Source: Nitrospira sp. | Lineage (GTDB): Bacteria > Nitrospirota > Nitrospiria > Nitrospirales > Nitrospiraceae | Assembly (NCBI GenBank): GCA_030444405.1 | Contig: JARFPM010000019.1 | Location: 1-38,372 of the forward strand | DNA length: 38,372 bases | Reading direction: 5' to 3' | In this document: one piece after another, positions 1-38,372 of the stretch | How positions within the stretch are numbered: the first letter of the stretch is position 1 | Layout of the letters: the number at the start of each line of letters is the position of its first letter | Position numbers and translations under genes: made by a program | Notes under the pieces: model-generated | Seen by the model: only the letters and a program-made list of their open reading frames with translations | The model's database searches: none | What the model was told of the DNA's origin: nothing

Positions 1-1
1 G

Positions 2-178
2 GCTTTGCTCAGGCTGGTCCGAATGGCGCCCACCTGCTGTCAGTTTATTTGTTCACGATGTGTGGGACTCTCGCGCGATCGACCCGTCGGTCCGGCTCCG
101 ATTCAGCTCATGGAACTGGCACGCCAGGCTGAAGTGGATTGGTGTCCGAACCTGCACATCGAGAAGGTGAATGCGTGA
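2..178 (+). CDS. Possible 3' end of a truncated upstream gene
   Basis: An open frame enters from the left edge and stops at TGA 176-178. Its last part (PIQLMELARQAEVDW, then CPNLHIEKVNA) has plausible protein composition, but the first part is cysteine/arginine-rich and less convincing. A second frame (position 3 onward) is also open through much of this stretch, so a frameshifted remnant is possible. No family is recognised. Low confidence that it is expressed. Confidence 0.2.
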   Translation, partial: ALLRLVRMAPTCCQFICSRCVGLSRDRPVGPAPIQLMELARQAEVDWCPNLHIEKVNA

Positions 179-254
179 GCAGTCAGTCGACGGTTGGGGG
201 CTCATTACGTCTATGGATTGAGCGAGGAGCGAGTGCGGAATTGATAATTCACCA

Positions 255-285
255 AGCTGACGACTCGGGCTGTCGAGCGTCAGCT
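255..285 (+). promoter_or_regulatory. Stem-loop upstream of the SmbP-barrel gene
   Basis: AGCTGACG (255-262) pairs perfectly with CGTCAGCT (278-285). After a single bulged A the stem continues with CTCG/CGAG around a 6-nt loop (268-273), giving 12 bp. No U-run follows, so it is a poor intrinsic terminator. It could be a leader element for the gene at 341 or the 3' structure of an upstream transcript. The rest of 179-340 shows only the ribosome-binding site GGAGGGAGGG just before 341. Confidence 0.35.
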
Positions 286-340
286 GATTGCTCGAAGGAG
301 GGCCGTGCTCCTCGATGCATAGCCATGGAGGGAGGGTATC

Positions 341-1150
341 ATGCAGCTTCAGAATGGCAGGAGGAACATCAGAGTCTGGTCTGTCGCGGTGTCACTCGCC
401 GCGGTGTTCGCTCTTGGAGCACCGGTGCTGAACAGCTCAGCGCTTGCCGCCGCCAATCCACATGTGAGCGAAGCAGTCGAGCATCTGATGGAAGCGGTGC
501 AACACGGCAAGGCCGGGCATGCGGATGCGTGCACCGAACATGCCGACGGTGCGTCCACGCATTTGGCTGAAGTCTTAGCTGAAGGTACGACGCCAACCGG
601 GAACCGCGTCTTCTTTCGCGGCGGCTATGCCGGGCTCACGAGCGATCGTGCAGGCGAGTTGGTCACCGACCTACATAGCGGCCTGAACGATGGGAAGTCC
701 GGTTATTACATGGGGGGAGGAGCAGACCTCATGATCACTAGAGATCTATGGGGTATGATGGACGGCACCGCGCTCGTGGGGGAGATCGGATTGGAATTCA
801 AGCGGTTCAGTTCCGAAAGCGTCCCGAATTTGGATGCTCCGTTCGGCGGGCCAGCCACGGTGCAACTAACCATGTTCACCGTGAGTGTGGCGCCCAAGGT
901 GAAGTTCAGGCAGGGGACCGATTTTCAACCCTGGCTCATTCCGGGCGGGTTGGATTTCCACGTCATCAGCCCGACGTCGAGTCAGATCAATTATTTGGAC
1001 ATCGGGGTTCAGTTCGGCGGTGGTGCCGAGTATCGCGTGTGGAAAGAGTTGTGGGTGGGTGCCGACAGCAGATTCCACCTGGCCGGCAATCAAACCAACA
1101 CGGTGAACAATTTCTGGACTGTCGGCGGTTATATGGCCCTCGGCTTCTGA
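341..1150 (+). CDS. SmbP-like metal-binding segment fused to an outer-membrane beta-barrel
   Basis: 269 residues. ATG 341 follows a strong GGAGGGAGGG site. The N-terminus is a signal peptide (basic NGRRNIR, a hydrophobic stretch, cleavage near ALA-A at about residue 37). Residues about 39-80 are histidine-rich and helical (PHVSEAVEHL, QHGKAGHADA, TEHADGASTHLAEVL). The His spacing and the HGKAGH core resemble SmbP, the small metal-binding protein known from Nitrosomonas. From about residue 88 the protein alternates beta-strand and turn segments, rich in glycine and aromatics, and ends in phenylalanine, as expected for a small outer-membrane barrel of roughly eight strands. The inference is a surface or periplasm-facing metal-binding barrel. 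The nearby multicopper oxidase (2204) and SmbP-like protein (9027) fit a metal role. The exact metal and barrel family cannot be told from sequence. Confidence 0.75.
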   Translation: MQLQNGRRNIRVWSVAVSLAAVFALGAPVLNSSALAAANPHVSEAVEHLMEAVQHGKAGHADACTEHADGASTHLAEVLAEGTTPTGNRVFFRGGYAGLTSDRAGELVTDLHSGLNDGKSGYYMGGGADLMITRDLWGMMDGTALVGEIGLEFKRFSSESVPNLDAPFGGPATVQLTMFTVSVAPKVKFRQGTDFQPWLIPGGLDFHVISPTSSQINYLDIGVQFGGGAEYRVWKELWVGADSRFHLAGNQTNTVNNFWTVGGYMALGF

Positions 1151-1620
1151 AGCAGTCATGCTATAGAAGGTGCGGTCATCCCGACTCCTGAACAAAGCCC
1201 GGCGTCGAGACGGCAATATGTCAACTTTTCGTTCTACAAGATCGATCCGGCTTGGCGGCGTCTTCCCGAGGATGAACGCATCAAGGGGAAGGAGGAGTTT
1301 CTACGGGCGGTCGAGGAGTACGCTGACAAGGTCCTTGTGGTGGCGGCGTACTCCTTAACGGCGCCCGCTATACAGTCCTGGTCGGGTTAGTGGGGCAAAC
1401 CGACCATTGCCGTCTGGTCGCGCGGGTTCGGAAAGGTTGCATCCCCATAGAGCCGGGCACGATGGTTCTATTCAACAGCGACAAGCTGTGGCGCGCCGTC
1501 ACGCCGCTTGGTGCTCACGAACGGCGGGTGGTCTTGACGCTTGAATATGTAACGGATCAGCGGATGAAGCCGCTGAAGAAGTTGTTTTCCAACATGCAAG
1601 GACGCGTTCGCCTACTTTGA
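1151..1620 (+). pseudogene. Composite remnant: chlorite-dismutase-like N-part joined to 2OG-Fe(II)-oxygenase-like C-part
   Basis: Two frames carry recognisable pieces. Frame 2 (about 1169-1357, the same frame as the upstream barrel gene, just past its stop) reads RRQYVNFSFYKIDPAWRRLP and then a DER-KGKEEF-VEEYADKVLV stretch. This resembles the N-terminal part of Cld-family (chlorite dismutase/HemQ-like) proteins, but has no evident start codon and stops at 1390. Frame 1 takes over at about 1357 (NGARYTVLVG) and runs to TGA 1620, with PGTMVLFNSDKLW, AVTPLG and RRVVLTLEYVTD. This looks like the C-terminal part of a 2OG-Fe(II) oxygenase-type protein. The expected histidine before AVTP is arginine (WRAVTP). 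I read this as a deletion or frameshift chimera of two dead genes. Confidence 0.5.
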
Positions 1621-1951
1621 CCCCGCCGCGCTCATGCACAGGCCTAAGGCGAAGCAGAGATCGAGCAATGACCCTGCGTCGCCGAGTTCCGCTGTCACGA
1701 CGGATCATCCGGACCTGCAATTCCTCGCTTCACCATTGCCCCGTCCTGCCCCAGTTTCCCAATAGACACCGTCCAACGAATTGGACAGCCCAACACCTTG
1801 ATTTCTCTCGATAGTCAAGCTAAGAGTTCCATTGCTGCCTCTTTGTGTAGACGGATTCCCCGAAATTCAGCGATCGGTGTATTTCAACCACAATAATTCT
1901 AACTTCTTGTTCACATTTGTAAATTTCTTCTGATCTCGTCTTACTGCGAGA
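1621..1951. other. Intergenic region without a recognised gene
   Basis: No convincing coding frame was found on either strand. Overlapping open frames here have no ribosome-binding sites and unnatural composition. The last ~130 bases (about 1810-1945) are noticeably AT-richer than their surroundings, as expected just upstream of the sigma-54 promoter at 1952, and could hold binding sites for an activator. I could not define a clear palindromic enhancer-binding site. Confidence 0.5.
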
Positions 1952-1967
1952 TGGCACGGCGATTGCG
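1952..1967 (+). promoter_or_regulatory. Sigma-54 (RpoN) promoter
   Basis: TGGCACGGCGATTGCG is an exact match to the sigma-54 consensus core TGGCACG-N4-TTGC, with GG and GC at the required -24/-12 spacing. It predicts a transcript start near 1978, within about three bases of the first stem of the structured leader. The only gene downstream in this orientation is the multicopper oxidase at 2204. Such promoters need an AAA+ enhancer-binding activator; none is encoded in this window. Confidence 0.8.
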
Positions 1968-1977
1968 CTACGCAAAC

Positions 1978-2106
1978 CTCGCTGGTGAAGGTGTGGGTGA
2001 TTTTGGACCGGCCTCCGAATGACCCATTCCTTCGCAAGAAGGAACCCTTCACCAGCTCTTAACCCTCCTGAGATACGAGGCCGGAAGTCAGTTCGGAGGC
2101 CGGTTC
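1978..2106 (+). ncRNA. Structured leader RNA of the multicopper oxidase gene (novel candidate)
   Basis: P1: GCTGGTGAAGG (1981-1991) with CCTTCACCAGC (2046-2056), 11 perfect bp. P2 inside it: TGGGT (1994-1998) with ACCCA (2022-2026). P3 directly abuts P2: TTCCTTC (2027-2033), tetraloop GCAA, GAAGGAA (2038-2044), 7 bp with a GNRA loop. This makes a compact three-way junction. The P2 loop contains 2005-2020, which pairs with 2091-2106 (13 contiguous Watson-Crick pairs flanked by two G-U pairs and one more G-C). That pairing crosses P1 and gives a long pseudoknot or an alternative fold. The G-U pairs work only on the + strand. An 8-base competitor, GAGGCCGG (2077-2084), can pair with 2008-2015. 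It may be a cis-regulatory leader or a separate sRNA. No known riboswitch class is recognised. Confidence 0.65.
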
Positions 2107-2203
2107 TTATTCCAAAGTTCTGTTGACGATCTAGTGGCGATCTTGAATAGCAGGTTTGAGCTGTTTCGTTGGCGGTCAATATCAAGAGAAGGGGAGGCCG
2201 AGT

Positions 2204-5200
2204 ATGAGGTCTATGCAGTCCACCATTTCTAAACTGAGTCGGAGGCACGGGAGAGCCGGCATGTTACAGCAACTCCTGAGCCTGGCATTAATGAGCGGTC
2301 TAGCCGTGACACCAATGACATGGGCCGCAGAGAAACACGATCACCTTAACGACGCGGGGAAGGCATCGGCGGAAAAGGTGATCTATCGTGAAGGCGGGTC
2401 AGTCCTTCACGACCGCATGATGGAAGAGATCAAGCGGCAACAGGAATTCATCGGAAAGAAGGGAGGGTACAGCACGGGCGCCAACAGCCACATGATGCAA
2501 CAGGGCGTGTTGCTGGTGGCGGATGACCCGGACAAAGTCTCGGTCACCAGCGGGCAGCGGTGTCCGGCGAATGCACCCGTCAAGGAATACCACGTCACCG
2601 CGATCAACATTGAAATCACCCTGAGCCGTTTTCTTGATTACTTCCCCGGGTACATGTACGTCCTGAACGAAAATCTGGATAAAGCACGAGCCGAGGAGAC
2701 GGCGAACAAGGAAGCGCGGGAAAAAGAAAACGATCCGGGTGCCCTGTCGAACGGTCTGCAGGGCGATGTGATCCAACCGCTCGTCATCAGAGCGAATCAG
2801 GGTGACTGCCTCAAGATGACCCTGCACAACCGGATCACCGATGAGCCGACGAACCTTGTCATCAACGGTTCGTCGATGGTGGTCTCTTCCACCGGCAAGC
2901 CGGCGACTCCGTCGAATCCGGATACGACCGTGGCGGCGGGGAAAGAGCAGAGTTTTGAATGGTACATCAAGCCGGACACACAAGAGGGCGCGCGGTTTCT
3001 CCGATCGCATGCCTCACGCGAACAGTTCAATCTCGGGTTGATCGGCATGTTGGTCGTGGAGCCACGAGGCTCACGGTATCTGAGTCCGTTTGATGGAAAG
3101 CCAATGGCCAGTGGCTGGGAAGCCATGATTGAAGATCCGAATGGGGCGGACTTCCGCGAGTTCGCGATCTTCTATCATGAGGCAGGAGACGAAGCGTTCC
3201 GGATCTTGAATAAGAAGGGTGAGATGCTGCCGCAGCGTGACCCCCATACCGACTCCTATCGGCCCGGGGCGCGGCTGCTGAACTATCGGAGCGAGCCGCA
3301 CGGAACGCGTATCGAACTTCAGGCCCACATGGGGTTCTATGGCGATGAGTCCATGGCGTATGGGTCCTATACGTTCGGCGACCCGGCTACGACGATCCCT
3401 CGTTCCTACCTGGGCGACCCTGCCAAGTTCCGCATGGCGGGCGGTTCGGAGATCGTCCATTCACATCACCTACACGGTGGGTCCATCCGTTGGGCGCGCC
3501 AGCCGGGAAACAGCCACCTTGATTTCGCGGCTTCAAGCAATGGACCGGTGAAGTTTCCGCTCATCAGCGATACATCGGACCGTCTTGATGTGCAATCGAT
3601 CGGGCCGACGGAGATTTATGATCAGGTGATCGAGGGTGGTTCCGGGGGATTGCAGGCCTTGGCAGGCGAATTCGTGTTCCACTGCCACATCCCGCAGCAC
3701 TATGTCACGGGCATGTGGGGGTTCTGGCGCGTGTACAACACGCTGCAGGCTCCAGGCTCTCAGACCGACGTGATGAAGCCGTTGGTTGAGTTACCGGACC
3801 GTGTCGGTCGTATGAAGACCGGTGTGGCAAGCGATAAGCTCGTGGGTACGACGGTGGATTGGTACGGTGGCAAGAAATTCGAGATCACCAAGGACAAGAC
3901 GGATTGGAAAGCCAATCCGGCCAAGGTCTCCATCAAGGACTGGGTCGAGATGCAGGTGCCGCCGCAAGGCAAACCGGGCCACAAGACAACTGAAAAGGAG
4001 CAGACCCTGGCCTATGACTCGACGGTCAATGATTGGGCCTGGGATGGTACGAAGGCTCTAACAGAACCTGAAACGTCGTACGAATGGGTGAACTACAAGT
4101 CGGCAACCCCGGGCAAGCGGCAGGAGATTCTCTTCGACCCGCGGAGCGGAAAACTGTCGTGGCCGTGGCTGCGGCCGCATCTCGGCAGGCGGGTGCCATT
4201 CTCGCCGAGCCACAGTGGTGCACCCTGGTTGGAGCCGATTCATCGGCGTGACGATGGCAGTAACTCCACCGAGCCGGCCAAGCCCGGCGAGAACGGACCC
4301 TGGAGCCTCTGTCCGGAAGGCGCGCCGGTCAAGAAATTCAACATCCATGCGATCACCTTGCCGATTACCTTGAAGGCGGCGACGGCCAAGACGCCGGCGA
4401 TTGTCGATCCGGGCGGCTTGCTCTATGTCTTGCATGAAGAGGAAGCTGATGTCCGAAAGAATCGAGCGAAGCAGTTTCCGCTGGTCATTCGCGGAAACGT
4501 GCAGGACTGCGTTGACGTCGTCTATAAGAGCGAGCTGAAAGATGATACACGGCAAGGGTTCTCCAGCAAGACGAACCTGCATCCGCACATGTTCCAGTTC
4601 GACACGCAAGCTTCCGATGGTCCAATCATCGGCTTCTCCTATGAGATGTCACTCCGTCCGTTCACGATCTTGAAGGACGAGCACCCAGGGAAGGGCATGC
4701 CGGTCCCGATGAACACCACGATCGAGGCGGATGCCGCCAAGGGGGCAACCAGCATCAAGGTCAAGGATGCGTCAAAGTTCCACGTCAAGACGGAGCTGGG
4801 CGTGGGGATGGATGAAGTGAATGGATTCGAGTCAGCCCGTATCAGCAAGATTGAGGGCAATACGATCACCTTCGAGCGGCCGTTGCAGCATGCCCATAAG
4901 AAGGGTGAGATTGCCTCGGTCGAGTGGATCCGGGAGCGCTGGTATGTGGACGCCGACTTCGGCACCACGTTCTGGCATGACCATGTGTATGGACTCGACT
5001 CGTGGGGGCACGGGCAGTATGCCTCATTCATCACGGAGCCGCCGCGATCGACCTATCATGATCCAGTCACGGGTAAGGAAATCAGGAGCGGCCCCGTCGC
5101 GGACATTCACACGACCGAACCGGTGTCCGCCCATATCAGGGGGTCTTTCCGTGAGATCGTGACACATGTCATGGATTCCAACCCTCGGGCGGCAGAATTG

Positions 5201-6970
5201 ATTACGGCCGACAATCCACAGGCGAAAGTCAATGCGATTTCTGTGGACGGGACACCGTCGGCGGTCTATCCGGCCAGACTCAATCTGTCGCCGATGAAGT
5301 TCTTGAACGGCGGCGAAGCCACGACCGGTGGCGGCTACAACATGCGGGTAGAGCCCTTGTCTGTCCGCTTAGCAAACAACCCCGATCCGTCGCAGTTGTT
5401 CAGCAGCCGGATTCACGGAGATCCGGATACGCTGATGCTGCGGGCCTATCTGGGCGATCCAGTGGTGGTCAGGCTGCTTGAAACGTCGGCCAACGAAGTG
5501 CATTCCTGGCACATCAGCGGTCACTGGTTCCCGATGGAGCGCTACAGCAAGAACTCCATCCCACGCAGCTCGCTGCACGTGGTGATCGGGGAACGGTACG
5601 ATGCGGCTATTCCGGCCGCCGGCGGACCGCAACAGATGGCAGGCGACTACCTGTACTACAGTGGTCGGGCGTCGCACTTCGTCGAAGGCAGCTGGGGAAT
5701 TTTCCGAGTCCTTGACAGACCGGAGACAACGCTGAAGCCGCTCCCTGGGCGCAGCGAGATTCCGCAGTCGGCCAAGTCTGTCTGTCCTGCTGATGCACCG
5801 GTGAAGAGCTTCAACGTCTCGGCCATCGATAAGGCGATTCGCTACAACAAGGGGACGCCTGGGACGATGGAAGTCGACCTGGAGCGCAAAATGGTGCTAG
5901 GCAACGAAACGGGTAAGATATATGTCCTCGAAGGGGAGAAGACCAAGGTTGCCTCTGGCAATCTTGAGCCAAGCCCCTTGACGTTGCATGTCAACGTCGG
6001 TGACTGCATCAAGGTTAATCTGAAAAACGAGATGGCCAAGGAGAGAGCCGGGTTCCATGTCGACAACCTGGCTTACGATCCAAAAGAGTCCATGGGCATC
6101 AACGCCGGCAACAACCCTGGGGATCAAACGGTTGCCCCGGGTCAGAGCAGGATTTATACGTTCTACGCTCATCCGGAATTCGGGGAGAACTCGGCCCTGA
6201 TTCAGGACTGGGGGAACGTGATTGAGAACCCGCGGAACGGGCTCTTCGGCGCCGTCATTATCGGGCCGAAGGGATCGCAGTATCGCGATCCGGTCAGCGG
6301 TGAAGATCTCGCGCAGAAGAGCTCTTGGCGGGCTGATGTGATCGTGGATCGGAGCGTGCCGAGCAACGCAAACCGGCAGAACTACCGGTCGTTCGCGCTC
6401 CTGTTCCAAGACGAGGACAATATCACCGGCACGAGCTTCATGCCGTACATCCAAAAGGTGGCCGGCGTGACGGCGGTGAACTATCGGTCGGAGCCGACCG
6501 ATTACCGCACCGAGAAGGGCTGTGCCTACAGCGAAGTGTTCGCCTGTGTGAAGACGGGTGATCAGCCGGTGACGCCGACGATCGCCGCGCACGTCGGGGA
6601 TCCGGTTGTCATTCATGTCCTGGGTGCTTTCAGCGAACAGGTGCAACTCTTCAGCGTGTCGGGTCATGAATGGAAGCACGAACCGTACATCAGCGGGGCG
6701 GACCTCGTGAGCACCATGGAGTTCGGTGGGTCCGAAGTCATTAATGCCTGGTTGCACGGCGGAGCCGGCGGACCGAACGGGATTCCCGGTGACTATCTCT
6801 GGCTCAACCAGCGTCCGGGCTATCTCGATGCCGGGCACTGGGGGATGCTGAAGGTCCTGGATCGTGACAGCCGTGCCATTCTGCCACTAGGTGGTCAAGC
6901 CCCAGCCACCCAACAGGCTGAGGGTAAACCGGCGGGGAAACCCAGGCCGGTATCCATGAAAGCCAAATAG
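2204..6970 (+). CDS. Giant multicopper oxidase, three repeated units (probably six cupredoxin domains), exported
   Basis: 1588 residues from ATG 2204, chosen over an upstream TTG because AGAAGGGGAGG (2187-2197) sits just before it. The N-terminus is an export signal (SRRHGRAG, then a hydrophobic run, TWAA). Three units each open with CP-x-x-APVK at Cys120, Cys703 and Cys1194 and carry a related DC-hydrophobic strand (GDCLK, QDCVD, GDCIK). Copper ligands: HSHHLH (419-424), HCHIPQHYVTGM (493-504, the type-1/type-3 signature), HPH (793-795), HDH (925-927) and HSWHISGHW (1100-1108). All four HxH pairs of a trinuclear centre are present, but the usually C-terminal motifs come before HPH/HDH. Size and layout recall large six-domain oxidases such as the Mn-oxidising MnxG/MofA type. 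Substrate unknown; location periplasmic or outer surface. Confidence 0.85.
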   Translation: MRSMQSTISKLSRRHGRAGMLQQLLSLALMSGLAVTPMTWAAEKHDHLNDAGKASAEKVIYREGGSVLHDRMMEEIKRQQEFIGKKGGYSTGANSHMMQQGVLLVADDPDKVSVTSGQRCPANAPVKEYHVTAINIEITLSRFLDYFPGYMYVLNENLDKARAEETANKEAREKENDPGALSNGLQGDVIQPLVIRANQGDCLKMTLHNRITDEPTNLVINGSSMVVSSTGKPATPSNPDTTVAAGKEQSFEWYIKPDTQEGARFLRSHASREQFNLGLIGMLVVEPRGSRYLSPFDGKPMASGWEAMIEDPNGADFREFAIFYHEAGDEAFRILNKKGEMLPQRDPHTDSYRPGARLLNYRSEPHGTRIELQAHMGFYGDESMAYGSYTFGDPATTIPRSYLGDPAKFRMAGGSEIVHSHHLHGGSIRWARQPGNSHLDFAASSNGPVKFPLISDTSDRLDVQSIGPTEIYDQVIEGGSGGLQALAGEFVFHCHIPQHYVTGMWGFWRVYNTLQAPGSQTDVMKPLVELPDRVGRMKTGVASDKLVGTTVDWYGGKKFEITKDKTDWKANPAKVSIKDWVEMQVPPQGKPGHKTTEKEQTLAYDSTVNDWAWDGTKALTEPETSYEWVNYKSATPGKRQEILFDPRSGKLSWPWLRPHLGRRVPFSPSHSGAPWLEPIHRRDDGSNSTEPAKPGENGPWSLCPEGAPVKKFNIHAITLPITLKAATAKTPAIVDPGGLLYVLHEEEADVRKNRAKQFPLVIRGNVQDCVDVVYKSELKDDTRQGFSSKTNLHPHMFQFDTQASDGPIIGFSYEMSLRPFTILKDEHPGKGMPVPMNTTIEADAAKGATSIKVKDASKFHVKTELGVGMDEVNGFESARISKIEGNTITFERPLQHAHKKGEIASVEWIRERWYVDADFGTTFWHDHVYGLDSWGHGQYASFITEPPRSTYHDPVTGKEIRSGPVADIHTTEPVSAHIRGSFREIVTHVMDSNPRAAELITADNPQAKVNAISVDGTPSAVYPARLNLSPMKFLNGGEATTGGGYNMRVEPLSVRLANNPDPSQLFSSRIHGDPDTLMLRAYLGDPVVVRLLETSANEVHSWHISGHWFPMERYSKNSIPRSSLHVVIGERYDAAIPAAGGPQQMAGDYLYYSGRASHFVEGSWGIFRVLDRPETTLKPLPGRSEIPQSAKSVCPADAPVKSFNVSAIDKAIRYNKGTPGTMEVDLERKMVLGNETGKIYVLEGEKTKVASGNLEPSPLTLHVNVGDCIKVNLKNEMAKERAGFHVDNLAYDPKESMGINAGNNPGDQTVAPGQSRIYTFYAHPEFGENSALIQDWGNVIENPRNGLFGAVIIGPKGSQYRDPVSGEDLAQKSSWRADVIVDRSVPSNANRQNYRSFALLFQDEDNITGTSFMPYIQKVAGVTAVNYRSEPTDYRTEKGCAYSEVFACVKTGDQPVTPTIAAHVGDPVVIHVLGAFSEQVQLFSVSGHEWKHEPYISGADLVSTMEFGGSEVINAWLHGGAGGPNGIPGDYLWLNQRPGYLDAGHWGMLKVLDRDSRAILPLGGQAPATQQAEGKPAGKPRPVSMKAK

Positions 6971-7009
6971 GCTCTATCCAAAGTAGACGCTGTTTGGTGG
7001 CGTAACATG

Positions 7010-7052
7010 CGGGGGAATCCGGCTCGTGAGGGCTGGGTTCCCCCGTTCGTTT
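7010..7052 (+). terminator. Likely terminator after the multicopper oxidase
   Basis: CGGGGGAATCC (7010-7020) pairs with GGGTTCCCCCG (7035-7045), 11 bp including one G-U, around a 14-nt loop, and is followed by TTCGTTT. The U-run is short and interrupted. It lies 40 bases past the oxidase stop codon and would separate that transcript from the next gene cluster. Confidence 0.6.
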
Positions 7053-7121
7053 GCCGTTGGCAAGAGCCGTCTTGAATCCAGCTAAGTCATACGGTAGAAA
7101 ACATCCATGGAGGTGCATGGT

Positions 7122-7715
7122 TTGCGTCTATCAATTGGTCTGTTCTTGATCTGGCTGGTCTCGATGGTCATAGGTGGTTTGACGGAACAGGCGGCGGCGC
7201 TCGATTTTTCCGGTGATCGGATCGTCAAGAGGGGGAAGTCGGTCGTGACGGCTCATGTCAATGCCAAGGACGATCGATGGCGATTCGAGTTTTCCCAGCC
7301 TCAGCGAGGCGCCAGTGTGATGATCGTGCGGGCGGATCTCGGGACAGCCTGGTTGATCTTCTCCAAGCGCCGGCTGTATCTCGAGGAACCGATTGCGAGT
7401 CACCATCGGTTGGCAGTGAGCGAAAAGATGGAGGGAGAAGTCTCGCGGGAGTTCGTGGGAGACGAGACGCTGAACGGCTATCCTACGGAGTTATTTGAGG
7501 TCACAGTTGCAGAGAGCGGGCAAACTCAGCAATACTATCGCTGGGTGACCAAAGCCCAGCGGTTTCCACTCAAGACGGTGAGTAAACAGGGAGACTGGGC
7601 GGAGGAGTTTCGGCGGTTAGTCTTCACCGAGCAGTCACCGTTCTTGTTTGAGCTCCCGCAGCGCTTGGATCCGGCCAATGCACCGGCAAGCAGGCAACCG
7701 GCGCTGAGCGATTAA
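7122..7715 (+). CDS. Exported LolA-like/DUF4412-like beta-sheet protein
   Basis: About 197 residues if it starts at TTG 7122. GGAGGT (7109-7114) is ideally placed for this TTG, whereas ATG 7107 overlaps that site and has none of its own. The resulting N-terminus (RLSIGLFLIWLVSMVIGG, then EQAAA) is a clean signal peptide. The mature part alternates short beta-strands (RWRFEF, ASVMIVRADL, AWLIFSKRRLYLEE, GYPTELFEVTV, QQYYRWV, FPLKTV) in the manner of LolA-fold outer-membrane lipoprotein-sorting or DUF4412 proteins. The assignment is by pattern only. It is first of four closely spaced genes to 9431 and probably handles a hydrophobic or lipid-like ligand in the periplasm; the link to the copper proteins is by context. 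Confidence 0.6.
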   Translation: MRLSIGLFLIWLVSMVIGGLTEQAAALDFSGDRIVKRGKSVVTAHVNAKDDRWRFEFSQPQRGASVMIVRADLGTAWLIFSKRRLYLEEPIASHHRLAVSEKMEGEVSREFVGDETLNGYPTELFEVTVAESGQTQQYYRWVTKAQRFPLKTVSKQGDWAEEFRRLVFTEQSPFLFELPQRLDPANAPASRQPALSD

Positions 7716-7735
7716 CGATGGCAGGAGGAATGGCA

Positions 7736-8521
7736 ATGAAACGAATGGTCATGACGGGACTGTGGCTGGTGGTCGGTATTCCATGGATCCTTACGTTGGG
7801 GTTCGGGGCAGATGCCGGAGCGTATGAGTCGGCGACTGTGACGGATGGCGCGGCGGTGCGTGGCACGATCACCTTTAAGGGGACAGTCCCGCCACCGAAG
7901 GAATTCGAGCTGCGACGTTACCCGGACCGTGAGTTTTGCGGGGCTCTGTCTGATGGAAACGGGAATCGCCTATTGAAGGAAGTCACTCTCGGGCCGGACG
8001 GCGGGCTCAAGGATGTGGTGGTGATCGTGGAGGGCATCGAGAGAGGCAAGCCGTTCACGTTCACCGATGCCGAAGTGGAAGCGAGTATCTGCCAGTTCCT
8101 GCCTTTCGTCACCGTGGTTGGCGACAAGCGCCGAATCACGGTGTTTAATCGAGATCCGGTTTCACACGATATTCAAGGGTATGCGTATGACCAAGCAGGG
8201 GTCGATATCGTTCTCCATCGACCTGCGCTGCATGTGAGCGGGACTACGGATTTCGTGCAGTTAGTCAAAGGCCGGAAAGTGTTCACCATGCAGTGCGGCA
8301 TGCATCCCTACATGCAGAATTGGGGATATGCGATCGACAACCCGTATTATGCGGTGACGGACCTCAACGGGTCGTTCGCCATCGGAGATCTTCCAGCCGG
8401 CACGTACCATATCAAGGCCTGGCATCCGATGTTGGGGACGCAAGAGCGGGATATCACCGTGAAACCGAACGAGACCGTCTCGCTTGATTGGCTGTTTGAG
8501 GCGAAACGAGCCATCGAATGA
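7736..8521 (+). CDS. Exported type-1 copper (cupredoxin) protein with carboxypeptidase-regulatory-like segments
   Basis: 261 residues from ATG 7736, seven bases after AGGAGG (7723-7728); ATG 7730 and 7718 are less well placed. The signal peptide (MKRMVMTGLWLVVG and onward to about DAGA) is followed by AAVRGTITFKGTVPPPK, a motif common in periplasmic carboxypeptidase-regulatory-like proteins. Later come NRDPVSHDIQGY, where the His fits the first type-1 copper ligand, and MQCGMHPYMQNW, which supplies Cys, His (Cys+3) and Met (Cys+6 or Cys+2). The C-terminus (GSFAIGDLPAGTYHIKAWHP, then LG) is a second regulatory-like beta module. It is probably a small electron carrier or copper-binding protein of the periplasm and a plausible partner of the multicopper oxidase. 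Its stop overlaps the next start (ATGA). Confidence 0.7.
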   Translation: MKRMVMTGLWLVVGIPWILTLGFGADAGAYESATVTDGAAVRGTITFKGTVPPPKEFELRRYPDREFCGALSDGNGNRLLKEVTLGPDGGLKDVVVIVEGIERGKPFTFTDAEVEASICQFLPFVTVVGDKRRITVFNRDPVSHDIQGYAYDQAGVDIVLHRPALHVSGTTDFVQLVKGRKVFTMQCGMHPYMQNWGYAIDNPYYAVTDLNGSFAIGDLPAGTYHIKAWHPMLGTQERDITVKPNETVSLDWLFEAKRAIE

Positions 8522-9027
8522 GAAGCGGTCTCCACGCTGTATGTCTCGTGATCGTTCTCGGCGTGTCGACGGTCGGCGCGCCTGCCGCACAGCCGAACGA
8601 CGTCGTTTCTTCGGGACGGGTTGAAGTGGTCCTGGGGAACGAGCATCGCCAGCACCTGGAGGAGATCAAGAAAGAGTTCGCTGAGGCGGGGCTCACGAAC
8701 CTCCACGTGCAATTCATGAAGGCGGGGAAACCTCCGACCAACATCGGCCTGGGTCCATCGGTCACTGCGGCACGGGCCCGCGCCGCCATCCGGATGGCCA
8801 AGAAGTACAATCGAGATGTCACCATCCTGTTGCCGGAGCGGCTCTTCCCGGATCATTATGTGACGATCGCATCCTCCAGCTTCGACGAGACTGTGGAATA
8901 TCGCGTGAGCATCGAGCAGCTCAAGGAACTGGAAAATCCCGCACTCGCAACGGAGGAATTTCACGAGTTGTATCGCCGGCTCACGCCGACCGATCAGCCG
9001 CCGGTCAAGAAAGGTCGGGTGTTCTGA
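8518..9027 (+). CDS. Exported protein of unknown function
   Basis: 169 residues. ATG 8518 overlaps the preceding stop (ATGA), implying translational coupling. The signal peptide is RSGLHAVCLVIVLGVSTVGA, then PAAQ. The mature part is mixed alpha/beta: GRVEVVLGNE, HRQHLEEIKKEFAEAGL, LHVQFMKAGK, SVTAARARAAIRMAKKY and VTILLPERLFPDHYVTIAS. No cysteines remain after cleavage and no metal motif is evident. I do not recognise the family. Its place between a cupredoxin and an SmbP-like protein suggests a periplasmic accessory role, which is inference only. Confidence 0.65.
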   Translation: MRSGLHAVCLVIVLGVSTVGAPAAQPNDVVSSGRVEVVLGNEHRQHLEEIKKEFAEAGLTNLHVQFMKAGKPPTNIGLGPSVTAARARAAIRMAKKYNRDVTILLPERLFPDHYVTIASSSFDETVEYRVSIEQLKELENPALATEEFHELYRRLTPTDQPPVKKGRVF

Positions 9028-9431
9028 TGATGAAGCAGATGCTCTGCGCCGTCGTGTTGGCAATGGCTGTCGGGGCGGCGCCGATCCTGGCCGCGCCGAC
9101 GCAGGCGATCCAAGAGCACGGCAAGGCGATGCTCCGTGACGCGGAGGAAATGGTCATGCACGGAGGCATGGGCGATGGCGGGGCCATTCGGCACCATTGC
9201 GCAGAAGTGACCAAACATGCGACGGCGATTCTCGGCCTGTTGCCCAAGGGGGATGAGCATGGCCGAGCGGCGGCGCCGTTCCTCCAAGAGGCCATCACCC
9301 ACTGTAAGCGGGTAGCCGACATGGGCGACAAGGTCGATCCAGGTGCGAGCTTGAATCCCGCCGTGAAAGCGCGTGCGGCGGCCAAAGAGGCGATGAAGCA
9401 TCTGTCGGCCATGCGCGACAGCGGCGCATAG
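9027..9431 (+). CDS. SmbP-like small periplasmic metal-binding protein
   Basis: 134 residues. ATG 9027 overlaps the previous TGA (TGATG). Signal peptide MMKQMLCAVVLAMAVGAAP to about ILAA. The mature protein is all-helical and rich in His and Met spaced for one face of the helices: QEHGKAMLRDAEEMVMHGGM, then GAIRHHCAEVTKHATAILG, DEHGRAAAPFLQEAITHCKR and AAAKEAMKHLSAM. This is the arrangement of the SmbP family, which binds Cu and other divalent metals. Two cysteines (HHC, THC) are unusual for a family otherwise dominated by His. It is last in the four-gene run from 7122. A likely role is metal buffering or sequestration beside the copper proteins. The stop codon TAG shares its final G with the first base of a MITE-like repeat. 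Confidence 0.75.
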   Translation: MMKQMLCAVVLAMAVGAAPILAAPTQAIQEHGKAMLRDAEEMVMHGGMGDGGAIRHHCAEVTKHATAILGLLPKGDEHGRAAAPFLQEAITHCKRVADMGDKVDPGASLNPAVKARAAAKEAMKHLSAMRDSGA

Positions 9432-9647
9432 CAGCCCGTTGAAAAAAGCCCGCCGGCTACGTTCTCGCATCGCTCAGACCCCCAACGTACCAAAGCGGGA
9501 GAGAGCTGCTCTGGCAGCTCCGGGTGAGCCGCGCGAGAACGATTACGCCTCGGCCAAGATACTGCCGGCTCGCCGGCGCGCACGAACTTGGCGCTCTTTC
9601 TTCATCGCGCCGTGCGCCTTGCTAGACTGCCTTTTTGAACGGCTGCC
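9431..9647. repeat. MITE-like repeat, copy 1
   Basis: 217 bp. Left end GCAGCCCGTTGAAAAAAGCC and right end (reverse complement) GGCAGCCGTTCAAAAAGGC form imperfect terminal inverted repeats. It contains a perfect internal hairpin GAGCTGC-tct-GGCAGCTC (9503-9520). The reverse complement is nearly identical over long stretches to the element at 25539-25773. It carries no transposase. It begins at the last base of the upstream TAG stop and ends 21 bases before the convergent gene's stop, so it may also serve as a bidirectional terminator. Confidence 0.75.
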
Positions 9648-9668
9648 TCAGTGAACCGGCTGCCACGG

Positions 9669-10283
9669 CTACTTCGGAACGATCGGGCTCACGGCGTTTT
9701 GATCACGGCCCGGTTCAAACGTTTCCACGAGCCGGTTGATAATCGGCATCAGGTCTTTTTGCGCCGCGGCCGGCACCTTGATCCGAATGCCTCGTCCTTC
9801 ATTCCGGCCGAGGGAAAAAATGTGATGTTCGATCATCTCGATGTGTTTGTCGTCTTTATACGTGAAGGTTAATTGTTTCCCGGGCAATCCTCCTAACAAC
9901 CTTTCCTGATCCTGACCCCAGGTCAATCTGATGTTCTTCTTGCCGTAAAGGTCTGTGATGATGCGCCGATGGGCATCGGCGAATTCCTTGAGTGTCTGCC
10001 GTCCGTCCTGACTGCTGCCGGTGACCACATTCATGTGCCCGGATAAAGCGACCAGGCTGTGCTCGATTGGAGGGTACAGTGTGACCCCGATTCCGTCCGG
10101 CAGCGGATTGCCGAGCCGCCAATCATCAGGATAGCGGACGGAAAAACCGAAGCGGGCATTCGTATAGAGTTTCCAGCCACGCTCATCGTGCTCCGGCCCA
10201 GAAGCCGGCCACGCCTGTGCGTCCAGGCCAAGGCCCAACACTGCTGCCAGGAACATATATATCAGGGTCATTCCGATCCTCAT
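9669..10283 (-). CDS. Exported PsbP-like/DUF1795-like protein
   Basis: 204 residues from ATG 10283. The longer open frame upstream has no signal-like or conserved composition, while the ATG at 10283 starts a clean signal peptide (RIGMTLIYMFLAAVLGLGLD, AQA). AGAGGAAGGA lies about 11 bases upstream. The mature region begins WKLYTNARFGFSVRYPDDWR, the typical opening of PsbP/DUF1795-type proteins (a Y-x-N-x-x-x-G-F-S-x-x-Y-P-x-x-W pattern), followed by alternating strands and a C-terminal helix (PIINRLVETFE). Function unknown; exported and probably monomeric. It is separated from the upstream minus-strand gene by a repeat hairpin (10336-10394), so co-transcription with 10424-11299 is possible but would be attenuated. 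Confidence 0.65.
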   Translation of the reverse strand: MRIGMTLIYMFLAAVLGLGLDAQAWPASGPEHDERGWKLYTNARFGFSVRYPDDWRLGNPLPDGIGVTLYPPIEHSLVALSGHMNVVTGSSQDGRQTLKEFADAHRRIITDLYGKKNIRLTWGQDQERLLGGLPGKQLTFTYKDDKHIEMIEHHIFSLGRNEGRGIRIKVPAAAQKDLMPIINRLVETFEPGRDQNAVSPIVPK

Positions 10284-10335
10284 CTCAGTCCGATTCCTTC
10301 CTCTGGCGTCGCGCGGCGAAAAGGCTGTTACACAC

Positions 10336-10394
10336 CGTTCGTGCCGAGCTTGTGGAAGTACGAACCGAGCTTTCGACAAGCTCTAGGGCGAACG
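10336..10394. repeat. REP-like inverted repeat
   Basis: The left arm CGTTCG-tgcc-GAGCTTGTgGAA and the right arm TTTCgACAAGCTC-tagg-GCGAACG are imperfect inverted copies. The sequence belongs to the common CGTTCG/GAGCTTGTCGAA class of small dispersed bacterial repeats. It lies between two minus-strand genes and can form a hairpin in their shared transcript. Confidence 0.65.
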
Positions 10395-10423
10395 AAACCG
10401 TCAAGAAGCGGAGACGCACGACG

Positions 10424-11299
10424 CTAGCGAACAGACTTGGCGCAGCGAAACCCGATGGTCGCAGCTCGCTGCTCCGGGGCAGCGCCGCTTCGCGTTGCCG
10501 TTCGCAGCAAGGGCGGGGCGCTTTTCCACGATCCACCTCGCACCACCTTATAGCGGCCTTGCCCTGCTCCCCGCGGATTACGGTCGGGCATAGTCGCATA
10601 ATAATCGATCCCAAACCAGTCTTCGACCCACTCGGCGGCATTCCCCGCCATATGATACAGGCCGTAAGGACTTCGACCGTTCTCGCCGCTCTCGACGGAG
10701 GCCACGATGGGTATTTCATGGACATGGTACTGCCCGAACATGGCCAACCCCGCTGCCGGAGGTTTGCGACCCCAGGGAAAGAGATTACCCTTCTCTCCTC
10801 GGGCGGCCTTTTCCCACTCGGCTTCGGTCGGCAGGCGCTTACCCCGTGCGCGGCAAAAATCCGAGGCCTCGGTCCAGGCGACGTAGAGTGCCGGCCAACG
10901 GGTCAGTATGTCCGGCGGTACCGCATGGACGGTCATCATGTGGTCGATCAGCTTGCGTATTTCTGCAGGAATGGAGCGTTGCTGCCGGTTCAACCACTGG
11001 AGAAATTCCCCTAGACTCACTTCCTCTCGGTCGATCTCAAACCGATCCAACCACACAAGGCGTTGCGGCTGTTCGGTATCGTCGTAGGGGAGATCAAGGC
11101 TGAATGGACTGTGGCCGGTCCTCGCAGTTCCCATGATGAAGGAGCCCTCAGTGATGGTCATCATGGGAGAACCATGGGCGAGCGCAGCGATGCGCACATA
11201 GGGTGATTCCTCCTCTGCTCTTCCGGTCACGGGGCTCAACAGGAATGCCGTGAGTGCGACAAGTGCGAGAAGTCTCAAAGCGGCTGGAACGTACCTCAT
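10424..11299 (-). CDS. Exported FGE/SUMF1-domain protein lacking the catalytic cysteines
   Basis: 291 residues from ATG 11299 (CAGGAAG just upstream); a start 7 codons earlier is possible. Signal peptide RYVPAALRLLALVALTAFLL to about GRA. The rest is one formylglycine-generating-enzyme-like domain: GSFIMGTA, DRFEIDREEVSLGEFLQWLN, RGKRLPTEAEWEKAARG, FPWGR, SPYGLYHMAGNAAEWVEDW, YKVVRGGSW and IGFRCAKSV. The active-site cysteines of true FGE are absent (the usual EWC is EWV and the C-terminal Cys pair is missing), so sulfatase activation is unlikely. It resembles the NirV-like group found near copper enzymes. Its activity is unknown. It shares domain type and strand with 12063-13301 but is separated from it by a + strand gene. 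Confidence 0.75.
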   Translation of the reverse strand: MRYVPAALRLLALVALTAFLLSPVTGRAEEESPYVRIAALAHGSPMMTITEGSFIMGTARTGHSPFSLDLPYDDTEQPQRLVWLDRFEIDREEVSLGEFLQWLNRQQRSIPAEIRKLIDHMMTVHAVPPDILTRWPALYVAWTEASDFCRARGKRLPTEAEWEKAARGEKGNLFPWGRKPPAAGLAMFGQYHVHEIPIVASVESGENGRSPYGLYHMAGNAAEWVEDWFGIDYYATMPDRNPRGAGQGRYKVVRGGSWKSAPPLLRTATRSGAAPEQRAATIGFRCAKSVR

Positions 11300-11453
11300 G
11301 GCTTCCTGTACCGGGAACATTGGCCAGGAGTCAATGGTATGGTTGGGCGGGTGAAAACATTACTCGTCTACCGCGGTCCGAGCTCGTGCCTGACGAGCCG
11401 TTCACCAAAGACGATGACGATTTTTCTGAGCGGATCGATTATGATAACGCAGC

Positions 11454-11930
11454 ATGTATTCCACTCTGGTTGTCCTACATATCCTTGCTGCGGTGAGCTG
11501 GATCGGGGGAATGATTTTTCTCTCCCTCGTCCTGGCACCCTTGGTCAGAGGTCGGAAAGCGGCACCGGAATTCATGGCGTTGTTTCGGTCTGCGGCGCTG
11601 GGATTTCGTCCCGTCGTCTGGATGGCTATAGCAGTATTGCTTACTACAGGCCCGATGTTGTTGGCACATCGCGGTATCAATGTGGCGAATCCGGGCTCGT
11701 GGTCGGGGATCGTGACCGTGAAGTTGACGCTGGTCGCCCTATTGTTGTTTCTGACCCTCCTCCACGATCTTGTCTTCGGCCCTCAGGTGAGTCGGGTCAG
11801 TGCGATTCCGGAATCCCAGCGAACGCCCAGTGAACAGGTTGCTTTCAGAACCGCGCGCTGGCTGCCGCGTTTTTCCCTGCTCATCGCACTGGCTGTTATG
11901 GTCGCAGCAGCGATGCTGGCCCGGTCGTAA
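11454..11930 (+). CDS. CopD-like small integral membrane protein
   Basis: 158 residues with about four membrane helices: LVVLHILAAVSWIGGMIFLS (first 25 residues), VVWMAIAVLLTTGPMLL, VTVKLTLVALLLFLTLLHDL and FSLLIALAVMVAAAMLA. The LHILAA-W-GGM start and the K-T-L-x-L-x-H-D signature in the third helix fit the CopD/YebZ-type family of small membrane proteins, some linked to copper uptake or heme-related membrane functions. ATG 11454 has no obvious strong ribosome-binding site. It sits alone on the + strand between two minus-strand FGE-like genes. A copper role fits the neighbourhood but is inference; conserved His11 and His102 could be ligands. Confidence 0.65.
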   Translation: MYSTLVVLHILAAVSWIGGMIFLSLVLAPLVRGRKAAPEFMALFRSAALGFRPVVWMAIAVLLTTGPMLLAHRGINVANPGSWSGIVTVKLTLVALLLFLTLLHDLVFGPQVSRVSAIPESQRTPSEQVAFRTARWLPRFSLLIALAVMVAAAMLARS

Positions 11931-12062
11931 CGGGATTCCACGAGTGACCTAGTCAAATTCTGCACGGTGATATCCTCGTCTCAACGCATCGAGTAAGAAT
12001 CAAGCCCGCCGAGCCACGAAGCGCAGACGGGATCAAAATGACACAGATCAAGCCCCCCATGG

Positions 12063-13301
12063 TTATGGAGTCTTTGCACAACGGAATCCGTAGCCGAACT
12101 GCCGACTGGATGGTTCGGCATTGAAACGGAAGGAAGAACGCAGAAATTCCTGGATATAAAGCCAGTTACCCCCCCGCACGACTTTCGACTTACCCGTCGT
12201 CGGTCCTTGAGGATTCTTGGCCGGGCTCTTCTTGTAATAGTCATGGTCATACCAGTCGTTCACCCATTCCCAGGCATTGCCGGCCATGTCGTAGATGCCA
12301 TAGGGGCTCTTGCCCATTTCGAACATCCCCACCGGAACCAACGCCATATGGTTCGCCCATTCCTTTTTTCCGAAATTCGCGTGGAGCCTGGTGGGGGCCT
12401 CGTTGCCCCAGGGATAGAGGCGGCCATCCGTCCCTCGCGCCGCCTTTTCCCACTCCGCCTCGGTGGGGAGGCGCTTGCCGGCCCATTTGCAGTACGTGGC
12501 TGCATCAAACCAACTGACGTTGACAACGGGGCGTTTCTGATGTCGAGGTTGGTTCATGATCTCCCACTCCGGCGGCGCCTCTTTGTCCGTCGCCTCCAGA
12601 TACTTGGCATACTGCCTCACCGTCACGTGGTACTTGTCCATATAGAAGGCGTTGAGGTAGACGCGATGCACCGGCTTTTCGTCGTCTGCCATGGTGCTCC
12701 CCATCGTGAACTCCCCCGCCGGCACCAGCGCCATCGGCTGGTCACCCGGTTTCAGACTATCCAGCACGGTGGTCGAACGCCGACCCGGGAGCTTTGCTTC
12801 CAACTGTTGGTAGACCGCCAGTTGTTCCTTGTTAAGCCCTAGCTCATTAGCGCCGTCCAGAGCCTCCTCCGCCTGCTTCATCTTGTCGGGCTGAGCCTGC
12901 CCATCGGCAATCAAATCCTCCGCTTCCTCCAGCAACCGCCACGCCGTCACTTCCTCAAGCGATTGCCACACCTCCATTTTACGCAACCGTAGTTCCTTGG
13001 TCCCCGCTGTCCTGGATTTCGCATCCAGATGCAACGCGGTCTCGTAATGTTCTTCCGCGCAGGCCCAGGCTTTCAGACCTCGACAGGCCTCAGCCAAGTT
13101 GAAATGGGCCTGCACATTCGAGGAGTTCTTCACGATGCCGGCTTCCAGCGCCGCGCGCGCTTCCGCATACTGCTTCTTCTTCAGCAGAGTCTCCCCTTTG
13201 GCAAAATCCTGTTCGCCGGTCTCGGCTGCCGACGCCGCCAAGGAGTTTGCGGTCACGCTCAAACATATGACAAGACCCAGGATCGCGAGTGGCTGTCTCA
13301 T
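12063..13301 (-). CDS. Exported TPR-FGE/SUMF1-domain protein, non-catalytic
   Basis: 412 residues from ATG 13301, supported by GGAGG at 13311-13315; the longer frame upstream is intergenic. Signal peptide RQPLAILGLVICLSVTANSL to about ASAA. Residues ~25-120 are TPR-like helical pairs (ETLLKKKQYAEARAALEAGI, VQAHFNLAEACRGLKAWACA, EEHYETALHLDAKS), then a helical linker (~120-190). The C-terminal half is an FGE-like domain: PAGEFTMGSTM, FYMDKYHVTVRQYAKYL, NVSWFDAATYCKWAGKRLPT, LYPWGNE, SPYGIYDMAGNAWEWVNDWY, KVVRGGNW and YGFRCAKTP. The catalytic cysteine position after AWEW is valine and the C-terminal cysteine motif is missing, so formylglycine formation is not expected. The TPR part suggests a scaffolding role in the periplasm. 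Upstream (13324-13339) is a short hairpin ACCGCC-ctat-GGCGGT in its leader. Confidence 0.75.
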   Translation of the reverse strand: MRQPLAILGLVICLSVTANSLAASAAETGEQDFAKGETLLKKKQYAEARAALEAGIVKNSSNVQAHFNLAEACRGLKAWACAEEHYETALHLDAKSRTAGTKELRLRKMEVWQSLEEVTAWRLLEEAEDLIADGQAQPDKMKQAEEALDGANELGLNKEQLAVYQQLEAKLPGRRSTTVLDSLKPGDQPMALVPAGEFTMGSTMADDEKPVHRVYLNAFYMDKYHVTVRQYAKYLEATDKEAPPEWEIMNQPRHQKRPVVNVSWFDAATYCKWAGKRLPTEAEWEKAARGTDGRLYPWGNEAPTRLHANFGKKEWANHMALVPVGMFEMGKSPYGIYDMAGNAWEWVNDWYDHDYYKKSPAKNPQGPTTGKSKVVRGGNWLYIQEFLRSSFRFNAEPSSRQFGYGFRCAKTP

Positions 13302-13487
13302 AAACGCTTTCCTCCGAATTCTGACCGCCCTATGGCGGTGGGGCTCGCTTCCCGTTACAGAACACCGGCCGCGGTCGTGGAACACAGTTTTTATAGCCGG
13401 GAACATAACATAACGTGGCCTCAGCATAAAGAAGCCTAACCGCTCGGTAGAAATTGAGGAGATTGATGATTGAGGCCCGCTACAGGT
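13302..13487. other. Leader/intergenic region of the TPR-FGE gene
   Basis: It holds the ribosome-binding site (GGAGG, 13311-13315), a 6-bp hairpin with a 4-nt loop (13324-13339), and AT-richer sequence around 13387-13460 where a minus-strand promoter would be expected. No gene was recognised here. Confidence 0.4.
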
Positions 13488-13634
13488 CTACGGCAAGTTG
13501 CAGACGACCTCAACGCCTAGCCATACGGATTTCGACGTCTTCGACCAATAGCCGGCGCTACACCACGGGCGGATAGAAAGCTCATCCTCGGCGGCCTTCG
13601 GATTGATCTTGAAGACCACCAACGAGACGAACAC
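13488..13634 (-). CDS. Possible small ORF or gene remnant (48 residues)
   Basis: An open minus-strand frame from GTG 13634 to TAG 13488-13490. It reads FVSLVVFKINPKAAEDELSI, then RPWCSAGYW and SVWLGVEVVCNLP. Most codons end in G or C, as in the neighbouring genes, which suggests real coding history. There is no clear ribosome-binding site and no ATG, and the upstream frame is closed by TAG. It may be a remnant of a larger gene or a genuine small protein. Family not recognised. Confidence 0.3.
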   Translation of the reverse strand: MFVSLVVFKINPKAAEDELSIRPWCSAGYWSKTSKSVWLGVEVVCNLP

Positions 13635-13651
13635 TCGAATACTCTAGGGCC

Positions 13652-14113
13652 TTAGGGCCTTGGCTTATCCTTGTAGGCACCGTGATTCGCCGGACCCTTC
13701 GGCAGTTTGTCGCCGGCGACTCGTGTAACGGAAATCTCACGAGGACTGCCTTCGCCCTCGCGCTTGACCGCTAGCTTCACGTTGGTCCCCACTTCTCCCC
13801 GGACCATCTTCACTACCTGCTCATACGTCTTTCCTGAGACCGGTGTGCCGTCGATGCTCACCAGCTCATCTCCATGTTTCAGCCCGACTGCATAGGCCGG
13901 CCCTTCGCGGTGCACTCTGCCGACGTACAACGATGCCGAATCCCCGACGCGCTCAGCCCCAATATGAAGCGATATGCCGATTACGCCATCCGGTATCTTG
14001 GCTTCGTCTGTACGAGTAGGAGCCTCTCCCGGTTGATTTGCAGCGTGAAGTGGACCGATCAGCATTAGAGCGAACACAATACCGGCCATCACAGCCATAT
14101 TTCTGTTCCGCAT
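13652..14113 (-). CDS. Exported PDZ-domain protein
   Basis: 153 residues from ATG 14113, seven bases past AAGGAGG; the earlier ATG 14119 sits only one base from that site. Signal peptide RNRNMAVMAGIVFALMLIGP, LHAA. The mature part is essentially a single PDZ domain (~residues 38-135): IGISLHIGAE, ASLYVGRVHREGPAYAVGLK, GDELVSIDGTPVSGKTYEQV, KMVRGEVGTNVKLAVKREG and REISVTRV. No protease domain is attached, so it may be a periplasmic adaptor that binds protein C-termini. The GLK-x-GDELVSIDG core is textbook PDZ. It is divergently oriented to the cytochrome gene at 14460 across a 346-bp spacer. Confidence 0.75.
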   Translation of the reverse strand: MRNRNMAVMAGIVFALMLIGPLHAANQPGEAPTRTDEAKIPDGVIGISLHIGAERVGDSASLYVGRVHREGPAYAVGLKHGDELVSIDGTPVSGKTYEQVVKMVRGEVGTNVKLAVKREGEGSPREISVTRVAGDKLPKGPANHGAYKDKPRP

Positions 14114-14459
14114 GTACATTCCTCCTTATCAATTGGCTTAAGAACAATCGGCTTGCCTACTGTAACCATGAGCGAGCCGGTATGAGATTAGATCGCAACT
14201 AGGGTAACACGCATCCATGAGAAGTAGGTTAAGCGAGCATTAAGAACCCAGCTCAGTCTGTCGCATTCTGGGACAGAGGCTCGGTGCCTCCTGTAGCAAA
14301 GCGCAACTCTTCTTCGAACAATGTGCTCGTCGTTTCTGCCCAACCGGCGAATTTATTGGCTGAGTTTTAGATCAGTCCCGTTCGGTTCCCTCCTTGCAAT
14401 TTAGCTTCAAACGTTGGGCGCTGTAGGCGTGGACGATAAAGGCTCGGCTCATTAATGAA
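14114..14459. other. Divergent promoter region between the PDZ and cytochrome c' genes
   Basis: No gene was found. An imperfect palindrome GGTTAA-gcgagca-TTAAgAACC lies at about 14228-14249 and could be an operator or hairpin. The AT-richer stretch near 14345-14405 may include the cytochrome promoter. I could not assign a specific -35/-10 pair with confidence. Confidence 0.4.
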
Positions 14460-14927
14460 ATGATGAAACAGAGCATGTGCATTGCTGTCGCCATTCTGTG
14501 GGTCGTCACAGTGACTGCAGCCGGATGGCTTTTCGTGAGGGGGTGGACGACGACGGGAAGCGACGGCCGCACGGAAGTACTTCTGACAACAGCGGAACGG
14601 GATCAGATCCTTGCAGAAATGCGGCAACTCCTAAAAGCTGTGGATGGAATCGTACGCGGGCTTGCTGAGGCGCAGCCTGACAAGAAACAGATGGAAGAAA
14701 CTGCCAGAGCGGTGGGGGTGCACATGGCTGCGGACGTAGAACCAGCCATCATGGCCAAGTTGCCGCTGCCGTTCAAGCAGCTGGGCATGTCGATCCACAA
14801 AGACATGGATGCGCTGGCGGATGCAATTGCGTGGCACGAGACGCCTCAACAAATCTTGCAACGGTTATCGAGCGTGACGGCTCGCTGCACGACTTGTCAT
14901 GACATGTACAGATTCAGAGCGAGCTAG
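14460..14927 (+). CDS. Cytochrome c'-like (class II) c-type cytochrome
   Basis: 155 residues. An N-terminal hydrophobic segment (CIAVAILWVVTVTAAGWLFV) works as a signal or anchor. The remainder is helical: AERDQILAEMRQLLKAVDGI, ARAVGVHMAADVEPAIMAKL, FKQLGMSIHKDMDALADAIA and PQQILQRLSSVTARCTTCHD. The single heme site CTTCH (Cys143, Cys146, His147) lies at the extreme C-terminus, as in four-helix cytochromes c'. Start ATG 14460 or 14463; no strong ribosome-binding site. Roles of such cytochromes include electron transfer and NO or gas binding. The following SQR-like gene makes a quinone/cytochrome electron path conceivable, but there is no direct evidence. Confidence 0.75.
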   Translation: MMKQSMCIAVAILWVVTVTAAGWLFVRGWTTTGSDGRTEVLLTTAERDQILAEMRQLLKAVDGIVRGLAEAQPDKKQMEETARAVGVHMAADVEPAIMAKLPLPFKQLGMSIHKDMDALADAIAWHETPQQILQRLSSVTARCTTCHDMYRFRAS

Positions 14928-14995
14928 TAGCCATTACCGATGTAGCGACTCCCATCCAAGGAGCACTCCTGTCATGGCCGGATGGCACAAGCCTC

Positions 14996-15017
14996 AAAAA
15001 AAGGCGGGAAATCCGCC
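14996..15017 (-). terminator. Intrinsic terminator, minus strand
   Basis: On the minus strand GGCGG-atttc-CCGCC is followed directly by TTTTTTT, a classical Rho-independent terminator. On the + strand the A-run precedes the hairpin, so it does not terminate plus-strand transcription. It has no protein-coding client in this orientation. Confidence 0.7.
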
Positions 15018-15085
15018 ACAACCGAAGGCAATGTCGCTCCGGTAACCCCATAAGGGAGGCATTCAGGAAGTCCCGGGGTCGGGCT
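14996..15085 (-). ncRNA. Candidate minus-strand small RNA upstream of the SQR gene
   Basis: Read on the minus strand there are four successive stem-loops: CCCG/CGGG (about 15081-15070), TCCC-ttat-GGGG (15057-15046), ACCGGAG (15043-15037) with CTTCGGT (15027-15021), and GGCGG-atttc-CCGCC (15017-15003) followed by seven T (15002-14996). Two helices contain G-U pairs that would be C-A or A-C mismatches on the + strand, which argues that the minus-strand RNA is the folded one. No minus-strand protein gene lies upstream or downstream, so this is a candidate sRNA, or antisense to the SQR leader. Its 5' end and promoter are not defined. Part of 14928-15123; the rest of that gap shows only the SQR ribosome-binding site. 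Confidence 0.5.
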
Positions 15086-15123
15086 CAGCACACAGCACTT
15101 GTTAGAAGCACAGGAGGTGAGCG

Positions 15124-16371
15124 ATGGCACGTGTGGCGATCATCGGCGCATCGATCGGCGGCTTGCCAGCCGCCTATGAGGCACGGGCACTATTGGACAA
15201 GAAGCACAAGGTCGCTGTCATTTCAAACGTGAGTTCGTTCCATTTCGTCCCGTCGAATCCCTGGGTCGCGGTCGGCTGGCGCACACGCAAAGACATCAGC
15301 TTTGAGTTGGGCCCGGTGTTGGCAAAGAAGGGAATCGAATTCGTTCATGCCACGGCTGATCGAATCGAACCTGAGCAGAACCGAGTCGTCACAGCGAAAG
15401 GTGATGTGCCGTACGACTATCTCATCGTTGCGACGGGACCCAAGCTCAACTTTGCCGCCGTGCCTGGGCTCGGTCCGAGTGGCTATACGCAGTCGGTGTG
15501 CAACGTGGACCATGCGGAACAGGCCTGGGGAGCCTATCAGAGCTTCCTGAAAGATCCGGGTCCCGTGGTTGTCGGCGCCGCACAAGGCGCCTCGTGCTTT
15601 GGCCCGGCTTACGAGATGGCCTTTATCTTGGATGCAGACTTACGGAAGAAAAAGCTACGCAAGAAGGTTCCGATCTATTTCGTCACGCCCGAGCCGTACA
15701 TCGGTCATATGGGTCTCGCCGGTGTGGGAAAATCTCGGCGGCTAATGGAAGACGAGTTCGCCGAGCATTCGATCAAACCGATCCACAACGCGGCGATCAA
15801 GGAAGTACAGCCTGGGAAGATGCTCTTGGAGGATGGTCAGGAGGTGCCCTTCCGCTACTCGATGATGATCCCACCGTTTTCCGGAGTCGATGCAGTGGCG
15901 GGGACAGCGGGACTTTGCAATCCCAAAGGATTCGTCAATATCGATGCCTACCAGGCGAATCCGAAGTACAAGAATATCTACGCAGTAGGAGTCTGCGTCG
16001 CCATCCCGCCCGTCGAGCAGACGCCGGTCCCGACCGGTGCGCCGAAGACCGGGTACATGATCGAATCGATGGTCTCGGCGGCCGTTCACAATATCAAGGC
16101 CGATATCGAGAACAACACGAAGAAGGAAACCGCGACGTGGAATGCGATCTGTCTCGCTGATATGGGCGATACGGGGATGGCCTTCGTGGCGCTGCCCCAG
16201 ATGGCTCCGCGTAACGTCACTTGGGCGAAGAAAGGCAAATGGGTCCACTTAGCCAAGATCGCTCTCGAAAAGTACTTCCTGATGAAGATGAAGCGGGGTG
16301 TCAGCGAACCGTTCTTTGAAAAGGCGATTCTTGAAGCCATGGGTATCGGAAAGCGTGAAGCCGCCGGTTAA
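15124..16371 (+). CDS. sqr: Sulfide:quinone oxidoreductase-like flavoprotein (type I-like)
   Basis: 415 residues. ATG 15124 follows a near-perfect AGGAGGTGA (15112-15120). The FAD Rossmann motif is at the start (ARVAIIGASIGGLPAAYEAR). A second ATG-type motif (YDYLIVATGP, ~97-106) and the C-terminal FAD-binding YAVGVC (286-291) are present. The redox cysteines expected for SQR are in place: Cys126 (SVCNVDH), Cys158 (GASCFGPAYE) and Cys343 (AICLADMG), matching the three-cysteine arrangement of type I SQRs such as that of Acidithiobacillus. The C-terminal KYFLMKMKRG-FFEKAIL segment fits the membrane-docking helices. It would oxidise sulfide to polysulfur and pass electrons to the quinone pool, possibly as detoxification. 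A DUF2892-type gene follows. Related FAD enzymes of the NDH-2 or FCSD kind are less likely given the cysteines. Confidence 0.85.
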   Translation: MARVAIIGASIGGLPAAYEARALLDKKHKVAVISNVSSFHFVPSNPWVAVGWRTRKDISFELGPVLAKKGIEFVHATADRIEPEQNRVVTAKGDVPYDYLIVATGPKLNFAAVPGLGPSGYTQSVCNVDHAEQAWGAYQSFLKDPGPVVVGAAQGASCFGPAYEMAFILDADLRKKKLRKKVPIYFVTPEPYIGHMGLAGVGKSRRLMEDEFAEHSIKPIHNAAIKEVQPGKMLLEDGQEVPFRYSMMIPPFSGVDAVAGTAGLCNPKGFVNIDAYQANPKYKNIYAVGVCVAIPPVEQTPVPTGAPKTGYMIESMVSAAVHNIKADIENNTKKETATWNAICLADMGDTGMAFVALPQMAPRNVTWAKKGKWVHLAKIALEKYFLMKMKRGVSEPFFEKAILEAMGIGKREAAG

Positions 16372-16440
16372 TGCAGCCTCTCTAGCCTGAATCCTTTCCT
16401 CGGTCTTTGCCTCACATGAGCAAGAGGAAAGGAGGGTGCT

Positions 16441-16629
16441 ATGAGACTCAATGAACGTTTGCGGTTGATTGCCGGGGTTTTTGTGCTTGCCGCGGTCATC
16501 TTGAGTGCGACCGTCCATCCGTACTGGAACTATTTCGCTGGTTTTGTGGCGGTGAACTTGATTCAGTCCGCATTTACCGGCTGGTGTCCGATGATGGCGC
16601 TGCTCCGCAAGCTCGGAGTGCAAGAATAG
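16441..16629 (+). CDS. DUF2892/YgaP-like small membrane protein
   Basis: 62 residues from ATG 16441, with GGAAAGGAGGG just upstream. There are two hydrophobic helices (RLIAGVFVLAAVILSATV and YFAGFVAVNLIQSAF), then TGWCPMMALLRKLGV, the family hallmark (N-x-x-x-A-x-T-G-x-C-P). Such proteins often accompany rhodanese or sulfide-oxidation genes, which fits the SQR 70 bases upstream; the two genes are probably co-transcribed. The TAG stop ends on the first base of a MITE-like repeat. Confidence 0.8.
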   Translation: MRLNERLRLIAGVFVLAAVILSATVHPYWNYFAGFVAVNLIQSAFTGWCPMMALLRKLGVQE

Positions 16630-16798
16630 CAGATGGTGAAAACGTCATCCAGCTTCGTTCTCGCATCGCTCAGAGGCTCAACCTACCGAACAGAGTAGGC
16701 CGCGCCTCTTCGCTCGCTGCGGCCTTGCCTGTGGAAAAGGCGCATCTCGGTGCGCCGGGGGGTGGGTGAGAAGAGAGGGACGTTTTGACCATCCTGCC
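16629..16798. repeat. MITE-like repeat, copy 3 (divergent)
   Basis: 170 bp with terminal inverted repeats: left GCAGATGGTGAAAACGTC, right (reverse complement) GGCAGGATGGTCAAAACGTC. It shares the CGTTCTCGCATCGCTCAGA segment with copy 1. No coding content. As in copy 1, it begins at the G of the upstream TAG stop codon. Confidence 0.7.
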
Positions 16799-16809
16799 AT
16801 CAATCTAGA

Positions 16810-17382
16810 ATGATGTTCGATGATCACGAGCCAGCAATGACCATTCCCCTGGTTCTGCATGATGCATTCGCGAGCGAGCAGGCCTTGCGAGACATGATTA
16901 TGACGCGAAAGGTCTGTTTCGATCACGACCCCTTCTACGTCAAGGATGGGTCGAATCGGATTGTCAAGATTGGGTTTCAGCTCAATCTCTACGCAGCCTT
17001 TCAGGACCCTCCACACTTGCCGACTAGTGACGATTCTGAGCTGCGAGAGTTGATCAGGGATCTTCGCCGTCTCTGCCGCGTGTTCTTTCAATCCTTGGAT
17101 CTACTGAATCCCTGCCAACATCCGGAGCCTCCGATGTACGGCGTCGTGTATTCTCCGGAGCGCCGGTATCGTGCTGAAGTCTGCCTTCAAGTCCCCATTT
17201 TCGACCGTGGCCACTACGGAGCAAGACCGGATCGCAGTTTAGAGGAGCTGCTCGCGACGGCAGAATGTCTGCTACGACAGCTGGGGGCCAGGCGTGGGAC
17301 ATGGGAAGATCATAAGGGCGGGAATGCTCGATCGGAGGATCGGTGTGAGGACCATGCTCGAGCAGCCACAGGTGGACACTGA
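16810..17382 (+). CDS. Hypothetical protein, unknown function
   Basis: 190 residues from ATG 16810 or 16813; no clear ribosome-binding site. No signal peptide or membrane segment, so probably cytoplasmic. It is acidic with a mixed alpha/beta look (IPLVLHDAFASEQALRDMIM, IVKIGFQLNLYAAFQDP, SELRELIRDLRRLCRVFFQS, RRYRAEVCLQVPIF, SLEELLATAECLLRQLGAR). The final ~28 residues (WEDHKGGNARSEDRCEDHAR) are unlike the rest. The neighbouring frame there reads GMLDRRIGVRTMLEQPQ, so a frameshift near the C-terminus is possible. Family not recognised. It precedes the RND pair by 23 bases and may share its transcript. Confidence 0.5.
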   Translation: MMFDDHEPAMTIPLVLHDAFASEQALRDMIMTRKVCFDHDPFYVKDGSNRIVKIGFQLNLYAAFQDPPHLPTSDDSELRELIRDLRRLCRVFFQSLDLLNPCQHPEPPMYGVVYSPERRYRAEVCLQVPIFDRGHYGARPDRSLEELLATAECLLRQLGARRGTWEDHKGGNARSEDRCEDHARAATGGH

Positions 17383-17405
17383 GTCCGGATGAAACCATCG
17401 CACAG

Positions 17406-18488
17406 ATGAGATTCAGATCAGTGAAACACATACTCATCGCAGTCCTGCTCTTGGCCGGATGCGGGTCCAAGGAAGAGGCGGCCCCGCCGGTGGTGTCGGC
17501 TGCTCCACAGAAGACCATTCAGGCTGCGGTCGTCGAGGCCAAGCATACTTCGGTACCGATCCGTGTTGAAGTGACAGGTCAGGTCGCTCCAATCTTCCAG
17601 GCCACCCTCTCCAGTCGCATTCAAGGAACGATCGACGAGTTGTTGGTCCGAGAAGGCACGAAGGTCTCCAAGGGACAGCTCCTGATCCGATTGGACAATC
17701 GAGACCTTCAGGCCGACTTGGCCCGAGCTGGTGCAGAAGTCGAGAATGCGAAGGCGCACCTCGACCGCATGAACCAGTTGTATGCGGAAGATGCGGTATC
17801 CAAACAGGAGATGGAGAACGCGAACAGGAATTACAGAGTGGCGGAGGCGAGTCGAAAGGCCGTCGAGGCGCAGTTGAGCTATACGGTGGTGAGAGCGCCC
17901 TTTGATGGAGTCATCACCGAGAAGAAAGTGGAAGCGGGAGAATTGGCTTCACCGGGCCAACCGTTACTCAAAATGGAGGATCCTCAGCGTCTTCGGCTTG
18001 AGGCGACGGTGGCGGAAGGAGATCTGAAGTCGGTTTCTCGTGGCGACAAGATCCGAGTTGCCATTGATGCTTTAGGAGGGCAAGCGTTAGCCGGCACAGT
18101 CAGTCAGATTCTCCCGGCCGGGGACCCCCAAACTCATACCTTCATGGTCAAAGTGGATTTGCCGAAGACACCGGGGCTGAAGACCGGCATGTTCGGTCGC
18201 TTTCCGCTCGACAAAGGTACCACGCAAACGATTCTTGTCCCCTCGACAGCCGTGGTCGAGCGCGGTGAGCTCAGCAGCCTCTATGTCGTAGGAGCCGATC
18301 GGATCGCTCGGCTCCGGTGGGTCAAACTCGGGCGGCGCTTCGATAAACATGTGGAAATCCTTTCAGGCATAAACGAGGGCGAACGGGTGTTGACGGACGG
18401 AAGCCAGGGAGTCGATGGGGCCGCCGTCCAGGTCGTCGAGACGGTGGCGGCGCCATCGGCGCCGGGGAAGAGCGTCATTGGTCAATAG
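17406..18488 (+). CDS. RND-type membrane fusion lipoprotein (HlyD/AcrA family)
   Basis: 360 residues. The signal peptide ends in a lipobox (LLLAGC, Cys19), so it is an inner-membrane-anchored periplasmic adaptor. Barrel-sandwich/biotinyl-lipoyl halves are at ~55-90 (SRIQGTIDELLVREGTKVSK, GQLLIRLDNRDLQ) and ~155-185 (VVRAPFDGVITEKKVEAGEL), separated by a short alpha-hairpin (~90-150). The beta-barrel follows (RLRLEATVAEGDLKSVSRGD, KIRVAIDALGG), then the membrane-proximal domain (TILVPSTAVVERGELSSLYV, RVLTDGSQGVDG). It links the RND permease at 18558 to an outer-membrane channel not encoded here. Its last codons lie in an inverted repeat shared with the intergenic spacer. Confidence 0.85.
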   Translation: MRFRSVKHILIAVLLLAGCGSKEEAAPPVVSAAPQKTIQAAVVEAKHTSVPIRVEVTGQVAPIFQATLSSRIQGTIDELLVREGTKVSKGQLLIRLDNRDLQADLARAGAEVENAKAHLDRMNQLYAEDAVSKQEMENANRNYRVAEASRKAVEAQLSYTVVRAPFDGVITEKKVEAGELASPGQPLLKMEDPQRLRLEATVAEGDLKSVSRGDKIRVAIDALGGQALAGTVSQILPAGDPQTHTFMVKVDLPKTPGLKTGMFGRFPLDKGTTQTILVPSTAVVERGELSSLYVVGADRIARLRWVKLGRRFDKHVEILSGINEGERVLTDGSQGVDGAAVQVVETVAAPSAPGKSVIGQ

Positions 18489-18562
18489 TCATTCGTCAAC
18501 GGTACAGACTACGAGGCTTTGGACAGGCGCACCGATTTTACCAATGACCAGTGATCGATGAC
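18474..18562. repeat. Imperfect inverted repeat joining the adaptor and pump genes
   Basis: The 23-base arms at 18474-18496 and 18540-18562 match in inverted orientation at 18 of 23 positions (GTCATTGGTCAATAGTCATT-type sequence). The left arm includes the stop codon of the adaptor gene; the right arm includes the start codon of the RND pump gene. A resulting hairpin could influence translation of the pump. Confidence 0.55.
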
Positions 18563-21500
18563 TTCCTCTCCCTCCTCATACCGACCAGGCCTTTCAGGCC
18601 GCATCGCGGCCCTCTTTATCCATAGTAAGCTCACGCCGCTCATCATCCTCGGCGTGTTGTTGCTGGGCGTATTTGCAGTGGTCGTCACGCCTCGTGAGGA
18701 GGAACCGCAGATCGTGGTGCCGATGGCTGATGTCTGGCTGCCCTTTCCCGGTGCGTCCGCCAAGGTCGTCGAAGAACAACTCACGAAACCGATCGAGCGC
18801 AAGCTTTCTGAGATTAAAGGCGTCGAGTATGTCTACTCGATCTCCCGTCCCGGCGGCGCGCTGATCATCGTCCGTTTCTATGTCGGCCAGCCTCTGGAGC
18901 AGAGCCTGGTCGATCTCTACGACAAGTTGATGTCGAGCCAAGACCTGTTGCCGCCCGGTGCCGAGCCCTTTCTTGTCAAGCCGAAGGACGTCAATGACGT
19001 CCCGATCGTCACGCTGACGCTCTCCAGCGAGCGCTACGGAGAATTCGAGCTCCATCGCCTCGCCAAACAGGTGTTGGAGGAGATCAAAAAGGTGTACGGC
19101 ACATCGGCCGGTTTCATCGTCGGAGGACGGCCGCGCGAGCTACGCATCCAGATCGACCCAACAAGGCTGAAAGCCTACGGATTAACCCCGTTACAGGTCG
19201 CGAACGTGGTACGCGGAGAGAATCGGGCATTATCAACGGGGCGATTCGACAGCCGCAACCAAAGTTTTCTGGTGGAGACTGGCCGCTTCATACGATCGCG
19301 TGAAGATCTCGAGACCCTGGTGGTGGGCGTCAGCGAGCAGCGGCCGGTTTACTTGCGTCAAGTCGCGGAGGTAACGGATGGACCGGCGGAGGTGACGAGT
19401 TATGTCTGGTTCGGCCTGGGCGCTGGAGGCGTCCGTGAGACGTCAAACGTGAGTCGTGAAACGAACGGCCTCTCGTCACACCTTTCACCTCTCACGTTTC
19501 AGGAGTCACCGGCCGTGACGGTCGCCATCGCCAAGCAGGCCGGCATGAACGCCGTGACCGTCGCTGCGGACGTGATCCGCAAAGTCGAAGAAATGAAACG
19601 CGTGACAATTCCATCGGACGTGCGGGTAACGGTCACCCGTGATTACGGAGAAACGGCGCAGGAGAAGGCGAATGAACTCTTGTGGCATTTGCTCATCGCC
19701 ATCATCGCGGTGGTGGTCTTCCTTGGTGTTGCATTGGGACCGAGACCGGCTCTCGTCGTGTCCATCGCGATTCCCCTGACGCTTGCGTTGACGCTGTTCA
19801 CCTCGATGATGATCGGCTACACGATCAATCGTGTGACACTGTTTGCCCTCATCTTTTCGATCGGCATTCTCGTGGACGACGCCATTGTGGTCGTCGAAAA
19901 TACGTACCGGCATCTGAAGATGCGTCTTGGGCCCCATGACGAGGCCTCCATCAAAGCGGTCGATGAAGTCGGGAATCCCACGATCCTGGCGACATTCACC
20001 GTCATCGCTGCGCTCCTGCCGATGGCCTTCGTCTCCGGCTTGATGGGGCCATACATGAGACCGATTCCCGTCAACGCCTCCATCGCGATGTTTTTTTCGT
20101 TGCTGGTCGCCTTCGTCGTGATTCCTTGGTTTTGCCGGACGTGCTATCGCCCTGGAGTCGCCGTTTCGGGTGTGGACCATGAAGGCGACGAGAGAGGGTT
20201 CACGGCTCGGATCTATCGACGAGTCCTTTCCCCGTTGTTGGCCCAACGGATCCTCGCGTACGCATTTCTAGGAGGAGTCGGACTGTTGCTCGTAGGCTCG
20301 ACCTTGTTGTTCTACACCCGTCATGTCGTGGTGAAAATGCTCCCGTTCGACAATAAGAGCGAAATTCAGCTGGTCATCGATATGTCGGAGGGGACGACAC
20401 TCGAAGAAACCGCGCGGGTCACACAGGCGCTGGGTCGATACGTGAAGACTGTGCCGGAGGTGCGCGACTATCAGGCTTATGTCGGCACCTCGTCGCCCTT
20501 TAATTTCAGCGGGCTGGTCCGTCACTACTACCTGCGAGAACAACCTCATGAGGCCGATATCCAGATCAATCTAGTCGCGAAGCACAAGCGTGACGTCCAG
20601 AGTCACGAGATCGCCCAGCGCATCCGTCCTCCCGTGCAAGAGATTGCCCGTGAATACGGAGCCAACGTGAAGATCGTCGAAGTGCCCCCCGGGCCGCCTG
20701 TGCAATCGGTTCTGGTGGCGGAGGTCTACGGTCCTGATTACGGTAGACAACTCGCTGTGGCTCGCGAGATTCGCAAACTGTTCGAATCCACATCCGGAGT
20801 GGTCGATGTCGATGACTATATTGAGGCTGACCAAGTGAAATATGTCCTCATGGTCGATCGGGCGAAGGCGGCCCTTGCCGGCATTCCTTCTGAGGAAATT
20901 GTAAACACGCTGCGCATGGCACTCCAGGGGGCGAAGGTCGGGCTGGTCCATATTCCTCAAGAGAAGAGCCCGGTTCAAGTCGTACTTCGTTTGCCACTCG
21001 CCCAACGGAGGGGCCTTGAGCATCTTGGTGAGATCGGGATGCGTACGAGTACCGGCGGCATCGTCCAGTTGTCGGAACTGCTGAGGATGGAGCAAACCGT
21101 CCAAGACAAGGCGATTTATCATAAGAATCAAAAGCCCGTTGTCTATGTGGTCGCGGATGTCGGCGGCCCGGGAGCGGAGCAAGCGGAAAGTCCCGTGTAC
21201 GGTGTCCTCGGCGTGGGTAAAAAGCTGGAAGAGTTTCGACCGGCAGAAGGGTATCAGATCGACCAGTACTATGCCTCGCAGCCTTGGTCCGAAGAGAAGG
21301 TTGCCATGAAGTGGGATGGGGAATGGCACATCACGTATGAAACATTCCGCGACATGGGGATTGCCTTTGCCGTGGCCCTGTTGCTGATCTACCTGCTGAT
21401 CGTCGGGCAGTTTCAATCGTTCATCACGCCGCTGATCATCATGGCTCCCATTCCGCTTACGCTGATCGGTATTCTGCCCGGGCATTGGCTGACCGGATCG

Positions 21501-21914
21501 TACTTCACCGCCACATCCATGATCGGGTTCATCGCGCTCGCGGGCATTATCGTGAGAAACTCCATCCTCCTGGTCGATTTCATTCAACTTCAAGAACGTG
21601 CGGGCGTTTCCTTGTCAGAAGCCGTCATCAAGGCGGGCGCGATTCGGACGCGTCCCATCGTACTGACTGCAGCGGCACTCATGGTGGGTGCTTTTGTCAT
21701 CATTCTCGATCCCATCTTCCAGGGTTTGGCGGTATCGATGCTCTTTGGTGTCGGCGCGTCGACATTGCTGACTCTCGTGGTGATTCCGGTGCTCTACTAC
21801 CATATGATGGGAATGCGAAAACCGGCTGGGCCAAACCATGGCAATGGTAAAGAGGTCATGGGAAACCCAGATTTCGTCCCTCACCACGAACCTACCCGGG
21901 TAGTTCCCACCTGA
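18558..21914 (+). CDS. RND efflux pump permease (AcrB-like)
   Basis: 1118 residues. TM1 is at ~27-47 (LTPLIILGVLLLGVFAVVVT), then a large periplasmic domain, TM2-6 (~370-530), a second periplasmic domain (~590-920) and TM8-12 (~930-1090). The proton-relay Asp pair is in TM4 (GILVDDAIVVVEN, Asp440/Asp441). This is the canonical duplicated RND fold. It may export drugs, lipophiles or metabolites; heavy-metal-type motifs are not evident. It pairs with the adaptor at 17406. No TolC-like factor is in the window. Residues about 293-316 are encoded by a dispersed repeat inserted in frame (19433-19500). ATG 18558 has a poor ribosome-binding site, perhaps because of the surrounding inverted repeat. 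Confidence 0.85.
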   Translation: MTSSPSSYRPGLSGRIAALFIHSKLTPLIILGVLLLGVFAVVVTPREEEPQIVVPMADVWLPFPGASAKVVEEQLTKPIERKLSEIKGVEYVYSISRPGGALIIVRFYVGQPLEQSLVDLYDKLMSSQDLLPPGAEPFLVKPKDVNDVPIVTLTLSSERYGEFELHRLAKQVLEEIKKVYGTSAGFIVGGRPRELRIQIDPTRLKAYGLTPLQVANVVRGENRALSTGRFDSRNQSFLVETGRFIRSREDLETLVVGVSEQRPVYLRQVAEVTDGPAEVTSYVWFGLGAGGVRETSNVSRETNGLSSHLSPLTFQESPAVTVAIAKQAGMNAVTVAADVIRKVEEMKRVTIPSDVRVTVTRDYGETAQEKANELLWHLLIAIIAVVVFLGVALGPRPALVVSIAIPLTLALTLFTSMMIGYTINRVTLFALIFSIGILVDDAIVVVENTYRHLKMRLGPHDEASIKAVDEVGNPTILATFTVIAALLPMAFVSGLMGPYMRPIPVNASIAMFFSLLVAFVVIPWFCRTCYRPGVAVSGVDHEGDERGFTARIYRRVLSPLLAQRILAYAFLGGVGLLLVGSTLLFYTRHVVVKMLPFDNKSEIQLVIDMSEGTTLEETARVTQALGRYVKTVPEVRDYQAYVGTSSPFNFSGLVRHYYLREQPHEADIQINLVAKHKRDVQSHEIAQRIRPPVQEIAREYGANVKIVEVPPGPPVQSVLVAEVYGPDYGRQLAVAREIRKLFESTSGVVDVDDYIEADQVKYVLMVDRAKAALAGIPSEEIVNTLRMALQGAKVGLVHIPQEKSPVQVVLRLPLAQRRGLEHLGEIGMRTSTGGIVQLSELLRMEQTVQDKAIYHKNQKPVVYVVADVGGPGAEQAESPVYGVLGVGKKLEEFRPAEGYQIDQYYASQPWSEEKVAMKWDGEWHITYETFRDMGIAFAVALLLIYLLIVGQFQSFITPLIIMAPIPLTLIGILPGHWLTGSYFTATSMIGFIALAGIIVRNSILLVDFIQLQERAGVSLSEAVIKAGAIRTRPIVLTAAALMVGAFVIILDPIFQGLAVSMLFGVGASTLLTLVVIPVLYYHMMGMRKPAGPNHGNGKEVMGNPDFVPHHEPTRVVPT
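19433..19500. repeat. Small dispersed repeat inserted in frame in the RND pump gene
   Basis: AAACGTGAGTCGTGAAA (19445-19461) and TTTCACCTCTCACGTTT (19483-19499) are inverted copies matching at 15 of 17 positions. The GTGAGACGT/GTGAAAGGTG wording recurs in an intergenic spacer at 27329-27362. Here it encodes roughly VRETSNVSRETNGLSSHLSP in the first periplasmic domain without breaking the frame. Confidence 0.65.
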
Positions 21915-22088
21915 TCAGGGAGAGAGAACCAGGAAGGCAACAAATCCACTCCGGAGACAGCTGGTTAGCAGCTAGGGGTTGACCTGGGTTAGGCACATAA
22001 CATTACTAGGATCGCGAGTTGTTCCTCTGGATGCGACTCCTTGCTCTTGTTCGGCCGTGACTCCAGGCGTAGAAGTGTACGATCGCCT

Positions 22089-23666
22089 ATGCCGTCCAAA
22101 TCCACGAAGAACAATCCAAGCCGACCAGCTGTTCGTGTGCGAACCAGCAGGCGCCCGCATTCCGGCAAGATCCAGCCGAAGGAAGATCTCTTCGACAAGG
22201 CCTTTCGTTTAAGCCCCCATCCCATCGGCATCACGGAACTGGACACCGGGCGCTGTCTCGAAATCAACGACACCTGTCTGAACATTTTTGGGTTTCAACG
22301 TGATGAGGTGATCGGAAAGACGACGCTGATGTTGGGGATTTGGCCAGATCCTCGAGAACGAGCCAAGTTGATCGATCGACTCCAATCAGAAGGGTCGGTC
22401 CGAAATGCCGAAGTATCGATGCGGATGAAGAACAAAGACCTGCGTCACTTCCTCATCTCTACGGACTTGATCACCCTCAACGGGAAACGATGTCTGTTGA
22501 CGATCGGCAACGACATCACCGAGCGCAAACAAGCCGAGGGAGCGCTGCGCGAACTCAATGAGCTGCTCGAGCATCGCGTCGCCGAACGCACGGCGGCGTT
22601 GTGCACCGTGCAAGCGAGACAGCAGGTGCTCCTGCAAGCCAACCCGGTGGTACTCTATGCACGCAGAACCACCGGCGACTTCAGTACGACATTCATCAGC
22701 GAAAACGTCGTTCAGCAACTCGGCTACAGCCCAAAGGACTTTATGGAGTATTCAGACTTTTGGGTCACCCGTCTTCATCCCGACGATCGCTCGCAGGTCC
22801 TTGCCAATCTCTCAACCATTCTTGAACAGGAGCGCCATGTCCATGAATACCGATTCCGCCATCGGGACGGGAGCTATCGCTGGCTGTACGATGAGTTGCG
22901 CATCCTTCGCGATGAGGTCGGCGTGCCGCTTGAGCTGATCGGTTTCCAGATCGACGTCACCAGGCGCAAACGAGCCGAGGAGGAATTGCGCCGCCATCAG
23001 ACGAAACTGGAGGAGCTGACCTCGAAGCTGCTCACGGCTCAAGAGCGCGAACGACAACGCATTGCACGCGACCTGCACGACGATGTAACGCAACGGCTTG
23101 CGAGTCTGGCGGTCGATGCCGGCTCGCTCGAACGGTTGTGCCAGTCCGATCCGGGGCTGCTGCAGCAGTGCCGGAGTATTCGAGAAGCGGCGGGGCAGCT
23201 CGCGGATGACGTCCACAGCTTCGCCTACCGGCTCCACCCTTCCAGTCTGGAACATCTAGGCCTGGAAGCGGCGATTCAGGATCATACCCACGAGTTCGCA
23301 CAGCGTGCGGGACTGGTCGTTCAGTATGCCTCACGGGACGTACCGAAAGCGATTCCCACCGACAGGGCCCTCTGCCTGTATCGTGTGGCCCAAGAAAGCC
23401 TGCAAAACGTGATGAAGCATGCCGAAGCCTCGACGGTCGTGGTGCGACTGCTTGGAACTCCCAACGGAGTCGGAGTCTGCATCCATGACGACGGAAAAGG
23501 GTTGGAGGAGCAGGGATCCCCCACTCGGGGGCTCGGACTCCTCAGCATGGAAGAGCGGGTTCGCTTAGTGGAGGGCATGTTCCGGATTCGTACGCGTCCG
23601 GGCGACGGGACGGAAGTGCATGCGTGGGTGCCGCTTCCCGATGCCCGACAGGAGGTGGCTCCATGA
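22089..23666 (+). CDS. PAS-PAS sensor histidine kinase, NarL/UhpB (HisKA_3) family
   Basis: About 525 residues from ATG 22089; an upstream TTG at 22041 is possible but its added residues are arginine-rich. Two PAS domains: ~residues 40-150 (FRLSPHPIGITELDTGRCLE, ending NDITERKQAE) and ~175-290 (ANPVVLYARR, RHRDGSYRWLYDELRIL, QIDVTRRKRAEE). A short coiled coil leads to HisKA_3 with phospho-acceptor His330 (RIARDLHDDVTQRLASLAV). The ATPase domain has QESLQNVMKHAEAS (N box), DDGKG (G1) and RGLGLLSMEER (G2). No membrane segments, so it senses a cytoplasmic signal. It pairs with the NarL-type regulator at 23719. The sensed ligand is unknown. Confidence 0.85.
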   Translation: MPSKSTKNNPSRPAVRVRTSRRPHSGKIQPKEDLFDKAFRLSPHPIGITELDTGRCLEINDTCLNIFGFQRDEVIGKTTLMLGIWPDPRERAKLIDRLQSEGSVRNAEVSMRMKNKDLRHFLISTDLITLNGKRCLLTIGNDITERKQAEGALRELNELLEHRVAERTAALCTVQARQQVLLQANPVVLYARRTTGDFSTTFISENVVQQLGYSPKDFMEYSDFWVTRLHPDDRSQVLANLSTILEQERHVHEYRFRHRDGSYRWLYDELRILRDEVGVPLELIGFQIDVTRRKRAEEELRRHQTKLEELTSKLLTAQERERQRIARDLHDDVTQRLASLAVDAGSLERLCQSDPGLLQQCRSIREAAGQLADDVHSFAYRLHPSSLEHLGLEAAIQDHTHEFAQRAGLVVQYASRDVPKAIPTDRALCLYRVAQESLQNVMKHAEASTVVVRLLGTPNGVGVCIHDDGKGLEEQGSPTRGLGLLSMEERVRLVEGMFRIRTRPGDGTEVHAWVPLPDARQEVAP

Positions 23667-23718
23667 TGCGCGGACCCCGATCGAACAGCATATGCTGATC
23701 CAGCTATGAGCCACGAGC

Positions 23719-24384
23719 ATGGATGAGGTAATGCGGAAGCCACGGGTGCTCCTAGCCGACGATCACAGCTTGATGCTCGCCGGTCTGCGCCGCCTCGTCG
23801 AAGAGACCTGCGACGTCGTCGGCGCGGTAGAAGACGGTCGGGCGCTGGTGGAAACGGCACAGCAATTAGAGCCGGACCTGATCGTTCTGGATATCAGCAT
23901 GCCGCTGCTCAACGGGATCGACGCCGCCCGTCAGATCCGGAAGCTCCGCCCTTCGGCCAAGCTCATATTTCTGACCATGCATACGAGCCCAAGCTATGTG
24001 ACGGAAGCTTTTCACGTCGGCGCGAGCGGCTACCTCTTGAAGCGGTCGGCGCCCATGGAGCTGCCGCTGGCGATTGAGGCGGTACTGAAGGGGCAGCAGT
24101 ATTTGACGCCCTCAATCACCAAGCCGGTGCTTGCGCAAGCTATGGAGCCGGAAGAGACATCGGCCATGAAAGGTTCCGCAATGGAACTCACTCCGCGGCA
24201 ACGTGAGGTCTTGCAGTTAATCGGCGAAGGCAAGGGAACAAAAGCGATCGCCTCACTGCTTCATGTGTCCGTGAAGACCATCGAATTTCACAAGACCTGC
24301 CTCATGAAGCAACTGGATCTTCACACGACGGCGGAATTGATGCGCTATGCCATCACACAGGGCCTCGCGAGCGATCAACCGTAA
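23719..24384 (+). CDS. NarL/FixJ-family response regulator
   Basis: 221 residues. The receiver domain (~8-125) has acidic residues ADD (13-15), phospho-acceptor Asp58 (LIVLDISMPLLNG), Thr in FLTMHT, and Lys in YLLKRS. A linker leads to a LuxR-type HTH (~158-215): LTPRQREVLQLIGEGKGTKA and VSVKTIEFHKTCLMKQLDL. It begins 52 bases after the kinase gene and is the probable cognate partner, acting as a DNA-binding transcription regulator. Target genes are unknown; the small downstream genes to 25473 are candidates. Confidence 0.9.
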   Translation: MDEVMRKPRVLLADDHSLMLAGLRRLVEETCDVVGAVEDGRALVETAQQLEPDLIVLDISMPLLNGIDAARQIRKLRPSAKLIFLTMHTSPSYVTEAFHVGASGYLLKRSAPMELPLAIEAVLKGQQYLTPSITKPVLAQAMEPEETSAMKGSAMELTPRQREVLQLIGEGKGTKAIASLLHVSVKTIEFHKTCLMKQLDLHTTAELMRYAITQGLASDQP

Positions 24385-24713
24385 CCTCTCCCGTCTCCTC
24401 AAAAAACACAAAGATAAACCCATAGTTCCATAGACTTCGCGATAGAAGATCGTCGACTACGTAAGCGGTAGGCTTGCCGGCAGTCTCATGTCTTACCTGG
24501 AGCCTGGAAACATTTTCTCTCGAATCTCGGCAAACCCCTAGTTTCGACAGTGTTAAGTATTCTTATACTGTGTGATGAGGTGACAACAGAGGAGGTATGA
24601 CATATGGCCAGAGGTTCTGGGAAGGTTTCGATCCAAAGCTAGGGTACCCGCTAGTTCATTAAGGATTACTCTTTCTTCTAGGGTGGAAAGCCCAAAAGCA
24701 AGGGGGAGACATC
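24385..24713 (+). other. Intergenic region with promoter-like sequence and a possible leader peptide
   Basis: At 24547-24571 the AT-rich stretch ACAGT-gttaagtattcttat-ACTGT has inverted arms and resembles a promoter or operator. A strong ribosome-binding site (GAGGAGGT, ending 24596) precedes two short frames. ATG 24604-24642 encodes 12 residues (MARGSGKVSIQS) at ideal 8-nt spacing. ATG 24597-24662 encodes 21 residues but sits only one base from the site. One may be a leader peptide for the gene at 24714. Expression is not shown by sequence alone. Confidence 0.35.
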
Positions 24714-24944
24714 ATGGACACGACAACATTCATCGATCGAGTCAAAACCACGTTGGAACAAGCTGGCAGGGACTGTCCGTTGGAAGCAGTGATGGATCTC
24801 TGTCCTGATTTGACCTGGAATCAGATGTTTCTCGCCATCGATGACTTGAGTAGAAGGGGGGAAGTGCGGGTGACGATGGAAGCCGACAGAACGTACAGGG
24901 TACAGGTCCGTCGGCTTGAGGCGAACACGAGTTCGGCCGTCTGA
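24714..24944 (+). CDS. Small cytoplasmic protein, winged-helix-like
   Basis: 76 residues from ATG 24714 after GGGGGAG (24704-24710). The sequence is helix-helix-helix-strand-strand: DTTTFIDRVKTTLEQAGRDC, LEAVMDLCPDLTWNQMFLAI, DDLSRRGEVRVTMEADRTYR, VQVRRLE. This resembles a minimal winged-helix fold (three helices and a beta-hairpin with a GEV turn) and may bind DNA or protein. No exact family is recognised. It lies 73 bases before a receiver-only regulator in the same direction, so the two may act together. Confidence 0.65.
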   Translation: MDTTTFIDRVKTTLEQAGRDCPLEAVMDLCPDLTWNQMFLAIDDLSRRGEVRVTMEADRTYRVQVRRLEANTSSAV

Positions 24945-25017
24945 AGCGCACTATCGCGCCCGCTGAGACCTAGTGCCGCGTTCATGTCTGAGGCTGATGA
25001 GCGAACAGGAGTGCCGC

Positions 25018-25473
25018 ATGTCGACATATTCCGTCTCTAAGGCGTCGAGTGCCATAGCCGATCGGCCGAAAATGAAATGCATTCGCGTGCTGTTGGCTGA
25101 CGACCACTTCCTCGTCCGGCAAGGGTTACGTAAGTATCTCAGCCATCATGTCGACATTGAATTGGTGGGTGAGGCAACGGATGGGGAAGAGGCGGTGAAG
25201 CTGACAGAGCTGTTAAAGCCCGATGTCGTCGTGATGGACATCAATATGCCGAGAATGAACGGTATCGAAGCGACAGGCTTCATCATGCGAAAACATCCGC
25301 GCTTGCACATCATCGGACTCTCGTTTTACGTCGGAAATGGGAATCGGGAAGCGTTCTTGGATGCCGGTGCCTGCCTATTGATCGAGAAGGGGACGGCGTA
25401 TAAACACCTGCCTCATGCGATCTATCAGGCTGTTGGAAAAAGCGGCGAGGTCGGTCCACTAACAGGATGTTGA
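25018..25473 (+). CDS. Receiver-only (CheY-like) response regulator
   Basis: 151 residues from ATG 25018, seven bases after AGGAG; a GTG at 24973 is in frame but poorly supported. One receiver domain: acidic ADD (27-29), phospho-acceptor Asp74 (VVVMDINMPRMNG), switch Ser in GLSFYV and Lys in LIEKGT. The protein ends soon after (HAIYQAVGKSGEVG) with no HTH or output domain. The receiver resembles NarL-family receivers, so it may be a truncated descendant acting as a phosphate sink, or through protein contacts. It may cooperate with the kinase at 22089. Confidence 0.85.
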   Translation: MSTYSVSKASSAIADRPKMKCIRVLLADDHFLVRQGLRKYLSHHVDIELVGEATDGEEAVKLTELLKPDVVVMDINMPRMNGIEATGFIMRKHPRLHIIGLSFYVGNGNREAFLDAGACLLIEKGTAYKHLPHAIYQAVGKSGEVGPLTGC

Positions 25474-25538
25474 CAAACTATTTTGCAAGGGTGGCAATGC
25501 AGGAGATCCAGAAGTCTCAGACCATCTCAAAAGAGCCC

Positions 25539-25773
25539 GCAGGCTGTTCAAAAAGACCGTCCGGCAAGGCCGCAGCAAGGCGCACGGCGCGATGAAGAAA
25601 GAGCGCCAAGTTCGTGCGCGCCGGCGAGACGGTGAGCCGGCAGTATCTTGGTCGAGGCGTAATCGTTCTCACCCGGCCCACCCCCAGCTGCCAGAGCAGC
25701 TCTCTCCCGCTATGGTACGTTGAGCCTCCAAGCGCCGTGAGAATGCCGCTGGCGGACTTTTTTAGCAGCCTGC
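25539..25773. repeat. MITE-like repeat, copy 2 (inverted relative to copy 1)
   Basis: 235 bp. Left end GCAGGCTGTTCAAAAAG and right end (reverse complement) GCAGGCTGCTAAAAAAG are terminal inverted repeats. The interior matches the reverse complement of 9431-9647 nearly base for base over several stretches, including the CAGCTGCCAGAGCAGCT palindrome. No transposase gene. It lies 65 bases past the receiver gene. Confidence 0.8.
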
Positions 25774-26200
25774 TAAGTAACTGTCTCCTCGCATAGCAGA
25801 GGCCAAACGTGCGCGCAGACTTTCCTCCGACTCCACAAACTAATCCCCTGACCTGTTGCCTTCTGCTACAGTACTGTTTTCTCCCATGTCGCAAGTTTCC
25901 CCCTACGCTGAAATCTTCCTTACGGCTGGGGCTGTTCAACTAGTGAATTATTAAAAGCGAAAATCGTTCTAATCGTTCTAACTGAGATCTCCTCTCACGG
26001 GGCTCCCTCCTTGCAGATCTAGCCACTTAGAACTCGGAATGCGTTCATGTGGATCCCCTGAAGCCAACGAATATGCGGCTTCGTCTACGGCCTGTTGCAT
26101 TCCTGGTAGCGCGGGCACGAGAGAACCGGATTGAGCCTTGTTTGGCTTCAACGCATCGCCGATCGACCTCGCTCCCACAATCGACGAATGACGGGTGATG
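25774..26200. other. Intergenic region upstream of the HlyD/ABC operon
   Basis: No gene is supported; an 81-codon minus-strand frame here overlaps the HlyD gene start and has no ribosome-binding site. A tandem direct repeat AATCGTTCT-AATCGTTCT lies at 25962-25979 next to an AT-rich stretch (25945-25965), a possible regulator site and promoter for the operon at 26201. Confidence 0.4.
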
Positions 26201-27331
26201 ATGAGTGATGTGGCATTATCCATGAAAATCGGGGTGAAACAGCTTGGGTTGATGGTACTCGCGATTTCGGTGGCGGTCGGGATCTACCTCGCACTCGACC
26301 GTTGGATCCTGAACCAGGGTCTTCCCGAAGGTCTGATCCAAGCCAACGGCCGCATTGAAGGTGATCATGTCACTATCGCGAGTAAATTTCCCGGTCGGAT
26401 TGCCGAGCTGAGAGCCCGGGAAGGTGACTCGGTCGCAAGAGACCAGCCGCTGGTTATTCTGGACGATGTTCAGACGCGCGCCAGGGTCGAACAGGCCCGT
26501 CGGCTGGTGGATATGCTTGAGGCTCAGGTTGAGGCGGCTCATACGGCACTCGCAGTGTTGAATCTTGAAGTGCCGCTCGGTATCGAAGCCGCCTCCGCGA
26601 AAGTGGACAGCGCACGTGCCGCCGTCGAAAAGGCCAAGGCGGTTGAACAGGAGGCCAGGCAAGATGTCGCTCGCATGCGCGCGTTGCTGCCCGAGCAGGC
26701 CGTATCCCACCAACTCCTTGATCAAACCGAGGCCCGGTGGAAGGTCGCTGTAAGCGAGCAAGCCTCCGCCAACGGCGCCCTGAGTCAGGCCATCAAAGAA
26801 CTCTCGCAGGCCGAATTAGGCTGGAAACGTATCAAGGCGAAGGAAGGAGACGTCGCCGCGTTGGAACGTCAGCGCGACCAGTCGTACGCAGCCCTTGATG
26901 AAACAGAAAGTGTGCTGAGAGATTTGACGATCAAGGCTCCCGCGAGCGGCACCATCACCACCAGAATGGTCGATGTCGGCGAAGTGGTTACGGCCGGCGC
27001 CCCGCTGCTGGAATTGGTCGATCTTGATCGTCTCTATCTCCAGGTCTATGTGCCGCAGGTGCAGATCGGAAAGCTGCGCCTCGGCCTGCCGGCGCGCGTT
27101 CATACCGATGCCTTTCCCGAGCAACCGTTCAATGCGACTCTTCGATATATCGCCTCCAAAGCCGAATTCACTCCTAAGGAAGTGCAGACGCCGGACGAGC
27201 GGGTGAAGCTGATTTACGCGGTCCGCCTGTACCTAACCGACAATCCGGATCATCGTCTGACGCCGGGCTTGCCCGCCGATGCCATCATTCGATGGAAAGA
27301 AGATGTGGCGTGGACGAAACCGAGATCGTGA
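26201..27331 (+). CDS. HlyD-family periplasmic adaptor of an ABC exporter (YhiI-like)
   Basis: About 376 residues from ATG 26201; starts at 26195, 26198 or 26222 are possible because no strong ribosome-binding site is present. One N-terminal membrane anchor (VKQLGLMVLAISVAVGIYLA) is followed by a lipoyl half (GRIEGDHVTIASKFPGRIAE, RAREGDSVARDQPLVILDD), a long coiled-coil hairpin (~95-225, Ala/Glu/Gln-rich), the second half (LTIKAPASGTITTRMVDVGE) and a beta-barrel with the YVPQVQIGKLRLG motif. The protein architecture and gene order (adaptor, double-ABC ATPase, two ABC2 permeases) match YhiI/YbhG-type systems. Its stop codon begins a small repeat. Confidence 0.85.
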   Translation: MSDVALSMKIGVKQLGLMVLAISVAVGIYLALDRWILNQGLPEGLIQANGRIEGDHVTIASKFPGRIAELRAREGDSVARDQPLVILDDVQTRARVEQARRLVDMLEAQVEAAHTALAVLNLEVPLGIEAASAKVDSARAAVEKAKAVEQEARQDVARMRALLPEQAVSHQLLDQTEARWKVAVSEQASANGALSQAIKELSQAELGWKRIKAKEGDVAALERQRDQSYAALDETESVLRDLTIKAPASGTITTRMVDVGEVVTAGAPLLELVDLDRLYLQVYVPQVQIGKLRLGLPARVHTDAFPEQPFNATLRYIASKAEFTPKEVQTPDERVKLIYAVRLYLTDNPDHRLTPGLPADAIIRWKEDVAWTKPRS

Positions 27332-27362
27332 AAGGTGACTCGTGAGACGTGAGGAGTGAACG
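27329..27362. repeat. Small GTGAGACGTGAGG-type repeat in the spacer
   Basis: TGAAAGGTGACTCGTGAGAC, then GTGAGGAGTGAACG, resembles the reverse complement of the repeat in the RND pump gene (19433-19500). It fills the 31-bp spacer between the adaptor stop and the GTG start of the ABC ATPase. Confidence 0.5.
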
Positions 27363-29357
27363 GTGGCTCCGACTTCAACACAGCACTCGGCACTTGGCCC
27401 TCAGCATTCGGATACCGTCATTAACGTGTCCGCATTCGTGAAGCGCTACAAGAAGTACGCGGCAGTCGACGGTGTCGATCTGGATGTTCGTCGCGGTGAA
27501 ATCTACGGCCTCATCGGGCCGGACGGAGCGGGGAAGAGCAGCCTCATGAAGGCGATTGCCGGTGTGTTGACCTATGACGAAGGCACGGTCAACGTTTTCG
27601 GCACGCTGGTCGATTCGGAACGAGCGGCGGAGCGAGTGAAGCAACGGATCGGTTTTCTGCCGCAAGGTCTGGGGCTGAGTTTATACCCCGACCTTTCTGT
27701 CGAGGAGAATATCGACTTCTTTGCGCGACTTCGACTGGTTCCCGAACAGGAGTTGGCTCAGCGCAAAGCCCGTCTGCTCACGATGACCCGCCTCGATAAG
27801 TTCCGCGATCGAGCGATGAAGAATCTGTCTGGAGGCATGAAACAGAAGCTCGGCCTGATCTGTACCCTCATTCACGAACCAGAGCTGGCGATCCTGGATG
27901 AACCGACCACCGGTGTCGATCCTGTGTCACGCCGGGAGTTTTGGGCCATTCTCGCCGAGTTGCTGCAGGCGAAAGGAATGACCGCGTTGGTCTCCACGGC
28001 CTACATGGACGAGGCCTCACGGTTTCATCGGCTGTCGTTTCTGTCGAGCGGCAAGGTGTTGGCATCGGGAACGCCGGCGGAAGTTCAAATGCTCGCCCCT
28101 GGTTTAATGGTGACGTTTGAAGCAACACCTCAACTGGATGCGATTACCCGGCTCAAGACACAGTATAAGCAGGTTGAGGCGCTGGGTTCCCTGCTTCGCG
28201 TCTTCACGGAGGAGACCATTCACGCCACCGCGATGCAATCGATCACATCGAGCCTGGGTGATATCACGCCTGTGCAGCTTCGGGTCGATGAGCCGGAACT
28301 TGAGGATGTCTTCGTTGCGCTGTTGCTTCGCCAGGGCGAACAGCCGACGGCCGTCGAAATGCCTCCCGCCACACCTGTTACGTCGAATGATGCGCTAGCG
28401 ATCGAAGCGAAGGGTCTCATCCGCTATTTCGGAACCTTTCGTGCGGTGGACCGCGTCAGCTTTCAGGTGAAGTCGGGAGAGATATTCGGACTGCTTGGAT
28501 CAAACGGTGCGGGAAAGACGACCGTCATCAAGATGCTGAACGGCATTTTGCCCCCGACAGGAGGGGAAGGCTGGGTGGCCGGTGTGGAGATGAAGACGGC
28601 GGGGGAAGCCATCAAGGAACGGATCGGCTACATGTCCCAAGCCTTTTCGCTCTATCTGGACCTGACTGTGGAGGAGAACATCCGGCTCTTCGCCGGGATC
28701 TATGGACTCGATCGGCAGGAGACGAAAGAGCGGCTCGCGTGGATCGTATCGATGGCGGGATTGAAGGGATATGAATCGAGTTTGACCGGCCGATTACCGA
28801 TGGGGGTCCGCCAGCGATTGGCGCTCGGCTGTGCCCTGGTGCATCAACCCCGCGTGTTGTTTCTCGATGAACCGACCTCCGGCGTCGATCCGATCGGGCG
28901 CCGCCACTTCTGGGACATCCTCTCGCGGCTGGCGCGGGAAGAGGGAGTCGCCATGCTCGTCACCACCCATTATATGAGCGAAGCCGAGCATTGCGATCAC
29001 CTGGCGCTGATGTATGCAGGCCGGATCGTGGCGGAAGGGTCTCCGGGCGATATGAAGCGCCAGGTTGAAAAAGAAGCTGGACAACTTCTTGAAGTGGCGA
29101 CGGATCAACCGGGGCTGGCCCTGCGTCGAGCGACGCAGGCGGGATTTTCCGGTGCCGCGCTTTTTGGAACGAAAATCCACTTGCTTTCGCTCGATCCCCC
29201 TCAGGATGAAGCACGGCTTCGCACGGCCTTGTCATCCGACGGCGTGCATGTCCAAGACGTACTTGTCCGCCCCCTCAGCCTCGAGGACGTGTTTGTGTAC
29301 CGCGTGATGGTGTTGGAACGGCAGGAACAAGCGACGGTGAAAGAGGCGGCAGCATGA
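27363..29357 (+). CDS. Tandem-domain ABC transporter ATPase (RbbA/YhiH-like)
   Basis: 664 residues with two ABC domains. Domain 1: Walker A GPDGAGKSS (52-60), signature LSGGMKQKL, Walker B AILDEPTTGVDP. Domain 2: Walker A GSNGAGKTT (starting near 380), Walker B VLFLDEPTSGVDP, and a signature degenerated to LPMGVRQRL. Both lie after Q-loop and linker sequences typical of drug- or lipid-exporter ATPases. GTG 27363 is the first in-frame start; the encoded residues 2-17 (from AGCACTCGGCACTTGG-like simple repeat DNA) are not conserved-looking, so initiation could also be internal. It energises the permeases at 29354 and 30505. The degenerate second signature suggests one hydrolytic site. Confidence 0.85.
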   Translation: MAPTSTQHSALGPQHSDTVINVSAFVKRYKKYAAVDGVDLDVRRGEIYGLIGPDGAGKSSLMKAIAGVLTYDEGTVNVFGTLVDSERAAERVKQRIGFLPQGLGLSLYPDLSVEENIDFFARLRLVPEQELAQRKARLLTMTRLDKFRDRAMKNLSGGMKQKLGLICTLIHEPELAILDEPTTGVDPVSRREFWAILAELLQAKGMTALVSTAYMDEASRFHRLSFLSSGKVLASGTPAEVQMLAPGLMVTFEATPQLDAITRLKTQYKQVEALGSLLRVFTEETIHATAMQSITSSLGDITPVQLRVDEPELEDVFVALLLRQGEQPTAVEMPPATPVTSNDALAIEAKGLIRYFGTFRAVDRVSFQVKSGEIFGLLGSNGAGKTTVIKMLNGILPPTGGEGWVAGVEMKTAGEAIKERIGYMSQAFSLYLDLTVEENIRLFAGIYGLDRQETKERLAWIVSMAGLKGYESSLTGRLPMGVRQRLALGCALVHQPRVLFLDEPTSGVDPIGRRHFWDILSRLAREEGVAMLVTTHYMSEAEHCDHLALMYAGRIVAEGSPGDMKRQVEKEAGQLLEVATDQPGLALRRATQAGFSGAALFGTKIHLLSLDPPQDEARLRTALSSDGVHVQDVLVRPLSLEDVFVYRVMVLERQEQATVKEAAA

Positions 29358-30508
29358 ATGTTCGCCGTGTCGCAGCCGTCGCCTCAAAAGAATGGCGGGA
29401 GACCGTCAGAGACCGGATGTTCCTGTCCCTTGCCTTTCTGATTCCGATCCTCTGGATGCTGGTGTTCGGCTACGGCATGGTCTTGGATGTGGAAAACATC
29501 CCCTATGCCGTGGTGGACCGTGATCACAGCTCCCTCAGCCGCGATTATCTGTATCGCTTTCAGCAGTCTCGGTATTTTGATTTCAAGGGGGCATTGACGG
29601 ATGAACGAGAGGTCGAGCCGCTGCTCGCTTCAAGCCGCATTCGGGCCGTGATCATCATCCCCGAGAAGTTTCAAGAGCGGTTGCTAGCCGGGCAGGCGGT
29701 CGGCGTACAAACGCTGGTTGACGGCACATTTCCTCTCCGGAGCGACATTACGAAAGGATATGTGATCGCAATCAATACGGCCTTCAGCGAGGAACTCGTC
29801 GTGGCCCACGTGGCCCGCATCAAAGGTCTCGCCCCCGATCGAGCGCGCCAGCTCATTCAACCGATCAAGTTGGAGGTGAGATACCTCTATAACCAAGAGG
29901 TCAAAAGCGCGTGGACCATCGCCCCCGCCCTGGTCATGCTTGTGCTCACGTTGGCGCCGCCTTTACTGACAGCCTTGGGAATCGTACGCGAGAAGGAACG
30001 GGGGTCGATCTATAACATCTATAGTTCCACGGTCAGCCGATTGGAGTTCCTGGTCGGCAAGTTGGCTCCCTACGTTGCGATCTCGGCCTTCAACATCCTC
30101 GTCCTGTGGCTCATGGCCGTGTACCTCTTCGCCGCCCCTTTTAAAGGGAACGGTCTGTTTTTCTATGCGACGGCTCTACTCTTTGTGTTCATCACGACGG
30201 GTCAGGGGTTGATCGTGAGCCTGCTGGTGAATACTCAGCAGGCGGCTGCGATCATCACAGTCGTGCTGAGCATCGTGCCGACGATGCTCTACGGTGGGTT
30301 GTTGGTGCCGGTCTCGGCTCTCGCGCCTCAGACCAAAGTGATCGCGCATCTCTTCCCCGAGATGTACTTCACAAACATTGTGCACGGAACGTTTCTCAAA
30401 GGAGTGGGAATTGAGGTCTTGTGGCCGGATGTCTCCGTCCTCGTCGTGTATGCCATCTCACTACTGAGCATCGGCTATTGGCTGTTTCGCAAGAGGCCAT
30501 CCGTATGA
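29354..30508 (+). CDS. ABC2-type permease 1 (YhhJ/YbhS-like)
   Basis: 384 residues. ATG 29354 overlaps the ATPase stop (ATGA). TM1 (LSLAFLIPILWMLVFGYGMV) is followed by a large periplasmic loop (~45-175), then five membrane helices: LVMLVLTLAPPLLTALGIV, YVAISAFNILVLWLMAVYLF, LFFYATALLFVFITTGQGLI, AAIITVVLSIVPTMLYGGLL and VSVLVVYAISLLSIGYWLF. The EKERGSIYNIYSS cytosolic motif before the third helix couples to the ATPase in ABC2 exporters. It forms a transport heterodimer with the next gene. Confidence 0.85.
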   Translation: MNVRRVAAVASKEWRETVRDRMFLSLAFLIPILWMLVFGYGMVLDVENIPYAVVDRDHSSLSRDYLYRFQQSRYFDFKGALTDEREVEPLLASSRIRAVIIIPEKFQERLLAGQAVGVQTLVDGTFPLRSDITKGYVIAINTAFSEELVVAHVARIKGLAPDRARQLIQPIKLEVRYLYNQEVKSAWTIAPALVMLVLTLAPPLLTALGIVREKERGSIYNIYSSTVSRLEFLVGKLAPYVAISAFNILVLWLMAVYLFAAPFKGNGLFFYATALLFVFITTGQGLIVSLLVNTQQAAAIITVVLSIVPTMLYGGLLVPVSALAPQTKVIAHLFPEMYFTNIVHGTFLKGVGIEVLWPDVSVLVVYAISLLSIGYWLFRKRPSV

Positions 30509-31674
30509 TGCACGCTGTTCGCTCGCCAATGTTGCAGGCGGTCTGGTGGCGACGGATTTCCGTGATGATCGTGAAAGAATTGCGCCAGCTTTTCCGCGAC
30601 AAGGCGCTCATCGGGTTCTTTTTCTGGGCCTTTATCATGGATGTCTATCTCGCCGGCAGCGGCACCAGCATGCAACTTGTGAACGCGGGGCTGGTCGTCC
30701 ACGATGCCGATCAAACGGTATCATCTCGTGAACTCATTTATCGGTTCCACCAGCCGTATTTTCGGTTCGATGGTCTGGTGGACCATCCGAAAGACGGACT
30801 TCGGCGACTGGATTTCGGTGATGACATCGTCCTGCTGGATATTCCGCCAAGATTTCACGAGATGCTCGCCAGCGGTGAGTCCACATCCGTGCAGATGCAG
30901 GTGGCCGCCACCCATTCCCCCCAGGGCCTATCCGCAGCGAGTTATGGGGCCAGGATTGTTGGAGAGTTCGGCCTCGAAGCGTCGGCGCGAGCCATGGGGT
31001 TATCAGCCAACGGGAATCTCTCGCTTCCAGTCGTCCGGAGCGATCATCGGATTTGGTACAACCCGAACCAGGACGAATCCTGGTTCATGTCGATTTCTGA
31101 GGTGCTCACTATCACCACGATCTTTGCCGTCTTGCTGCCGGCTGCGGCCTTGGTGAGAGAACGGGAGCGTGGGACGGTGGAACAGTTGCTCGTTTCCCCT
31201 CTCTCCCCCTTCCAGATTATGTTTCCGAAGGTCGCAGCCATGACGCTGGTGATTCTTGCCGGCACCGCCATGAGTCTCTTCGGGATCTTACATGCGATCT
31301 TCAACGTGCCGATGAAGGGAAGCCTCGCCCTCTATTTCGCGATGACGACGTTGTATGTCTTTACGACATCAGGGCTCGGACTTATGGCTGCGACGATCGC
31401 GAACAATCAGGCCCAAGTCAGTCTGATGACGATCTTGGTTGTGGCTCCCATGATCAACTTGTCCGGCACATGGACACCACCGGAAGCGATGCCGATCTGG
31501 TTACGTGAGCTGATGCTGCTCTCTCCCCTGCATCATTTCGTCAACATCAGCTACGGCATTCAATTGAAGGGGACAGGGCTTGATATCTTGTGGCCGTCCG
31601 TCTTGTCGATGGTGGCCTTGGGCGGAGCCTTGTTCGGATTCGGTCTGTGGCGGTTCAGAAGACAGTTCCGGTAA
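30505..31674 (+). CDS. ABC2-type permease 2 (YhhJ/YbhR-like)
   Basis: 389 residues from ATG 30505, overlapping the previous stop (ATGA); an ATG at 30508 directly follows. The topology is the same as its partner: TM1 (DKALIGFFFWAFIMDVYLAG), a periplasmic loop (~50-205) and five TMs, including LTITTIFAVLLPAAALVRER and MTLVILAGTAMSLFGILHAI. The coupling motif RERERGTVEQLLVSPLSPF is nearly canonical. It ends 48 bases before the ATPase operon, with no terminator seen between them, so read-through is possible. Confidence 0.85.
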   Translation: MMHAVRSPMLQAVWWRRISVMIVKELRQLFRDKALIGFFFWAFIMDVYLAGSGTSMQLVNAGLVVHDADQTVSSRELIYRFHQPYFRFDGLVDHPKDGLRRLDFGDDIVLLDIPPRFHEMLASGESTSVQMQVAATHSPQGLSAASYGARIVGEFGLEASARAMGLSANGNLSLPVVRSDHRIWYNPNQDESWFMSISEVLTITTIFAVLLPAAALVRERERGTVEQLLVSPLSPFQIMFPKVAAMTLVILAGTAMSLFGILHAIFNVPMKGSLALYFAMTTLYVFTTSGLGLMAATIANNQAQVSLMTILVVAPMINLSGTWTPPEAMPIWLRELMLLSPLHHFVNISYGIQLKGTGLDILWPSVLSMVALGGALFGFGLWRFRRQFR

Positions 31675-33529
<1,855 letters not shown>

Positions 33530-33533
<4 letters not shown>

Positions 33534-33799
33534 AAAGCGAGAATCAATTGAAGGAAGAGGTTACCAAGCAGATTCGCCGCATGAAGCAAGCGGAAGAAGA
33601 CAGACCTACTCTGCTGAGACAGACTGTTTATCTGGGGACCTTGGGGTTGCTGTTTGTCGTGCCCGTGATCGTCGGTGCCTATGTCGGTCAATGGCTGGAC
33701 GGTTTGGTTCCCGGGTATTCGATGCGCTGGACGCTGAGTCTGATTGTTCTCGGTGTGGGTATCGGCGCCATGAGCGTCTATTTGAACGTGAGGGAATAA
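33530..33799 (+). CDS. atpQ: N-type ATPase AtpQ (AtpI-like) membrane protein
   Basis: 89 residues. A charged N-terminus (KSENQLKEEVTKQIRRMKQA) is followed by two membrane helices (LYLGTLGLLFVVP-like, residues ~31-55; TLSLIVLGVGIGAMSVYL). It has the small two-helix form of AtpI/AtpQ proteins, assembly or ion-supply factors in F-type ATPase operons, and sits at the usual atpQ position. The atpB gene follows three bases after its stop, so the atpR gene that normally separates them is absent. Confidence 0.8.
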
Positions 33800-33802
33800 C
33801 GG

Positions 33803-34492
33803 ATGGGATCGTCCGATCTGTTGAGAGGGGCGGGGGTGCAGCTTGGACCGGTCGTGTTAGCCGAACCGGTCCTCACCACATGGGGCATCATGTTCGCTCT
33901 CGTCGTGGGGTCTTGGATCGGGACCAGGTGGCTAAGCCTCGATCCTGGTCCGGTCCAAGTTGTATTGGAAGGGTTGCTCGGTGCGGCGGATGAGGCGATT
34001 CGAGCCGTGCTGCCCGCACAGACGGCGCGACTGCTTCCCTTCATTGCCACGCTCTGGCTGTTTATCATGGTGGCTAATCTGTCCGGTCTGATCCCCGGTG
34101 TCCACGCTCCGACCGGTGACCTGTCGACGACTGCGGCGTTGGCCGTCATCGTGTTTCTTTCGGTGCACTGGTTCGGCATCCGCTCACAGGGGATCCGAGC
34201 GTATCTGCGTCACTATTTGGCTCCCATGCCGATCATGCTCCCGTTCCACCTCATGAGTGAACTCACCCGTACCCTCGCTCTTGCCATCCGGCTGTTCGGC
34301 AACATCATGAGTCTCGAAATGGCGGCACTGTTGGTGCTGCTCGTGGCAGGTTTCTTGGTGCCGATTCCATTGTTGATCTTGCACATCATCGAAGCGCTGA
34401 TCCAGGCCTATATCTTCGGTATGCTCGCCTTGATCTATATTGCAGGTGCAATTCACTCACAAGAATCTAGAAAACCTCAAGTACAGGAGTGA
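33803..34492 (+). CDS. atpB: N-type ATPase subunit a
   Basis: 229 residues from ATG 33803. Five or so membrane helices. The essential stator Arg is in helix 4 (SELTRTLALAIRLFGNIMSL), matching the family L-R-L-F-G-N motif. The C-terminal helix has EALIQAYIFGMLALIYIAGA, the usual Q-A-Y-x-F motif. It forms the ion half-channels facing the c-ring. Its stop overlaps the region before atpE. Confidence 0.9.
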   Translation: MGSSDLLRGAGVQLGPVVLAEPVLTTWGIMFALVVGSWIGTRWLSLDPGPVQVVLEGLLGAADEAIRAVLPAQTARLLPFIATLWLFIMVANLSGLIPGVHAPTGDLSTTAALAVIVFLSVHWFGIRSQGIRAYLRHYLAPMPIMLPFHLMSELTRTLALAIRLFGNIMSLEMAALLVLLVAGFLVPIPLLILHIIEALIQAYIFGMLALIYIAGAIHSQESRKPQVQE

Positions 34493-34494
34493 CC

Positions 34495-34764
34495 ATGCGT
34501 GACATCAGCTGGTTTGCCCTTGCCTCGACAGTCGTTGCCGCATTGGCTATTGCCATCGGAACCATGATTCCGGCGATGGCAATGGGGCGTGCCATCAGCC
34601 AGGCATTGGAAGCGCTGGCGAGGCAGCCTGAAGCAGAACGCTCAATTACCCGAGCGCTGTTTATTGGCCTCGCCATGATTGAGTCGTTGGCAATTTACTG
34701 TCTGGTGATCGTGTTGATCATTCTCTTCAGAAATCCGTTGCTCGAATACATGCTGAAGCCATGA
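34495..34764 (+). CDS. atpE: N-type ATPase subunit c (incomplete Na+ ligand set)
   Basis: 89 residues. ATG 34495 follows AGGAG (34485-34489) at 5-nt spacing; the GTG at 34489 overlaps that site. Two-helix hairpin with the conserved loop ARQPEA (42-47). The ion-carrying Glu63 is followed by Ser64, and Tyr68 is present (IESLAIY), a part of the Na+ signature. However, aligned against the Ilyobacter c subunit the helix-1 Gln position is Met30 and the Thr after Glu-Ser is Leu65. Ion specificity is thus uncertain and may be H+. Confidence 0.85.
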   Translation: MRDISWFALASTVVAALAIAIGTMIPAMAMGRAISQALEALARQPEAERSITRALFIGLAMIESLAIYCLVIVLIILFRNPLLEYMLKP

Positions 34765-34823
34765 CCGATGGTTGGCGCACGCGGTCTACCGCTGTCCACG
34801 CGGGGAACTGTGGAGGGTGACCT

Positions 34824-35570
34824 GTGGAACTGGATTGGACGACGTTCATACTCGAACTGATCAACTTTCTGGTCCTGATCTGGCTCCTTAACCGATTTCT
34901 GTATAAACCCGTGATGAAAGTCATCGCCCAGCGCAAGACTGCCATTCAAAAGACGCAGGCGGATGCAGAACAGATGCGGAGCGATGCAGAGACCTTACGG
35001 GGCCAATACGTGAATCGTCTCGCAGAGTGGGAGCAGGAAAAAGACAAGGCTCGCGCAAAGCTGCGTGACGAAATCAGCGCCGAACGGAATCGGCTGCTGG
35101 ACGGCCTTCGTACAGAACTCGATCAGGAGCGAAAAAAAGCCGCTGCGGTCGAACAACGGCGGTTGAAAGATTTCACGCAACAGACCGAGGCTTCCGCCAT
35201 CGCACAAGGGGCAACATTCGCGAGTCGACTCCTGTCACGCCTGGGGGGGGAGGAGTTAGAACGACGGATTATCGACCTGGTGATGGAGGATCTTCCCCGC
35301 CTGCCCCAGGACAAGATTCGGGCCATCCGGTCTGTGCCGGCCACGACAGGGCTTGCGATGAGGATTACGAGCGGGTATCCACTCGACACGGCCCAGCGGA
35401 AGGACCTCGGAGACGCCTGCCGAACGCTGATGGGGCGGGAGGTGCCCTGCGAATTTCTCGAAGACAGAAATCTCATCGCCGGCTTACGGATCAGTTTTGG
35501 ATCCTGGGTCCTTCGCGCCAATGTGCAAGACGAAATGAACTTTTTTGCCGAATCGTCGCGCCATGCTTAG
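34824..35570 (+). CDS. atpF: N-type ATPase subunit b with delta-like C-terminal domain
   Basis: 248 residues from GTG 34824, with GGAGGGTG (34812-34819) upstream. An N-terminal anchor ([20 protein letters not shown]) leads to a long charged coiled coil (~30-140) typical of subunit b. From ~170 the sequence switches to a delta/OSCP-like C-terminal domain: [40 protein letters not shown] and [17 protein letters not shown], matching the L-I-G-G-L-R-x-x-x-G-x-x-V-L-D/N-x-S/N-V pattern. No separate atpH is in the operon, so this fusion probably supplies the delta function. Confidence 0.85.
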
Positions 35571-37050
35571 TCAATCAATCGCATCGAATCAGGTGTTGGC
35601 AGGTCAGGCCGCGTGGCTCCGTGACTATCGGTTCAGCCTGCGGGTCTCCGAACAAGGGATTGTCGTGTCGGTCGGGGATGGCATCGCTTGGATCGAGGGT
35701 TTGCCATCGGCAGCGATGGATGAAATCCTTGATCTCGAAGACGGCAGCCGCGCCATGGTGTTTCAGCTGGAAGCGCACATCGTCGGCGCCATCCTGCTCG
35801 AACAGACCGACCGACTGACTGCCGGAACGATCGCGCATCTGTCCGGCCGGCGCATGGGCATCCCGACCGGGGAGGCTCTGATTGGTCGAGTCATCGACCC
35901 CTTGGGAAATCCACTCGATGGATTGGGCCATCCTGAATGTTCAGCCACTCGTCCGTTGGACATTCTTTCGCCGCCGATTACAGCGCGCGACTTCGTCCAT
36001 AAACCGTTGTATACGGGAAGCAAGATCGTGGATACCCTGATTCCCATCGGCAAGGGCCAGCGCCAATTGATCATCGGCGACAATGGGCTCGGAAAAAGCT
36101 CCTTGGCCATCGATGCGGTCATCAATCAACGGGGCCAAGGGGTGCGCTGTGTCTATGTCCTGGTTGGTCAGAAGCGGTCGAGTGTCGTTGACACGATCGA
36201 AACCCTCCGGCAGTACGGTGCATTGAAGCATGCCGTGCTTGTCGTCGCAGAGGCGACGTCGCTGCCTGGCCTCAAGTTCCTGGCTCCGTATGCGGGATGT
36301 GCCGTGGCGGAAACCTGGATGTGGCAGGGGCACGACACGCTGGTGGTTTACGACGATCTGACGATGCACGCAGAAGCGTATCGCGAGCTCTCGCTGCTCC
36401 TCCGGCGTCCACCAGGACGCGAGGCCTATCCTGGCGATATTTTTTTTCTCCACTCACGTCTGCTTGAGCGATCGACCTGTCTTGCCCCGGCGCATGGGGG
36501 CGGCAGTATGACGGCCTTGCCGATCGTCGAGACGAGGGAGGGAGAAATCGCAGCCTATATTCCCACGAATCTGATCTCGATTACCGATGGACAGATCTAT
36601 CTCGATAAGCGGCTCTTTGCGTCAGGCATTCTTCCCGCCATCGATGTGACGAAATCCGTGTCCCGTGTCGGGGGGAAGGGACAGCATCACCGCATCAAAG
36701 AAAAGGCGGGACGCATGAAGTTGGATTATCTGCAATTCCTCGAGTTGGAGGTCTTCACCCGATTCGGATCGCGTCTTGAGGCGTCGATGGAAGCAAAGAT
36801 TGCACGGGGCCGTGTCCTGCGGGAATTGCTGAAGCAGGATAGGCTGGCTCCCATGCCTATCGAGTTTCATCTGGCCTGGTTGACGGGATTTCAGCATGGT
36901 CTCTTCGACAAGGTTCCCTTGGCATCGATTCCTGCCTTGCTCGGGTATCTCGCGGCGCGTGTGGAAGAGAGCGATCTCACGCTGGAGAGTCGTGAGGAGG
37001 AATGGACGGCAACTGTGAGTCATTGGCTCGATCAGCACATGGCGACATGA
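35563..37050 (+). CDS. atpA: N-type ATPase alpha subunit
   Basis: 495 residues from ATG 35563, overlapping the atpF stop; an upstream in-frame TTG (35545) is less likely. The nucleotide site GDNGLGKSS starts at residue 172. [20 protein letters not shown] and [20 protein letters not shown] are alpha-subunit signatures, and the [16 protein letters not shown] arginine region is present. It is the non-catalytic F1 partner of AtpD. Overlaps atpG by ATGA. Confidence 0.9.
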
Positions 37051-37898
37051 GCAAACGACGCGACATCGAGGACCAGATCCGCTCACTCGGTGAGATCAGC
37101 GCTATCATGAGCGCCATGAAAAACCTTGCGCTAATGGAGATACAGAAGCTGACCCGGCTGTTGTCTGCGCAGGACCGCGTGGTGACAAGCATGCAGGAGG
37201 CGGGTGCCGATTTCCTCATGTTTTACCCCGAAGCGCTGTCGCCCACGGACGACGGCAGAGCACTGTATGTCGTTATCGGTTCGGAACGAGGGTTTTGCGG
37301 TGATTTCAATGAACAGTTGCTTGCACATGTTCAAGAACGGCTGCAGCTCATGGGAGATCAAGGTCCAGTCCTCCTGACGGTGGGGCAAAAGCTGACAGCG
37401 CGGATTTCGGACGGTCGATATGTACCGATGTCCGTCGAGGGAGCGTCTGTTGCGGAAGAAGTCCAGTCGGTATTGATTCGGGTGATGGATCACATCCATG
37501 AGTTGCAGAGACAAGAACCATCAGCCCGACCTCTGACAATCACGGTCGTTTCGCATGCCTTAGAAACAGACGGTGCGTTTAGTCAAACCCTCCGACCATT
37601 CGAGCTGCCTCCTGGCAAGACAGCTCGTTTCGCGGATCCACCGCTCCTGAATCTGCCCCCGCCTGTATTTCTAGCTGAGTTGATTGATCTCTACTTCTAT
37701 TCCTTCTTGCATAAGATCTTTTATAGTGCCCTCTTGGCGGAGAATCGTGCTCGGGTATCCCATCTGGAAGGCGCGATACAGCGGCTTGAAAAAGAAATAT
37801 CAGAATTAGAATTGAAACGTAATATTCTTCGGCAAGAAGAGATTACGGAAGAAATCGAACTTCTTATGCTGAGTGCGGAACGGTCTCAGCAGCCATGA
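37047..37898 (+). CDS. atpG: N-type ATPase gamma subunit
   Basis: 283 residues from ATG 37047 in the ATGA overlap; a longer frame from 37002 only adds residues from the atpA end. The N-terminal helix ([34 protein letters not shown]) and the Rossmann-like centre ([20 protein letters not shown]) fit gamma. The C-terminal helix ([20 protein letters not shown]) completes the central coiled coil. It is the last ATPase gene; no terminator is obvious after it. Confidence 0.85.
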
Positions 37899-37995
37899 TG
37901 CTGCTGACAAATGGATCAACGCGCGAATACTTCACAGTGCCAGGAGTAGAAACAGTGAGGTGTCCCTGGAGTCTCTTATTAGGCAGGGAGGAAGG

Positions 37996-38372
37996 ATGAT
38001 GCTGAAGAAGATCGGATATGGGCTCATCTTGTGGGTCATTCCTTACGTGACAGCCATTCCGTTGTTATCGCTGAGGCAGACCGACCTGATCTTCTTCAAG
38101 ACGATCATGGTTGTGGAAGGAGCGCTCGTCGGCGGCATCCTGTCAGCCTTGTACTTTCTAGGAGTCAGGGACGGATTTCTCCGCGAAGGGGTCATCACGA
38201 GTGTCGTGTGGATATTCGTGAACTGGGGACTCGATTTCGTGGCCTTGTTGCCCTTTACAGGCCATACGGTCCCACGCTACTTCATTGAAATCGGCGCGCT
38301 GTACCTGGCCATGGCCGCGCCCCTCGTGGCGATCGGCTATGTGCTTGAGCACAAAATGCGGGAGAACCATAA
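37996..38372 (+). CDS. Four-helix membrane protein of unknown function (truncated at the window edge)
   Basis: ATG 37996 (or 37999) follows GGAGGAAGG. The frame is open to the edge, about 125 residues. Four hydrophobic helices: LILWVIPYVTAIPLLSL, TIMVVEGALVGGILSALYFL, VVWIFVNWGLDFVALLPF and ALYLAMAAPLVAIGYVLEHK. No cytoplasmic domain is visible and no family is recognised. It lies 97 bases past atpG and may be the next gene in the same direction. The true C-terminus lies beyond the window. Confidence 0.6.
   Translation, partial: MMLKKIGYGLILWVIPYVTAIPLLSLRQTDLIFFKTIMVVEGALVGGILSALYFLGVRDGFLREGVITSVVWIFVNWGLDFVALLPFTGHTVPRYFIEIGALYLAMAAPLVAIGYVLEHKMRENH

Follow-up and report, generated by a model that had tools for sequence, protein, structure and literature searches.

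A structured leader RNA family of Nitrospirales carrying an anti-Shine-Dalgarno loop predicted to control multicopper oxidase translation

A 38,372-nt stretch of Nitrospira sp. DNA, called the window here, carries a potential sigma-54 promoter, a foldable leader and then the gene of a large multicopper oxidase (MCO). This arrangement raises the question of whether the leader acts as a regulatory RNA and, if so, what it pairs with. Our analysis gives a probability of about 0.7 to the reading that it is a leader RNA whose anti-Shine-Dalgarno (anti-SD) loop would control translation of the MCO in cis and probably also in trans.

The promoter core TGGCACGGCGATTGCG (TGGCAC-GGCGA-TTGCG) lies at 1952–1967 of the plus strand and is recognised by its sequence, by the same box in relatives and by the RpoN gene encoded in the genome. 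Its GG (1953–1954) and GC (1965–1966) form the GG-N10-GC arrangement; the last base is G instead of A or T, so that the core is not exact, as a preliminary description had called it. With sigma-54 initiation about 12 nt downstream of the box, the transcript is predicted to start near 1978, three bases before the first helix. The minimum-free-energy fold places there, in the MCO leader of the plus strand, a structured core (1981–2056, also delimited by covariation and covariance-model matches) formed by an 11-bp P1 (1981–1991/2046–2056) that encloses a three-way junction of P2 (1994–1998/2022–2026) and P3 with its GCAA loop (2027–2044). Sequence and fold place the promoter core, P1, the P2/P3 junction and a 16-bp helix crossing P1 exactly where the preliminary description had put them. 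Compared with its own shuffles, the full leader folds more stably (folding-energy z of -2.2). No good terminator is visible downstream of P1, and the window's genome holds one copy of the element.

The gene behind this leader (2204–6970, plus strand) encodes a distantly MnxG-like protein of 1588 aa with Pfam Cu-oxidase_3 and Cu-oxidase_2 domains. Its score against the NCBIfam MnxG model, 121 bits, falls far short of the equivalog cut-off of 3100. Genes flanking the MCO cluster, at 341–1150 and 9027–9431, match or weakly match SMBP (PF16785), a family of small metal-binding proteins; the one at 341–1150 is fused to a beta-barrel-like domain.

The promoter recurs with the element. A GG-N10-GC-type box was found in 108 of the 110 fetched copies, ending 13–14 nt before P1 in 103 of them, and this near-constant spacing implies that throughout the set the predicted transcript starts no more than a few bases from P1. 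The main form thus has its box at the distance from the RNA start expected of a sigma-54-dependent leader. Diverged copies preceding class-B and variant class-A MCO genes have no sigma-54 box (among class B, loci L289, L285, L388, L387, L385, L383 and L389), so the earlier proposal of a sigma-54-driven leader holds as typical of the main form only.

The element is widespread within one bacterial order. Of 175 Nitrospiraceae genomes, 151 yielded it with a DNA query, usually as one copy each, and exact-pattern matches include the named organisms N. moscoviensis and Ca. N. defluvii. A covariance model built from the element (R1) and run on a 346-genome sample across the phylum matched 99 genomes, all within Nitrospirales, in the Nitrospiraceae and a second family; on closer inspection it added genera g18 and g19 as carriers. 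In total, 20 of 22 Nitrospiraceae genera and the second family contain the element, which was not found outside the order in the phylum sample, and no viral contigs with it were found. Single exact-pattern matches in Nocardia (L161) and in an Acidobacteria MAG (L219) fit the covariance model unconvincingly and were set aside. A repeat or mobile element is contradicted by the roughly one copy per genome and by the orientation with the MCO gene.

Conservation of pairing rather than of sequence identifies the core as RNA. Standard pairs fill 95.9% of the pair cells across 81 distinct cores, and double changes occur in 11 of the 23 pairs, with P3 contributing six and P1 four; the 95 double-change cells observed compare with 23 in shuffles, a level that 0 of 500 shuffles reached, in a set where related copies are not independent and many come from draft assemblies. 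When partner columns were slid by 1–3 positions, the covariation signal was lost and paired-cell counts fell far below those of the true register. RNAalifold independently returned the same main helices. In the second family, P1 has a quite different sequence (e.g., GCCGACGCTGG or GTCGGTGAAGG) and keeps its pairing. Such compensatory changes, whose absence the preliminary description had named as grounds for abandoning the structure, together with paired cells far above the slid controls, argue for RNA and against an element acting as DNA only. The 77-nt core is therefore a real RNA family. A known one is contradicted by Rfam 15, in which the window has no match at gathering score and the best relaxed match, on the other strand, reaches 12.2 bits and is attributable to chance. 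The initial view of a new structured leader RNA of an MCO gene, belonging to no known class, is thus borne out by fold, covariation, MCO linkage and the Rfam scan. It is hardly credible, by comparison, that a short upstream open reading frame encoding a leader peptide is the functional unit instead of an RNA device: a short GTG...TAA frame does run through the core in the window and in closely related copies, yet it is kept in only 40 of the 81 distinct copies and interrupted by stops in 18, and the covariation favours RNA structure.

Across these copies, little or no variation is seen at positions GGACCGGCCUCCGA or in the loop GGACCGGCCUCC at 2005–2016. The constant partner of this loop, overlooked in the preliminary description, is the MCO gene's own Shine-Dalgarno (SD) site. 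The window's SD, GGAGGCCG at 2193–2200, complements loop positions 2009–2016 with a duplex energy of -20.0 kcal/mol, and the same complementarity is found in most element-bearing MCO genes. GGAGGCC occurs in 114 of the 139 MCO starts (82%) that have both GGAGG and a cis element. A generic strong SD was considered as the cause of this motif; however, only 312 of 4501 AGGAGG-ATG sites (6.9%, counts summed over ten genomes) carry the GGAGGCC extension. On the plus strand of the window, the only non-coding sites with GGAGGCC or GAGGCCGG are the MCO SD at 2193 and two upstream copies, at 2077 and 2095.

Furthermore, loop and SD change together. The class-A genes of four genomes (G130, G124, G089 and G057) have a changed element (in L039, for example, P1 is GTCCGATGGGGG/CCCCCCATCGGAC), and their variant loop UUGGCCUCCUCUC forms 13 contiguous base pairs with its own ribosome-binding site (RBS), GAGAGGAGGCUAA, where the usual loop would form 7. 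Similarly, in two class-B loci of genus g17 (L383 and L389), a loop ending in CCUCCUGAA makes 9 pairs with the RBS UUCAGGAGG, against 5–6 for the usual loop. Own loop/RBS pairs outperformed swapped ones across eight types, the observed run length being reached in 48 and the energy in 28 of 40320 permutations, counts that are not strict probabilities since the types are related by descent. This covariation reflects few independent events, at gene starts chosen by script under a generic SD rule. The leaders therefore show what a cis anti-SD leader should: a loop complementary to its own SD and compensatory changes between the two. That the loop or the GGAGGCCGG sites serve as a protein-binding site, with complementarity as a by-product, would account for the extreme invariance of the loop sequence, but the RBS is complementary to the loop rather than identical, the two co-vary and the match extends to 12–13 nt, all of which make this reading very improbable.

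The loop has further partners inside the leader. A first copy of its complement, GAGGCCGG, lies at 2077–2084, and a second, GTTCGGAGGCCGGTTC at 2091–2106, pairs with 2005–2020 through 14 Watson-Crick and 2 G-U pairs, with a duplex energy of -32.5 kcal/mol; this is the crossing helix of the preliminary description, a pseudoknot. The helix exists, and relatives have decoys too: of 89 distinct leaders, 61 contain one of 9 bp or more, and in 67% of distinct leaders a decoy helix exceeds shuffles (p ≤ 0.05). It is not constant, being missing in many genera where the core persists, and is best read as an optional competing decoy.

A conserved junction whose loop has alternative partners also invites another interpretation, namely that the three-way junction is an aptamer for a metal or other ligand, with the anti-SD loop and decoys as its expression platform. 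The compactness of the junction and the nature of the gene product, a copper enzyme, favour it. Nevertheless, invariance sits in the loop and the helix pairs, while the junction linkers and the P3 loop vary; P1 and P3 change strongly in sequence among related copies; and neither an Rfam match nor a known aptamer family was found. The earlier suggestion of metal or ligand sensing drew no support, as nothing in the analysis points to a ligand, and a riboswitch is doubtful.

The genomic context ties the RNA to MCO genes. An MCO start lies downstream on the same strand in 106 of 110 fetched copies (a few of them fetched twice), mostly 200–240 nt from P1; of the four exceptions, two likewise have an MCO-like start behind the leader, and all second-family copies precede an MCO. 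A tree of the N-terminal 520 residues distinguishes clade A, to which the window's gene belongs, clades B, C and D, which are about 70%, 56% and 50% identical, respectively, and the genes of the second family, although it was built by a quick method and some of its forks are poorly supported. The canonical element accompanies clade D and most of clade A, the diverged element clade B and some of clade A. No convincing upstream element was found before class-C MCO genes, which in this tree are sister to the second-family MCOs that do carry it.

Two further features were seen around these genes. A short GC-rich hairpin (e.g., CCGCC...GGCGG) stands just 5' of the MCO RBS in many genera, for instance in leaders L101, L106, L088 and L093, and is unclear in the window. 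In other genomes, a GGAGGCC(GG) RBS is also present at homologs of MCO-cluster neighbours, encoding a carboxypeptidase-regulatory-like and a sulfatase-modifying-factor-like protein (L144, L145, L165, L181, L201, L207, L221, L231 and L238), while the window's own copies are without it; these sites suggest a possible wider regulon.

It is the class-C genes, which have no element of their own, that carry the perfect 12-nt complement of the loop, GGAGGCCGGUCC, at their RBS, with a duplex energy of -30.4 kcal/mol. In 85 of 175 genomes, from 19 of 22 genera, the exact GGAGGCCGGTCC-ATG arrangement (pattern GGAGGCCGGTCCN{0,4}ATG) is present, against a handful of matches for a reversed control pattern. 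Nearly all inspected true starts with this pattern belong to class-C MCO genes, and the sequence 5' of the site varies between genera. The site has drifted in genomes where no element was detected (G002, G010, G015/G016, G132 and G161). Two others, G031 and G123, keep a perfect site without a detected element, possibly owing to an assembly gap, and in genus g1 some sites are imperfect, with a bulge or mismatch, despite the element being present. Class-C genes appear to have lost the leader and kept the target site, and the perfect 12-nt complement makes action in trans likely as well. In the window's genome, where only two MCO genes were seen and target prediction used sequence patterns only, the second MCO is a poor complement of the loop, so that cis action alone is supported there.

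The idea that the RNA might work as an sRNA, raised at the outset, has in this way gained unexpected support from a distant MCO paralog, and cis pairing is indicated beside it. Taken further, the RNA could be mainly a trans-acting sRNA that shares a promoter with the MCO gene, its cis pairing being incidental: the longest conserved complement is indeed the one in trans, with 12 perfect pairs at class-C MCO genes, and these sites drift where the element is absent. Against such a primary role stand the constant same-strand linkage to MCO genes across genera, the variant loops that follow the SD of their own gene and the retention of the element in genomes that showed no class-C MCO; we regard it as unlikely.

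The preferred reading, in which the leader RNA acts through its anti-SD loop in cis and probably in trans, can be set out as a mechanism. The sigma-54 promoter would yield an MCO mRNA with the element as its 5' leader, and the P1/P2/P3 scaffold would display the fixed loop as a mimic of the ribosome's own anti-SD. Binding of the loop, as a competitor of the ribosome, to the GGAGGCC(G) SD of its own MCO, about 180 nt downstream, would block initiation, repression being the direction of control that we infer, together with any signal acting on it. In many lineages, decoys such as those at 2077 and 2091 may compete for the loop, the SD being free when the loop is decoy-paired and hidden when it is SD-paired. 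In class-C lineages, this loop, as part of either the mRNA or a 5' fragment processed from it, very probably forms 12 perfect base pairs with the class-C RBS as well, and production of one MCO would then lower translation of its paralog. The fullest version, a dual switch across Nitrospirales that sets its own start through decoys and silences a paralog through 12 perfect pairs independently of Hfq, is more tentative, and we place it slightly below even odds.

Several known systems share parts of this design. In translational riboswitch platforms and attenuators, an upstream anti-SD hides the SD and has an alternative partner. The Nitrospira SD is likewise the complement of an upstream anti-SD with an alternative partner; unlike in those leaders, this anti-SD sits about 180 nt upstream as the apical loop of a domain of its own, is almost unvarying across two families and matches paralog mRNAs in trans. 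The alpha-r14 or 'cuckoo' RNAs (NfeR1 of Sinorhizobium meliloti and relatives) carry the anti-SD motif CCUCCUCCC in hairpin loops on stems of differing sequence and silence translation starts independently of Hfq (PMC10746234). The Nitrospira element similarly holds its anti-SD in a loop with diverging stems, in a genome without recognisable Hfq. However, the cuckoo RNAs are stand-alone sRNAs that have broad regulons and bear three redundant anti-SD loops of a generic type, whereas the Nitrospira element has a three-way junction and a single loop, lies in the leader of its target gene and shows a narrow, extended match; CCUCCUCCC, which defines cuckoo RNAs by its presence in several hairpin loops, is missing from its conserved core. 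CJnc230/FlmE of Campylobacter is an RpoN-dependent, mRNA-processed sRNA with a putative anti-SD region and targets in the same pathway (PMC11187230); it resembles the element in its proposed working, but not in structure or origin. In CruR-type control in Bordetella, an upstream reading frame regulates a copper-related operon post-transcriptionally, and this needs a translated protein and Rho (PMC9426467); both systems relate to copper, but the Nitrospira leader has no conserved reading frame. The element is therefore best regarded as both a new RNA family and a new form of anti-SD control.

In the literature on Nitrospira small RNAs, riboswitches or an MCO leader, no description of such an element was found; the RNA-seq study of N. 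moscoviensis removed small RNAs (PMC6606698). We found no regulatory RNA of this kind described for nitrite-oxidising or comammox Nitrospira, which are key nitrifiers. In this group the element is nearly universal and has exact pairing partners, and the genes behind it encode large copper enzymes whose function this work does not establish. If the proposed reading is true, the element would be among the rare instances of a single invariant loop that fits the start site of its own gene as well as a paralog's, and it would offer a model for how cis leaders turn into trans regulators.
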